Source of the DNA: Streptomyces bobili
Lineage (GTDB): Bacteria > Actinomycetota > Actinomycetes > Streptomycetales > Streptomycetaceae
DNA: 51,723 nucleotides
Assembly: GCF_002154575.1 (NCBI RefSeq)
Contig: NZ_MUBA01000024.1
Span: forward strand, 1 to 51,723
Direction of reading: 5' to 3'
Part shown: positions 1-51,723 of the stretch, piece after piece
Layout of the letters: every line of letters starts with the position of its first letter
How positions within the stretch are numbered: the stretch's first letter is position 1
Made by a program: the position numbers and the translations under genes
Notes under the pieces: generated by a model
The model's input: the letters and a program-made list of their open reading frames with translations, nothing else
Told to the model about the DNA's origin: nothing
Databases searched by the model: none

Positions 1-173
1 TGGTTGTAGAACACGAAGTCGGCGTCCGAACGGACTTTTCCGCCGATCAGCAGGAGGGCCGAGGCATCCGCGTCGGGGACGCCGGGTCCCGACCTGCGGC
101 CCACCTCGACCCGCAGTGCCGTCGTCGGAACCGGAACATTGGACCCCTTCGGCATGGACATGTCCGCCCCCAT
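1..173 (-). CDS. TerD-family (tellurium/stress resistance) protein, N-terminal part
   Basis: Read from the ATG at 173 towards the window edge, the frame gives [15 protein letters not shown], then [20 protein letters not shown] and VFYNQ. Small residues followed by a D-A-S-A-L-L strand, a G-K-V-R-S-D-x-D-F turn and F-Y-N is the N-terminal signature of TerD/TerZ/CABP proteins, which bind calcium and act in membrane-linked stress and tellurite responses. Only about 57 residues lie inside the window; the C-terminus is beyond base 1. In-frame ATGs at 161 and 155 are alternative starts. The gene diverges from the one at 451, and the 277 bp between them hold both promoters. Family assignment is fairly sure; the precise role is not. 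Confidence 0.8.
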
Positions 174-450
174 CGCGTGTGACCGGCCGGACCGCGTTCC
201 GGCGCCCTTCAGGTTGTCTACTCGTCAACCTATTCGCCCGGGGCGCGAACTCCCATCCACGGCGTCGGAAGATCCCTGTCCAACCGCCGGTAACCCGCCG
301 GGAACTCGTCCTTTACATGATCCGAACCATGATTGCCGCCCCTTTTTGCCAAGTTCGCTCGCATTGGGTATCCGGAGTCACCGCCGACACGGAAAACAAC
401 CCTCTTATCGGTCTCCCCAACCAGCACATCGTGGGCTTAACTTATGTGCC

Positions 451-876
451 ATGACCTCCCCCCGCTCCACCTATGGCGGCGGCTACTACTCCGCCTCCTT
501 CCCGGACACCCCGATCTACGACTCCCTCGTGGCCGAGCGGGGCACCCCGCAGATCGCCCCGATCCGGGTCCCCGCCGCCTACGACACGGGCGGCAACCTG
601 CCCGCGTTGCCGTCGGCACTGCCCGCCCTCCCGGCGGCCCCGTCCCCGTACGCCTACGGCTATCCGCAGGCGCAGCAGCCGGCCCCGCTGCAGCAGGCGC
701 CGGCCGCGTACATCCCGCCGCAGGCCAACGCGCCGCGCGGATACCCCGGCCCGCAGATGCAGCAGCCGCGCCCGGCTCCGGGCACGGGCTACGACGCGAT
801 GCGCCCCGCCGCTCCCCGGCCGGCCGCGCCCCAGTACCAGGACCCGTACAACAACCAGCAGTACCGCGGCTACTGA
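451..876 (+). CDS. Pro/Gln/Tyr/Ala-rich protein of unknown function (DUF6643-like)
   Basis: 141 residues from the ATG at 451. The N-terminal third (MTSPRSTYGGGYYSASFPDT, then PIYDSLVAERGTPQIAPIRV) looks folded and is typical of a conserved Streptomyces hypothetical protein; I recall it as DUF6643 but could not check. The rest is low complexity, dominated by P, A, Q, Y and G, ending YNNQQYRGY, so probably disordered. There is no signal peptide or membrane segment. It diverges from the TerD-like gene. The open frame continues upstream to 139, but that part lacks the biased composition and I treat it as untranslated. Function unknown. Confidence 0.65.
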   Translation: MTSPRSTYGGGYYSASFPDTPIYDSLVAERGTPQIAPIRVPAAYDTGGNLPALPSALPALPAAPSPYAYGYPQAQQPAPLQQAPAAYIPPQANAPRGYPGPQMQQPRPAPGTGYDAMRPAAPRPAAPQYQDPYNNQQYRGY

Positions 877-918
877 GCCGACCCGGGGACAGTCGCTGCC
901 ACCTGGCAGGATGAGGCC

Positions 919-1743
919 ATGGGGAATGCGGAACTGCTGTCGATTCACGTTCATCCGGTCAAGGCGTTCCGGGGTCAGTCGCCCCGGCAGGCCCTGGTGG
1001 AGCCCTGGGGTCTGGCCGGAGACCGACGCTGGGCGTTGATCGACGACGGGGGAAAGGTCGTCACGCAACGTCAGCAGCCGCGCCTCGCGTGCGCCGCCGC
1101 CGAGCTTCTGCCCGGCGGCGGCGTCCGTCTGTCCGCACCCGGAATGGAGCCTCTCACCGTCTCCGTGCCGCAGCCGGTGGGGACGGTGTCGCTGCAGATG
1201 TTCCGCGACAAGGTGGAGGGCATCCTCGCCGACGACGCCGCGCACGCCTGGTGCAGCACCTATCTCGGCGCGGACGTACGTCTGCTGCACATGGACGACC
1301 CCGCCACCCGCCGCCCCGTCGACCCGGAGTACGCACGGCCCGGCGAGACCGTCACGTTCGCCGACGGGTACCCACTGCTCGTCACCTCCGCCGCCTCGCT
1401 CGACGCCCTCAACGCACTGATCGCGCGGGGCGAGCACGCCGCGGAGGGGCCGCTGCCGATGAACCGCTTCCGGCCCAACCTGGTCGTGGGCGGCACCCAG
1501 GCGTGGGCCGAGGACGGCTGGTCGCGCCTCACGATCGGCGAGGTCGCCTTCCGCGTCGCCAAGACGTGCGGCCGATGCGTCGTCACCACGACCGACCAGA
1601 GCACCGCGGAACGCGGCAGGGAGCCCCTCCACACACTGGGCCGGCACCGCAGGCTCGGCGGCAAGCTGGTCTTCGGACAGAACCTGGTGCCCCTCTCCGG
1701 CGGCACCGTCCGGATCGGTGACCCGGTCGGGATCATCGGCTAG
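919..1743 (+). CDS. MOSC domain protein, YcbX/mARC-like
   Basis: 274 residues. An N-terminal beta-barrel MOSC_N segment (about 1-120: LLSIHVHPVKAFRG, then GLAGDRRWALID) is followed by a MOSC domain (about 130-270). The motif K-T-C-G-R-C-V-V-T-T-T-D with Cys217 and Cys220 matches the C-x-R-C-x-x-T-T-x-D block of YcbX and mARC, where the first Cys ligates molybdenum. Family members reduce N-hydroxylated compounds or deliver sulfur to metal centres. Unlike E. coli YcbX, no C-terminal 2Fe-2S ferredoxin domain follows, so a separate electron donor would be needed. Start is ATG 919 behind a weak ribosome site (AGGATGAGG). Confidence 0.85.
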   Translation: MGNAELLSIHVHPVKAFRGQSPRQALVEPWGLAGDRRWALIDDGGKVVTQRQQPRLACAAAELLPGGGVRLSAPGMEPLTVSVPQPVGTVSLQMFRDKVEGILADDAAHAWCSTYLGADVRLLHMDDPATRRPVDPEYARPGETVTFADGYPLLVTSAASLDALNALIARGEHAAEGPLPMNRFRPNLVVGGTQAWAEDGWSRLTIGEVAFRVAKTCGRCVVTTTDQSTAERGREPLHTLGRHRRLGGKLVFGQNLVPLSGGTVRIGDPVGIIG

Positions 1744-1868
1744 TCCGCAGGTCCCGCCATGGTTCCCGGACGGGGCACCCGGCCCGCGCCGCCGTGGGAA
1801 CCCGCGTCCGCCCTTTGCCCGTTGTGCCTTTCGTGAGCTGTTCATGAGAGGACCCGGCCGCAGGTGAT

Positions 1869-2549
1869 GTGGCTCTCTCTTCGCCCGGACCCGTGGGTGA
1901 ACGGCTCCGCGGGGCGTTATCACGGAGCGGGAAGGGGGTGCGGGTGGTGCGAGCGATCGGTGGACTCTGGCGCTGGCGGCACAATCCGCTGCGCCGTACG
2001 ACGGATCTGGTCGAGGCCTGGGTGGCGCTGACGGCCCTGCTCCTGATCCTGCTGGTGGCACCCGTCCTCGGGTCTGTCGTCGGCACTCTCGCGCAGGACA
2101 CGTTGCAGCAGGCCGTCCGCGAGCAGCGGCACTCCCGCCACCAGGTCACGGCGACCGTGGTGCGCGAGTTGGAGGGTTCTGTGCTGGAGGCGGACCCCGA
2201 GGCCGCCGGACGCGAGAGCCGTACCCGCGTCCTCGCCGACTGGACCGCCCCTGACGGCACCCCGCACCACGGCACGGTCCTCGCGAGCCTCAAGGCCCCC
2301 CGCCGCGGCGACCACTTCCCGCTGTGGACGGACACGCACGGCCGTCTGGTGGCCCGCCCCCTGGACGCCGCTACCGCGACCACCCACGCCGTCATCGCCG
2401 GATTCGGCGCGGCACTGCTCACCGCGGGCCTCGTCGAGAGTGTCCGAAGACTCGTCGTGCGGAGCATGGTCCGCCGCCGGTACGCCCGTTGGGACCAGGC
2501 GTGGGACCGCGCGGGCCCGGACTGGGGCCGCACCGGCACCGGCAGCTGA
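1869..2549 (+). CDS. Rv1733c-like two-helix membrane protein
   Basis: Up to 226 residues. A basic N-terminus with W-R-W-R-x-N-P-L-R-R precedes a first membrane helix (EAWVALTALLLILLVAPVLG), an extracytoplasmic stretch of about 100 residues with a G-T-P-H-H-G-T-V core, and a second helix (AVIAGFGAALLTAGLV) followed by an Arg-rich tail. This layout is that of the Rv1733c family, membrane proteins of unknown function in mycobacteria and streptomycetes. The true start is uncertain: ATG 1869 has no ribosome site, whereas in-frame GTGs at 1938, 1944 and 1947 follow a GGAGCGGGAAGGGGG stretch, so a product of about 200 residues is more likely. Confidence 0.75.
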   Translation: MALSSPGPVGERLRGALSRSGKGVRVVRAIGGLWRWRHNPLRRTTDLVEAWVALTALLLILLVAPVLGSVVGTLAQDTLQQAVREQRHSRHQVTATVVRELEGSVLEADPEAAGRESRTRVLADWTAPDGTPHHGTVLASLKAPRRGDHFPLWTDTHGRLVARPLDAATATTHAVIAGFGAALLTAGLVESVRRLVVRSMVRRRYARWDQAWDRAGPDWGRTGTGS

Positions 2550-2718
2550 CAGCCTTCCGTCTCTGGTCAACCCACCGCCCGCGCGCACGCTACGGTGGAC
2601 CGGCCGAGCATTCGGCATCGACCCGCGCGCGAGGGAGCCGTCGGGGTGCGACACGGCTGGAGCGCCCCGCAGACGACCGAGTGATCAGCACAGACCGAGG
2701 TGGGGGCACAGCAACGCC

Positions 2719-5160
2719 ATGGCACAGGGCACGGTCCAGGTGACGCACACCGGTACATCGAGGTGGCGGCGCCGCACAGGTGAGTACGCGTCGCTCGCCG
2801 CCGCCCTGGAGGCCGCGGCCGAGGGCGACGTCCTCACCATCGCCCCGGGCACCTACCGGGAGAACCTCGTCGTGCAGCGTGCGGTGACCCTGCGCGGTCC
2901 CGAGGGCTCCCCCGGTTCCGTGCGCATCGCGCCCCTGGACGGCGTGCCGTTGACCGTGCGGGCCTCGGCCGTGGTGCAGGACCTGCATGTGGAGGGCCAG
3001 GACGCGGCGGCGCCCGCGGTGCTCGTCGAGGAGGGCACGCCGGAACTGCTGGACCTGCGCATCGTCACGCGGTCCGCGGCCGGTATCGAGGTGCGCGGCG
3101 GCGCGCGTCCGACGGTCCGCCGGTGCACCGTCGACAACCCGGCGGGCATCGGCATCGCCGTGGTCGACGGCGGCGGCGGGGTCTTCGAGGAGTGCGAGGT
3201 CGTCGCGGCCGGGCAGGCCGGGGTCGCCGTGCGCGGAGGCGGCCATCCGCGGCTGGAGCGCTGCCGGGTGCACCACGCCTCCGGGGCCGGCCTGAGCGCG
3301 ACCGGCGACAACTCCGCCCTGGAGGCGGTGGGTTGCGAGGTCTACGAGGTCCGGGGCAGCGGCGTGCAGATCACCGCACGCGCCACCGCGCACCTCACCG
3401 ACTGCGATGTGCACCGCACCACTGCCGACGGGGTCACGCTCGACACGGACGCCGTCCTGACGCTGGCCGACTGCCGTATCCACGACATCCCGGAGAACGC
3501 GGTCGATCTGCGCTCCCGTTCCGTCCTCACGCTGACCCGGACGACGGTGCGTCAGTTCGGGCGCAACGGCCTGTCGGTGTGGGACCCGGGCACCCGGGTC
3601 GACGCCAACCAGTGCGAGATCTTCGACAGCACCGGCGACTACCCGGCCGTCTGGGTCAGCGACGGCGCCACCGTGGTCCTCGACTCCTGCCGGGTGCACG
3701 ACGTGCCGGACGCCCTGTTCGTCCTCGACCGCGGCTCGCGCGCGGACGTCGTCGACAGCGACCTCTTCCAGGTGCGCAACACCGCCGTGTCGGTGAGCGA
3801 CGGCGCGACCGCCCAGCTCGACGACTGCCGGATCAGAGACGCCGCGACCGGCGCCTGGTTCCGCGACCACGGCAGCGGCGGCACCCTCAGCAACTGCACG
3901 GTGGACGCCACCCAGACCGGCGTGATCGTCACCAAGGGCGCCGACCCCACCGTGGAGCGCTGCACCGTCGACTCCCCCGCCGAGGCGGGCTTCTACGTGT
4001 CGGCCGGTGGCCGCGGCAGCTTCCTGAACTGCCGGGTCACCAACAGCGGCGGCTACGGCTTCCATGTCATAGACGGCAGCCGTACGACGCTGCGCAAGTG
4101 CCGCACCGAACGTTGCGCGCGCCGGGGGTACGAGTTCGCGGACGCCGGCGCGGACGCCGCGGCCGGTTCCGGTCCGGTGGTCGAGGACTGCACGAGCGAC
4201 GAGAGCGCCGGCGTACCGGTGCCGGGCGCGCCGGAGACGGCCGTGGAAGCGGCGTCTCCCTCGCCGGGGCTGCTCGGCGCACTCCCCCAGCAGCGTGCCG
4301 CCGTGCCGGAGGAGCGGCCGGCCGCGGCCGGACCCGAGCGGGAGGCGCGTAGCTCCACGGACGTCATGGGTGAACTCGACGCCCTGGTGGGCCTGGAGAG
4401 CGTCAAGCGCGAGGTGCGGGCGCTGACCGACATGATCGAGGTGGGCCGGCGCCGGCAGCAGGCCGGCCTCAAGGCCGCGTCGGTCAAGCGGCACCTGGTC
4501 TTCACCGGCTCCCCCGGTACCGGCAAGACGACGGTGGCCCGTCTCTACGGCGAGATCCTCGCCGCCCTGCACGTGCTGGAGCAGGGTCATCTCGTCGAGG
4601 TGTCGCGCGTCGACCTGGTCGGCGAGCACATCGGGTCCACCGCGATCCGCACCCAGGAGGCGTTCGAACGGGCGCGCGGCGGTGTGCTGTTCATCGACGA
4701 GGCGTACGCGCTCTCCCCGGAGGACGCGGGGCGTGACTTCGGCAAGGAGGCCATCGACACGCTCGTGAAGCTGATGGAGGACCACCGGGACGCCGTCGTG
4801 GTGATCGTCGCCGGGTACACGGCCGAGATGGAGCGGTTCCTGTCGGTCAACCCCGGTGTGGCGTCCCGTTTCTCCCGGACCATCACCTTCGGCGACTACG
4901 GCCCGGACGAACTGCTGCGGATCGTCGAGCAGCAGGCCGAGGAGCACGAGTACCGGCTGGCGCCGGGCACCGCGGAGGCTCTCCTGAAGTACTTCACGGA
5001 GATCCCCAAGGGCGCCGCCTTCGGCAACGGCCGTACCGCCCGCCAGACCTTCGAGGCGATGGTGGAACGTCACGCGAGCCGCGTCGCCCACGTCCCCGAC
5101 CCGGACAGGGACGACCTGACCCTCCTGTACGGGGAGGATCTGCCGGAGCTGCCCGCCTGA
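2719..5160 (+). CDS. Right-handed beta-helix / CbxX-type AAA+ ATPase fusion
   Basis: 813 residues from ATG 2719. Residues about 20-540 form a pectate-lyase-like right-handed beta-helix, opening with the usual A-P-G-T-Y-R-E-N entry and then many turns of about 22-24 residues bearing V-x-x-C-x-V or L-x-D-C-x-I rungs. A low-complexity A/P/E linker follows (about 540-555), then a CbxX/CfxQ-class AAA+ domain: Walker A GSPGTGKT (597-604), Walker B LFIDE (657-661), and arginine-finger-like S-R-F-S-R (716-720). CbxX-type ATPases remodel protein complexes (Rubisco activase CbbX, EccA of type VII secretion, SpoVK). The helix probably supplies substrate or scaffold contacts. No signal peptide, so likely cytoplasmic. 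Domain calls are firm; the biological target is unknown. Confidence 0.9.
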   Translation: MAQGTVQVTHTGTSRWRRRTGEYASLAAALEAAAEGDVLTIAPGTYRENLVVQRAVTLRGPEGSPGSVRIAPLDGVPLTVRASAVVQDLHVEGQDAAAPAVLVEEGTPELLDLRIVTRSAAGIEVRGGARPTVRRCTVDNPAGIGIAVVDGGGGVFEECEVVAAGQAGVAVRGGGHPRLERCRVHHASGAGLSATGDNSALEAVGCEVYEVRGSGVQITARATAHLTDCDVHRTTADGVTLDTDAVLTLADCRIHDIPENAVDLRSRSVLTLTRTTVRQFGRNGLSVWDPGTRVDANQCEIFDSTGDYPAVWVSDGATVVLDSCRVHDVPDALFVLDRGSRADVVDSDLFQVRNTAVSVSDGATAQLDDCRIRDAATGAWFRDHGSGGTLSNCTVDATQTGVIVTKGADPTVERCTVDSPAEAGFYVSAGGRGSFLNCRVTNSGGYGFHVIDGSRTTLRKCRTERCARRGYEFADAGADAAAGSGPVVEDCTSDESAGVPVPGAPETAVEAASPSPGLLGALPQQRAAVPEERPAAAGPEREARSSTDVMGELDALVGLESVKREVRALTDMIEVGRRRQQAGLKAASVKRHLVFTGSPGTGKTTVARLYGEILAALHVLEQGHLVEVSRVDLVGEHIGSTAIRTQEAFERARGGVLFIDEAYALSPEDAGRDFGKEAIDTLVKLMEDHRDAVVVIVAGYTAEMERFLSVNPGVASRFSRTITFGDYGPDELLRIVEQQAEEHEYRLAPGTAEALLKYFTEIPKGAAFGNGRTARQTFEAMVERHASRVAHVPDPDRDDLTLLYGEDLPELPA

Positions 5161-5180
5161 TCCTCGGCCTTCGCTCGCCG

Positions 5181-7508
5181 CTAATCGTCGGCCTTCGCGC
5201 GCTGCGCCGGGACCTCCTTGTGCAGGCGGGACAGCAGGCGTTCGCGTTCCTGCGCGAAGGCCGGGTCGGCCTGGTAGTCGGAGTGGCCGAGGATCGGTGA
5301 GGGCAGGGGGTGCGCCTCGGTGCGGCCGTACGCCAGTGGGTCGGCGAGGGCCGCGCGGTCGACCTCGGGGCCGCAGTCGTCGCCGGACAGCCGGACCGGG
5401 CCGCCGATGGGGTCGGTGGGGCGGTGGAGGTTGCGCCAGCAGTCGATGTCCTCGTGCAGGGCGTTCAGCGCGGCCGGACCGAAGTGGGCCGGGAACCAGC
5501 GGCCGTAGAGGCGCTCGATCGGTGAGCCGTAGGTGAGGAGGGCGACGCGGCTGCGGTCGGCGGGGCTGAGCTGCCAGGCCGCCGCGGCGGCGAGGACGCT
5601 GCCCTGGGAGTGGCCGGAGATCACCAGGCGTCCGCCGGTGGCGCGGGTCCAGGTGGCCATGCGCCAGGTCAGGTCGGGCACCGCGCGCTCGGCGTAGCAG
5701 GGCGGGGAGAAGGGGTGCGCGGCGCGCGGCCAGAAGGTGCCGACGTCCCAGAGGATGCCGATGGTGCGCCGCGCGGAGGCGTCCTTGTAGGCGCGCCTGC
5801 CCCAGGTGACGAAGAGTATGAAGCCCAGCCCGATCAGCCAGGAGCCGAGTGCCTGGCCGGTCTGGGCGGCACCGTGGACGAAGGGGTGGGCGGCCTCGGC
5901 GGCCCGGTCGGGGGTCCTGCCGGTGGCGAAGGCGCCGACGAGCGCGCCGGCGCCGAGTAGCAGGGTCGTGGTGGAGGTGACGGCGACGAGGAGCGGGGCC
6001 CGGTCGGTGAGCGTGGCCATGGCGCGGGCGCGGGCGATGCGCTGGGTGCGGGCGGGGTCGCCCGGGTCGGCGCCGTACTCGTGGGCCACCGCGACCCGCT
6101 CGGTGCGGGCCAGTCGCAGGGCTTCGCGGGCGAGCAGCGCGCACAGGGCGAGCAGCACGATCAGCAGCGCCGGGATCACGGACGCCTGCCAGGTCAGCAG
6201 GACCGGTGGTCCGGCGAGGTAGGTCCCGGTGCCGTCCAGCCAGTCCGAGACGCGCTGGGACACTCCGCCGGACATCAGGCCGCCGAGGGCGCAGGCGAGC
6301 ATGGCGACGGCGGGCCCGCCCAGGCCGCGCAGGGCGGCACGCCCTTCCGGATCGCTCGGGGACCCGCGGTAGAGGGTCGAGGCGACGACGGCGAGGGCGA
6401 TGACCAGCACGCCCTGGAGGAGGGCGATCCCGCCGAAGGTGACATCGCCCGGGAGCCGGCCGGCCGACCGCCACGCGGGGCGCTCCCACCCGGCGTACAC
6501 GAAGGTGAGGGCGAGCAGGGTGAGCGCGGCCAGCGGCAGGCGTCGTACGAGGTGGGCGTCGAGGCGGCGGTCCAGGCGGTGTTCGCTGCGACCCCGGCGG
6601 CACACCACCCAGACCGTGGCGAGCGCGCCGGCGGCGAGGCCGGCCTCCAGGAGCCGGCCGAGGATGTCCAGGAGGGCGGGACCGCCGGGGCCCCGGTCCT
6701 CGCGTGCGGCGGCGGTGCCGACGGCGGCGGCCACGGTGAGCAGGCCGGCCGCGGTGTGGGCCGCGCGCAGCCGGGCCACCAGGCGGCGCCCGTACCAGAA
6801 GCCGGGGCGGCCCAGGGCGGTGTGGCCGGGGGCGTCCTGCGGTTCCGTCCTGCCGCTCGGCGGCTCCTGGGACTCGTAGGCCCGCCAGGTGCGGTGGGAC
6901 AGGTACCAGAGCAGGACGGTGAGAGCCGTCGGGACGACGGCCGCGAGGGCGAGGCGGCGGCCGGGCAGGCTCCACCAGCCGTTGTCGGACACCGCCGGTG
7001 AGAGGAAGCCCAGCCAGGAGTGCCGTTCGGCGCACGCGCGCGTGCCCGCGCACTGCCAGGCGGTCAGGTCGAGGGCGACCTCGCAGGCGGCGGCGACCAG
7101 CAGGACCGTCAGGGTCAGGCCGGTGAGCCGCACGAGCAGTCCGTACAGGCGGACCGTGCGGGTGCGTTCCTGGGTGGCGGGGCGCATCCAGTGGGCGAGG
7201 TTGACGACCATGAACGGCAGCAGCAGGAGCCACAGGGCGCGGGTGCCGTTGCCCGAGGTGAGGTTGGACCAGACGTAGGCCTCGGGGACCGGCCTGTCCG
7301 CCGGGCCGCCGGCCGCCGCGTCCACCGCCTCGGCGTGCACGTCGTCCTCGCGCCGGTACATGGCGGCCGTGTCGTCGCCGGTGATCCGTACCGTGCGCGG
7401 ATCGTTCAGCATCTTCTCGGGCGTGGCTCCGCCCACGCCGTGGACCAGGAGTTCCAGGGCGGCTCCGGCCGCCGGGTCGGTCTGGGTTCGTTCCTGCGCA
7501 CGTTCCAC
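5181..7508 (-). CDS. Polytopic membrane protein with alpha/beta-hydrolase (lipase-like) motifs
   Basis: 775 residues from GTG 7508, chosen because GGGGGAAG lies about 10 bases upstream; the frame stays open to 7589 without a better site. An H-G-V-G-G motif at 23-27 resembles the oxyanion-hole strand of lipases. Ten or eleven hydrophobic helices fill about 90-560. A C-terminal soluble part carries G-H-S-Q-G with Ser634, the nucleophile elbow of serine hydrolases, followed by a long hydrophobic Ala-rich helix; later D and H residues could complete a triad. The oxyanion strand and the nucleophile are thus separated by an inserted membrane domain. It converges with the AAA+ gene (20 bp gap). Substrate unknown; lipid or cell-envelope ester is a guess. 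Confidence 0.75.
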   Translation of the reverse strand: MERAQERTQTDPAAGAALELLVHGVGGATPEKMLNDPRTVRITGDDTAAMYRREDDVHAEAVDAAAGGPADRPVPEAYVWSNLTSGNGTRALWLLLLPFMVVNLAHWMRPATQERTRTVRLYGLLVRLTGLTLTVLLVAAACEVALDLTAWQCAGTRACAERHSWLGFLSPAVSDNGWWSLPGRRLALAAVVPTALTVLLWYLSHRTWRAYESQEPPSGRTEPQDAPGHTALGRPGFWYGRRLVARLRAAHTAAGLLTVAAAVGTAAAREDRGPGGPALLDILGRLLEAGLAAGALATVWVVCRRGRSEHRLDRRLDAHLVRRLPLAALTLLALTFVYAGWERPAWRSAGRLPGDVTFGGIALLQGVLVIALAVVASTLYRGSPSDPEGRAALRGLGGPAVAMLACALGGLMSGGVSQRVSDWLDGTGTYLAGPPVLLTWQASVIPALLIVLLALCALLAREALRLARTERVAVAHEYGADPGDPARTQRIARARAMATLTDRAPLLVAVTSTTTLLLGAGALVGAFATGRTPDRAAEAAHPFVHGAAQTGQALGSWLIGLGFILFVTWGRRAYKDASARRTIGILWDVGTFWPRAAHPFSPPCYAERAVPDLTWRMATWTRATGGRLVISGHSQGSVLAAAAAWQLSPADRSRVALLTYGSPIERLYGRWFPAHFGPAALNALHEDIDCWRNLHRPTDPIGGPVRLSGDDCGPEVDRAALADPLAYGRTEAHPLPSPILGHSDYQADPAFAQERERLLSRLHKEVPAQRAKADD

Positions 7509-7811
7509 TGTTCTGGCACTTCCCCCGTGACGCGCTGTCGCTCTGTGTGCGTGCGGCACAAGGATCGCCGCTGAGCGGTGTGTGCACACCCGTTGTCACC
7601 GAATCTCCCCCGTTCCGTGCGGGGAACGGGACCCTCAGGTGTCGTCGGCGTGACATGCGCGCGACGGGTGGGTGGTGGTACGGCCGGTGGTGGTCCGTGC
7701 GAGGATGGGACGCCCGCGCCGCCGCCGACCGGCAGAATGCCCTTGTCGGGGCAGGTGCGCGGGCGTGTCGGACGGAGTGGATCGGCTTGAGTCGAGAGGA
7801 CCGGAGCGTTC
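7509..7811. other. 303-bp intergenic region with two inverted repeats
   Basis: Divergent promoter region between the membrane hydrolase (minus) and the DeoR gene (plus). It holds a perfect 10-bp palindrome GTGTGCACAC (7580-7589) and an 8-bp stem CCCGTTCC/GGAACGGG with a 6-base loop (7609-7630). No convincing coding sequence, tRNA or riboswitch is visible. The G-rich stretch 7660-7720 looks non-coding. Confidence 0.5.
7580..7589. promoter_or_regulatory. Candidate operator, perfect 10-bp palindrome
   Basis: GTGTGCACAC, self-complementary, about 70 bases upstream of the membrane hydrolase start and within the region shared with the divergent DeoR gene. Which regulator binds is not shown by the sequence. 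Confidence 0.3.
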
Positions 7812-8642
7812 GTGAGTGAGAATCAGAACCTCCTCGCGGAGCAGCGGCGCGCACTGATCCTGGACGAGGTCCGGCGCCGGGGTGGTGTCCGGGTCAACGA
7901 GCTGACGCGCAAGCTCGGCGTGTCGGACATGACGGTGCGCCGCGACCTCGACGCGCTGTCCCGTCAGGGCGTCCTGGAGAAGGTGCACGGCGGTGCGGTG
8001 CCGATCGTGGAGGCGAGCACTCATGAGCCCGGTTTCGAGGCCAAGTCCGGCCTGGAGCTGAGTGCCAAGGAGGACATCGCGCGGGCGGCGGCCGAGCTGG
8101 TCGCGCCGGGCAGCGCGATCGCGCTCTCGGGCGGTACGACGACGTACGCGCTGGCCCATCAGCTGGTGGACGTGGCGGATCTGACCGTGGTGACCAACTC
8201 GGTGCGGGTGGCCGACGTCTTCCACGTGGCGCAGCGCACCTCGGGTCCCCGCCAGGGGGCGGCCACGGTCGTGCTGACCGGCGGGGTGCGCACGCCGTCC
8301 GATGCACTGGTGGGGCCGGTCGCCGACCAGGCCATCGCGGCGCTCCACTTCGACCTGCTGTTCCTCGGCGTGCACGGCATATCGGCCGAGGCCGGTCTGT
8401 CGACGCCGAACCTGGCGGAGGCCGAGACCAACCGGCGGCTGGTGCAGTCGGCGCGCCGGGTCGTGGTGGTCGCCGACCACACCAAGTGGGGTGTGGTGGG
8501 GCTGAGTTCCTTCGCGGCGCTGGAGCAGGTCGACACGCTGGTGACGGACGCCGGGCTGCCGGGCGCGGCCCGCGCGGAGATCTCCGAGCATCTGCGGCGG
8601 CTGGTCGTCGCCGGTGAGCCCGCCGACGGTGCAGACATCTGA
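7812..8642 (+). CDS. DeoR/GlpR-family transcriptional regulator
   Basis: 276 residues from GTG 7812. N-terminal winged helix-turn-helix (about 8-62) with V-R-V-N-E-L-T-R-K-L-G-V-S-D-M-T-V-R-R-D-L, the classic DeoR signature, then the C-terminal DeoRC sugar-phosphate sensor domain, including G-G-T-T-T-Y and the late V-V-V-V-A-D-H-T-K-W motif. Such proteins repress sugar catabolic operons and release DNA on binding a phosphorylated sugar. No sugar operon lies directly beside it; the next gene is an SRPBCC protein 66 bp downstream, so the target is not obvious. A second, different DeoR lies at 24086. Confidence 0.9.
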   Translation: MSENQNLLAEQRRALILDEVRRRGGVRVNELTRKLGVSDMTVRRDLDALSRQGVLEKVHGGAVPIVEASTHEPGFEAKSGLELSAKEDIARAAAELVAPGSAIALSGGTTTYALAHQLVDVADLTVVTNSVRVADVFHVAQRTSGPRQGAATVVLTGGVRTPSDALVGPVADQAIAALHFDLLFLGVHGISAEAGLSTPNLAEAETNRRLVQSARRVVVVADHTKWGVVGLSSFAALEQVDTLVTDAGLPGAARAEISEHLRRLVVAGEPADGADI

Positions 8643-8658
8643 GGGGACGCCGGTTAGG

Positions 8659-8680
8659 GTGACGCACCCGTGACGCACCC
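8659..8680. repeat. 11-bp tandem repeat, two copies
   Basis: GTGACGCACCC occurs twice head to tail between the DeoR and SRPBCC genes, just after a TAGGGT that could be a -10 box (8655-8660). Confidence 0.7.
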
Positions 8681-8708
8681 GTTTCCTCGGCCCTGAGGAG
8701 TTGCCCGC

Positions 8709-9185
8709 ATGGCTCACCGTCTGCGTCCCGAGGGACTCGGCTTCCTCACGACCGCGCCGGTACGGCTCGTCTTCACGGAGGAGGTCTCCGCGGCGCCGGA
8801 GCAGGTCTTCCGCGCGCTGGCCGAGGACGTGGCCGGATGGGCCGCATGGTTCCCCGCGGTGACGTCGGCGCGGCCGGTCGACGACGGTGCGGGGCGCGAC
8901 GTGCGGCTCAGGGGCGGGACGCGGTTCCGTGAATCCGTCCTGCTGGCGAAGGAACCCGAGGTGTACGCCTACCGGGTCGACGTCACCAACGCGCCGGGAG
9001 CGCGGGCCCTGATCGAGGAGTGGCGGCTGACGCCCTCCGGTTCGGGGACGCGGGTGCGGTGGACGTTCGCCGCGGACGGCACGGTGGCCTTCCGGGGGCT
9101 GCTGCGGCTGGCCCGGCCGGGCATGGGGCGGAGCTTTCGGGGCGCGGTGACGCGGCTGGACCGGCGGATCGCCGGGCGGGTGTGA
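8709..9185 (+). CDS. SRPBCC (START-like) family protein
   Basis: 158 residues, ATG 8709 with GAGGAG seven bases upstream. The pattern V-R-L-V-F-T-E-E-V-S-A-A-P-E-Q-V-F-R-A-L, then A-A-W-F-P-A-V-T, and the late R-W-T-F-A-A-D-G-T strand before a C-terminal helix, is that of the polyketide cyclase/Bet v1-like SRPBCC fold, which binds hydrophobic ligands. No catalytic residue can be assigned. It lies downstream of the DeoR gene on the same strand and converges with the cysteine desulfhydrase gene (34 bp gap). Confidence 0.8.
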   Translation: MAHRLRPEGLGFLTTAPVRLVFTEEVSAAPEQVFRALAEDVAGWAAWFPAVTSARPVDDGAGRDVRLRGGTRFRESVLLAKEPEVYAYRVDVTNAPGARALIEEWRLTPSGSGTRVRWTFAADGTVAFRGLLRLARPGMGRSFRGAVTRLDRRIAGRV

Positions 9186-9219
9186 GGAGCGGCCGGGCGG
9201 CCGAGGCCCGCGTGCCCGC

Positions 9220-10344
9220 TCAGTCCCTCCACACGCCCGTGGCCAGCAGGGAGTCGATCGCGGCGCTGTAGGGGCCGATGTCCAGGCCCTGTTCGGCGAG
9301 CCAGGCGTCGGAGTAGTACTTGTCGAGGTAGCGGTCGCCCGGGTCGCACAACAAGGTGACCACACTGCCCTGCCGTCCCTCGGCCACCATCTCGGCGACG
9401 ATCTTCAGCGCGCTCCACAGGCCGGTGCCCGTCGAGCCGCCCGCCTTGCGGCCGATGGCGCCCTCCAGGGCACGGACGGCGGCGACGCTGGCGGCGTCCG
9501 GGACCTTCATCATCCGGTCGACGGCGCCGGGCACGAAGCTGGGCTCCATACGGGGCCGCCCGATGCCCTCGATGCGTGAGCCGCAGTCGCAGGTGACGTC
9601 CGGATCGCCGGTGGTCCAGCCCTCGAAGAAACAGGAGTTCTCGGGATCCGCGACGCAGATGCGGGTGTCACGCTGCGTGTAGTGGACGTACCGGGCGAGG
9701 GTCGCGGAGGTACCGCCGGTGCCGGCCGTGGCGACGATCCACGCGGGCTCCGGGAACCGCTCCAGCTCCAGCTGACGGAAGATGGATTCGGCGATGTTGT
9801 TGTTGCCGCGCCAGTCCGTGGCCCGCTCGGCGTAGGTGAACTGGTCCATGTAGTGGCCGCCGGTGTCGGTCGCCAGGCGGGCGGACTCCTCGTACATCTT
9901 CCGTGAGTCGTCCACGAAGTGGCACCGTCCGCCGTGGAACTGGATCAGGCGGATCTTCTCGGGGCTCGTCGTGCGGGGCATGACGGCGATGAAGGGCACG
10001 CCGATCAGCTTGGCGAAGTAGGCCTCGGAGACGGCCGTCGAGCCGCTGGACGCCTCGATCACCGGGCGGTCCGGCCTGATCCAGCCATTGCACAGGGCGT
10101 ACAGGAAGAGGGAGCGGGCGAGCCGGTGCTTGAGGCTGCCGGTGGGGTGGGTCGACTCGTCCTTCAGGTAGAGGTCGATGCCCCACCGCTCCGGCAGCGG
10201 GAAGCGCAGCAGGTGGGTGTCCGCGGAGCGGTTGGCGTCGGCCTGGACCTTGCGGACGGCTTCTTTCAGCCAGCGGCGGTACGCGGAATCGCTGCGGTCG
10301 ACGTCGAGAGTCACGCCGGTCCGGGTCTGCTGGGGGTTGGTCAC
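9220..10344 (-). CDS. cds1: PLP-dependent cysteine synthase-fold enzyme, Cds1-like L-cysteine desulfhydrase
   Basis: 374 residues. Fold type II PLP enzyme: Schiff-base lysine Lys72 in [10 protein letters not shown], an S-S-G-S-T-A-V-S loop that cradles the substrate carboxylate, and the phosphate-binding G-T-G-G-T-S loop. The sequence ([20 protein letters not shown], then the [12 protein letters not shown] block) resembles the actinobacterial group containing M. tuberculosis Cds1 (Rv3684), which breaks cysteine into pyruvate, H2S and ammonia, rather than CysK/CysM. The Cys-containing [12 protein letters not shown] block is characteristic. A candidate promoter lies about 85 bases upstream. The Cds1 assignment is by resemblance; a cysteine synthase-like role cannot be excluded. 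Confidence 0.8.
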
Positions 10345-10427
10345 GGCGGGCTCCTTCGTGCGGGGCGCCGGCGGCGCCTCACGCGGCCGACGCCTCGATC
10401 ATAGGCACCTTCCACACGCTTCTCACC

Positions 10428-10455
10428 TGCATAAACGCATCTTTGAGGGTCTCAA
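10428..10455 (-). promoter_or_regulatory. Candidate promoter for the Cds1-like gene
   Basis: On the minus strand TTGAGA (10455-10450) and TATGCA (10433-10428) are separated by 16 bases, giving a transcript start roughly 75-80 bases before the ATG. The -35 box overlaps the inverted repeat CTTTGAG-ggt-CTCAAAG (10441-10457), a possible operator. Inferred by eye. Confidence 0.4.
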
Positions 10456-10457
10456 AG
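10441..10457. promoter_or_regulatory. Inverted repeat overlapping the Cds1-like promoter
   Basis: CTTTGAG GGT CTCAAAG: 7-bp perfect arms around a 3-base spacer, covering the putative -35 box of the gene at 9220-10344. The placement would suit a repressor site. Confidence 0.4.
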
Positions 10458-10718
10458 GAGGCCCTGGGGGCGAGGGGCGGCCGACGGGGGCGCATTCGCG
10501 CGAGTGCTCCGGGCGACCCCGGACGGCGCGTCGTGCGTACTGGTGCTCGACGCCCTGCGGGGGCAGACTGCACCCGGCGGGACGGAGGTTCCGCGCACGG
10601 ACGACCGACACTGGGATCACGACACCCCGCACGGGGACGCACACTGGATCTCGACACGAGCTGGTTTCCGGCCCGCTCAGGAGCACGGGCCGGCACACCC
10701 ACGCGCAAGGGGGCGGGG

Positions 10719-11042
10719 ATGGCGGAGCCGGAGTTCACGGCGACGGGCGTACGGATCGGGAAGCGACTGCGCTCGCTCACCCGGGCCGGGCAGGTCCGGA
10801 TCAACGACGGCAGGCTGGAGTTGCTCACCAGCTACGGCAGCGAGATCGACAGCGCGCCGGTGCAGGCGGTACGGGCCTCGCGGCCCTGGTTCGCCCCGGA
10901 CGACCGGGCGCTGGCCGATCTCAACGGCAACCGGTACCTGCTGACCCTGGGCGACCACGACCCGGCGCCGGGTGAGCCGGGGCCACCCGCGGCTCGCCGG
11001 TTCATCGAGGCCGTACGCAGGGCCGCGGGGCGCAAGGACTGA
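10719..11042 (+). CDS. Hypothetical protein, 107 residues
   Basis: Starts at ATG 10719 behind a strong AAGGGGGCGGGG ribosome site. I do not recognise the family. The sequence reads as an all-beta N-terminal part (FTATGVRIGKRLRS, then GRLELLTSYGSEID), a segment R-P-W-F-A-P-D-D-R-A-L-A-D-L-N-G-N-R-Y-L-L-T-L, and a C-terminal helix rich in Ala and Arg. No signal peptide or membrane segment. Codon use and the ribosome site support a real gene. It stands alone between the Cds1-like gene and the ATPase gene. Confidence 0.7.
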   Translation: MAEPEFTATGVRIGKRLRSLTRAGQVRINDGRLELLTSYGSEIDSAPVQAVRASRPWFAPDDRALADLNGNRYLLTLGDHDPAPGEPGPPAARRFIEAVRRAAGRKD

Positions 11043-11345
11043 GGAGCGGCCTGGGCGCCGAGGCCTCATGGGCCCCACAGGCCCCACAGGCCTCGCGTGG
11101 CCGAGAAGCGCCGCGGACCCGGAGTGGCCGCACGGCCACCGCGAGTTGCGCACTTGGGCCCCTTGCGCCACGCTGGTCTCACGTCACTCTGGGTTTACCG
11201 GCGATAACGCTGCGAACCAGCCCGCCGGCCATGACAGCAGGCGGCCGTCCTAGGGTCTTCTCGATCCGAACGACAGGCGCCGGTGCAGACGCCGATCGAT
11301 CCGAACTCCGTGTTCTTCCGGACCTCAAGTCGGGGAGTCGCAGCC
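11043..11345. other. 303-bp leader/intergenic region upstream of the RsbW-like gene
   Basis: Contains the 9-bp tandem GGCCCCACA twice (11071-11088) just after the preceding stop, then an AT-richer segment (11180-11240, CACGTCACTCTGGGTTTACC and CGATAACG) likely to hold the promoter. The frame of the downstream gene is open back to 11283, giving an alternative start there. Nothing else is recognised. Confidence 0.45.
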
Positions 11346-11876
11346 GTGATCAGTAACCCAAGCAGACATTGCACGGTAGAGCTTCAAGCCCTGCCGTCGC
11401 GGATCGGCCAGGTCCGCAGAATCGTATCGGCGCAACTGCGCTACTGGCATCTCGATCCCCTCATAGACCGGGCGGCGCTCGGCGTGACCGAGTTGTTGAC
11501 CAACGTCCATCTGCACGCGCAGCCCGACAAGACGTGCACCGTGGAGCTGGAACTGCTCCTCGACCGGCTCACGGTCTCGGTGCGCGACCACGACCCCCGG
11601 CTTCCGGAGGTCGACGACATCGAGGCGGTCGACTCGTTCGCCACCTGCGGGCGGGGGCTCGCCATGGTGGCCGCGGTCAGCGAGGACTGGGGCGCCCGGC
11701 CGGACGGCGAGTCCGGCAAGGTCGTCTGGTTCACGCTTCCGGCGGCGATCGCGGCACCCGAGCGGGCGGCACGGCCTCCGCGCCGGCTGGCCGCGGACCG
11801 GCTGTTCCCGGAGGTCGTGACGGTCGGCGACCTGAGTCCCGCACATGCTCCCGCCCGGTCGGCCGTCGTCGGCTGA
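11346..11876 (+). CDS. ATP-binding protein, anti-sigma-factor (RsbW/SpoIIAB)-like HATPase_c
   Basis: 176 residues from GTG 11346, chosen because GGGGAG lies nine bases upstream and because the product then begins V-I-S-N-P-S-R-H-C-T-V-E-L-Q-A-L-P, which resembles many Streptomyces members; a start at 11283 would add 21 residues. The HATPase_c motifs are an N-box G-V-T-E-L-L-T-N-V-H-L-H-A and a G-box C-G-R-G-L-A-M-V. There is no sensor or phospho-acceptor domain, so it is a stand-alone GHKL kinase of the RsbW type, which usually holds a sigma factor or phosphorylates an anti-anti-sigma protein. No partner gene is adjacent, which is common in Streptomyces. Confidence 0.85.
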   Translation: MISNPSRHCTVELQALPSRIGQVRRIVSAQLRYWHLDPLIDRAALGVTELLTNVHLHAQPDKTCTVELELLLDRLTVSVRDHDPRLPEVDDIEAVDSFATCGRGLAMVAAVSEDWGARPDGESGKVVWFTLPAAIAAPERAARPPRRLAADRLFPEVVTVGDLSPAHAPARSAVVG

Positions 11877-11986
11877 CCGGGCGGTGATCCCTCTGCCGTA
11901 CGGCGGAGTCACCGCAGGGGTGATCCGCGCGTGCGGCGGGGTCATGTACGGGGCAGGGCACCCGGCGCCGCCCCCGGCCGCCGGGT

Positions 11987-14584
11987 TCACTCTGTCGCGA
12001 TGGCCCGCAGGACGTCCAGGCGTGCCGCGCGCCGGGCCGGTCGCAGGCCCGCCAGGGCTCCGGCGGCGAGGCCCACCAGCGCCACGACGGCGAGCTGTGC
12101 GGGCGGGAGCGCGAAGGCGAACGCGCTGTCGCTCGCCCCGTCGGAGGCCCGGACGAGGACCCAGCCGAGGAAGGTGCCGAGCAGCAGGCCGCCGGCGGTG
12201 CCGAACGCGGCGACCAGGACCGACTCCCAGCGGACCATGGCCCGCAGCTGGGACCGGGTCTGGCCGACGGCCCGCAGCAGACCCAGTTCACGGGTGCGCT
12301 CGTGGACGGCGAGGGTGAGGGTGTTGGCGATGCCGAGCAGGGCGATGAGCACCGCGAGGGCGAGCAGGGCGTAGACCAGGGTGAGCATCATGTCGATGCC
12401 GCCGGCCGAGGACCGCGCGTACTCGTCTCGGGTCTGGACGTCGGGGTTCCCGAACCGCTCGGCGACCTGCTCGACGGCGGCCTTGCCGGTGTCCGCGCCC
12501 ACCCCGTCGGCGAAGGTGACGGCGACGAGGGTGTCGGCGTCCTGCGTGCGGTGCGGGGCCCAGGCGGCTCGGGTGATGACGTAGTCGCCGACGAGTTCGG
12601 ACTGTCCGTAGACCGCGCGGACGGTGAACGGTGTGGTGCGGCCGTCGGTGAAGGTGAGGCGGGCCGTGTCACCGGGGGCGAGTCCCTGGCGGTCGGCCTC
12701 CTCACGGGTGATCGCGATGCCGTCGGCGCCGAGAGCGCGCAGGTTCCCCTCGACGGCGCCGAGATCGAAGGAGCGTTCCAGGGCGGCCGGGTCGGTGACG
12801 GTCAGCGCCCGTCCCCTGCCGTCGACCTCGGCGACGCCCCGGCCGAGTCCGACGGCGGTGTCGACCTCGGGCAGTGCGGCGACGGCCGGGGCGAGCCTCG
12901 GGCTGAGACCGCTGCCGCCCGCGCCGAAGGACGGTGTGCTGACGGCGACGTCCCCGGCGAAGGACCGCGAGACGGTCTGGTCCATGGTGGCCTTCAACGA
13001 GGCCCCGAACACGGTGAACAGTGCCACCACGGCCACGCCGATCATCAGGGCGCTCGCGGTGGCGGCGGTCCTCTTCGGGCTGCGCAGGGCGTTGCGCCGG
13101 GCGAGGGCGCCGGTGACGCCGCGCAGCCGGCCGAGCGGGCTGCCGAAGACGCTTACGGCGGTGGTGGAGGCGACCGGGCCGAGGACGACGAAGGCCGCCA
13201 GGGCCAGGGCCGCGCCGGAGCCCGCCAGCCACACGGACGGCGCGACCAGGACGCCGGTCAGGGTGACCGCGACGGCCAGGGCGAGCAGGCCGGCGCCCGT
13301 GACCGCGCGCGACCGGGAGGCGCCCGAGGTGTCGACGGCGGTCTCGCGCAGCGCGGCCAGCGGCGCGGTGCGTCCGGCGCGTACGGCGGGCAGCAGCGCG
13401 GAGCCCAGGCAGACCAGGACGCCGACGGCGAGCGGCAGGGCGAGGGACGGTCCGGTGATCACCAGGTCGCCCTCGGGGAAGGGGAAACCGATGGCTGGGA
13501 ACAGTGCCTGGAGGCCGGCCGCGATGCCGACACCGCCGGCGAGTCCCACCGCCGAGGCGGTGACGGCGACGACGGCCGCCTCGATGAGGGTGACGGCGGT
13601 GATCTGGCGTCGGGACGCGCCCAGGGCGCGCAACAGGGCGTTCTCGCGGGTGCGTTGGGCGACGACGATGGCGAAGGTGTTGTGGATGGAGAACGTCGCG
13701 ACGAGCAGGGCGACTCCGGAGAACACCAGCAGGAACGTGGTGAAGACCGTCAGGAACTGGCTGGCGATCATATCGGTGTTCTCGCGCGCCGACTCCTGGC
13801 CGGTGATGGCCTCGACTCCCGTGGGCAGGGCGGGAGTCAGCCGGTCGACGAGTTCCCGTTCGCCCACTCCGGGGTCGGCGCGCACGACGATGCTCGCGGC
13901 CTGGCCGGGCCGGGCGGTGAGGTACTTCTCGGCGTCGGCGCGGGTCATGCCCGTGAAGGTCACCTGGGCCATGCCGTCCTCGCCGCCGAAGGTCGCGAGG
14001 CCGACGACGGTCACACGGACCGGGTCGGGCGTGCGCAGGACGGTGGTGTCACCGAGGCGCAGGCCGCCCTTCTCGGCGGCGCCCCGGTTGACGACGACCT
14101 CGCCGGAACGGGCCGGGGCACGGCCCTCGGCCAGCCGGTACGGGTTGAGGTCGGGGTCGTCGATCCAGTTGCCGGCGAGGGTGGGCGGGCCCTGCCCGCC
14201 GATCGGCTCGCCGTCGCGGCCGACGAGCTGGCCGGCGCCCTTGATGTCGGGGACGGCCGCCGCGACGCCGGGGACGGCCTCGACCGTGCCCACCAGCGCG
14301 GTGCCGACCGGCTTGCGCACGCCCTGGCTCTCGCCGGGTGTGGTGATGGTGTCGGCACCGCGTACGACGGCGGCGGTCCCGGCGGTGGCGTTGCCGAACA
14401 GGGAGTCGAAGCTTGCGCGCAGGGTGTCGCCCATGACGAGCGTTCCCGCCAGGAAGGCCACGCCGAGGAGGACGGCGAGGAAGGTGCCGGCGAAGCGCCG
14501 CTTGTGGGCGCGCAGGGAGGAGGCGCTCAGACGGAGGGAGGCCCGCGCCGAGGACGTTCCCCCTTGTTTCCCAGGGGTGTTCAT
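11987..14584 (-). CDS. ABC transporter permease, FtsX/MacB type
   Basis: 865 residues from ATG 14584. The first helix (TFLAVLLGVAFLAGTLVMGD) is followed by a large MacB-like extracytoplasmic domain, three helices of a first FtsX domain (about residues 260-380), further helices, a second extracytoplasmic domain and a C-terminal FtsX domain ending L-R-P-A-R-R-A-A-R-L-D-V-L-R-A-I-A. The R-T-R-E-N-A-L-L-R-A-L-G and R-T-R-E-L-G-L-L-R-A-V-G motifs are the two FtsX coupling helices. Its start overlaps the ATPase stop in ATGA, so the two are translationally coupled. Likely exports lipids, peptides or drugs, or drives an envelope process. The substrate cannot be read. Confidence 0.92.
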   Translation of the reverse strand: MNTPGKQGGTSSARASLRLSASSLRAHKRRFAGTFLAVLLGVAFLAGTLVMGDTLRASFDSLFGNATAGTAAVVRGADTITTPGESQGVRKPVGTALVGTVEAVPGVAAAVPDIKGAGQLVGRDGEPIGGQGPPTLAGNWIDDPDLNPYRLAEGRAPARSGEVVVNRGAAEKGGLRLGDTTVLRTPDPVRVTVVGLATFGGEDGMAQVTFTGMTRADAEKYLTARPGQAASIVVRADPGVGERELVDRLTPALPTGVEAITGQESARENTDMIASQFLTVFTTFLLVFSGVALLVATFSIHNTFAIVVAQRTRENALLRALGASRRQITAVTLIEAAVVAVTASAVGLAGGVGIAAGLQALFPAIGFPFPEGDLVITGPSLALPLAVGVLVCLGSALLPAVRAGRTAPLAALRETAVDTSGASRSRAVTGAGLLALAVAVTLTGVLVAPSVWLAGSGAALALAAFVVLGPVASTTAVSVFGSPLGRLRGVTGALARRNALRSPKRTAATASALMIGVAVVALFTVFGASLKATMDQTVSRSFAGDVAVSTPSFGAGGSGLSPRLAPAVAALPEVDTAVGLGRGVAEVDGRGRALTVTDPAALERSFDLGAVEGNLRALGADGIAITREEADRQGLAPGDTARLTFTDGRTTPFTVRAVYGQSELVGDYVITRAAWAPHRTQDADTLVAVTFADGVGADTGKAAVEQVAERFGNPDVQTRDEYARSSAGGIDMMLTLVYALLALAVLIALLGIANTLTLAVHERTRELGLLRAVGQTRSQLRAMVRWESVLVAAFGTAGGLLLGTFLGWVLVRASDGASDSAFAFALPPAQLAVVALVGLAAGALAGLRPARRAARLDVLRAIATE

Positions 14585-15330
14585 GACGGCACCTCGAAGG
14601 CCTTCATGCGGTCCAGGACGCGGTCCGCGGTCGGGGACTCCATCCGGTCGACGAGCCGGCCGTCCGCGAGGAAGACCACCTCGTCGGCGTGGGCGGCGGC
14701 CATGGGGTCGTGGGTGACCATGACGACGGTGCGGTCCGTCTCTCCGGCTGCGCGGGCGAGCAGGCCGAGCACCTCGCCGCCGGAGCGCGAGTCGAGGTTG
14801 CCGGTCGGTTCGTCGGCGAACACGACGTCGGGCCGTCCGGCGAACGCCCTTGCCACGGCGACGCGTTGCTGCTGGCCGCCGGACAGCTCCGAGGGCCGGT
14901 GGTGCAGCCGGTCGCGCAGGCCGACCACGTCGACGAGGGCGTCGATCCACTCCGGGTCGCCCCGCGTGCCCGCCAGGTCCAGCGGCAGCCGGATGTTCTC
15001 GGCGACGGTGAGGGTGGGCACCAGGTTGAACGCCTGGAAGACGAAACCGACCCGGTCGCGGCGCAGCAGGGTCAGGCGCCGGTCGTCGAGGGCGCCCAGT
15101 TCGGTGTCGCCGATGTACGCGGCTCCCGAGGTGAGGGTGTCCAGTCCGGCCGCGCAGTGCATCAGGGTGGACTTGCCGGAGCCGGACGGGCCCATGATCG
15201 CGGTGAACCGTCCGGCCGGGAAGGCCACGGTCACCCCGTCCAGGGCCCGTACGGCGGTGTCGCCGGCGCCGTACACCTTCACGGCGTCGGTGACCCGGGC
15301 GGCGGTGCGGGTGGTGGTGGCCGTCGTCAT
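14581..15330 (-). CDS. ABC transporter ATP-binding protein, MacB/LolD type
   Basis: 249 residues from ATG 15330. Walker A GPSGSGKST (47-55), Q-loop in F-V-F-Q-A-F-N-L-V-P, signature L-S-G-G-Q-Q-Q-R-V-A-V-A-R-A, Walker B V-V-F-A-D-E-P-T-G-N-L-D, and the H-loop in M-V-T-H-D. The E-P-T-G-N-L-D form is typical of the MacB/LolD/FtsE class, which pairs with FtsX-fold permeases. Its ATG overlaps the stop of the SHOCT gene by one base (TGATG) and its stop overlaps the permease start (ATGA), so the three genes form one coupled operon. Confidence 0.95.
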   Translation of the reverse strand: MTTATTTRTAARVTDAVKVYGAGDTAVRALDGVTVAFPAGRFTAIMGPSGSGKSTLMHCAAGLDTLTSGAAYIGDTELGALDDRRLTLLRRDRVGFVFQAFNLVPTLTVAENIRLPLDLAGTRGDPEWIDALVDVVGLRDRLHHRPSELSGGQQQRVAVARAFAGRPDVVFADEPTGNLDSRSGGEVLGLLARAAGETDRTVVMVTHDPMAAAHADEVVFLADGRLVDRMESPTADRVLDRMKAFEVPS

Positions 15331-15605
15331 CACGCACCGCCCTTTCGGCCGAACTGCTCGTCCAGGACGGACAGCCGGCGCCAGTACTCGTCCTCGTCGA
15401 TCTCGCCGGAGGCGAAGCGGCGGCCGAGGACCACGAGGGGCGAGTCGCCGCTCGGGCTGGAGTCGGCGGCCCAGGGGCCGCGGCGGCCTCGCCACACCGT
15501 GCGGCGCAGGAGGGTCACGACGCCGATCACGACGGCGGCCCAGATCAGCGGGAAGAACAGGATCCACGGGCCGGGGCCGCCGTCCCAGTTCGCCAGGGTC
15601 TGCAT
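15330..15605 (-). CDS. SHOCT-domain small membrane protein
   Basis: 91 residues from ATG 15605. One membrane helix (PWILFFPLIWAAVVIGVVTL), a basic R-R-T-V-W-R-G-R-R stretch, then a C-terminal SHOCT motif, L-G-R-R-F-A-S-G-E-I-D-E-D-E-Y-W-R-R-L, an oligomerisation module about 30 residues long. It is the first gene of the ABC operon and is coupled to the ATPase by a one-base overlap, so it may be an accessory subunit of that transporter. The divergent TetR regulator probably controls it. Confidence 0.85.
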   Translation of the reverse strand: MQTLANWDGGPGPWILFFPLIWAAVVIGVVTLLRRTVWRGRRGPWAADSSPSGDSPLVVLGRRFASGEIDEDEYWRRLSVLDEQFGRKGGA

Positions 15606-15759
15606 CTCTGGTCATCTCCCAGGTAGGTCTCGACGGTGATGTTCCGAGACTCCCGCCGGGAGGTGGGCCGGGTCGTCGTCCGGGCAGCGGCAGTGTGGCT
15701 ACCTCCTGGGGAGTAGGCGCGTGCGTGCGGGCTGCTCCCGGCATGCACGATCCACCTCC

Positions 15760-15789
15760 TCGACTTCTGTAACTACTAGTATGTACAGT
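15760..15789 (+). promoter_or_regulatory. Candidate promoter of the TetR gene, leaderless
   Basis: TCGACT (15760-15765) and TACAGT (15784-15789), 18 bases apart; the -10 box ends six bases before GTG 15796. That spacing puts transcription at or next to the start codon, which fits the lack of a ribosome site. Confidence 0.45.
15768..15787. promoter_or_regulatory. Candidate TetR operator between the ABC operon and its regulator
   Basis: TGTAACTACTAGTATGTACA: a perfect TACTAGTA core flanked by TGTA and TACA, matching its complement at 16 of 20 positions. It sits between the -35 and -10 boxes proposed for the TetR gene and in the leader of the divergent SHOCT-ABC operon, a place from which one repressor could control both. 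Inferred. Confidence 0.6.
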
Positions 15790-15795
15790 GGGTCT

Positions 15796-16368
15796 GTGAG
15801 CACTGCGGAACGACTGATCGAGTCCACCCGGGAACTGCTCTGGGAGCGCGGATACGTGGGCACCAGCCCCAAGGCGATCCTGGAGCGCGCCGGCGCCGGA
15901 CAGGGCAGCATGTACCACCACTTCACCGGGAAGCCGGACCTCGCCCTGGCCGCGATCCGGCGGACCGCCGGGGAGCTGCGGGCTACCGCCGAGGGAGTAC
16001 TCGACGGACCCGGAACCCCGTACGAACGCATCGAGGCCTACCTGCTCCGTGAGCGGGACGTGCTGCGCGGCTGCCCCGTCGGCCGGCTGACGATGGACCC
16101 GGACGTCGTGGCCGACTACGCCCTGCGCGCGCCGCTCGACGAGACCCTCGACGCGATCCGCGAGCGCCTCGCCGGGATCGTCGAGGAGGGCAAGGAGCAG
16201 GGCCAGTTCGGACCGGAGGTGGACGGCGAGGCGATCGCTGCGACCGTCCTGGCGACGGTGCAGGGCGGCTATGTCCTCGCGCGCGCGTCCGGCTCGCCCG
16301 CCGCCTTCGACGCGGGGGTACGCGGCCTGCTCTCCCTGCTCCGCCCCCACGACCACCCGACTGTCTGA
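15796..16368 (+). CDS. TetR/AcrR-family regulator
   Basis: 190 residues from GTG 15796. The N-terminal helix-turn-helix (about 5-55), T-S-P-K-A-I-L-E-R-A-G-A-G-Q-G-S-M-Y-H-H-F, is the standard TetR form, and the C-terminal ligand domain begins near residue 75. An in-frame ATG at 15781 would lie inside the palindromic operator and just before the -10 box, so the GTG is preferred. It diverges from the SHOCT-ABC operon, which it probably represses along with itself, and is followed nine bases later by a DUF4865 gene on the same transcript. Confidence 0.9.
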   Translation: MSTAERLIESTRELLWERGYVGTSPKAILERAGAGQGSMYHHFTGKPDLALAAIRRTAGELRATAEGVLDGPGTPYERIEAYLLRERDVLRGCPVGRLTMDPDVVADYALRAPLDETLDAIRERLAGIVEEGKEQGQFGPEVDGEAIAATVLATVQGGYVLARASGSPAAFDAGVRGLLSLLRPHDHPTV

Positions 16369-16377
16369 GGAGCCCCG

Positions 16378-16962
16378 ATGCACGCCATGCAGTACGAGGT
16401 GACACTGCCCGCCGACTACGACACCGGGATCGTCCGCGCGCGGGTGGCCCGCGTCGGACACCTCCTGGACGACTGGGCGGGCCTGGGCGTCAAGGCGTAC
16501 CTGCTGCGCGAGCGCGGGGTCCACGGATCGCCGGTCAGCCAGTATGCGCCGCTCTACCTGTGGAACAGCACGGAGGGCATGAACGCCTTCCTGTGGGGCG
16601 GCCCCTTCCAGGGGCTGAGCGACGACTTCGGGCGTCCGGCGGTACGGCAGTGGACGGGGCTCGTGTACGAGGAGGGCGTGGCCGCGGGTTCCCCGGCCCT
16701 GTTCGCCGTACGACACCGTGCGCCGGTGGCGGACGGGGCGGTGTACGCCGAGGTGGCGGCCGAGGCGGTGGAGAAGGCCGGACGGCTGGCGCGGCAGGAC
16801 GGGGCGGTGCTCGCGGCGGCGGCCGTCGACACCAGCCGATGGGAGACCGTGCACTTCTCGCTGTGGGAGCACGGCACGCCGAAGGCGGACGGGGACCTGT
16901 TCCAGGTGCTGCACCTGTCGGCGCCGGGGCGCTCGGCCCTGCCGGGCGGCCGCCACTGGTGA
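16378..16962 (+). CDS. DUF4865 family protein
   Basis: 194 residues, ATG 16378 with GAGGAG just upstream. Opening M-Q-Y-E-V-T-L-P-A-D-Y-D, then W-x-G-L-G-V-K-A-Y-L-L-R-E-R, Y-A-P-L-Y-L-W and F-L-W-G-G-P-F-Q-G-L, are hallmarks of DUF4865. The fold suggests a ferredoxin-like (dimeric alpha/beta barrel or monooxygenase-like) domain pair, but no function is established as far as I know. DUF4865 genes often travel with a TetR or LysR regulator, as here, nine bases after the TetR stop. Confidence 0.85.
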   Translation: MHAMQYEVTLPADYDTGIVRARVARVGHLLDDWAGLGVKAYLLRERGVHGSPVSQYAPLYLWNSTEGMNAFLWGGPFQGLSDDFGRPAVRQWTGLVYEEGVAAGSPALFAVRHRAPVADGAVYAEVAAEAVEKAGRLARQDGAVLAAAAVDTSRWETVHFSLWEHGTPKADGDLFQVLHLSAPGRSALPGGRHW

Positions 16963-17117
16963 ACTCCGCCCGCATGCCGTCCGCGCACCGTACGCACGGT
17001 CCTCCCAGGCCGTGGCCCGATCGTGTCGGTCTCTGGCCCGCCGGGCGACTGCCGTGGACGGCGCGTGTGCCGAGGATGGGCCGTGACACGACACACCGTC
17101 CACGAGGAGCGCCCGGC

Positions 17118-17303
17118 ATGGCCCTGGAGATGCGCGAGACCTGCGAGCGCTGCACGACGGCGGCCCTGCCGTACGACGCGCCCGCCCGGATCTGTTCCTA
17201 CGAGTGCACCTTCTGCGTGCCCTGTGCCGAGGCCATGCAGGCCGTCTGCCCCAACTGCGGGGGCGAGTTGACGGTCCGGCCGCGCCGCGCCGTACCGGCC
17301 TGA
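17118..17303 (+). CDS. DUF1272 small zinc-ribbon protein
   Basis: 61 residues, ATG 17118 after GAGGAGCG. Eight cysteines in pairs, C9-x2-C12, C26-x3-C30-x2-C33-x2-C36 and C44-x2-C47, with C-S-Y-E-C-T-F-C and C-P-N-C-G-G-E-L, are the DUF1272 signature and would hold two metal ions. The ending R-P-R-R is also typical. Function unknown; probably a small metal-binding accessory protein. The gene is isolated and converges with the dehydrogenase gene. Confidence 0.92.
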   Translation: MALEMRETCERCTTAALPYDAPARICSYECTFCVPCAEAMQAVCPNCGGELTVRPRRAVPA

Positions 17304-17409
17304 CGGGGCGGCCCGGCCCATGCGTCGATGTCGGCGAGGCCCTCGCCGAGGCCGACCAGGGCCGACTCCTCCTCGGTGAGCCGGGGCGGTACGCGGCTCC
17401 GTCCGCCGG

Positions 17410-18300
17410 TCAGGCGGGGGGCTGGTCCTCGAAGCTGGCGAAGTAGGCGGCGACCATGTCCTCGTCGGCGTGCCCCTGGACGACGGCGCGCTCCAGGCGG
17501 TCGGCGCTCGCGGCGGCCACGTCCAGCCGGACACCGCGCTTGGCGCCCGCCTCGACGATCAGCCGGGCGTCCTTGGCCGCGGTCGCCACGCCGAACTGGG
17601 GCGGGGTCAGCCGGTTCTCGAGGACCAGGGCGGACTTGGCGCGCAGATAGCCCATGTCCAGGGGGCCGCCGGCGATCAGCCCGAAGAAGTCGTCCGGGTC
17701 GACGTCGAGGGCCTTGGACAGGGCCAGGACCTCGCCGGCCGCGGCGGTGGCCGCGATGACCCAGCTGTTGGCGACCAGCTTCAGGCGGGTGGCGGTGCCG
17801 GCCGCGCCGTCCTCTCCGGTCCACACCGTACGGACGCCCACGGCGTCCAGGACGGGACGCACGGCCCCGCGGTGGGCGTCCGGTCCGGCGGCCAGCACGG
17901 TCAGCTGACCGGCCTCGGCGGGCTGGCGCGTGCCCAGCACGGGCGCGTCGAAGAAGACGAGGCCGTGATCGCGGGCGAAGGCGGCCAGGTCCTCGACCGC
18001 GTCGACACCGGCGGTCGTCGACTGCACCCAGGCGGTGCCGGTCCGCAGTCCGGGGGCCGCCGCCCGCATGGCCTCCAGGGCGGCAGGCCCGTCGTGGACC
18101 ATGGTCAGCACGACGTCGGCGTCACGGACGGCGTCGGCCGGGCTGTCGGCGACGGTGATGCCGTCGGCGGCCAGCGGCTCGGCCTTGGCACGGGTGCGGT
18201 TCCAGGCGTGGACGGTGTGTCCGGCGCGGGCGAGGTTGCGGGCCATCGCGGCACCCATGATGCCGGTGCCCAGCACACTCACGGTCAACTTGTCCGTCAT
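17410..18300 (-). CDS. NAD(P)-dependent beta-hydroxyacid dehydrogenase (3-hydroxyisobutyrate dehydrogenase-like)
   Basis: 296 residues from ATG 18300, preceded by an AGGAAGGTGA ribosome site; the seven extra codons back to 18321 are unlikely to be used. Rossmann G-x-G-x-x-G at 11-16 (GTGIMG), substrate-binding region Q-S-T-T-A-G-V, F-D-A-P-V-L-G-T, and the catalytic lysine Lys174 with Asn178 in L-K-L-V-A-N. This is the 6-phosphogluconate/3-hydroxyisobutyrate dehydrogenase superfamily, acting on short 3-hydroxy acids or as an imine reductase. Having T-R-Q-P-A-E-A-G rather than S-G-G-x-x-x-A-x-x-G in the substrate loop suggests a non-standard substrate. Confidence 0.88.
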   Translation of the reverse strand: MTDKLTVSVLGTGIMGAAMARNLARAGHTVHAWNRTRAKAEPLAADGITVADSPADAVRDADVVLTMVHDGPAALEAMRAAAPGLRTGTAWVQSTTAGVDAVEDLAAFARDHGLVFFDAPVLGTRQPAEAGQLTVLAAGPDAHRGAVRPVLDAVGVRTVWTGEDGAAGTATRLKLVANSWVIAATAAAGEVLALSKALDVDPDDFFGLIAGGPLDMGYLRAKSALVLENRLTPPQFGVATAAKDARLIVEAGAKRGVRLDVAAASADRLERAVVQGHADEDMVAAYFASFEDQPPA

Positions 18301-18519
18301 GACGTCACCTTCCTGATCCATCGAGCGGGGGTACTTCGGACGGTACGGGAGGAGGCGGCGTCACCTCGACGCGGCACGCACCAGCCCGTCCACCGTGCCT
18401 GGTGATCGCTGAGCATCGGGGCGGCACGCTCCTGCGCCAGGGCGACGGCGGGCGCGCAGGGCTTGATCCGCCGCCCGTCGGACACCAGGATGTGAGGCTC
18501 CTGCGGTCGAGGGGATCCT

Positions 18520-19047
18520 GTGCGAGGACGAGTACGCGGGCGCGTACGACGCGCCGTGGTGACCTGCGTCGGGGTCGTGGCGCTGGCCTCGTCGGCCGGC
18601 TGCACCGTACCCGTGGCCGGCATCACCGGCGTCACGGTGACCGAGGACGGGCGGCTGGTCGGTGTGCTGATGGTGTGTCACGACCGCGTCGATGGCGCCA
18701 CGTTGTACGAAGACGGCGCGCAGGACCGTACCGACACGGTGGCGGAGTGGAGCCGGACACCGCCCGCCGAGGGGCTCGTCACCTGGCCGCTGACCACCGG
18801 AGGCGGAGGCTGGAGCGTCGACGACCCGATGCCCGCGGCGCTGGAGAAGGGCCGCACGTACAGCCTCTACGGCTGGACTTCGGACAACTCCTGGTCGACG
18901 GCCCACGTGACCTTCACGCTCGCCGACCTGGCCGGGCTCCGACCGGGCCGGGTGCGCTACTTCGCCGGTGACGACGCGCCGGGCGCCGACCGTGACGGCC
19001 GGCGGACGGCGTCGATGGAGGAGTTCCGCACGGACGCGTGCCCGTAG
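18520..19047 (+). CDS. Putative secreted lipoprotein
   Basis: 175 residues from GTG 18520, with GAGGGG eight bases upstream. A very basic N-terminus (M-R-G-R-V-R-G-R-V-R-R) and a hydrophobic stretch lead to S-S-A-G-C with Cys28 as the lipidated residue; Ser rather than Leu at -3 makes the lipobox imperfect. The mature part has V-T-V-T-E-D-G-R-L-V-G-V-L, then V-T-F-T-L-A-D-L and V-R-Y-F-A-G-D-D, suggesting an Ig-like or beta-sandwich domain. Cys61 and Cys174 could pair. I do not recognise the family. Upstream 18301-18519 holds only the divergent promoters. Confidence 0.7.
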   Translation: MRGRVRGRVRRAVVTCVGVVALASSAGCTVPVAGITGVTVTEDGRLVGVLMVCHDRVDGATLYEDGAQDRTDTVAEWSRTPPAEGLVTWPLTTGGGGWSVDDPMPAALEKGRTYSLYGWTSDNSWSTAHVTFTLADLAGLRPGRVRYFAGDDAPGADRDGRRTASMEEFRTDACP

Positions 19048-19068
19048 CGGCGACCGCCCCGGCCGCGG

Positions 19069-20313
19069 CTATCCGCCGCTGAGCGCCGCCAGCGGGTCGT
19101 CCAGGACGGGCTGCCAGGCCAGCTCCGCCGCTCCGACCAGGCTGTTGTGGTCGAGCGAGCAGGCGAGGATGGGGACGCCTCCGCTGCGGCCCCACAGGCT
19201 GCGGTCGGTGACGACCGCGCGGAGCCGCTCGGGGTCGGTGTCCAGGAGGGTGCGGTGCAGGCCGCCGAGGATGATGCGGTCGGGGTTGAGGATGTTGACC
19301 AGGCCCGCCAGGCCCAGGCCGAGGCGGTCGATCAGGGCCTCCGCGGCCGTGCGGACGACAGGGTCGGCGTACTCGTCGCGGATCAGTTCGTTGGCCTGCT
19401 GGAGCAGGGAGCCCTCGGGGCCGGGCTCGCGGCCGGCGGTGGTGAGCAGGGCCAGCGGGTCGGCCTCGACGTCGAGGCAGCCGCGACTGCCGCAGTGGCA
19501 GGGGCGGCCCTCCGGGTTGACGGTGAGGTGCCCGACTTCCAGGGCGAGGCCCGAACTGCCCGTGTGCAGGCGCCCGTCGAGGACGAGCGCGCCACCGACC
19601 CCGCGGTGCCCGGTGGCCACGCACAGCAGATCACGGGCGCCGCGACCGGCGCCGTGCCGGTGCTCGGCGAGGGCGGCGGCGTTGACGTCGTTGGCGGCGA
19701 ACGCGGGGCCGTCGAGGCCGGCCGCGCGGACCCGCTCGGCGAAGATCTCCCGGACCGGCGCCCCCACCGGCCAGGCGAGGTGGAGCGGGTTCAGCGCCAG
19801 GCCCTCGGGCGCTGTCACCGCGGACGGCACGGCGAGTCCGGCGCCCACGCAGCGCCGGCCGGTCCGGCGCAGCAGGTCGGCCCCGGCCTCCACGGCGGCA
19901 CCGAGGACCTTGGCCGGGTCGGCGTCGACGGCCTCGCAGCTGGGCGTCGTGGCGACGATCCGCCCGCCGAGGCCGACCAGCGCGGCCCGGAAGCCGTCGG
20001 CGTGCACCTGGGCGGCCAGCACGACGGGACCGTCCTCGTCGACCGTGAGCCGGTGGGAGGGCCGGCCCTGTGAGCCGGCGGCGGCGCCGGGCCGCGCGTC
20101 GACCCGGATCAGCCCCAGGGCCTCCAGTTCGGCGGCGACCGCGCCGGCCGTGGCACGAGTGACGCCGAGTTCCGCGGTGAGCACCGCGCGGGTCGGCGCC
20201 CGCCCGGTGTGCACGAGCTCCAGCGCGGGGCCGAGCGCACCGCGCCCCCTGTCCAACCGCGCTCTCGAGGTGGTCCCTTCCCCCGCCGGCCGGGGGTCCG
20301 CCTTGCCGCTCAT
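19069..20313 (-). CDS. ROK-family transcriptional regulator
   Basis: 414 residues. The N-terminal winged helix (about 28-85), T-R-A-V-L-T-A-E-L-G-V-T-R-A-T-A, marks it as a regulator, followed by a ROK sugar-kinase-like domain. The kinase catalytic Asp region reads A-N-D-V-N-A-A-A-L-A-E-H, and the zinc motif is C-H-C-G-S-R-G-C-L-D with Asp where most have Glu. The sugar ligand is unknown; such proteins usually repress sugar or xyloside uptake genes, none of which adjoins it. It converges with the lipoprotein gene (21 bp gap). Confidence 0.9.
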   Translation of the reverse strand: MSGKADPRPAGEGTTSRARLDRGRGALGPALELVHTGRAPTRAVLTAELGVTRATAGAVAAELEALGLIRVDARPGAAAGSQGRPSHRLTVDEDGPVVLAAQVHADGFRAALVGLGGRIVATTPSCEAVDADPAKVLGAAVEAGADLLRRTGRRCVGAGLAVPSAVTAPEGLALNPLHLAWPVGAPVREIFAERVRAAGLDGPAFAANDVNAAALAEHRHGAGRGARDLLCVATGHRGVGGALVLDGRLHTGSSGLALEVGHLTVNPEGRPCHCGSRGCLDVEADPLALLTTAGREPGPEGSLLQQANELIRDEYADPVVRTAAEALIDRLGLGLAGLVNILNPDRIILGGLHRTLLDTDPERLRAVVTDRSLWGRSGGVPILACSLDHNSLVGAAELAWQPVLDDPLAALSGG

Positions 20314-20380
20314 GAGGGCGAGTCTCCCATGATCCGCCGGGGCGTCCGTTTCGGATCGGCCCGGTCCCGGTCCTGGGGTG

Positions 20381-21043
20381 TCAGGGGGCTTCCGGGAAGC
20401 CGCCGACGCGCAGGGTCACGTTCAGTCTGCCGGTCAGGCCCAGCCCCGCCGGGGCCGTCCGGGGACACACCCGCGGCACCCCGTGGTGGGCGAGCCGGGA
20501 GGGCCCGCCGAACACGAACAGGTCGCCGCTGCGCAGCTCGACGTCGGCGTAGGGGCGGGTACGGGTCTCGGTGTTGCCGAAGCGGAACACGCAGGTGTCG
20601 CCGAGGCTGAGGGACACCACGGGCGCGTCCGACGCCTCGTCGGCGTCGCGGTGCATGCCCATGCGGGCGTCGCCGTCGTAGAAGTTGATCAGCGCGATGT
20701 CGTACGTGGCCCCTTCGGCCGCCTCCGGGCCGAGCGTGTCGGTCACCGCACGCCGGCCCAGCTCGCCCAGCCAGGCCGGGAAGGGTTTCACGGGGGCGCC
20801 GTCGCCGTCGACGACGGTGCGGGCGTAGGCGTACGGGTGCCAGTGCAGGCCGAGGCAGACCTGGCGGGCGGTCATGGTGCCGCCGCCGGGCGTGCGGACG
20901 GTGCGCAGTCCGGCGGGCGGGCGGGCCCAGTCCCGGCAGGCCGCCAGCAGCTCCCGCTGAGCGGTGGCGTCCAGCCAGTCCGGCAGGTGCACGGCGCCCG
21001 GCGCGACCTCCGCGCGTTCCCGGGGAAACAGCTCGGTGTCCAT
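20381..21043 (-). CDS. alkB: AlkB-like Fe(II)/2-oxoglutarate-dependent DNA/RNA demethylase
   Basis: 220 residues from ATG 21043, which has AGGA about ten bases upstream; a GTG at 21061 would add six residues. Iron ligands His131 and Asp133 (M-H-R-D-A-D) and His187 (L-A-H-H-G-V), and the 2-oxoglutarate motif R206-L-N-V-T-L-R212, match R-x-N-x-T-x-R exactly. M-G-M-H-R-D-A-D-E and F-V-F-G-G-P-S-R are family hallmarks. It removes alkyl groups from 1-methyladenine and 3-methylcytosine by oxidation. Transcribed alone; no ada or repair gene beside it. Confidence 0.93.
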   Translation of the reverse strand: MDTELFPRERAEVAPGAVHLPDWLDATAQRELLAACRDWARPPAGLRTVRTPGGGTMTARQVCLGLHWHPYAYARTVVDGDGAPVKPFPAWLGELGRRAVTDTLGPEAAEGATYDIALINFYDGDARMGMHRDADEASDAPVVSLSLGDTCVFRFGNTETRTRPYADVELRSGDLFVFGGPSRLAHHGVPRVCPRTAPAGLGLTGRLNVTLRVGGFPEAP

Positions 21044-21098
21044 GTCACCATCCTGCCCCACCGGGTCTGAGCTGCGGCTGGGCTAGCCTTGACCCACG

Positions 21099-22247
21099 AT
21101 GAACGACCGTATGACGACGCCGTGGGGCGAGGTCGCACTGGCCCGCCACCCCGAGGACCCTCGTGACAGGCTGCGCGCCTGGGACGCCTCCGACGCGTAC
21201 CTGCTGCGCCACCTGGCCGGGCAGGACGTTCCGCTGTCCGGCACGGTCGTCGTGCTCGGCGACCGCTGGGGCGCGCTGGTGACGGCACTGGCCGCGCACC
21301 GGCCCACGCAGATCACCGACTCCTGGCTGGGGCAGGAGGCGACCCGGGCGAACCTCGCCCGCAACGGTGTCGAGCCCGGCTCCGTACGCCTGCTGACCAC
21401 GCAGGACCCGCCCCCCGAGCGCGTCGACGTGCTGCTGGTGCGGGTACCGAAGAGCCTCGCGTTGCTGGAGGACCAGTTGCTGCGGCTGGCGCCGTCGGTG
21501 CACGCGGGGACGGTCGTGATCGGCACCGGCATGGTCAAGGAGATCCACACCTCGACCCTCCGGCTGTTCGAGCGGCTCCTCGGTCCCACCCGCACCTCCC
21601 TCGCCCAGCAGAAGGCCCGGCTGATCCTCTGCGACCCCGACCCCGCGCTGAAACGTCCCGCCAACCCGTGGCCGTACGGATACGACCTCCCCGCCGACGT
21701 CGGTCCGCTGGCCGGGCGGCCGGTCGTCAATCACGCGGGGGTGTTCTGCGCCGACCGGCTCGACCTCGGCACCCGCTTCCTCCTCGCGCATCTGCCGCCG
21801 ACGCAGGGCGCCCAGCGCGTCGTCGACCTGGGCTGCGGCAACGGTGTCGTGGGGACGGCCGTGGCGCTGGCCAACCCGCAGGCCGAGGTGCTGTTCACTG
21901 ACGAGTCGTTCCAGGCGGTGGCCTCGGCGGAGGCGACGTACCGGGCCAACGGGGTGCCGGGGCACGGTGAGTTCCGGGTCGGGGACGGGCTCGCGGGCGT
22001 GGCCGACGACAGCGTGGACTTCGTGCTCAACAACCCGCCCTTCCACTCCCACCAGGCCACGACGGACGCCACGGCCCTGCGGATGTTCACCGGGGCGCGG
22101 CGCGTGCTGCGGCCGGGTGGCGAGCTGTGGGTGGTCGGCAACCGGCACCTCGGGTACCACGTGAAGCTGCGGCGCCTGTTCGGCAACAGTCACCTGGTCG
22201 CCGGTGACCCGAAGTTCGTGGTGCTGAGGGCCGTCAAGCAGGGATGA
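21099..22247 (+). CDS. Class I methyltransferase, RlmG/RsmC type
   Basis: 382 residues from ATG 21099. The C-terminal half carries the SAM-binding V-V-D-L-G-C-G-N-G-V-V-G-T and the catalytic N-P-P-F-H in V-L-N-N-P-P-F-H-S-H, the N6-adenine/N2-guanine type motif of RsmC and RlmG; the N-terminal half is the degenerate second methyltransferase domain of that group. These enzymes methylate guanine N2 in 16S or 23S rRNA. There is no ribosome site, and a TAGCCT ten bases before the ATG suggests a leaderless transcript. Its last 14 bases overlap the end of the convergent aldolase gene. Confidence 0.87.
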   Translation: MNDRMTTPWGEVALARHPEDPRDRLRAWDASDAYLLRHLAGQDVPLSGTVVVLGDRWGALVTALAAHRPTQITDSWLGQEATRANLARNGVEPGSVRLLTTQDPPPERVDVLLVRVPKSLALLEDQLLRLAPSVHAGTVVIGTGMVKEIHTSTLRLFERLLGPTRTSLAQQKARLILCDPDPALKRPANPWPYGYDLPADVGPLAGRPVVNHAGVFCADRLDLGTRFLLAHLPPTQGAQRVVDLGCGNGVVGTAVALANPQAEVLFTDESFQAVASAEATYRANGVPGHGEFRVGDGLAGVADDSVDFVLNNPPFHSHQATTDATALRMFTGARRVLRPGGELWVVGNRHLGYHVKLRRLFGNSHLVAGDPKFVVLRAVKQG

Positions 22248-23088
22248 GCCCGCTGCTGATCCGCTCGACGGCGTACGCCATCGCCTCCCGTCCGACGGCG
22301 AGGTAGCCGCGAGAGTCGACCGCGTCGGGATGCGCGGCGAGGTAGTCGCGGATCGCGCCGGTCATGGCCTGGTTGAGGGCCGTGCCGATGTTGACCTTGG
22401 CGATGCCGCCGGCGACGGCCGCCCTCAACTCGCCGTCCGGCACACCGGAGGAACCGTGCAGGACGAGCGGCACGTCCACGGAGGCCCGCAGCCGCCGGAG
22501 GAGTCCGTGGTCGAGGGCGGCGGTCCGGGTGGTCATCGCGTGCGCGCTGCCGACGGCCACGGCGAGGGCGTCCACCCGCGAGTCGGTCACGAAGGCGCGG
22601 GCCTCGGTGGGGTCGGTGCGGGCACCGGGCGTGTGGGCGTCACGCGGCGCTTCCCCATCCTTGCCGCCGATCTCCCCCAACTCGGCTTCGATCCAGAGCC
22701 CTTGGGAGTGGGCACGGTCGGCCGCCGCGCGGGTCGAGGCCAGGTTGTCGGCGTAGGGAAGGTGCGAGGCGTCGTACATCACGGAACTGAAACCGGCGTC
22801 CGCCGCCTCCTGGAGCAGGGCGTGGGAGCGTACGTGGTCGAGGTGCAACGCGACGGGTACGGCGGCCCGTTCGGCGGCGGCGACGGCCGCGCGGGCGAGC
22901 GGGAGGAGGCGGCCGTGGCGGAACTTGACGGCGTTCTCGCTGACTTGGAGGACGACGGGCACACCCGCGCTCTCGGCGCCGGTGATGACCGCCTCGATGT
23001 GTTCGAGGGTGATGATGTTGAAGGCGACGACGGCGGTGCGGGCCGCGCGGGCCCGGCTGACCAGGTCACCGGTGGTGGTGAGGGGCAC
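22234..23088 (-). CDS. Class II (zinc) fructose/tagatose-bisphosphate aldolase family protein
   Basis: 284 residues from GTG 23088, with GAGGAGA upstream. Zinc and active-site motifs are L-H-L-D-H-V (family L-x-L-D-H), E-L-G-E-I-G-G-K-D-G-E (family G-x-x-G-G-x-E-D), L-H-G-S-S-G-V-P (family H-G-G-S-G) and K-V-N-I-G-T. It resembles GatY/KbaY/FbaA enzymes that split ketose 1,6-bisphosphates, with length typical of GatY. It lies 35 bases after the SIS isomerase gene on the same transcript, so together they point to tagatose or amino-sugar phosphate breakdown. It overlaps the methyltransferase stop by 14 bases. Confidence 0.88.
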   Translation of the reverse strand: MPLTTTGDLVSRARAARTAVVAFNIITLEHIEAVITGAESAGVPVVLQVSENAVKFRHGRLLPLARAAVAAAERAAVPVALHLDHVRSHALLQEAADAGFSSVMYDASHLPYADNLASTRAAADRAHSQGLWIEAELGEIGGKDGEAPRDAHTPGARTDPTEARAFVTDSRVDALAVAVGSAHAMTTRTAALDHGLLRRLRASVDVPLVLHGSSGVPDGELRAAVAGGIAKVNIGTALNQAMTGAIRDYLAAHPDAVDSRGYLAVGREAMAYAVERISSGLIPA

Positions 23089-23109
23089 GGGGTCTCCTCG
23101 TTTCAGGGG

Positions 23110-23127
23110 GCACTTCAGGCACTTCAG
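23110..23127. repeat. 9-bp tandem repeat over the SIS gene stop codon
   Basis: GCACTTCAG occurs twice head to tail. Read on the minus strand it creates TGA stops in the same frame nine bases apart, with a third TGA further on at 23105-23103. It lies in the 35-base gap before the aldolase. Confidence 0.7.
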
Positions 23128-24005
23128 GGCGTGAGGATCACCGACCGGGTGAGGTGGCGCGGCCGGTCCGGGTCGAGGCCGCGGGCCCGGGCGAGCGTCA
23201 CGGCGAGGCGTTGGGCGCGCACGAGTTCGGCGAGGGGGTCCAGGGTGCTCTGGACCCACAGGGCACCGGTGGCGCGGACCTGTTCGGCAAGCCCGTCCGG
23301 AGCCTCGCCGAACATCCAGGTCGCCGTGCCTTCGGTGGAGACGCTGATCGGACCGTGGCGGTACTCCATCGCGGGGTATGCCTCGCTCCAGGCGAGGGCC
23401 GCCTCACGCATCTTCAGGGCGGCCTCGTCGGCCAGCCCGACCGTCCAGCCGCGGCCCAGGAAGGTGAACTGACCGCATTCCACGAGCCCTTCGGGCAGCG
23501 GTTCGGCCAGGGCGGTGCGGGCGTCGGCGACGACGGCGTCGGTGTGCAGGCCGAGGTGGGCGCGGAGCAGGGTGAGCGCGGTGGTGGCGAACCGGGTCTG
23601 CACGACCGAGCGTTCGTCGGCGTGGCCGAGGACCACGGTGTGGTCGGCCGCGGTCCTGACGGGCGTCGCGGGGTCGGCGGTGATCGCGGTGGTGCGGGTG
23701 CGTCCGCGCAGGCGGGTGAGCAGGTCGACAACCTCGGTGGTGGTGCCGGAGCGGGTGAGGGCGACGACCCGGTCGTAGGCCCGGTGGTACGGGAACTCGG
23801 AGGCGGCGTGGGCGTCGCTCTCCCCGTGGCCCGCTGCTTCGCGCAGGGCGGCGGCGGACCGGGCCATGAAGAAGGAGGTGCCGCATCCGACGAACGCGAC
23901 GCGTTCGCCCGCGCTCGGCAACTCGCCGCGGAATCGGGCGACTTCGCTCGCGGCGCGGGTCCAGCACTCGGGCTGGCCGGTCAGCTCGTCCTCGACGTGG
24001 GTCAT
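23124..24005 (-). CDS. SIS-domain sugar isomerase/deaminase (AgaS/GlmS-isomerase-like)
   Basis: 293 residues from ATG 24005, with GGGAGGGTGGG just upstream. Two SIS domains: F-V-G-C-G-T-S-F-F-M-A-R-S-A near residue 38, L-T-R-S-G-T-T-T-E-V-V-D near 82, and in the second G-R-G-W-T-V-G-L-A-D-E-A-A-L-K-M-R-E with M-E-Y-R-H-G-P. The latter is the usual sugar-phosphate site of GlmS isomerase, AgaS and FrlB proteins. It likely isomerises or deaminates a phosphorylated amino sugar. It is the first gene of a two-gene unit with the aldolase and diverges from the DeoR regulator. Confidence 0.88.
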   Translation of the reverse strand: MTHVEDELTGQPECWTRAASEVARFRGELPSAGERVAFVGCGTSFFMARSAAALREAAGHGESDAHAASEFPYHRAYDRVVALTRSGTTTEVVDLLTRLRGRTRTTAITADPATPVRTAADHTVVLGHADERSVVQTRFATTALTLLRAHLGLHTDAVVADARTALAEPLPEGLVECGQFTFLGRGWTVGLADEAALKMREAALAWSEAYPAMEYRHGPISVSTEGTATWMFGEAPDGLAEQVRATGALWVQSTLDPLAELVRAQRLAVTLARARGLDPDRPRHLTRSVILTP

Positions 24006-24053
24006 GTCCCACCCTCCCGACGGTGATGTTTCCTGCAAGATAGAGCCACCTTT

Positions 24054-24067
24054 CGAACAACTTCAAG
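24054..24067. promoter_or_regulatory. Candidate DeoR operator in the SIS/DeoR promoter region
   Basis: CGAACAACTTCAAG. TTCGAA and TTCAAG start ten bases apart, one helical turn, as in repeat-type DeoR operators. A close variant (CGAAGATTTCAAG) lies at 24946-24958 before the flavoenzyme gene. Confidence 0.45.
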
Positions 24068-24085
24068 CATGCGAACGGAGTCTTC

Positions 24086-24865
24086 ATGTCCCGCGACACC
24101 CGGTGGAAGACACTGCTGGACCTCCTCGTGGAGCGCGGCCGGCTGAACGTCGAGGAGGCGGCGGCGGAGCTGGGGGTGTCGGCGGCCACTATCCGCCGGG
24201 ACCTCGACCAACTCGCCGAGCAGCAGCTGCTGGTGCGTACGCGGGGCGGCGCGGTCGTGCACGGGGTGTCGTACGAACTGCCGTTGCGGTACAAGACCGC
24301 GCGCCGGGCCTCGGAGAAGCAGCGCATCGCGCGGGCGGTCGCGGAACTGGTGGCGCCCGGCGAGGCGGTGGGGCTGACCGGCGGCACGACGACCACGGAG
24401 GTGGCCCGCGCCCTCGCCGTGCGCGAAGATCTGGCCGCCGGCTCGCCTGCGTTGACGGTGGTCACCAACGCGCTGAACATCGCCGCCGAGTTGGCGGTAC
24501 GGCCCCAGTTCAAGATCGTGGTCACCGGCGGGGTGGCGCGGGCGCAGTCCTACGAGCTGGTGGGGCCGCTCGCGGACGGCGTGCTGGGGCAGATCACGCT
24601 GGATGTGGCGGTGCTGGGCGTCGTCGCCTTCGACGCGACGCACGGCGCCGCCGCCCACGACGAGGCCGAGGCGGCGGTCGACCGGCTGCTGTGCGAGCGC
24701 GCCGTACGGGTCGTCGTCGCGGCCGACTCCGGCAAGCTGGGCCGCCGCGCGTTCGCCCGGATCTGCGCGGCCGACGCGGTGGACACGCTGGTCACGGACT
24801 CGGCGGCCGACGCACGGACGGTACGGCGGTTCGAGGAGGCCGGGATCCGGGTGCTCGCGGTGTGA
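24086..24865 (+). CDS. DeoR/GlpR-family transcriptional regulator (sugar gene control)
   Basis: 259 residues from ATG 24086. N-terminal helix-turn-helix R-L-N-V-E-E-A-A-A-E-L-G-V-S-A-A-T-I-R-R-D-L followed by R-T-R-G-G-A-V, then a DeoRC domain with T-G-G-T-T-T-T-E-V, V-V-T-N-A-L-N and V-V-V-A-A-D-S-G-K-L-G. Divergent from SIS-aldolase with an 80-bp gap, it is the obvious regulator of those genes, with a sugar phosphate as likely inducer. It shares only family-level features with the DeoR at 7812. The flavoenzyme gene follows on the same strand, and its upstream region carries a similar operator-like motif. Confidence 0.92.
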   Translation: MSRDTRWKTLLDLLVERGRLNVEEAAAELGVSAATIRRDLDQLAEQQLLVRTRGGAVVHGVSYELPLRYKTARRASEKQRIARAVAELVAPGEAVGLTGGTTTTEVARALAVREDLAAGSPALTVVTNALNIAAELAVRPQFKIVVTGGVARAQSYELVGPLADGVLGQITLDVAVLGVVAFDATHGAAAHDEAEAAVDRLLCERAVRVVVAADSGKLGRRAFARICAADAVDTLVTDSAADARTVRRFEEAGIRVLAV

Positions 24866-24945
24866 CCACATCGGACGTGCGTGGCGCAACGCACCGGATC
24901 ACCGGCGAAACACCGCACGTGACGGTCCGAACTGCCCTAACCTGT

Positions 24946-24988
24946 CGAAGATTTCAAGATCTGACGATTTTGAAGATTCCGTGAAGAT
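24946..24988. promoter_or_regulatory. AT-rich repeat cluster upstream of the flavoenzyme gene
   Basis: CGAAGATTTCAAG (24946-24958), then GAAGAT again at 24972-24977 and 24983-24988. The first element resembles the one in the SIS/DeoR promoter region. The cluster ends just before the ribosome site of the flavoenzyme gene, so a bound protein would probably block transcription or early elongation. Confidence 0.45.
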
Positions 24989-25006
24989 GGAGAGGTGGAA
25001 GTGCGC

Positions 25007-26497
25007 ATGCCCCGCACACCGTCAAGACGTACCGTTCTGCGTGGACTCACGGTCACCGGAGCGGCCGTGATCGGCTTCGACCCGGCCGCACGTGCCTGGG
25101 CCTCGGACGCCGACGCCGCCGCGGAGGCCGCGGAGACCGACGCGCGACTGGCCGGCATCCCGCGCCTGGACGGCACGCTCCTCAGGGACGACGCCTCGCT
25201 CAGCGCCGCCTCGGACGACTACGGGCACATCGTGCACCAGCGCCCCGCGGCCGTCCTGAGGCCGGGCTCGGTCCGCGACGTCGTCGCCATGGTCCGGTTC
25301 TGCAACGAGCACTGCGTGCCGGTCGCTCCGCGCGGCCAGGGGCACGCCCCGTTCGGCCAGGCCCAGGTGCCGGGCGGCCTGGTCATCGAGACCACGCCCC
25401 TCGCGGCCATCGGTCCGGTGGGACCGGACAGCACCACCGTCACCGTCGGCGCGGGCGCCCGGTGGAGCGAGGTGGCCAGGGCCACCCTCGCCCACGGCCT
25501 CACCCCGCCCGTCTTCACCGACTACATCGAACTCTCCGTCGGCGGCACGCTGTCCGTGGGCGGCCTCGGCGGCCAGACCCACCGACACGGCGCCCAGGTC
25601 GACAACGTCACCGAACTGCGGGTCGTCACCGGGGCGGGCGAGCTGGTCCGCTGCTCACCGACCCGTCGCCCCGACCTCTTCCACGCCGTCCTGGCCGGCC
25701 TCGGCCAGTGCGGGATCATCGTCGAGGCCACCCTGCGCCTGGTCCCCGCGCCGGCGAACGTACGCCACTACCACCTGACCTACGACGACCTGGCGACCTT
25801 CCTCGACGACCAGCGCCTCCTCGTCCAGGACGGCCGCTTCGACTACGTCGAGGGCCAGGTCACCGCGGACGCCGCCGGCGCCTTCCGCGTCTACACGCTG
25901 GAGGCGGTGGCCTACGGCCCGCCGGCCGGCCCCGCCCCGGACGACGCGACGCTGCTGCGCGGCCTGCGCCACACGCCCTCCGGCGTGCGGTACGAGGACC
26001 GGTCGTACTTCGACTTCCTGGACCGGCTGGCCCCCCTCGTCGCCATGCTGAAGGAGGCCGGCTTCTGGAGGTACGCGCACCCGTGGCTGAACCTCATGGT
26101 GCCCGGCACGTCCGCCGCGGGCGTGAGCGCACCGCTCCTGGACGCGCTCACCCCGGCCGACGTGGGCCCCGGCGTCATCCTTTTCTACCCCCTGCTGCGC
26201 GAGCGTCTCACCACCCCGCTGCTGCGCACCTCGGACGAGCCGGTGTCGTATCTCTTCGACATCCTGGGCGCGACCCCGCCCGACGACACCGCGGCCGTCG
26301 ACGGCCGCCTGGCCGCCAACCGTTCCGCCTACGAGGCCGCCGCCGCGGCAGGCGGCACCCAGTACCCCGTCGGCAGCATCCCCTTCACCCCAGCGGACTG
26401 GCGAACCCACTTCGGTCCGGCCTGGCCCGCACTGAAGGCGGCGAAGCAGACGTACGACCCGCGGGGGATCCTGGTCCCGGGCCAGGGCATCTTCTGA
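25007..26497 (+). CDS. Secreted FAD-linked oxidoreductase, cytokinin dehydrogenase-like
   Basis: 496 residues from ATG 25007, with AGAGGTGG eight bases upstream; GTGs at 24995 and 25001 are alternatives. A twin-arginine signal (S-R-R-T-V-L-R-G-L-T-V-T-G-A-A) ends near A-R-A-W-A-S. Then a PCMH-type FAD domain: R-P-A-A-V-L-R-P, and R-G-Q-G-H-A-P-F-G-Q-A with His113 where plant cytokinin dehydrogenases attach FAD (G-H-S there), and G-G-T-L-S-V-G-G-L-G-G-Q-T-H-R-H-G. The C-terminal part ends Y-D-P-R-G-I-L-V-P-G-Q-G-I-F, like the cytokinin-binding domain. It probably oxidises a secondary amine or alcohol outside the membrane; cytokinin as substrate is only a resemblance. Confidence 0.85.
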   Translation: MPRTPSRRTVLRGLTVTGAAVIGFDPAARAWASDADAAAEAAETDARLAGIPRLDGTLLRDDASLSAASDDYGHIVHQRPAAVLRPGSVRDVVAMVRFCNEHCVPVAPRGQGHAPFGQAQVPGGLVIETTPLAAIGPVGPDSTTVTVGAGARWSEVARATLAHGLTPPVFTDYIELSVGGTLSVGGLGGQTHRHGAQVDNVTELRVVTGAGELVRCSPTRRPDLFHAVLAGLGQCGIIVEATLRLVPAPANVRHYHLTYDDLATFLDDQRLLVQDGRFDYVEGQVTADAAGAFRVYTLEAVAYGPPAGPAPDDATLLRGLRHTPSGVRYEDRSYFDFLDRLAPLVAMLKEAGFWRYAHPWLNLMVPGTSAAGVSAPLLDALTPADVGPGVILFYPLLRERLTTPLLRTSDEPVSYLFDILGATPPDDTAAVDGRLAANRSAYEAAAAAGGTQYPVGSIPFTPADWRTHFGPAWPALKAAKQTYDPRGILVPGQGIF

Positions 26498-26536
26498 CAC
26501 GTGTCCGCGCGGCCGGTGAAGCGGTCGGCGGGGCGG

Positions 26537-26563
26537 GCCGGCCGGCAGCGTGTGCCGGCCGGC
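26537..26563. terminator. Hairpin after the flavoenzyme gene
   Basis: GCCGGCCGGCA / TGCCGGCCGGC, an 11-bp perfect stem with a 5-base loop, 40 bases past the stop. No T-run, as is usual in Streptomyces. The rest of 26498-26743 shows nothing recognisable. Confidence 0.6.
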
Positions 26564-26743
26564 GGCGAGAACTGGTCCACCGCACCGACCAGGGCGCCGG
26601 GTGGGCCAGTTCGAGGCCGCGGCCGTGGATGTCGCCAGCCGGAGACCCTGATCCCGGCGGCGCGCGACGGGCAGCCGGGGTGGCGATGACCGCGTGCGGC
26701 CCGCTGCCGGGTCCGAGAAGGCGACGGCCGGGCCCGCACGGAC

Positions 26744-27117
26744 TCAGTGCCTGAGCAGCCACAACACCCGGTCCCACGACACCAGGTGGTACACGACCAG
26801 CACACCGGCGAGCAGCACGCCCTGTGTGCGAGATCCCGCCGCGTACAACGCCGTCGCACCGCCGAAGAACACTGCCAGCTCCAGCAGGAGCCTCAGTGGG
26901 CCAGGCGTCGCGATCACCGTCCCTCCGGACCGGGAGGCGTCTGCGGGGGTGGCGAACACTCCCCACAGCACGGCCACGGGAACGGCGACGACGGCGACGT
27001 ACCGCAGGGGGCGGACGGCGTGACCCACGACCAGATCCCGAAGCAGACAAGAGCCGCCGGCTCCAACGCGAACCTCACACCGAGAGCCAATGGGTGAAAG
27101 CCGTACCCGGACGACAT
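26744..27117 (-). pseudogene. YrdB/DUF2568-family membrane protein gene with a single-base frameshift
   Basis: Read from ATG 27117, which has GGAAGG upstream, one frame gives H-P-L-A-L-G-V-R-F-A-L-E-P-A-A-L-V-C-F-G-I-W-S-W and then turns into Pro/Ser-rich nonsense. From about 27027 the next frame gives G-H-A-V-R-P-L-R-Y-V, V-L-W-G-V-F-A-T-P, S-R-S-G-G, L-L-L-E-L-A-V-F-F-G-G-A-T-A-L-Y and Y-H-L-V-S-W-D-R-V-L-W-L-L. Joined, these make one complete YrdB-type protein of about 124 residues with four membrane helices. Adding one G in the GGG at 27026-27024 restores the frame (S-W-G-H-A). Either a real inactivating deletion or a sequencing error in a short homopolymer. Confidence 0.85.
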
Positions 27118-27324
27118 ACGCGCAACGCCTTCCGCCGAAGCCCCGCCATGATCACAGATCGCGGTACAGCCGGCTCAAGAACCGGAGAAGAAGGAGGACC
27201 TGCCAGAAAGCAGCGCCGCACGGGCGCCGCCTTCCGCCGCCGCCACGGCGCACGGGCTTCCCACCGGCGTCGAACCGGCATCTCCCGTCCCCTCGACCGC
27301 ACTTCATCCGGCACACTCACCCCC

Positions 27325-28077
27325 ATGGAGACCGTCGAGTTCATCCGCATCCTCGATCATCAGGGCCGCTCCCTCGCCGCCGCCGCAGGGGAGGCGGGGC
27401 CCGGGGCCAAGGTGCCGACCTGTCCGGACTGGCAGGTTCAGGATCTGTTGCGGCACACGGGCATGGTGCACCGGTGGGCGACGTCGTTCGTCGCCGAGGG
27501 GCGTACCGTGCCGCACTCCGGGGACGGTCTCCCGGATCTCGACGGCGGCGAGCTGCTGGACTGGTTCCGTACGGGCCATCGGCGGCTGGTCGACGTGCTC
27601 GCCTCCGCACGCGCGGACGTGGACTGCTGGCACTTCCTGCCCGCGCCCTCGCCGTTGGCGTTCTGGGCCAGGCGGCAGGCGCACGAGACGGCCGTCCACC
27701 GCGTGGACGCGGAGTCGGCGCGCGGGGTGGCGCCCGAGGAGATCGCCGCCGCGTTTCCCCGCGCCTTCGCGGCTGACGGCATCGACGAGTTGCTGTGCGG
27801 CTTCCACGCCCGCGCGAAGAGCAAGGTGCGCACCGAGGAGCCCCGCGTCCTGCGGGTCCGGGCGACGGACGCGGACGCGGACGACGCGGTGTGGACCGTA
27901 CGTCTGTCCGCGGGGCCTCCGGTGACGGAGCGCGGCAGCGAGGGGGACGCGGACTGTGAGCTGTCCGGGCCCGCGTCGCTGCTCTACCTGTCGTTGTGGA
28001 ACCGGTTGCCGTATCCGGCCGTCAGCGGCGACGCCTCGCTGGCGCAGCTGTGGCGGGAGAAGTCCGCCGTGATCTGA
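27325..28077 (+). CDS. Maleylpyruvate isomerase-family mycothiol-dependent enzyme
   Basis: 250 residues from ATG 27325. An N-terminal DinB-like four-helix metal domain (V-P-T-C-P-D-W-Q-V-Q-D-L-L-R-H-T-G-M-V-H) and the metal motif H-E-T-A-V-H-R-V-D-A-E match the H-E-x-x-x-H-R-x-D block of mycothiol-dependent maleylpyruvate isomerases. A C-terminal MDMPI domain ends L-Y-L-S-L-W-N-R-L. Members use mycothiol to isomerise or conjugate small molecules; the substrate is open. No ribosome site is evident. The region 27118-27324 holds the divergent promoters for this gene and the broken YrdB gene and nothing else. Confidence 0.88.
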   Translation: METVEFIRILDHQGRSLAAAAGEAGPGAKVPTCPDWQVQDLLRHTGMVHRWATSFVAEGRTVPHSGDGLPDLDGGELLDWFRTGHRRLVDVLASARADVDCWHFLPAPSPLAFWARRQAHETAVHRVDAESARGVAPEEIAAAFPRAFAADGIDELLCGFHARAKSKVRTEEPRVLRVRATDADADDAVWTVRLSAGPPVTERGSEGDADCELSGPASLLYLSLWNRLPYPAVSGDASLAQLWREKSAVI

Positions 28078-28114
28078 CGCCGACTCCGACTCCGACACTG
28101 ACGCCGAAGTGCGG

Positions 28115-28522
28115 TCAGTCCGAGTCCGTCAGCATGCGCGAGAGCACCGAGCGTTGCACGGGGAGCACCTCGCCGTGCAACTCGCGCCCCCTTTCGGTGA
28201 GCGCCACCCGGACTCCCCGGCGGTCCTCGGGACACATCGCGCGCCCGACGAGACCGTCCTTCTCCAGCCGGGCGATCAGGCGTGACAAGGCGCTCTGGCT
28301 CAGGTGGACCCGCTCGGCGATCTCCTGGACGCGGAAGTCGCAGGCGCCGGCCGGGGCGGTTCCGGAGAGGACGTCGAGCACCTCGAAGTCACTGGCGCAC
28401 AGGCCGTGTCCGTGCAGCGCGCGGTCGAGTTCGCACTGGGTGCGAGCGTGCAGGGCGAGCATCTCCCGCCACTGTTCCACGAGCGCCTGTTCGACCGCTT
28501 GTTCGCCCTTGTCCGCCGCCAT
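28115..28522 (-). CDS. MarR-family transcriptional regulator
   Basis: 135 residues from ATG 28522. A winged helix-turn-helix with V-Q-E-I-A-E-R-V-H-L-S-Q-S-A-L-S-R-L-I-A-R-L-E-K-D-G-L-V and the wing motif C-P-E-D-R-R-G-V-R-V-A-L-T is standard for MarR. Flanking helices form the dimer interface. It diverges from the MFS exporter across 85 bp with two operator-like elements, so it very likely represses that exporter and itself and responds to a transported aromatic or drug-like compound. Confidence 0.92.
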   Translation of the reverse strand: MAADKGEQAVEQALVEQWREMLALHARTQCELDRALHGHGLCASDFEVLDVLSGTAPAGACDFRVQEIAERVHLSQSALSRLIARLEKDGLVGRAMCPEDRRGVRVALTERGRELHGEVLPVQRSVLSRMLTDSD

Positions 28523-28548
28523 GGCGGCACGTTAGCAGAGAAACCAAT

Positions 28549-28586
28549 TGATTGCATCAGAATTAAATGGCCTTGCATTGAATGCA
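28549..28586. promoter_or_regulatory. Candidate MarR operators
   Basis: Two symmetric elements in an AT-rich island: TGATTGCATCA (28549-28559) and TGCATTGAATGCA (28574-28586, perfect 6-bp arms). TTGCAT recurs at 28552 and 28573, 21 bases apart, about two helical turns, putting two dimers on one face of the DNA between the divergent MarR and MFS genes. Confidence 0.6.
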
Positions 28587-28607
28587 TGCGCATGTAGTGT
28601 CTTCGGC

Positions 28608-30098
28608 ATGACCTCTCCGCTCCCCTCCCCCGCGATCCCGTCCCCGGCGGTTCGCTGGACTCCCCGGCTGTGGGGCACACTGCTGGTGCTCTGCGCCGCG
28701 ATGTTCCTCGACGCCCTGGACGTGTCGATGGTCGGCGTCGCTCTGCCGTCCATCGCCTCCGACCTCGGCCTCAGCACCTCGACCCTGCAATGGATCGTCA
28801 GCGGTTACATCCTCGGCTACGGCGGCCTGTTGCTCCTCGGCGGACGCACGGCCGACCTGCTCGGCCGACGCCAGGTCTTCCTCGTCGCCCTCGGTGTCTT
28901 CGCGCTCGCCTCCCTGCTCGGCGGCCTCGTCGACTCGGGTCCGCTGCTGATCGCCAGCCGGTTCATCAAGGGCCTGAGCGCGGCCTTCACCGCCCCGGCG
29001 GGCCTGTCGATCATCACGACGACGTTCCCGGAAGGCCCCCTGCGCAACCGCGCGCTCTCCATCTACACCACCTGCGCCGCCACCGGCTTCTCGATGGGCC
29101 TGGTCCTCTCCGGCCTCCTCACCGAGGCCAGTTGGCGCCTCACCATGCTGCTCCCCGCACCGATAGCCCTGGTCGCCCTCGTGGTCGGCCTGAGGCTGCT
29201 GCCGCGCAGTGAGCGCGAGCAGGGCCACAGCGGGTACGACATCCCCGGCGCCGTCCTCGGCACCGCGTCGATGCTGCTGCTGGTCTTCACCGTCGTCCAG
29301 GCGCCCGAGGCCGGCTGGACCTCGGTCCGCACGCTGCTGTCCTTCCTGGCCGTCGCCGTCCTGCTGACCGTGTTCGTCCGGGTCGAACGGCGCTCGCCCG
29401 GCCCGCTGATCCGGCTCGGCGTACTGCGCTCGGGCAGCCAGATCCGCGCCCAGCTCGGGGCGATGGCGTTCTTCGGCTCCTACGTGGGCTTCCAGTTCCT
29501 GGCCACGATGTACATGCAGAACCTGCTGGGCTGGTCTGCGCTGCACACCGCGCTCGCGTTCCTGCCGGCGGGTGCGCTGGTGGCGCTGTCCTCGACGAAG
29601 GTCGGCTCGGTCGTGGACCGCTTCGGCACCCCGCGGCTGATCGTGACGGGCTTCGCGTTCATGGTCGTCGGCTACGCACTGTTCCTGCGCGTCGACCTCG
29701 ACCCGGTGTACGCGGCGGTCATCCTGCCCAGCATGCTGCTGATCGGCGCGGCCTGCGCGCTGGTCTTCCCCTCGCTCAACATCCAGGCCACGAACGGCGT
29801 GGCGGACCACGAGCAGGGCATGGTGTCCGGCCTGCTCAACACGTCCGTCCAGGTGGGCGGCGCGATCTTCCTGGCCGTGGTCACCGCGGTGGTGACCGCG
29901 GGTGCCCCGGCCGACCCCACTCCACAGGCCGTACTGGACAGTTACCGTCCCGGTCTGATGGTGGTCACGGGTGTCGCCGCCCTCGGCCTCCTGATCACCC
30001 TTCCCGGCCTGCGCACCCGCCGCACGCGCGGCTCGGTCCTGGTCGCCGGTTCCACCGTGGAGGAGGCGAGCGCGGAACGGGTTCCCGTCCGCGACTAG
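28608..30098 (+). CDS. MFS drug exporter, DHA2-like 14-helix type
   Basis: 496 residues from ATG 28608. Motif L-D-A-L-D-V-S-M-V-G-V-A-L-P-S-I near the N-terminus is the D-x-x-x-V-N-V-A-L-P motif of DHA2 exporters; G-G-R-T-A-D-L-L-G-R-R is motif A; further helices give about 14 in all. Exports drugs or metabolites by proton antiport. A TAGTGT eight bases before the ATG and the absence of a ribosome site suggest a leaderless transcript; the upstream frame open from 28548 overlaps the operators and is unlikely to be coding. Controlled by the divergent MarR. Confidence 0.93.
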   Translation: MTSPLPSPAIPSPAVRWTPRLWGTLLVLCAAMFLDALDVSMVGVALPSIASDLGLSTSTLQWIVSGYILGYGGLLLLGGRTADLLGRRQVFLVALGVFALASLLGGLVDSGPLLIASRFIKGLSAAFTAPAGLSIITTTFPEGPLRNRALSIYTTCAATGFSMGLVLSGLLTEASWRLTMLLPAPIALVALVVGLRLLPRSEREQGHSGYDIPGAVLGTASMLLLVFTVVQAPEAGWTSVRTLLSFLAVAVLLTVFVRVERRSPGPLIRLGVLRSGSQIRAQLGAMAFFGSYVGFQFLATMYMQNLLGWSALHTALAFLPAGALVALSSTKVGSVVDRFGTPRLIVTGFAFMVVGYALFLRVDLDPVYAAVILPSMLLIGAACALVFPSLNIQATNGVADHEQGMVSGLLNTSVQVGGAIFLAVVTAVVTAGAPADPTPQAVLDSYRPGLMVVTGVAALGLLITLPGLRTRRTRGSVLVAGSTVEEASAERVPVRD

Positions 30099-30113
30099 GG
30101 GGACGCCTCCGAA

Positions 30114-30148
30114 GGGCGCCCGGCGGGCTGTTGCCCCGCCGGGCGCCC
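30114..30148. terminator. Strong hairpin after the MFS gene
   Basis: GGGCGCCCGGCGGG / CCCGCCGGGCGCCC, a 14-bp perfect stem with a 7-base loop, 15 bases past the MFS stop and 18 before the next start. Confidence 0.8.
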
Positions 30149-30166
30149 TCCTGTGAGACTCCCCGC

Positions 30167-30508
30167 ATGACCGGTTACGGGGGACGCCGCACTCAGGCGC
30201 AACGGGACGCGATCACCGTCGAGATCGGGTACGCGCTGCTCAGCGCGGCCTTCGCGGCGGCGGTGCTGTTCGGCGCGGTCGCCGGGCCGGCGCTGCTGTT
30301 CCAACTCCCGGACACCGTCGAGATGGTGCTCCTGCGGGTGGGACTCCTCGCCGCGCCGGTGCTGTTCCTGGCCCGAGTGGTGAGCGTTCTCATCCGGTTC
30401 CCCGAGCGACGGTTCCCCGAGCGACGCGGGGTCGGCCACACCGACGGCGAAACCGGGCGCCCCGGCGGTCAGCCCAGCCAGCCGGGCCGTACCAGCCCCG
30501 ACTCGTAG
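30167..30508 (+). CDS. Small two-helix membrane protein (DUF6332-like)
   Basis: 113 residues from ATG 30167. R-R-T-Q-A-Q-R-D-A-I-T-V-E-I-G-Y-A leads into one helix (LLSAAFAAAVLFGAVAGPAL), then a second (VLLRVGLLAAPVLFLARVV), and a polar tail. I recall this pattern as DUF6332, a Streptomyces family of unknown function; not checked. The tail carries an in-frame duplication of R-F-P-E-R encoded by a 15-bp tandem repeat (30395-30424). The last 40 bases overlap, on the opposite strand, the end of the response-regulator gene, so the C-terminal G/P/Q/S-rich tail may be a read-through extension. Confidence 0.7.
   Translation: MTGYGGRRTQAQRDAITVEIGYALLSAAFAAAVLFGAVAGPALLFQLPDTVEMVLLRVGLLAAPVLFLARVVSVLIRFPERRFPERRGVGHTDGETGRPGGQPSQPGRTSPDS
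30395..30424 (+). repeat. 15-bp in-frame tandem duplication
   Basis: CGGTTCCCCGAGCGA is present twice, exactly adjacent, inside the small membrane protein gene, repeating five codons (R-F-P-E-R). Perfect identity suggests a recent slippage or duplication event. Confidence 0.85.
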
Positions 30509-31134
30509 GCGAGCACGACCAGTTGGGCCCGGTCGCGGACGCCCAGCTTCACCATGGTGCGGCTGACGTGGGTCTTCGCGGTGAGGGGGCTGACGACCAG
30601 ACGGCGGGCGATCTCCTCGTTGGTCAGACCGATCCCGACGAGCGCCATCACCTCCCGTTCCCGCTCGGTGAGCCGGGCCAGCTGGGAGTCGGCCGCGGGT
30701 TCCTTGGAACGGGCGGCGAACTCCGCGATGAGCCGTCGCGTGACCCCGGGCGACAGCAGGGCGTCCCCGGCCACCACCGCCCGTACCGCGCGCAGGAGTT
30801 CCTCCGGTTCCGTGTCCTTGACCAGGAAGCCCGAGGCGCCGGAGCGGATCGCCTCGAAGACGTACTCGTCCAGCTCGAAGGTGGTGAGCATGACCACCCT
30901 CACGTCGTCGAGGGCGGGGTCGCCGGTGACCCGGCGGGTCGCGGCCAGCCCGTCGAGGCGCGGCATCCGGATGTCCATCAGGACGACGTGCGGCCGCAGT
31001 TCGCGCACGAGCCGCACCGCCTCCTCGCCGTCGGCGGCCTCTCCGGCCACCTCGATGTCCGGCTGGGCGTCGAGCAGCGCCCGGAACCCGGCGCGGACCA
31101 GTGACTGGTCGTCGGCCAGCAGTACGCGGATCAC
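30469..31134 (-). CDS. NarL/LuxR-family response regulator
   Basis: 221 residues from GTG 31134. GAGGAGG sits five bases before this codon, so I prefer it to the GTG at 31179 (15 residues longer, overlapping the kinase stop). Receiver domain: acidic Asp8-Asp9, phosphorylated Asp54 in V-L-M-D-I-R-M-P, and Lys in F-L-V-K-D-T. C-terminal LuxR helix-turn-helix: L-T-E-R-E-R-E-V-M-A-L-V-G-I-G-L-T-N-E-E-I-A-R-R-L. Transcribed after the kinase gene (41-bp gap) as a two-component system. Target genes unknown; its end overlaps the convergent small membrane protein gene by 40 bp. Confidence 0.95.
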   Translation of the reverse strand: MIRVLLADDQSLVRAGFRALLDAQPDIEVAGEAADGEEAVRLVRELRPHVVLMDIRMPRLDGLAATRRVTGDPALDDVRVVMLTTFELDEYVFEAIRSGASGFLVKDTEPEELLRAVRAVVAGDALLSPGVTRRLIAEFAARSKEPAADSQLARLTEREREVMALVGIGLTNEEIARRLVVSPLTAKTHVSRTMVKLGVRDRAQLVVLAYESGLVRPGWLG

Positions 31135-31175
31135 CGGGACCTCCTCGGTGTCGGTGGGGGACGGCACCGGGCGGC

Positions 31176-32414
31176 TCACCGCTGCGGCCCGGACGCCGTC
31201 GGCAGGACGGCGAGCACGCGGAACCCGCCGTCGTCCCTCGGGCCCGCCTCGATCGTGCCACCCAGCGCCGCGGCCCGCTCCCGCATTCCGGCCAGGCCGT
31301 TGCCGCTGCCTCCCGCGTCCGTGCCGACGGCCGGCCCGTCGTCGTCGATCCTCAGCCGCAACGCCCCGCCCGCCTGATCGAGGTGCACGCGCGCGTGGCG
31401 GGAACCCGAGTGCCGTACGACGTTGGTCAGAGCCTCCTGGACGATGCGGAACGCGGCGAGGTCGGTGCCGGGCGGCAGCGGGGGCGGCTTCCCCGTGACG
31501 TCGACGGTGAGCCCGGCCCGCGCCGCCTGCTCCACCAGTTCGGGCAGCCGGTCCAGGCCGGGTGCGGGGGCGCGCGGGGCGTCACCGGGGGTGCGCAGGG
31601 TGTCGAGCACCTGGCGCACGTCGCCGAGCGCCTCCTTGCTGGCCGCCTTGATCGTGGTGAGCGCGGTGCGCGCCTGTTCCGGATCGGAGTCGAGGAGCGC
31701 GAGACCCACCCCCGCCTGCACGTTGATGACGGAGAGGCTGTGGGCGAGGACGTCGTGCAGCTCGCGGGCGATCCGCAGCCGCTCCTCGTCGGCGCGCCGC
31801 CGCGCGGCCTGCGCGCGCTCGGCACGCTCCCGGGCCCACTGCTCGCGCCGGGTCCTGGCCAGCTCCGAGACGGCGACGATGACCACGACCCAGGTGGCGA
31901 CGACGATCTCCTGGGCGAAGGAGGCGGGCCGGTCCCCGGACGGCGGCAGCCACCGGTACAGCCAGTGCGCGACCAGCAGATGTACGGCCCACAGCACGCC
32001 CAGGGCCGTCCAGGCGGCCCGGCGGTGACCCGCGACCACGGCGGCGAAGCAGGCCACCGCGACGGTCAGGAGGACCGGCCCGTACGGGTAGCCGGCGCCC
32101 AGGTAGACGGCGGTGACGGCGGCCGTACCGAACACGACGGGCACCGGATGCCGGTGCCGCCACAGCAGCAGGCCCGCGGCGACGGTCAGCAGCACGCGCG
32201 CGAAGGGGTCGAGCGCGGCACGTTCGGCCTGCTGCTCGTGGGCGGCGAAGTTCGAGCCGATGAGCACGAACGCCGTGAGCAGGACGGTGGACCGCCAGGG
32301 CCAGTGGCTGCCCGGTGCCTCGTCCTCGCGGTGTCCCGGCCACGGCGGCCCGTGCCGCCACCACCGCACCGGCCCGCCACGCTCGCGCACCCGCTGCTCG
32401 TCCATGTCCGCCAC
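31176..32414 (-). CDS. Sensor histidine kinase, HisKA_3 (NarX/DesK-like) type
   Basis: 412 residues from GTG 32414 (GAGG about seven bases upstream); ATG 32405 is the alternative. Four to six membrane helices fill about 45-185 with little extracellular sequence, so the signal is probably sensed in the membrane. Then the dimerisation/phospho-acceptor block E-L-H-D-V-L-A-H-S-L-S, and an HATPase_c domain with Q-E-A-L-T-N-V-V-R-H-S, D-D-G-P and G-N-G-L-A-G-M-R-E-R. Pairs with the NarL-type regulator directly downstream. The stimulus is not readable. Confidence 0.94.
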   Translation of the reverse strand: MADMDEQRVRERGGPVRWWRHGPPWPGHREDEAPGSHWPWRSTVLLTAFVLIGSNFAAHEQQAERAALDPFARVLLTVAAGLLLWRHRHPVPVVFGTAAVTAVYLGAGYPYGPVLLTVAVACFAAVVAGHRRAAWTALGVLWAVHLLVAHWLYRWLPPSGDRPASFAQEIVVATWVVVIVAVSELARTRREQWARERAERAQAARRRADEERLRIARELHDVLAHSLSVINVQAGVGLALLDSDPEQARTALTTIKAASKEALGDVRQVLDTLRTPGDAPRAPAPGLDRLPELVEQAARAGLTVDVTGKPPPLPPGTDLAAFRIVQEALTNVVRHSGSRHARVHLDQAGGALRLRIDDDGPAVGTDAGGSGNGLAGMRERAAALGGTIEAGPRDDGGFRVLAVLPTASGPQR

Positions 32415-32533
32415 GCTAGACGCCTCGGGCCGGCACGGACGTCAGCCGGACGAGGTGATCGCGGGTACTCCCGGTGAAGTACGACCGGACCCGCGGGGCA
32501 GCGGTGGCCCCGCTCCGGGACCGCCTGGTTCCT

Positions 32534-33223
32534 CTACACGAGCCCCACTCCCCTGGCCAGCCCCGTCGCCGCATGGCGGAAGAACGGCTCGCGGTCCTCG
32601 ACCATGCGGTTGAACTGGCCGAACACCTCGAAGCCGACCAGCCCGTACAGCTGGGCCCAGGCCGCGACCAGCGCGGTGGCGGTCTCCGGGGAGAGGTCGG
32701 GGGCGACATCGGCCGTCAGTCGCTCGGCCTCGGCACGCAGTTCGGCGGGGAGGGGCGGCGCGGCCGGCGGGGCGGCGCGGCCCGCGTCCCGTGCGATGCC
32801 GATCAGCAGGAGTCCGACGCGGGAGGCGGCGGGGACGGTCGTCCGCGGCGCGTTGTAGCCGGGCACCGGCGTGCCGTAGATCAGGGCGTACTCGTGCGGA
32901 TGCGCCAGCGCCCAGCCGCGTACGGCCTCGCAGACCGCGACCCAGCGCCGGACGGGCTCGGCGTCCGCGACGGCGGAGTGCGCGGCCTCCGCGCTCTCGC
33001 CGAGGGAGTCGTAAGCGTCGATGATGAGGGCGGTGAGCAGGTCGTCGCGGCTCGGGAAGTAGCGGTACAACGCGGAGGAGACCATGCCCAGTCGGCGGGC
33101 GACACCCCGCAGGGAGAGCTTGGCGGCCCCCTCGGCGGCGAGCTGCCGGCGGGCCTCCTCCTTGATGGCGGCGGTGATTTCGATCCGGGCGCGGGCGCGG
33201 GCCCCTTGGGTGGTGCTGCTCAT
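32534..33223 (-). CDS. TetR/AcrR-family regulator with WHG-type C-terminal domain
   Basis: 229 residues from ATG 33223; the frame is open far upstream but the sequence there is antisense to the Ddn-like gene. The helix-turn-helix is A-K-L-S-L-R-G-V-A-R-R-L-G-M-V-S-S-A-L-Y-R-Y-F-P-S-R-D-D-L-L. The C-terminal domain has A-Y-D-S-L-G-E, H-P-H-E-Y-A-L-I-Y-G-T-P-V-P-G-Y and Q-L-Y-G-L-V-G-F-E-V-F-G-Q-F, the WHG (TetR_C_33) pattern. Divergent from the Ddn-like gene with duplicated operator-like sequences between them. Confidence 0.92.
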   Translation of the reverse strand: MSSTTQGARARARIEITAAIKEEARRQLAAEGAAKLSLRGVARRLGMVSSALYRYFPSRDDLLTALIIDAYDSLGESAEAAHSAVADAEPVRRWVAVCEAVRGWALAHPHEYALIYGTPVPGYNAPRTTVPAASRVGLLLIGIARDAGRAAPPAAPPLPAELRAEAERLTADVAPDLSPETATALVAAWAQLYGLVGFEVFGQFNRMVEDREPFFRHAATGLARGVGLV

Positions 33224-33246
33224 GGCCCCAGTGTCCCACGAGACGG

Positions 33247-33260
33247 GAGCAGTGCACACA
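33247..33260. promoter_or_regulatory. Candidate TetR operator, copy 1
   Basis: GAGCAGTGCACACA, 24 bases upstream of the TetR start. It differs at one position from copy 2 at 33339-33352. Confidence 0.6.
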
Positions 33261-33338
33261 ATCAAGAGCGGCGAACTAAAACGAGATCGGTGCTCTTGCT
33301 TTGGGACGTCGATGCGTGCAGACTTCTTCCCAGAGCGA

Positions 33339-33352
33339 GAGCAGTGCTCACA
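33339..33352. promoter_or_regulatory. Candidate TetR operator, copy 2
   Basis: GAGCAGTGCTCACA; its first 11 bases, GAGCA-G-TGCTC, are a perfect inverted repeat. It lies 22 bases before the Ddn-like gene, 92 bases from copy 1. Confidence 0.6.
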
Positions 33353-33373
33353 CTTACCGCCCAGGAGGCATCC

Positions 33374-33832
33374 ATGTCCGCCGCCCACGTCAAGAAGCCC
33401 GGCTGGTTCACCGTCAATGTCTTCAACCGGGCCGTGGCCTGGCTGACCCGCCGCGGGCTGAGCGTGTGGGGCTCCAGGGTCCTGGCGGTGCGCGGCCGCA
33501 AGAGCGGTCAGTGGCGGACCACGCCCGTGAACCTGCTGACGGTCGACGGCGGACAGTACCTCGTGGCGCCGCGCGGACACGTCCAGTGGACGCACAACAT
33601 GCGCGCGGTCGGCGGCGGCGAACTGCGCCTCGGCAGAAAGGTCGACGAGTTCACCGCGGCCGAGGTCGGCGACGACGAGAAGGTGCCGCTGCTGCGCGCC
33701 TACCTCAAGCGCTGGAAGGCGGAGGTCGGCGTCTTCTTCAACGGAGTCGGCCCCGACTCCCCGGACGCGGACCTGCGCCGCATCGCCCCGGACCACCCGG
33801 TGTTCCGGATCACCGTCACCCAGAGCCGGTGA
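33374..33832 (+). CDS. Deazaflavin (F420)-dependent nitroreductase, Ddn-like
   Basis: 152 residues, ATG 33374 with AGGAGG six bases upstream. V-F-N-R-A-V-A-W-L, then L-A-V-R-G-R-K-S-G-Q-W-R-T-T-P-V-N-L-L, Y-L-V-A-P-R-G and W-T-H-N-M-R-A are the Ddn signature: a split beta-barrel that binds F420. Such enzymes reduce quinones, enones or nitro compounds with F420H2. The product is probably induced by a small molecule that releases the divergent TetR. Confidence 0.93.
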   Translation: MSAAHVKKPGWFTVNVFNRAVAWLTRRGLSVWGSRVLAVRGRKSGQWRTTPVNLLTVDGGQYLVAPRGHVQWTHNMRAVGGGELRLGRKVDEFTAAEVGDDEKVPLLRAYLKRWKAEVGVFFNGVGPDSPDADLRRIAPDHPVFRITVTQSR

Positions 33833-33935
33833 TCCGTGCCGTCCGGCCCGCTCACCATGGCGGCCGGACACGCCGGTGACCGGCCCCGTCGTCCGTCACG
33901 GGAGCCGGGCGGGCGGCGGCTCAAGAAGCGGCGCC

Positions 33936-35240
33936 TCAGGAACCGGCCTCCTCGGCCCCGTCCTTGTCCGCACCGACGCTCGTGCCTGCGCCTGCACCTG
34001 CACCGGTGTCCGTGCTCGCCGCCGCGGCTGCCTGCCGCCGGTCCACCGCGTTGAGGGCACGCTGGGCGAGCGGGTGCGAGCGCACGAGTTCGCCGAGGGT
34101 GGTCCGGCCGCGGGTGATGTCCGTGAACGCACGCCAGGCCGGGCGCACGCCGGTGAGAGCCGCGTGGAACAGGCCCGGACGCCGCTCGAAGAGGGCCAGC
34201 ATCCGCTTGCCCACGCTCATCTCCACGCCGAGGCCCGCCTTGATCGCGAAGGCGTAGTTGAGGGCCTGCCGGCGGGCGTCCACCGCGTCGTGCGCCTCCG
34301 CGATGCGGACCGCCCACTCGCCGGCGAGCCGGCCCGAGCGCAGCGCGAAGGAGATCCCCTCGCGGGTCCACGGCTCCAACAGGCCCGCGGCGTCCCCGCA
34401 CACCAGCACCCGCCCGCGCGAGAGCGGCGAGTCGTCGGCGCGGCAGCGGGTCAGGTGGCCGGAGGAGATGCTCGGTTCGAAGCCGGCGAGGCCCAGCCGG
34501 CCGATGAAGTCCTCCAGGTACCGCTTGGTGGCGGCGCCCTCGCCGCGCGCGGAGATCACCCCGACCGTCAGCGTGTCCCCCTTGGGGAACACCCAGCCGT
34601 AACTGCCGGGCATCGGGCCCCAGTCGATGAGAACCCTGCCCTTCCAGTCCTCGGCGACCGTCTCGGGCACCGGGATCTCCGCCTCCAGGCCGAGATCGAC
34701 CTGGTCGAGCTTCACGCCGACGTGCGCCCCTATGCGGCTCGCGCTGCCGTCGGCGCCGATGACCGCCCGCGCCAGCACGGCCTCGCCGCCCTGGAGGACG
34801 ACCGCGACCGTGCGCCGGTCGGGCACGGCCGAGCCGTGCTGTTCGACCCGCGTGACCGTGGCGCCGGTGCGCAGTTCGGCGCCGGCCTTCTGGGCGTGCT
34901 CGACGAGCTGCTGGTCGAACTCGGGCCGGTTGATCAGCCCGAACAGCATCTGCCGTGAACGGCGGGTGCGGGTGAAACGTCCGTTGTTGGAGAACGTCAC
35001 CGCGTGCACCCGGTCCTGGAAGGGCAGCTCGAAGCCCGGTGGGAGGGAGTCACGGGAGGGACCGATGATGCCGCCGCCGCACGTTTTGTAGCGGGGCAGC
35101 TCCGCCTTCTCCAGCAACAGGACGCGCCGCCCCGCGACCGCCGCCGCATAGGCGGCCGAAGCCCCCGCGGGTCCCGCGCCCACCACGACGACGTCCCACA
35201 CCTGCTGCACGTCGTCCGCCGAAGAGTTCTCGCTGCTCAC
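33936..35240 (-). CDS. Geranylgeranyl reductase-family FAD protein
   Basis: 434 residues from GTG 35240. FAD dinucleotide fold V-V-V-G-A-G-P-A-G-A-S-A-A near residue 19, then P-R-Y-K-T-C-G-G-G, a second FAD motif V-L-V-C-G-D-A-A-G-L-L-E-P-W-T-R-E-G-I, as in GGR/ChlP and archaeal lipid reductases. It likely saturates isoprenoid double bonds, for example in menaquinone or other polyprenyl lipids; a role as a halogenase-like monooxygenase is less likely given K-T-C-G-G-G. The Ala/Gly/Thr-rich C-terminal tail (about the last 35 residues) looks disordered. Divergent from the M20 peptidase gene. Confidence 0.88.
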   Translation of the reverse strand: MSSENSSADDVQQVWDVVVVGAGPAGASAAYAAAVAGRRVLLLEKAELPRYKTCGGGIIGPSRDSLPPGFELPFQDRVHAVTFSNNGRFTRTRRSRQMLFGLINRPEFDQQLVEHAQKAGAELRTGATVTRVEQHGSAVPDRRTVAVVLQGGEAVLARAVIGADGSASRIGAHVGVKLDQVDLGLEAEIPVPETVAEDWKGRVLIDWGPMPGSYGWVFPKGDTLTVGVISARGEGAATKRYLEDFIGRLGLAGFEPSISSGHLTRCRADDSPLSRGRVLVCGDAAGLLEPWTREGISFALRSGRLAGEWAVRIAEAHDAVDARRQALNYAFAIKAGLGVEMSVGKRMLALFERRPGLFHAALTGVRPAWRAFTDITRGRTTLGELVRSHPLAQRALNAVDRRQAAAAASTDTGAGAGAGTSVGADKDGAEEAGS

Positions 35241-35374
35241 GATGGTCTACTGCTCCCGATCAAGCCGCCTGCCGCACCTGTCCCCCGCATCCTACGACCG
35301 AGATCGCCACGGTCGGCTGTGGGAGGATCGGCAACACCCATCAGTACAACGTCGCACCCACAAGGAGCGTGCCC

Positions 35375-36730
35375 ATGTCGTCGAATCCGGTCGCCGAGAC
35401 CGTCGCCTCGCTGATGCCCACGGCGAAGGCGGAGCTCACCGAACTGGTGGCGTTCAAGTCGGTGGCGGACTTCGACCAGTTCCCACGCACCGAGAGCGAG
35501 GCCGCGGCGAACTGGATAGTCGCCGCCCTGCGCACCGAGGGCTTCGAGGACGTGGCCCTCCTCGACACGCCGGACGGCACGCAGTCGGTGTACGGCTTCC
35601 TGCCGGGGCCCGAGGGCGCGAAAACGGTTCTGCTGTACGCGCACTACGACGTGCAGCCGCCGCTGGACGAGGCCGGCTGGGTCACGCCGCCCTTCGAGCT
35701 GACCGAGCGCGACGGCCGCTGGTTCGGGCGGGGCACCGCCGACTGCAAGGGCGGCTTCATCATGCACCTGCTGGCCCTGCGCGCCCTGAAGGCGAACGGC
35801 GGGGTGCCGGTCCATGTGAAGGTGATCGTCGAGGGCTCGGAGGAGCAGGGCACGGGCGGTTTGGAGCGGTACGCCGAGGAACACCCGGAACTGCTCGCCG
35901 CCGACACCATCGTGATCGGCGACGCGGGCAACTTCCGGGTCGGTCTGCCCACCGTCACCTCCACGCTGCGCGGCATGACCATGATGCGGGTGCGGATCGA
36001 CACCCTGGCGGGCAATCTGCACTCCGGCCAGTTCGGCGGCGCCGCCCCCGACGCGCTGGGTGCGCTGATCCGCGTACTGGACTCGCTGCGCGCGGAGGAC
36101 GGCTCGACGACGGTGGACGGCCTGACCGACGCCCCGGCGTGGGAGGGGCTCCAGTACGACGAGGAGCAGTTCCGCAAGGACGCCAAGGTCCTCGACGGCG
36201 TCACCCTGATCGGTTCCGGCACGGTCGCCGACCGGATCTGGGCCCGTCCCGCGGTCACCGTCCTCGGCATCGACTGCCCGCCGGTCGTGGGCGCGACCCC
36301 GTCGGTGCAGTCGAGTGCCCGTGCGCTGATCAGCCTGCGGGTGCCGCCGGGTGTGGACGCGGCGGAGGCGACGAAGCTGCTCGAAGCTCACCTGGAGGCG
36401 CACACGCCCTGGGGGGCGCGGGTCCAGACCGAGCAGATCGGTCAGGGCCAGCCGTTCAGCGCCGACACCACCAGCCCGGCGTACGCGGCGATGGCCGAGG
36501 CGATGGCGGTGGCCTATCCCGGCCAGGAGATGCAGTACGCCGGCCAGGGCGGCTCCATCCCGCTGTGCAACACCCTCGCGGCGCTCTACCCGCGCGCCGA
36601 GATCCTCCTGATCGGCCTGAGCGAGCCGGAGGCCCAGATCCACGCGGTCAACGAGAGCGTCTCCCCGGAGGAACTGGAGCGCCTTTCGGTGGCGGAGGCG
36701 CTGTTCCTGCGCACGTACGCGGCGAGCTGA
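35375..36730 (+). CDS. M20-family dipeptidase
   Basis: 451 residues from ATG 35375, with AAGGAG seven bases upstream; GTG 35369 is too close to that site. Zinc ligands and catalytic residues: Y-A-H-Y-D-V-Q-P, G-R-G-T-A-D-C-K-G-G, E-G-S-E-E-Q-G-T-G-G, and the later G-D-A-G-N region; the lid domain has H-S-G-Q-F-G-G. This is the dipeptidase/CNDP-like branch of M20. It hydrolyses dipeptides or N-acyl amino acids in the cytoplasm, with no signal peptide. It is followed by a strong hairpin. Confidence 0.92.
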   Translation: MSSNPVAETVASLMPTAKAELTELVAFKSVADFDQFPRTESEAAANWIVAALRTEGFEDVALLDTPDGTQSVYGFLPGPEGAKTVLLYAHYDVQPPLDEAGWVTPPFELTERDGRWFGRGTADCKGGFIMHLLALRALKANGGVPVHVKVIVEGSEEQGTGGLERYAEEHPELLAADTIVIGDAGNFRVGLPTVTSTLRGMTMMRVRIDTLAGNLHSGQFGGAAPDALGALIRVLDSLRAEDGSTTVDGLTDAPAWEGLQYDEEQFRKDAKVLDGVTLIGSGTVADRIWARPAVTVLGIDCPPVVGATPSVQSSARALISLRVPPGVDAAEATKLLEAHLEAHTPWGARVQTEQIGQGQPFSADTTSPAYAAMAEAMAVAYPGQEMQYAGQGGSIPLCNTLAALYPRAEILLIGLSEPEAQIHAVNESVSPEELERLSVAEALFLRTYAAS

Positions 36731-36751
36731 GCCGCGCGCTCTGCTCTCGGC

Positions 36752-36783
36752 AGAGGGCCTCGCCCGGCGGGCGGGGCCCTCTC
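36752..36783. terminator. Hairpin after the dipeptidase gene
   Basis: AGAGGGCCTCGCCC pairs with GGCGGGGCCCTCT around a short loop: a long, nearly perfect GC stem 21 bases past the stop. It ends just before the -10-like TACGGT of the next gene. Confidence 0.7.
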
Positions 36784-36795
36784 TACGGTCGTCCC

Positions 36796-37511
36796 ATGGA
36801 CGTCATCGCGCTCCTCCCCCGGCTGCACCTGCTGCGTTTCCCGGTCGGCCAGGCCTATCTCTGGCACGACGCCGACGAGTTGACGCTCGTCGACGCCGGG
36901 CCACCCGGCTCCGGCCACGCGATCGCCGACGCGGTCACCGCCCTGGGGCACGATCCGGCGGCCGTAAGGCGGGTGGTGCTCACCCACTTCCACGAGGACC
37001 ACGCGGGCGGGGCGGCCGAACTGGCGGCCCTGACCGGGGCGCAGGTGCTGGCGCACGCCGCGGACGCGGCGGTACTGCGCCGCGAGGTCCCGGCTCCGGA
37101 ACCGGTGTTGGAGGAGTGGGAGCGCCCGTTGCACGCCGCCGCGTTACGGCACCTGCCCGTGCGTGAGGTCGAACCTCCCGCACGGATCAGGGGGTTGGCC
37201 GACGGCGATGTCCTCGCCTTCGGCGGCGGAGCGCGCGTGGTCCACGTCCCCGGTCATACGGACGGCAGCATCGCCCTCCATCTGCCGGCCCCGGCGTGCT
37301 GTTCACGGGGGACACCGTGGCCGCCTCCCCCGTCGACGGGTCGGTGATGCCGGGCGTGTTCAACCTGGACCGGAACCTGACCGTCACCGCGCTCCACCGG
37401 CTCGCCGCACTCGACGCGGACGTGGCCTGCTTCGGCCACGGCGCCCCACTGACCCGGCGGGCGTCCGCCGCACTGCGCGAAGCGGCTGACAGCCACCGCC
37501 CCACGCCCTGA
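36796..37511 (+). pseudogene. Metallo-beta-lactamase-fold hydrolase gene with a single-base frameshift
   Basis: From ATG 36796 the frame reads L-H-L-L-R-F-P-V-G-Q-A-Y-L-W, T-L-V-D-A-G-P-P-G, the zinc motif T-H-F-H-E-D-H-A-G-G and H-V-P-G-H-T-D-G-S, then at about 37290 it slips into C-C-S-R-G-T-P-W and stops at 37347. The next frame from that point gives G-V-L-F-T-G-D-T-V-A, F-N-L-D-R-N-L and C-F-G-H-G-A-P-L and ends at 37511. Together they form one complete protein of about 238 residues, including the bridging Asp and last His. One extra C in the CCCC run at 37289-37292 would join them. A true pseudogene or a sequencing error. A TACGGT six bases before the ATG suggests a leaderless transcript. 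Confidence 0.88.
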
Positions 37512-37536
37512 GGGTGAGGATCATGCCCCGGCCCCG

Positions 37537-37576
37537 CGCCTCACCGCCTCACCGCCTCACCGCCTCACCGCCTCAG
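37537..37576. repeat. 8-bp tandem repeat, five copies, over the P-loop/NUDIX stop codon
   Basis: CGCCTCAC four times and then CGCCTCAG, head to tail. The last unit contains the minus-strand TGA stop of the gene at 37573. It fills most of the gap between convergent genes. Confidence 0.9.
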
Positions 37577-38616
37577 CCGAGGGGAACCCCGGCCTCCAGA
37601 TAGAGCGCGGCGCCCCGCTCACGCGCCCGCAGTGCCCAGCGCAGCCGCTCGTAGCGGACCGGGGGCAGCAGGGCGGCGGCCTCCTCCTCGGTGACGAAGC
37701 GCCAGCCGCGCAGTTCGGGGCCGGGCAGGAGCAGGCCCTTGGCCGCCGCGGAGTCGAGCCGGCCACCGTCGAAGAGCAGGCGCAGGCCGCCGTATCCGGG
37801 AGGCATCGGCCGCTCCCAGTCGACGACGAGCAGCCGGGGTACGTCGTCCAGCCGGACGCCGGTCTCCTCCTCGACCTCGCGCATGCCCGCGCGCGCGGGC
37901 GCCTCGCCCCGCTCCACGACCCCGCCGGGGAACTCCCAGCCGGGCTTGTAGGTCGGGTCGACGAGCAGGACGCGGTCCCGCTCGTCGAAGAGCAGCACCC
38001 CGGCGGCCACCGTCTCGGCGGTCGGCTCGGGGGTCTGCACGATGTCGCAGGCGCCCACCGACCCGCTGCCGACGGCCTCCGCGATGCGCACGGCGGTCTG
38101 GTACGGCGTGAGGTCGCTCGAGTCGACCGGGTGGGCGTCCGCGGTGAGCCAGCCGGCGAGGGCGGCGCGGTACGGCTCGATGTGGTCGTACGACCACTGC
38201 CGCACCCGTATCTCGGCGTCGGGGAGGTCGGGCGGGAGTTCCCGCTCGGCTATTCGCTGGCGCAGGATCGTTTCCGCCGGGGCCAGCAGCACATGCTGGA
38301 CGGCGATCCGGCGGGCGGCGAGGCCACCGAAGATCTCGTCGCGGTACTCCTGGCGCAGCAGGGTCATGGGGACGACGAGGGTGCCGCCCAGCTCCCCGAG
38401 GAGCGCCGCCGCGGTGTCGATCACGAGCCGGCGCCAGATCGGCAGGTCCTGGAAGTCGCCGACCTCGGCGAGTCGTTTCGGCGGCAGCAGCTGCGGGAGC
38501 GCCGCCCCGACGACTTCGGGGTCGAAGAGCGTGCTGTTCGGGATCAGGTCGATCAGTTCCCGTGCGGTGGTCGTCTTTCCCGCACCGAACGCGCCGTTGA
38601 TCCAGACGACGGTCAC
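37573..38616 (-). CDS. P-loop kinase/ATPase - NUDIX hydrolase fusion
   Basis: 347 residues from GTG 38616, preceded by AGAGGGGGAA. Residues 1 to about 180 form a small P-loop kinase-like domain: Walker A GAFGAGKT (8-15), then P-M-T-L-L-R and a helical lid with L-R-Q-R-I-A-E-R-E; it resembles AAA_33/shikimate- or chloramphenicol-phosphotransferase-like proteins. Residues about 205-345 are a NUDIX domain with the box G-G-V-V-E-R-G-E-A-P-A-R-A-G, M-R-E-V-E-E-E-T-G-V at 231-256, all catalytic Glu present. The kinase-like half and the nucleoside-diphosphate hydrolase half may act on the same small molecule. No ortholog function known to me. Confidence 0.87.
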   Translation of the reverse strand: MTVVWINGAFGAGKTTTARELIDLIPNSTLFDPEVVGAALPQLLPPKRLAEVGDFQDLPIWRRLVIDTAAALLGELGGTLVVPMTLLRQEYRDEIFGGLAARRIAVQHVLLAPAETILRQRIAERELPPDLPDAEIRVRQWSYDHIEPYRAALAGWLTADAHPVDSSDLTPYQTAVRIAEAVGSGSVGACDIVQTPEPTAETVAAGVLLFDERDRVLLVDPTYKPGWEFPGGVVERGEAPARAGMREVEEETGVRLDDVPRLLVVDWERPMPPGYGGLRLLFDGGRLDSAAAKGLLLPGPELRGWRFVTEEEAAALLPPVRYERLRWALRARERGAALYLEAGVPLG

Positions 38617-38698
38617 GTTTCCCCCTCTGCTGCCGGCCCCTGTGGCCTGCCCGCTCCACCCTGCCACGGAAACCGGCTCCCGTTGAGGGCGCGCGAAC

Positions 38699-38740
38699 GC
38701 CGCGGCGCCGGTCCCGGCGGGTGGGGACCGGCGCCGCGGC
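38699..38740. terminator. Very stable hairpin downstream of the small secreted peptide gene
   Basis: GCCGCGGCGCCGGTCCC / GGGACCGGCGCCGCGGC: a 17-bp perfect stem with an 8-base loop. It lies 33 bases past the stop of the minus-strand gene at 38774. Confidence 0.8.
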
Positions 38741-38773
38741 CGGGTGGGGAAACCGTCGGTCGGGCGGAATCCG

Positions 38774-38968
38774 TCAGTCGTTCTGGCCCAGGGCGTTCTC
38801 GTCGACCGCGAGGCTCTCGCTGGCGATCGTGTGGTCGAGGGTGCTGAGGGTGTCCCCCACGTTCAGTCCGTCGAGGTCCTCACCGCCGTGACCGTGCGAG
38901 GGGGTGATCGCCGCGACGACGAAACCGGTGGCGAGGGAGGCGATGGCGAGCATGCTGCGCTTCTTCAT
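38774..38968 (-). CDS. Small secreted peptide, unknown
   Basis: 64 residues from ATG 38968. M-K-K-R-S-M-L-A-I-A-S-L-A-T-G-F-V-V-A-A followed by I-T-P-S-H-G reads as a Sec signal peptide, leaving about 38 mature residues that are acidic (G-G-E-D-L-D-G-L-N-V-G-D-T-L-S-T-L-D-H-T) and lack cysteine. It is not a chaplin or rodlin. I do not recognise it. The ribosome site is weak, but the signal peptide, codon use and strong terminator support a real gene. Confidence 0.65.
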   Translation of the reverse strand: MKKRSMLAIASLATGFVVAAITPSHGHGGEDLDGLNVGDTLSTLDHTIASESLAVDENALGQND

Positions 38969-39084
38969 GCCCGGATCAACTGCGCAGCCCGCGTGAGGTC
39001 ACGCACCGGCCGCGACACACCGCGGAGCGGACCGCACTCCCTGGCGAGGGAACGTTCCTGCGGACAGGCCGTCCCAGGCTCCGC

Positions 39085-40038
39085 TCAGACCCCGGCCGCC
39101 GTCACCTCCGGCCCGCTCGCCAGCGCCGCGGCGGCCGCCCCCACCAGGCCGGCGTCGGTACTCATCTGCGCGGGCACCACGGCCAGGTTCCGCACGAAGG
39201 ACAGGGTGGCGTAGTCGGCGAGGGACCGCCGCAGGGGCGTGAACAGGACGTCGCCCGCCTTGCCCACACCGCCGCCGATCACCGCGATGTCGATCTCGAC
39301 GAGGGTCGCGGTGGCGGCGATACCGGCGGCCAGGGCCTGCGCCGCCCGCTCGAAGGAGGCCACCGCGACGGGGTGACCCGCACGGGCCGCGGCGGCCACG
39401 GCGGCGGCGGAGGTGTCGCCGTCCGGGCCGGGCAGCCAGCCCTTCTCCAGGGCGCGCCGGGCGATGTTCGGCCCGCTGGCGATGCGTTCCACGCAGCCGC
39501 GCGCCCCGCACGGGCACGGGTCGCCGTCGAGATCGACGCTGATGTGGCCGATGTGCCCGGCGTTGCCGGTGGGGCCGGGGTGCAGCCGGCCGCCCAGGAC
39601 CAGACCGCCGCCGACGCCGGTGGACACCACCATGCACAGGGCGTTGTCATGGCCGCGGGCAGCGCCCTGCCAGTGCTCGGCGGCGGTGATCGCCACACCG
39701 TCGCCGATCAGCTCGACGGGGAGGTTCCCGGTGGCCGCCCGTACCCGCTCGACCAGCGGATAGTCCCGCCAGCCTGGCACGTTGACGGGGCTCACCGTGC
39801 CGGCGGAGGCGTCCACCGGGCCTGCACTGCCGATGCCGAGGGCGCGGGCACGCCCCCACAGCGGCGAGGCCGCCAGGTCCCCGAGCACCTCCTCGACGGC
39901 CCGCATCACGGTGCCGCCGTCCTGCTGGGCGGGCGTGGGCCGCTGGGCGCGGACCAGGATCGCGCCGTCGCCGTCCACGAGCGCGCCGGCGATCTTGGTG
40001 CCGCCGATGTCCAGTGCGGCCACGAGGTCGGTGTGCAT
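39085..40038 (-). CDS. ROK-family sugar kinase (glucokinase-like)
   Basis: 317 residues from ATG 40038. ATP-binding D-I-G-G-T-K-I-A-G near the start, catalytic-Asp region I-G-D-G-V-A-I-T-A-A-E-H, and the zinc motif C-P-C-G-A-R-G-C-V-E of true ROK kinases. No helix-turn-helix, so an enzyme and not a repressor. It phosphorylates glucose, N-acetylglucosamine, N-acetylmannosamine or a related hexose; the divergent LacI regulator suggests a specific sugar. No transporter is present in the window. Confidence 0.92.
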   Translation of the reverse strand: MHTDLVAALDIGGTKIAGALVDGDGAILVRAQRPTPAQQDGGTVMRAVEEVLGDLAASPLWGRARALGIGSAGPVDASAGTVSPVNVPGWRDYPLVERVRAATGNLPVELIGDGVAITAAEHWQGAARGHDNALCMVVSTGVGGGLVLGGRLHPGPTGNAGHIGHISVDLDGDPCPCGARGCVERIASGPNIARRALEKGWLPGPDGDTSAAAVAAAARAGHPVAVASFERAAQALAAGIAATATLVEIDIAVIGGGVGKAGDVLFTPLRRSLADYATLSFVRNLAVVPAQMSTDAGLVGAAAAALASGPEVTAAGV

Positions 40039-40136
40039 CAGTCTCGGTTCTCCCCGTCAACCATCGAGAAAAGGGCTGGCCGGTCCAGCGGTGGGGACGT
40101 GGGCCGGGATTGCGGTGGACAGTCTCTCCCGCATCT

Positions 40137-40148
40137 GACAACGTTGTC
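40137..40148. promoter_or_regulatory. Candidate LacI operator
   Basis: GACAACGTTGTC, a perfect 12-bp palindrome with the central CG step typical of LacI-family operators, about 100 bases from each start in the gap between the ROK kinase and LacI genes. Confidence 0.75.
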
Positions 40149-40239
40149 CAGGCCCTATGCTCGTCGGCACATCCTCACCCGCCTCCACGGACGCAAGCAC
40201 CGCCGGCGTCGCCATGGACCACAGGACAGGACCCGCACC

Positions 40240-41289
40240 GTGCCCGAGACGCCCCGCCGCGCAGTCGGCATCGCCGCGAACCGCTACGGCAATCGTCCCA
40301 CCATGAAGGATGTGGCGGCCCGCGCCGGGGTCGGGCTGAAGACCGTCTCCCGCGTGGTGAACGGCGAGCCGGGGGTCACGCCGGAGACGGAGCGGCGCGT
40401 CCAGGAGGCCATCGACGCGCTCGGCTTCCGCCGCAACGACAGCGCGCGCGTCCTGCGCAAGGGCCGCACCGCCACGGTCGGCCTGGTCCTCGAAGACCTC
40501 GCCGACCCGTTCTACGGCCCCCTCAGCCGGGCCGTGGAGGAGGTGGCGCGGGCACACGGCGCGCTGCTCATCAACGGCTCCAGCGCCGAGGACCCCGACC
40601 GGGAACAGGAGCTGGCGCTGGCCCTGTGCGCGCGCCGGGTGGACGGCCTCGTCGTCATCCCGGCCGGTGACGACCACCGCTATCTGGAACCGGAGATCAG
40701 GGCGGGCGTGGCGACGGTGTTCGTGGACCGGCCCGCCGGGCGGATCGACGCCGACTGCGTGCTGTCGGACAACTTCGGCGGGGCCAGGGCGGGCGTCGCC
40801 CACCTCGTGGCGCACGGGCACCGCAGGATCGGCTTCATCGGGGACATGCCCCGCATCCACACCGCGGCCGAGCGGCTGCGGGGCTACCGGGCGGCGATGG
40901 AGGACGCGGGGATAGCCGTCGAGGACGCCTGGACGTCCCTGGGCGCCACCGATCCCTGGCGGGTCCGCCGGGCCGCCGAGCAGATGCTGTCCGGGCCCTC
41001 GCCGGTCACCGCCGTCTTCTCCGGCAACAACCGGGTGACGGTCACCGTGATCCGGGTGCTCGCGGAGCAGAGCCGCGCTGTCGCCCTCGTGGCCTTCGAC
41101 GACCTGGAGCTGGCCGACCTCCTCCAGCCGGGCGTCACGGTGGTCGCACAGGACGCCGCCGCCATCGGCCGTACCGCCGCTGACCGGCTGTTCCGGCAGC
41201 TGGACGGCACTCAGATCGCGCCCGAGCGCATCGAACTGCCCACCCGGCTCATCACCCGCGGCTCGGGCGAGCTGCCCCCGGCGGACTGA
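40240..41289 (+). CDS. LacI-family transcriptional regulator
   Basis: 349 residues from GTG 40240 with AGGACAGGA upstream. N-terminal helix-turn-helix T-M-K-D-V-A-A-R-A-G-V-G-L-K-T-V-S-R-V-V-N and hinge P-E-T-E-R-R-V-Q-E-A-I-D-A-L-G-F. The effector domain (about 75-345) has V-G-L-V-L-E-D-L-A-D-P-F and A-F-D-D-L-E-L-A-D-L-L. Divergent from the ROK kinase, it almost certainly binds GACAACGTTGTC between them. The inducer is unknown. Confidence 0.93.
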   Translation: MPETPRRAVGIAANRYGNRPTMKDVAARAGVGLKTVSRVVNGEPGVTPETERRVQEAIDALGFRRNDSARVLRKGRTATVGLVLEDLADPFYGPLSRAVEEVARAHGALLINGSSAEDPDREQELALALCARRVDGLVVIPAGDDHRYLEPEIRAGVATVFVDRPAGRIDADCVLSDNFGGARAGVAHLVAHGHRRIGFIGDMPRIHTAAERLRGYRAAMEDAGIAVEDAWTSLGATDPWRVRRAAEQMLSGPSPVTAVFSGNNRVTVTVIRVLAEQSRAVALVAFDDLELADLLQPGVTVVAQDAAAIGRTAADRLFRQLDGTQIAPERIELPTRLITRGSGELPPAD

Positions 41290-41296
41290 GCCCGGC

Positions 41297-42034
41297 GTGG
41301 AACAGCCCGAGGAGGACCGCACGCTGGAGGCGCTGGGCCTGGCCGACGCCCCGCGCGACCACCCGCTGATGTACCCCGGCGTCTGGCCGGCGGAGTCCGG
41401 ACTGCTGGACGGGGACCGGCTGTTGCCGCTGGACCGCCTGACGTTCCCGGACCGGACCCCCCTCCTGGCCGTCGGCTCCAACGCCTGCCCCGGTCAACTG
41501 CGGCACAAGATGGCCGAGTTCGGCCTCACCTCGCCGGTCCCCATGGTCCGGACCCGGGTCACGGGCATCGACGTGGGCGTGTCGGCGCATGTGAGCATCC
41601 TGGGTTACGTGTCCGCGTCCCCCGTCCGCGCGCCCGGTGTCACACGGGAGTTGTTCGTCATCTGGCTGGACGCCGAGCAGCTCGCCGTCGTCGACGCCAC
41701 CGAGCCGAACTTCGACCGGGTCCGACTGCCCGAACGGTCGGTACGCGTCGAACTCGGCGACGGCGGGACCCTCTCCGGGGTGTTCGCGTACGTCAACCGT
41801 CACGGGGTCCTGCACAACGGGGACGGAGTGCCGCGCAGCCATCCGGGACAGCACGCCCTGATCAGCGAACTTCTCACGGTCTCCACCGAGTTGAGGCGGA
41901 TGTTCGGCGTGACGCCGGAGGAGTTCTGCGTCCGCGCCAGGGCCGACGCGCGGCTCTGCGCGCGCGGTACCCAGCTGTTCGCGAAGGAGAAGATGGTGAC
42001 GCGTTCCGGACTGGAGCACCTCCGCGTCCGTTAG
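41297..42034 (+). CDS. Unknown protein, possibly gamma-glutamylcyclotransferase-like
   Basis: 245 residues from GTG 41297, seven bases after the LacI stop, so in the same transcript. The block L-L-A-V-G-S-N-A-C-P-G-Q-L-R-H-K recalls the Y-G-S-N-L loop of the GGCT/AIG2 fold, where it binds the glutamyl group; later segments L-G-Y-V-S-A-S-P-V-R-A, F-V-I-W-L-D-A-E-Q-L and G-V-F-A-Y-V are consistent with a small beta-barrel. I do not see a clear catalytic Glu. The C-terminal third is helical and has no recognisable motif. Function not known; the link to the LacI regulon is inferred from position only. Confidence 0.6.
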   Translation: MEQPEEDRTLEALGLADAPRDHPLMYPGVWPAESGLLDGDRLLPLDRLTFPDRTPLLAVGSNACPGQLRHKMAEFGLTSPVPMVRTRVTGIDVGVSAHVSILGYVSASPVRAPGVTRELFVIWLDAEQLAVVDATEPNFDRVRLPERSVRVELGDGGTLSGVFAYVNRHGVLHNGDGVPRSHPGQHALISELLTVSTELRRMFGVTPEEFCVRARADARLCARGTQLFAKEKMVTRSGLEHLRVR

Positions 42035-42120
42035 GATCATCACACGGCATCGCGTGTCGGTCACCGACTGGGTGAGGCATGGAGGTGCCCGTGAGTTTGC
42101 CTTACGGAGGCATTCCACAC

Positions 42121-42510
42121 ATGTCTGTAGAGCTGAACCACACGATCGTCCACTCCCGTGACAACCGGGAGTCCGCCGAGTTCCTCGCCCACATCCTGGG
42201 ACTCGAAGTCGGGGCCGAGTGGGGCCCGTTCATCCCGGTCGACACCAGCAACGGCGTCACCCTCGACTTCGCCACCGTCCCGGCGGAGTCCATCACCATG
42301 CAGCACTACGCGTTCCTCGTCTCCGACGAGGAGTTCGACGCGGCGTTCGCGCGGATCAGCGAAGCCGGGATCACCTACTTCGCCGATCCGCACGGGAAGC
42401 AGCCGGGTGAGATCAACCACCACCACGGCGGCCGGGGCCTGTACTTCATGGATCCCGCCGGGCACGGGATGGAGATCATCACCACTCCGTACACCTTTCC
42501 CGAGCAGTAG
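42121..42510 (+). CDS. VOC/glyoxalase-fold protein
   Basis: 129 residues from ATG 42121, with GGAGG ten bases upstream. The pattern L-N-H-T-I-V-H-S-R-D-N-R-E-S-A-E-F-L-A-H-I-L-G, then H-Y-A-F-L-V, and the C-terminal G-R-G-L-Y-F-M-D-P-A-G-H-G-M-E-I, is that of a single-unit VOC domain. Metal ligands are His near the start, the central His and the final Glu. Could be a dioxygenase, glyoxalase or binding protein; substrate unknown. A short H-H-H-G-G stretch precedes the last strand. Confidence 0.85.
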   Translation: MSVELNHTIVHSRDNRESAEFLAHILGLEVGAEWGPFIPVDTSNGVTLDFATVPAESITMQHYAFLVSDEEFDAAFARISEAGITYFADPHGKQPGEINHHHGGRGLYFMDPAGHGMEIITTPYTFPEQ

Positions 42511-42528
42511 CCGGGACTGAACGCCGAC

Positions 42529-42561
42529 GGCCGGCCGGAGCAGCTCACGCTCCGGCCGGCC
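42529..42561. terminator. Bidirectional hairpin between the VOC and aldolase genes
   Basis: GGCCGGCCGGAGC / GCTCCGGCCGGCC, a 13-bp perfect stem with a 7-base loop between two convergent genes. Confidence 0.8.
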
Positions 42562-42577
42562 CTCGCGCTTTCCGGCG

Positions 42578-43882
42578 TTACTGCCCGGAGGCCGTCAGGT
42601 CGCCCCGGCGGGGGGCCGCGAAGCCCTCCAGAGCGGCCCGCGTGAGCCCGGTCGCGTCGGTCACCTCGGCCGCGTCGAGAGCGCCGCAGTCCAGGCCGCG
42701 CAGCAGGTAGCCGCCGAGGGCCTTGGCGGTCGCCGGCTCGTCCATCACGTCGCCGCCGGCCCGGTTGGCGTACCGGGAGAGCCGTTCCGCCGCCTGCGCG
42801 AACCCCTCGCGGTAGAAGGCGAAGACCGCCGCGTAGCGGGTCGGGATGTGGCCGGGGTGCATGTCCCAGCCCTGGTAGTAGGCGCGGGCGAGGGCACGGC
42901 GGGTGAGGCCGTAGTGCAGGCGCCAGGCGTCGTGGACCTGGCCGGTGGGGCCGACCGGCAGGACGTTCGTGGAGCCGTCGCAGACGCGTACGCCGGTGCC
43001 GGCGGCGGCGACCTGCATGACGGCCTTGGCGTGGTCGGCGGCCGGGTGGTCACTGGCCTGGTGTGCGGCGGAGACACCGAGGCAGGCGCTGTAGTCGAAG
43101 GTGCCGTAGTGCAGGCCGGTGGCGCGGCCTTCGGCGGCCTGGATCATGCGGGCGACGGTGGCGGTGCCGTCGGCGGCGAGGATGGCCTGGCTGGTCTCGA
43201 TCTGGATCTCGAAGCCGAGCCGGCCGGGAGCGAGTCCGCGCGTCTTCTCGAAGGCCTCCAGGAGCCGGACCATCGCGGTGACCTGCTCGGGGTAGGTCAC
43301 CTTCGGCAGGGTGAGCACCAGCCCGTCGGGCAGGCCGCCGGCCTCCATCAGGCCGGTGAGGAAGATGTCCAGGGTGCGGATGCCCCGGTCGCGGACGGCG
43401 GCCTCCATGCACTTCATGCGGATGCCCATGTAGGGGGCGGCCGTGCCGTCGGCGTACGCCTCGGCGATCAGCCGGGCGGCGCGGGCCGCCGCCTCGTCCT
43501 CCTCGGCGTCCGGGCGGGGGCCGTAGCCGTCCTCGAAGTCGACGCGCAGGTCCTCGACCGGCTCGCGTTCCAGCTTGGCGCGCACGCGCGCGTACACGGG
43601 CTCGGCGAGTTCACCGGACAGGCCGAGGACGGCGGCGAACGACGCGGCGTCCGGGGCGTGTTCGTCGAGGGCGGCGAGGGCCCGGTCGCCCCAGGAGCGG
43701 AGGGTGCCGGCGGCGAAGGCGTCAGCGGGGACGTAGACGGTGTGGACGGGCTGGCGGGTGCCGGGGTCGCCGGGGTAGCGGCGTTCGAGTTCGGCGTCGA
43801 CCGGGGCGAGGGAGGCGCTGATCTCCTCGCTTACGGCACCCGCGAGGCTCGTCGACACCGTCTCCTGCTGACCCTGACCCAT
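42578..43882 (-). CDS. HpcH/HpaI aldolase - citrate lyase beta-like protein (DUF6986-like)
   Basis: 434 residues from ATG 43882, with AGAAGGG eight bases upstream; the frame continues to a TTG at 43921 that overlaps the operator. Motifs: L-R-V-D-F-E-D-G-Y-G-P (metal/substrate region), I-R-M-K-C-M-E, F-E-I-Q-I-E-T-S-Q-A-I (catalytic Glu and Arg environment) and L-H-Y-G-T-F-D-Y-S. It is a TIM barrel of the CitE/malate-synthase-like class that acts on acyl-CoA or oxoacid substrates. I recall the family as DUF6986, seen near ureide/glyoxylate genes in Streptomyces; not checked. An IclR-like operator precedes it. Confidence 0.8.
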   Translation of the reverse strand: MGQGQQETVSTSLAGAVSEEISASLAPVDAELERRYPGDPGTRQPVHTVYVPADAFAAGTLRSWGDRALAALDEHAPDAASFAAVLGLSGELAEPVYARVRAKLEREPVEDLRVDFEDGYGPRPDAEEDEAAARAARLIAEAYADGTAAPYMGIRMKCMEAAVRDRGIRTLDIFLTGLMEAGGLPDGLVLTLPKVTYPEQVTAMVRLLEAFEKTRGLAPGRLGFEIQIETSQAILAADGTATVARMIQAAEGRATGLHYGTFDYSACLGVSAAHQASDHPAADHAKAVMQVAAAGTGVRVCDGSTNVLPVGPTGQVHDAWRLHYGLTRRALARAYYQGWDMHPGHIPTRYAAVFAFYREGFAQAAERLSRYANRAGGDVMDEPATAKALGGYLLRGLDCGALDAAEVTDATGLTRAALEGFAAPRRGDLTASGQ

Positions 43883-43899
43883 TCCCACACCCTTCTGTT

Positions 43900-43914
43900 T
43901 TCCGCTGTACGGAA
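43900..43914. promoter_or_regulatory. Candidate IclR-type operator
   Basis: TTCCGCTGTACGGAA: 5-bp perfect arms TTCCG/CGGAA around CTGTA, the layout of many IclR-family sites in Streptomyces. Located 18 bases upstream of the aldolase ATG. No IclR gene is in the window, so the regulator would act from elsewhere. Confidence 0.5.
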
Positions 43915-44087
43915 TCAACAATCCGTTGAATGAAGCTAACCGTGGGCTTCTCGTGGGTCAACACCCTGTCCACGCCCTGGGCCCTCGCGCCTTCCCTTCC
44001 CTCTCTCCGGCCCCTGCCGCCGCGAGGCCCCCTTCCGTTCGCACGTTCGTACAATCACCCTGGCGTACGAGGGTGAAAGGGGGCCAC

Positions 44088-45017
44088 TTGGCGGACAGCA
44101 CAGGACTCACGCGGCGCACGGGACTGAGGACCGTGGCGGCCGCCGCCGTCGGCGTTCCCCTGATCGGCACCCTCCGGGCCTCTTCGGCCGTCCGGGTCTC
44201 CCCGGCCGAAGGCAAGTCGATCAGAGAGGCCGCCGTCGTCCCGGACCTGGACGTCATGACCTACAACCTCCGGTTCCCCAGCACGAAGGAACCCCACAGC
44301 TGGGCGGCCCGCCGTCCGGTGATGCGCGCCCTGCTGCGCGCGGCGGCACCCCACGTCATCGGCACGCAGGAGGGCGAACCACCCCAGCTGCGCGACATCC
44401 AGGCCGATCTGGGACCCCACTACGACTGGATCGGCACCGGACGCGGCGGGGGCGACGAGGAGTCGATGGCCGTCTTCTACGACACCCGGCGGCTCGCCCC
44501 GGCCGAGCACGCCCACTTCTGGCTCTCCGACACCCCGGCCGTACGCGGCTCCAACACGTGGGGCGGGGCCCATCCCCGCATGGTCACCTGGGTCCGGTTC
44601 CGCGATCTCAAGGCGGCCGGGCGGCAGTTCTGCCTCGTCAACACCCACCTCGACAACGCCGGCCAGTACGCCCGTGAACGCGCCGCCGCGATGATCGTCG
44701 AGCGGCTCGCCGCGTTCGATCCCGACCTGCCCCTGCTGGTGACCGGCGACTTCAACGCCGCCGCGCACCGCAGCGCGATCCACGACACCCTGCTCGGCGG
44801 CGGCCTCGTCGACACCTGGGACACGGCGGAGCGGCGCGGCCCGGCGTACGGGACGTTCCACGCCTACCGGGGTCCGCAGCCGGGCGGGGACCGCATCGAC
44901 TGGATCCTGGCGACGCCGGGGATCACGGTCCGCAGGACGTGGGTCGACACCTTCTCGCTGGACGGCCGGTACGCCAGCGACCATCTGCCGGTGTGCGCCT
45001 CGGTGAGCCTGGGATGA
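44088..45017 (+). CDS. Exported endonuclease/exonuclease/phosphatase-family protein
   Basis: 309 residues from TTG 44088, chosen because GAAAGGGGG lies five bases upstream; GTG 44073 is the alternative. A Tat-like signal L-T-R-R-T-G-L-R-T-V-A-A-A-A-V-G-V leads out of the cell. The catalytic EEP motifs are all present: V-M-T-Y-N-L-R-F, G-T-Q-E-G-E, L-V-N-T-H-L-D, V-T-G-D-F-N-A, and R-I-D-W-I-L and S-D-H-L-P-V. It hydrolyses a phosphodiester or phosphomonoester outside the membrane, such as a nucleic acid, sphingomyelin or inositol phosphate; the exact substrate is unknown. It converges with etfA across a hairpin. Confidence 0.87.
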   Translation: MADSTGLTRRTGLRTVAAAAVGVPLIGTLRASSAVRVSPAEGKSIREAAVVPDLDVMTYNLRFPSTKEPHSWAARRPVMRALLRAAAPHVIGTQEGEPPQLRDIQADLGPHYDWIGTGRGGGDEESMAVFYDTRRLAPAEHAHFWLSDTPAVRGSNTWGGAHPRMVTWVRFRDLKAAGRQFCLVNTHLDNAGQYARERAAAMIVERLAAFDPDLPLLVTGDFNAAAHRSAIHDTLLGGGLVDTWDTAERRGPAYGTFHAYRGPQPGGDRIDWILATPGITVRRTWVDTFSLDGRYASDHLPVCASVSLG

Positions 45018-45036
45018 GATGACGACGGGACAGGCC

Positions 45037-45071
45037 GAGGCCCCCGTGACCGGCTCGGTCACGGGGGCCTC
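45037..45071. terminator. Bidirectional terminator between the EEP gene and etfA
   Basis: GAGGCCCCCGTGACCG / CGGTCACGGGGGCCTC, a 16-bp perfect stem with a 3-base loop between convergent genes. Confidence 0.88.
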
Positions 45072-45090
45072 GTACAGCGGCGCTCGGGGA

Positions 45091-46053
45091 TCAGCCCTTG
45101 CGGGTGTTGATCTCCTCGGTGAGCTGGGGGACGACGTCGAAGAGGTCGCCGACGACGCCGTAGTCGACGAGGTCGAAGATCGGGGCCTCGGCGTCCTTGT
45201 TGACGGCCACGATCGTCTTCGAGGTCTGCATGCCGGCGCGGTGCTGGATGGCGCCGGAGATGCCGTTGGCGATGTAGAGCTGCGGCGAGACGGACTTGCC
45301 GGTCTGGCCGACCTGGTTGGTGTGCGGGTACCAGCCGGCGTCCACCGCGGCACGCGAGGCGCCGACGGCCGCGCCGAGCGAGTCGGCGAGGGCCTCGATG
45401 ATCGCGAAGTTCTCCGCGCCGTTGACGCCACGGCCGCCGGAGACGACGATCGCGGCCTCGGTCAGCTCCGGACGCCCGGTCGACTCGCGCGGGGTGCGGC
45501 CGGTGACCTTGGTGCCGGTCGCCTGGGCGGAGAAGGTCACCGCGAGGGCCTCGACCGCGCCGGCGGCCGGAGCGGGCTCGACGGCGGCACTGTTGGGCTT
45601 GACGGTGATGACCGGGGTGCCCTTGACGACACGGGAGGTGGTGGTGAAGGAGGCGGCGAACACCGACTGGGTGGCCACCGGGCCCTCGTCACCGGCCTCG
45701 AGGTCGACGGCGTCGGTGATGATGCCGGAGCCGGTGCGCAGCGCGAGGCGGGCGGCGATCTCCTTGCCCTCCGCGGAGGAGGACACCAGCACCGCAGCCG
45801 GGGAGACGGCCTCGACGGCGGCCTGGAGGGCGTCCACCTTCGGTACGACGAGGTAGTCGGCGTACTCGGAGGCGTCGTGCGTGAGGACCTTGACCGCACC
45901 GTGCTCGGCGAGGACGGCGGCGGTGTCGGCGGCGCCGCTGCCCAGGGCCACGGCGACGGGCTCGCCGATACGGCGGGCCAGGGTCAGCAGCTCCAGGGTG
46001 GGCTTGCGGACGGCACCGTCCACGTGGTCGACGTAGACGAGAACTTCAGCCAT
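45091..46053 (-). CDS. etfA: Electron transfer flavoprotein alpha subunit
   Basis: 320 residues from ATG 46053. The C-terminal FAD domain has the family signature [19 protein letters not shown] and [12 protein letters not shown] with D-Y-G-V-V-G-D-L. It forms a heterodimer with EtfB, taking electrons from acyl-CoA and other dehydrogenases and passing them to the quinone pool via ETF-quinone oxidoreductase. Directly downstream of etfB (50-bp gap), so one transcript. Confidence 0.98.
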
Positions 46054-46103
46054 GGGAATGCTCTCCTGCGAAACGAAGTTGAGGGGCGGTCGGCGAAGGG
46101 CCT

Positions 46104-46892
46104 TTAGATGAACTTCTGGCCCGCGAGGAACTCGGCGAGCTGCTTGCCGCCCTCGCCCTCGTCCTTGACGATCGTGCCGGCGGTGCGGGCCGGACGCGCG
46201 GTCGCGGACTCGACCTTGGTCCAGGCACCGTCCAGGCCGACCTCCTCCGCCTCGATGTCGAGGTCGGACAGGTCCCAGGACTGAACCGGCTTCTTCTTGG
46301 CGGCCATGATGCCCTTGAAGGACGGGTAACGCGCCTCGCCCGACTGGTCGGTGACCGACACGACGGCCGGCAGGGAGGCCTCCAGCTGCTCGGAGGCGGC
46401 GTCGCCGTCGCGGCGGCCCTTGACGGTGCCGTCCTCGACGGAGACCTCGGAGAGCAGGGTGACCTGCGGGACGCCCAGGCGCTCGGCGACCAGGGCCGGA
46501 ACCACACCGGCGGTGCCGTCGGTGGAGGCCATGCCGGAGATGACCAGGTCGTAGCCGGCCTTCTCGATCGCCTTGGCCAGCACCAGCGAGGTGCCGATGG
46601 CGTCGGTGCCGTGCAGATCGTCGTCCTCGACGTGGATCGCCTTGTCGGCGCCCATGGACAGGGCCTTGCGGAGCGCGTCCTTGGCGTCCTCGGGGCCCAC
46701 CGTCAGGACGGTGATCTCCACGTCGTCGTCGGAGTTCTCGGAGATCTGCAGCGCCTGCTCGACCGCGTACTCGTCGAGCTCGGAGAGCAGACCGTCCACG
46801 TCGTCCCGGTCGACGGTCAGGTCATCGGCGAAGTGCCGGTCGCCAGTGGCGTCGGGCACGTACTTCACAGTGACAACGATCCTCAAGCTCAC
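46104..46892 (-). CDS. etfB: Electron transfer flavoprotein beta subunit
   Basis: 262 residues from ATG 46892. L-R-I-V-V-T-V-K-Y-V-P-D near the N-terminus, the N-S-D-D-D-V-E-I-T-V-L-T-V-G strand, and V-I-S-G-M-A-S-T-D-G-T-A-G-V-V-P with A-E-R-L-G-V-P, are the standard EtfB landmarks, including the AMP-binding loop. First gene of the etfBA unit. The upstream region (46893-47110) is AT-richer than average and contains a palindromic element and a short hairpin. Confidence 0.98.
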   Translation of the reverse strand: MSLRIVVTVKYVPDATGDRHFADDLTVDRDDVDGLLSELDEYAVEQALQISENSDDDVEITVLTVGPEDAKDALRKALSMGADKAIHVEDDDLHGTDAIGTSLVLAKAIEKAGYDLVISGMASTDGTAGVVPALVAERLGVPQVTLLSEVSVEDGTVKGRRDGDAASEQLEASLPAVVSVTDQSGEARYPSFKGIMAAKKKPVQSWDLSDLDIEAEEVGLDGAWTKVESATARPARTAGTIVKDEGEGGKQLAEFLAGQKFI

Positions 46893-46922
46893 GCCGGCTC
46901 TCCTACTGCATCGTCAGTTCTG

Positions 46923-46942
46923 GCTGCCTTCTTTCAGGCAGC
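46923..46942. promoter_or_regulatory. Hairpin in the etfB leader
   Basis: GCTGCCT / AGGCAGC, a 7-bp stem with a 6-base loop, 30 bases upstream of the etfB start. Could lie in the leader or overlap the promoter. Confidence 0.3.
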
Positions 46943-46999
46943 ATAGGCGCCACAAGCGGCCGATCCCGATCGGGGCGGCCTGCGCCCCGAACGAAATAT

Positions 47000-47011
47000 T
47001 ACTCGTCAGTA
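47000..47011. promoter_or_regulatory. Candidate operator upstream of etfBA
   Basis: TACTCGTCAGTA, 4-bp inverted arms TACT/AGTA around CGTC in an AT-rich stretch 108 bases before etfB. The shape is compatible with a TetR-type fatty-acid regulator site; no such gene is nearby. Confidence 0.35.
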
Positions 47012-47110
47012 CACCCAGTTCCTGCCCGCTAAGCAAGCGCTTTGAACTGTGACCTCCGCAACGCAGCGTAATCGGAATGCGCGGGCCCCCGCAGGAGCGC
47101 CGGACAGTGA

Positions 47111-47620
47111 TCAATCCCGCAGAGCGGTGAAACGCCCCTGGTGGTAGAGCAGCGGCCGGCCGGTGCCCGCGGGGTCGCCCAGGACGACCTCGGCCAGCAC
47201 GATCCGATGGTCGCCCGCGGGCACGCGCGCGACGACCCGGCACACCAGCCAGGCCAGCACGTCGTCCAGCACCGGAACGCCCTCGGGGCCCGCACGCCAG
47301 GACGTCGGCGCGCCGAACCGGTCGGCGCCGCTGCGCGCGAAGGTCGCGGCCAGCTCCCGCTGGTGGTCGCCGAGTATGTGCACGCCGACATGGCCGGCCG
47401 CGGAGACCGCAGGCCAGCTGGAGGCGCCGGTGCCGATGCCGAAGGACAGCATCGGCGGCTCGGCGGAGACGGAGGTGAGGGACGTGGCGGTGAAACCGAC
47501 CGGCCCGCCGTCGCCGGGAGCCGTGATCACGGCCACGCCGGCCGCGTGGCGGCGGAAGACCGAGCGCAGCAGGTCGGGGGAGGCGAGCTGAGGGGTACCG
47601 AGATCGGGCGTGGCCGTCAT
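47111..47620 (-). CDS. Flavin reductase-family (FMN-binding split barrel) protein
   Basis: 169 residues from ATG 47620, with AGGACG upstream; a longer start at 47674 adds a polar leader. F-R-R-H-A-A-G-V-A-V-I-T-A, G-F-T-A-T-S-L-T-S-V-S-A-E-P-P-M-L-S-F and H-I-L-G-D-H-Q-R-E-L-A are the usual motifs of the flavin:NAD(P)H reductase/HpaC family, supplying reduced flavin to a partner monooxygenase. No partner oxygenase lies beside it. It shares direction with etfBA, but 218 bp separate them. Confidence 0.92.
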   Translation of the reverse strand: MTATPDLGTPQLASPDLLRSVFRRHAAGVAVITAPGDGGPVGFTATSLTSVSAEPPMLSFGIGTGASSWPAVSAAGHVGVHILGDHQRELAATFARSGADRFGAPTSWRAGPEGVPVLDDVLAWLVCRVVARVPAGDHRIVLAEVVLGDPAGTGRPLLYHQGRFTALRD

Positions 47621-47833
47621 GAGGTCGTCCTGGTCCTTCTGCCGGGGGTGAGAAGCGGATGCGTGGCTGCTCAACGGCCCGGACAGCGCGCGCTCGCGGT
47701 ACGGACGAGGTCGACGTGCGCCCGTCCGTGGAGAAGGAGTTCCTCAGGCATACAGTCAGGCTGACGATAGGTGGCGCGTGCAGTCAAGCGCGTTCCGGTA
47801 TCCGGGAGCCGGCTCACCGTCGGCGGCACGGAC

Positions 47834-48250
47834 TCACACCGCCTCACCCAGGGCCGCGATCACATCGGCCTTGCGGGGCTGTCCGCTGGCCCGGCGCACG
47901 ACGTGGCCGTCGGCGTCCAGGACCAGCACGGTCGGGGTCTTGAGGACGGCGAGTTCCCGGACGAGGTCGAGGCGCGCCTCCGCGTCGATCTCGATGTGGG
48001 TGACACCGGGGACCAGGTCCGCCACCTCGCCGAGTATCCGGCGGGTCGCCCGGCAGGGCGCGCAGAAGGCGCTGGAGAACTGCACGAGCGTCGCCCGCTC
48101 GCCCAGTTCACCACCCAGCCGGTCGGCCCCGAGCCGCTGTCCGTCGTCGCGCCCGCGCACGCGCACCCTCCCGCTCCGCCGTCGGTGCACCACTCCGTAG
48201 GCGCTCGCCATCGCGAGCACCGCCACGCACACCATGAGTCCGTTCATCAT
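47834..48250 (-). CDS. Membrane-anchored thioredoxin-fold protein
   Basis: 138 residues from ATG 48250; ATG 48262 (four residues longer) lies in the inverted repeat and has no proper ribosome site. An N-terminal helix (LMVCVAVLAMASAYGVV) anchors it, then an Arg-rich linker and a thioredoxin domain with the redox motif F-C-A-P-C-R, Cys63 and Cys66 from this start, and cis-Pro in L-K-T-P-T-V-L-V-L-D. Likely keeps extracytoplasmic thiols in order, or delivers reductant across the membrane. Divergent from a DUF4395 gene, a pairing typical of actinobacterial thiol systems. Confidence 0.88.
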   Translation of the reverse strand: MMNGLMVCVAVLAMASAYGVVHRRRSGRVRVRGRDDGQRLGADRLGGELGERATLVQFSSAFCAPCRATRRILGEVADLVPGVTHIEIDAEARLDLVRELAVLKTPTVLVLDADGHVVRRASGQPRKADVIAALGEAV

Positions 48251-48255
48251 CCGCA

Positions 48256-48318
48256 CAAGCATTCACCAGACTGCAAAGATTCCCGGCTCCCCCTGGCGTC
48301 TCCCATACGGAATGCTTG
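48256..48318. promoter_or_regulatory. Inverted repeat framing the thioredoxin/DUF4395 promoters
   Basis: CAAGCATTC (48256-48264) and its exact complement GAATGCTTG (48310-48318), 9 bp, lie just upstream of the two divergent start codons, 45 bases apart. Each divergent gene has the same sequence at its start, so one factor could act on both. Confidence 0.55.
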
Positions 48319-48322
48319 ATTC

Positions 48323-48736
48323 ATGGACATTGATGCGAGAGGGCCGCGGTTCGGGGCGGCCGTCACGACCGTCGTACTGGCGGTCGTGCTGATCACCGGG
48401 AACCCGTGGCTGCTGGCGTGGCAGACGCTGGCGTTCGCGCTCGGCGCGGCCGGCGGGGTCGGCCGCTCGCCCTACGGCTGGGCGTTCCGGGTGGCCGTCC
48501 GCCCGAGGCTCGGGCCGCCCACCGCGTTCGAGGCGCCGCAGCCGCCGCGGTTCGCGCAGGCGGTGGGGCTGGCCTTCGCGGGTGTGGGTCTGCTCGGTTT
48601 CGCCCTGGGCGCCGACTGGTTGGGGCTGGCGGCGACCGGGGCGGCGCTCGCGGCGGCGTTCCTCAATGCCGCTTTCGGGTACTGCCTGGGCTGCGAGATG
48701 TACCTGCTCGTACGACGGGTGACGGTACGAGCGTAG
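48323..48736 (+). CDS. DUF4395 membrane protein
   Basis: 137 residues from ATG 48323. Helices cover T-T-V-V-L-A-V-V-L-I-T, W-L-L-A-W-Q-T-L-A-F-A, A-Q-A-V-G-L-A-F-A-G-V-G-L and A-A-T-G-A-A-L-A-A-A-F, with the signature F-N-A-A-F-G-Y-C-L-G-C-E-M-Y-L-L near the end. DUF4395 proteins are four-helix membrane proteins often next to thioredoxin or sulfurtransferase genes; C-L-G-C could be a redox pair. It diverges from the thioredoxin gene. Confidence 0.92.
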   Translation: MDIDARGPRFGAAVTTVVLAVVLITGNPWLLAWQTLAFALGAAGGVGRSPYGWAFRVAVRPRLGPPTAFEAPQPPRFAQAVGLAFAGVGLLGFALGADWLGLAATGAALAAAFLNAAFGYCLGCEMYLLVRRVTVRA

Positions 48737-48851
48737 TAAAGGCGAGCTAAAGCCCCAGGTGGATCAAGGGAGCGGACGTGACGAGAATCTCGCGGTTGAC
48801 GGGCGCGAAGACTGGCTACCCGGCCGTTCTTCGGGCACGATCTGCGAGATG

Positions 48852-48872
48852 CCGTAAACCTACGGCTGCGTA
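48852..48872. promoter_or_regulatory. Triple half-site operator upstream of the acyltransferase gene
   Basis: CCGTAAACCTACGG (48852-48865) overlaps TACGGCTGCGTA (48861-48872): three half-sites CGTA, TACG and CGTA spaced eight bases apart, alternating in orientation. It lies about 60 bases before the acyltransferase start. Such sites often bind TetR-type lipid regulators; no such gene adjoins it. The remaining 48737-48928 shows nothing else. Confidence 0.55.
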
Positions 48873-48928
48873 ACTTTGCCGCCGGGGAGCCGCTCCCGGG
48901 CAGAGATCAGGAAGGGTTCGCCTCGCCC

Positions 48929-49657
48929 ATGGCAGAGCTTGTCTACCGCCCCGTCGTCGGCCTCGCACAGACACTGTTCAAGGTGTGGGACCTCAAGATC
49001 GACTGCCAGGGGTCGGAGAACATCCCGCGCTCGGGTGGAGCCGTGCTGGTGAGCAACCACATCAGCTACCTCGACTTCATCTTCAACGGCCTCGCGGCGC
49101 TCCCGCAGAAACGTCTCGTTCGTTTCATGGCGAAGGAGTCCGTCTTCCGCCACAAGGTCTCCGGCCCGCTGATGCGCGGCATGAAGCACATCCCGGTGGA
49201 CCGCAAGCAGGGCGAGGCCGCCTACGCCCACGCCCTGGACTCGCTGCGCTCCGGTGAAATCGTCGGCGTCTTCCCCGAGGCCACCATCTCGGAGTCGTTC
49301 ACGCTGAAGACCTTCAAGTCCGGCGCCGCGCGCCTGGCCCAGGAGGCGGGCGTGCCGCTCGTGCCGATGGCCGTGTGGGGGACACAGCGGCTGTGGACCA
49401 AGGGCCACCCGCGCAACTTCAAGCGCAGCCACACCCCGATCACCATGCGGGTCGGCGAGGCGCTCGAAGCGTCCCGCGACAAGTACGCGGGCGCGATCAC
49501 CCGTCAGGTGCGCGAGCGGGTCCAGGAGCTGCTGGAGGCCGCCCAGCGCGCCTACCCGGTCCGCCCCAAGGACGCGAACGACACCTGGTGGATGCCGGCC
49601 CATCTCGGCGGTACGGCCCCGACGCCGGAGCAGGTGCGCGCGGCCGAGGCCCGCTGA
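48929..49657 (+). CDS. PlsC-type 1-acylglycerol-phosphate acyltransferase
   Basis: 242 residues from ATG 48929. Catalytic H-x4-D at His44 and Asp49 (N-H-I-S-Y-L-D), block II F-M-A-K-E-S-V-F-R, block III V-F-P-E-A-T-I-S with Glu117, and block IV V-P-L-V-P-M-A-V-W-G. F-P-E-A-T-I-S rather than F-P-E-G-T-R is the variant common in actinobacteria. It acylates lysophosphatidic acid or another lipid acceptor on the inner membrane face. The C-terminal helix A-N-D-T-W-W-M-P-A-H-L-G-G-T-A-P-T is characteristic of this Streptomyces subfamily. Confidence 0.94.
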   Translation: MAELVYRPVVGLAQTLFKVWDLKIDCQGSENIPRSGGAVLVSNHISYLDFIFNGLAALPQKRLVRFMAKESVFRHKVSGPLMRGMKHIPVDRKQGEAAYAHALDSLRSGEIVGVFPEATISESFTLKTFKSGAARLAQEAGVPLVPMAVWGTQRLWTKGHPRNFKRSHTPITMRVGEALEASRDKYAGAITRQVRERVQELLEAAQRAYPVRPKDANDTWWMPAHLGGTAPTPEQVRAAEAR

Positions 49658-49717
49658 CCTCCGCCCCCGCCCCCGGGGACCGGCGCGGCAGCCGATAAGG
49701 TCCCGGCCAGGAACCGG

Positions 49718-49759
49718 AAGCCCGGAGCCCGCGGCCCGGTGCGGCCGCCGGCCGGGCTT
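49718..49759. terminator. Hairpin between the acyltransferase and the next gene
   Basis: AAGCCCGG / CCGGGCTT enclosing a GC-rich inner part that can form further pairs. 60 bases past the acyltransferase stop and 28 before the next ATG. Confidence 0.5.
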
Positions 49760-49787
49760 CGTCTGCCGACGCGCTACGGGGGCGAGG

Positions 49788-50810
49788 ATGCGGCGCTGGA
49801 TCAAGGTGTCGATAACGGCCGTGCTGGTACTCGGCCTGGCCGGCTGGATCGCCCGGCCGTACGTCGACGAATGGTGGACGATCCGCACGGCCTGCGACGG
49901 GGCGCTGCCCGGCGACGCCGTACGCGACCTGCTTCCCGAGGACGCGGGGGTGACGGACACCGCCTCGGGCGGGGTGGAGGAGCTGGGCGACTACCGGTGC
50001 GAGGTCACCGTCTCGGAGGACGGCCGTAACGACTGGCCGCTGCTCAACCTCCGTGCCTACACGTTGCGAGACGACCAGGACCGCGAGTTCCTGTGGCTCT
50101 TCCCGAAGAGCGGGTTCGGCCCGCAGATGGCGATGCCCGAGGGGCTGCCCGGGTTCATCGGCCGCTATGGCGAGCTGGATTTCCTGCTGCCCTGCCCCAC
50201 TCTGGGGAAGGACGCGGACGGTCGGCAGCGCAAGATGCTGGTCAGTGCCCGGATCGGCCAGCGCGCCTCCTGGCGCCGGCCCGCCTCCTACGAGGTGGCC
50301 GTCGCCTTCGTCAACTCCGCCTCGGAGCAACTGAGATGCGGTGCGCGGCCGCTGAAGGCGCCGAAGGGGGTCAGCCCGGTCGACCCCGAGAAGGACAAGC
50401 CGAAGAGGGTTCCGCTCTCAGCCGCCCGTGACACTCCCTGTGGCTGGCTGGCCGACGCCGGGCTGCCGGATCCGACGCGCTGGAGGCTCGACGCCCAGCT
50501 CAACGACGGGGCGCCGACCGGCCGTTGCGACGTCAGTCTGGGGGACGACCTCACCGACGGCGACACCAAAAGGATGAACTTCGTCGCCTGGTTCGGTGAC
50601 TGGAGCGATCGCCTCGTGACCGAGAACGCATCCTTCGCCCCGACGCTGGCGGCGAGTGCCCGCTGCGGTGGTGAAGCCGCCCACTTCGCGTTCGACTCCT
50701 CCGACGGCATCCCCGGCGTCGACGCGGCGAAGCAGCGAGCGCTGCTGGACGCGTTCGTCCGGGCTCAGGCGGAGCAGCGGGGCTGCACAGAGGTGAAGGC
50801 CGTCGGCTGA
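49788..50810 (+). CDS. Membrane-anchored extracytoplasmic protein, unknown
   Basis: 340 residues from ATG 49788, preceded by GGGGGCGAGG. One N-terminal membrane helix (KVSITAVLVLGLAGWI) then an extracytoplasmic part with at least eight cysteines (in T-A-C-D-G-A-L-P, Y-R-C-E-V-T, L-P-C-P-T, L-R-C-G-A, T-P-C-G-W, G-R-C-D-V, A-R-C-G-G and R-G-C-T-E), even spacing of which suggests disulfides. It seems to hold two related halves, each opening with a Cys-containing helix and ending with a beta segment and an A-R-I-G or A-S-A-R-C strand. I do not recognise the family. Converges with the gene at 50821 (10 bp gap). Confidence 0.7.
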   Translation: MRRWIKVSITAVLVLGLAGWIARPYVDEWWTIRTACDGALPGDAVRDLLPEDAGVTDTASGGVEELGDYRCEVTVSEDGRNDWPLLNLRAYTLRDDQDREFLWLFPKSGFGPQMAMPEGLPGFIGRYGELDFLLPCPTLGKDADGRQRKMLVSARIGQRASWRRPASYEVAVAFVNSASEQLRCGARPLKAPKGVSPVDPEKDKPKRVPLSAARDTPCGWLADAGLPDPTRWRLDAQLNDGAPTGRCDVSLGDDLTDGDTKRMNFVAWFGDWSDRLVTENASFAPTLAASARCGGEAAHFAFDSSDGIPGVDAAKQRALLDAFVRAQAEQRGCTEVKAVG

Positions 50811-50820
50811 CGGCCCGACG

Positions 50821-51723
50821 TCATCTGGTCGTCTGGAGCACCCACACGTAGCGGTTGTCGATGATCTGCCGCAGGGAGGCGGCGCGTGCCGCCGGAATCC
50901 GACGGGCCGCCGCCCAGGCGTCCAGCACGGTGTCGAGCTGGTGCCGGGCGTCCATGAGGTTCTCGTCCCCCCGGCCCGAGGGCTTGCGCGCGGCGATGGA
51001 GGCCATCGGCGGCCGGCTGGTCAGCTGCCGCTCATCCGCCAGGTAGACGCCGGGGGTGTGACGGCGTACGGCCGCGTCGAAAGCGGTGAGGTCGGGGATG
51101 GTGCCGTTGCGGGCATACAGGGACCGGTAGCCCATCAGGACGCCGATCCGGTCCGCCATGTGCTCCAGGTCGTAGTGGATCCAGGTCGTCCGAGGCGAGG
51201 GGTAGTACTTGGTCGGCTTCGGTTGGTATGCGGGGTCGGTGCCCTGCCCGTCGAGCCGTTCCAGGTAGTAGGCGAACCATGCGCGCTCGGCGGCGTACAG
51301 GATCGCGAACGCCTGGGGATCCTTGGCGAGTTCGGCGATGAGACCCCTCGGGTCGGCCTTGTCCCGCGTGTAGGGCCGGGCGTGCTCGAAGTCGGCATGC
51401 GCCTCGCCGGGGGCGAGGAATCGACCGTAGGTCGTCCAGCCCTTCTCGTTCGGCCGGGTCGACTCGGCGGGAACGGCGGGAAGGACGGCCTCGTCGTCGG
51501 AGCCGAGGTACCGGTGCTGGTCGACGACGTACTGCGCGAGCATGCGGGCCACACCGGGTGCCATGCCGTCGGGAAGTTCGACGTCGTTCAGAGCGGCGAC
51601 CACCCCGAAGGCGGCGCGCGCCTGGGCGAGGGTGTGCGGTGTGTCCGGGCCGGTGGCGCGGGTGGCCGCGTCCACGACCGCGCCGAGTGCCTGCCCGCCG
51701 TCCGGGCAGGGGTGTTCGTGTGC
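50821..51723 (-). CDS. Unknown protein, N-terminus beyond the window
   Basis: 300 residues visible, running off the right edge with the frame open to base 51723 (A-H-E-H-P-C-P-D-G-G-Q-A-L-G-A-V). A GTG at 51675 is a possible internal start, but the upstream codons look coding. The sequence is mostly helical: D-V-E-L-P-D-G-M-A-P-G-V-A-R-M-L-A-Q-Y-V-V-D-Q-H-R, then W-I-H-Y-D-L-E-H-M-A-D-R-I-G-V-L-M-G-Y-R and a C-terminal A-S-L-R-Q-I-I-D-N-R-Y. Cys near the open end may belong to a lipobox or disulfide. Family not recognised; possibly a lipoprotein or secreted helical protein. It converges with the gene at 49788. Confidence 0.65.
   Translation of the reverse strand, partial: AHEHPCPDGGQALGAVVDAATRATGPDTPHTLAQARAAFGVVAALNDVELPDGMAPGVARMLAQYVVDQHRYLGSDDEAVLPAVPAESTRPNEKGWTTYGRFLAPGEAHADFEHARPYTRDKADPRGLIAELAKDPQAFAILYAAERAWFAYYLERLDGQGTDPAYQPKPTKYYPSPRTTWIHYDLEHMADRIGVLMGYRSLYARNGTIPDLTAFDAAVRRHTPGVYLADERQLTSRPPMASIAARKPSGRGDENLMDARHQLDTVLDAWAAARRIPAARAASLRQIIDNRYVWVLQTTR

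Follow-up and report, generated by a model that had tools for sequence, protein, structure and literature searches.

The window analyzed here, i.e., the whole 51,723-nucleotide stretch (bases 1-51723 of contig NZ_MUBA01000024.1, from an 8.06-Mb draft of Streptomyces bobili in 946 contigs), contains a gene for a metallo-beta-lactamase (MBL)-fold hydrolase that is split over two reading frames. The first frame runs from an ATG at 36796 to a stop at 37347 and carries the motifs LVDAG, THFHEDH and PGHTDGS; GVLFTGDT and the late histidine (CFGHG) sit in another frame, which ends at a stop at 37511. This is the partition of motifs that a sequence-only reading of the stretch had described. The gene thus consists of a native N-terminal part (residues 1-164, 36796..37287), a lesion interval at about 37286..37293, where both a comparison with intact relatives and a gene finder place a shortfall of one base, an out-of-frame tail of the first frame that ends in its stop (37288..37347), and a C-terminal part in the shifted frame (37293..37511), all on the plus strand. 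It is flanked upstream by an open frame for an M20-family dipeptidase (35369..36730, plus strand; DNA identity of 96%, 95% and 91% in three relatives) and downstream by an open frame for an AAA_33 and NUDIX protein (37573..38667, minus strand). Counting also loci cut by contig ends, the dipeptidase gene lies directly upstream of the MBL gene in 64 of 80 related loci, and a NUDIX protein lies downstream of it in 48.

The N-terminal part is 90% identical to its counterpart in Streptomyces phaeoluteigriseus over 164 residues, and the C-terminal part matches that same closest relative with 92% identity over 72 residues (E of 2e-40 in a search of that single locus), so the match of the second part is not due to chance. 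In a profile search, the first frame scored 67.3 bits against PF00753 (residues 19-164) and covered profile positions 7-140 of 196 only, while an intact relative scored 98.8 bits over positions 6-196; both scores exceed the gathering cut-off of 22.7, placing the gene in the MBL-fold superfamily. The solved structure nearest to the intact relative by sequence is 2zo4, an MBL family protein (E of 2.8e-14). The best NCBIfam match by sequence was the subclass B3 metallo-beta-lactamase family (NF033105), with which the gene shares the HxHxDH motif, but the window part reached 69.3 bits and the intact relative 64.2 against a cut-off of 240, and the window gene is therefore not a member; none of these results indicates activity on beta-lactams. 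It resembles instead the PF00753 (Lactamase_B) hydrolases that stand beside the M20 dipeptidase in Streptomyces, among them the intact orthologues L039 and L041, which carry the same motifs; unlike these, the window copy is divided between two frames. It is an ordinary MBL gene, with no sign of a new mechanism.

The nearest relatives identified, S. phaeoluteigriseus DSM 41896 (L039) and Streptomyces sp. Tue 6430 (L041), with DNA identities of 91% and 89%, respectively, both carry the gene uninterrupted, and their alignments with the window show a single one-base gap across it, at the junction. When the window was aligned to its counterparts in DSM 41896, Tue 6430 and Streptomyces sp. BK239 (covering 46, 35 and 33 kb of it, respectively), it was one base short at the junction against all three. 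The spacing from ...HLP to GVLF was tabulated for 113 rows with both gene parts, two of which are the window itself: it is 5 nt in the window and 6 nt in 107 of the 111 non-window loci, counts that are partly non-independent, as some loci may be from the same species. The four exceptions are L103, in which the aligned second part begins further on, in frame, and three loci that shift frame at other places (L013, L044 and L105). With the relatives intact and the spacing this uniform, the proposal that a one-base shortfall breaks the MBL gene is borne out: by sequence comparison, the frame is broken where its orthologues are intact, as would be expected of a pseudogene by frameshift. The 31-base lesion context, allowing at most 3 mismatches, was absent from the other 391 of the 392 genomes of the genus searched, a search that a more-substituted copy would escape. 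Judged by these comparisons, the lesion is strain-specific, a singleton shared by no relative examined.

These results bear on the possibility that the two halves are expressed as one protein through programmed -1 or +1 ribosomal frameshifting at a conserved slip site or through transcriptional slippage. Both halves of the gene are well conserved in sequence, in keeping with such a mechanism, but the relatives have one frame with the 6-nt spacing and no conserved slip site was seen. Since the lesion is common to no relative examined, recoding is unsupported and, within the reach of the comparison, contradicted, and we regard it as highly improbable.

The shift had also been placed at a CCCC run at 37289-37292, as the loss of a base from a short G/C homopolymer. 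The run is present and falls within the lesion interval. Slippage in CCCC is not supported, however, because at the corresponding position neither of the two closest relatives has a C run. Of 83 loci in forward orientation with the 6-nt spacing, 4 do have five C in a row near the junction, but these runs surround the Leu-Pro codons that come before it and do not coincide with the window's run; on these grounds slippage in the run was rejected. The short run at the junction could also suggest a phase-variable gene, switched by slipped-strand mispairing. However, the run read directly from the window is only 4 long, while the GeneTack survey required repeats of this kind to be at least 7 nt long (PMC3711429), and it has no equivalent in the two closest relatives; phase variation therefore seems very unlikely. 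Hairpin-driven template switching at a GC-rich inverted repeat around the lesion was likewise tried and rejected, as the predicted fold of 45 bases was no better than shuffles (z of +0.89).

A different kind of explanation is an assembly error, as had been suspected: the strain's gene would be intact, and one base of a GC-rich stretch would have been lost from the draft, either as an isolated consensus error or as one of many in an error-rich assembly. Frame breaks were counted with a purpose-written HMM gene finder that permits frameshifts, trained on stretches of two genus genomes in few contigs (G101 and G009); these double as the training set, so the counts favor them, and neighboring events share one gain value. 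To measure sensitivity, 100 one-base losses were simulated within genes, no closer than 150 bases to their ends; three settings of the finder recovered 74, 84 and 89 of them, and the setting that found 84 was used for the event counts. With long gene overlaps allowed, the junction break was not reported as a frameshift, and tightened settings were used. Unaided, the finder called one event in the 52-kb window, at 37287, with a gain of at least 10.

In the rest of the window's draft (G000), such strong events (gain of at least 10) numbered 4 in 748 kb, or 0.5 per 100 kb, a lower bound given that the finder missed the break in a YrdB gene described below, whose N-terminal part is short. All four lie near N runs, a cluster of three in L156 at distances of roughly 8 to 435 bases and a single event in L237 at roughly 10 bases; the window contains no N. 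Elsewhere, there was 1 strong event in 200 kb of G101 (0.5 per 100 kb), there were 7 in 200 kb of G009 (3.5 per 100 kb), and none in 56 kb of G191. The draft is thus level with G101 and below G009 and the two sister drafts, which argues against an error-rich assembly as the general cause; no richness in frame breaks was seen in its sampled part. As for the sister drafts themselves, the sampled contigs of S. phaeoluteigriseus DSM 41896 (G189; L132-L134 and L181-L190) held 28 strong breaks in 257 kb, about 11 per 100 kb, and those of Streptomyces sp. Tue 6430 (G190; L135-L137 and L191-L200) held 91 in 252 kb, about 36 per 100 kb, in both cases mostly one base short.

Turning to the direction of the breaks, all 7 G000 events with a gain of at least 5 (window included, the four beside N set aside) are one base short, against 4 of 10 in G101 and G009, which could faintly hint at a small undercall bias. 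Six of these events lie outside the window; they have gains of 5 to 10 and no adjacent N, and five (L227 left out) were compared with three relatives. Two had no usable counterpart; the event in L206 (G000 contig 31, near 8710), set among short C runs, is confirmed as a one-base shortfall relative to G189; that in L142 falls at a place with several indel differences in the relatives; and for L149 the alignments to relatives showed no one-base gap at the event. Within the window, a one-base shortfall against all three relatives was also found near 38640, upstream of the start of the AAA/NUDIX domain, and near 43946, between genes, both outside genes according to the finder. Counting isolated one-base gaps against G189, G190 and G191, the junction included, the window is shorter at 13, 8 and 5 places and longer at 14, 21 and 4, respectively; the other isolated gaps are either not common to all covering relatives or fall in stretches aligned to fewer than three of them.

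A second frame break had been claimed in the YrdB/DUF2568 gene (about 26744-27117, minus strand), some 10 kb from the MBL gene, and it too was recovered. The gene is split between two frames with a junction near 27000-27020: the DUF2568 match (26798-27010, minus strand; profile positions 26-91 of 92) is in one frame and the start with the N-terminal part is in another, the latter being, in our reading, the N-terminus of DUF2568. Most of this stretch is absent from the three relatives compared, so it looks like an accessory gene. One could imagine a lineage that is just starting to lose accessory enzymes, with the MBL hydrolase and YrdB/DUF2568 both recently broken by one-base losses, though we consider this unlikely. 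In favor of an isolated consensus error in the MBL gene count this second break of the same sign on the same contig, the division of the draft into 946 contigs, and a lesion context that no other of the genus genomes searched contains. Against such an error stand the scarcity of strong breaks in the sampled 748 kb, all of them near N, the lack of any N in the window and the position of the lesion outside any long homopolymer.

We then considered how well the gene is retained elsewhere, using 114 related loci that were fetched by their likeness to it and therefore give no measure of the frequency of its absence. The gene reads intact in 108, is broken at other places in 5 and is cut off in 1: a first set of 80 loci comprised 77 intact and 3 broken copies (L044, L105 and L116), and a second set of 34 comprised 31 intact, 2 broken (L013 and L026) and 1 that runs off its contig (L034). 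The broken copies in other lineages indicate that the MBL gene can be lost. In L013, L044 and L105 the frame shifts at differing places, and some of these shifts may be sequencing errors too. In L116, from S. coeruleorubidus (a record titled complete genome), the gene lacks an internal stretch that would separate the parts with THFHEDH and CFGH. The N-terminal part of L026, also broken, is closely similar to that of L116.

Relaxed selection in the lineage, also raised at the outset, was not visible at this gene, though the gene has been lost in other lineages. Codon by codon over both parts, with the junction left out, branch-specific synonymous and non-synonymous changes stood at 14:7 in the window, 15:9 in L039 and 23:13 in L041, so the window branch showed no sign of relaxation since the break, a comparison that would have little power for a recent break. 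This resemblance to the intact sisters suggests that the lesion is either very recent or a consensus error, which would leave the purifying-selection pattern unchanged; it does not fit a long-dead gene.

In a survey that covered frame transitions across 1106 prokaryote genomes, singletons are taken to be sequencing errors or recent indel mutations, and recoding and phase variation are sought among clustered transitions, not singletons (PMC3711429). The window's case is like those singletons, being a frame transition that is absent from homologues and whose two sides have a single protein as their homologue, and no difference from them was found in the part of the survey drawn on here. When a singleton has been validated by BLASTp, the authors' expectation is an error and not a genuine indel (PMC3711429), which again favors a consensus error.

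Weighing these lines, we favor a strain-specific one-base frameshift in the MBL-fold hydrolase gene that would be a genuine and very recent null mutation, with the base truly missing in the living strain. For it count the finder's call at 37287, the intact close relatives, the low density of breaks in the sampled draft and the broken copies in other lineages; against it count the lack of relaxed selection, the singleton nature of the lesion and the possible undercall bias. On balance, we give such a mutation a slight edge over a consensus error, itself a serious contender that falls somewhat short of probable.

Under the null mutation, translation from 36796 would yield a product of 183 residues, 164 native and 19 missense, ending at the stop at 37347 and lacking the FTGD aspartate and the last histidine. 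In MBL-fold enzymes, these two residues help hold the metals. With both lost, the frameshifted product would be expected to lack activity. The second part has a start of its own, a GTG at 37296, that opens a frame of 71 residues; by itself, such a fragment is unlikely to fold or function.

In annotations, one frameshifted gene should be recorded here rather than two proteins, and beta-lactam resistance should not be inferred from it. The many frame breaks indicated for the two public sister drafts make these a poor basis for counting pseudogenes unless genes are verified one by one. Taken together with a strain-specific and very recent null mutation, which we hold to be marginally probable, the results would be best explained by an MBL-fold hydrolase gene that is conserved among these Streptomyces but dispensable.
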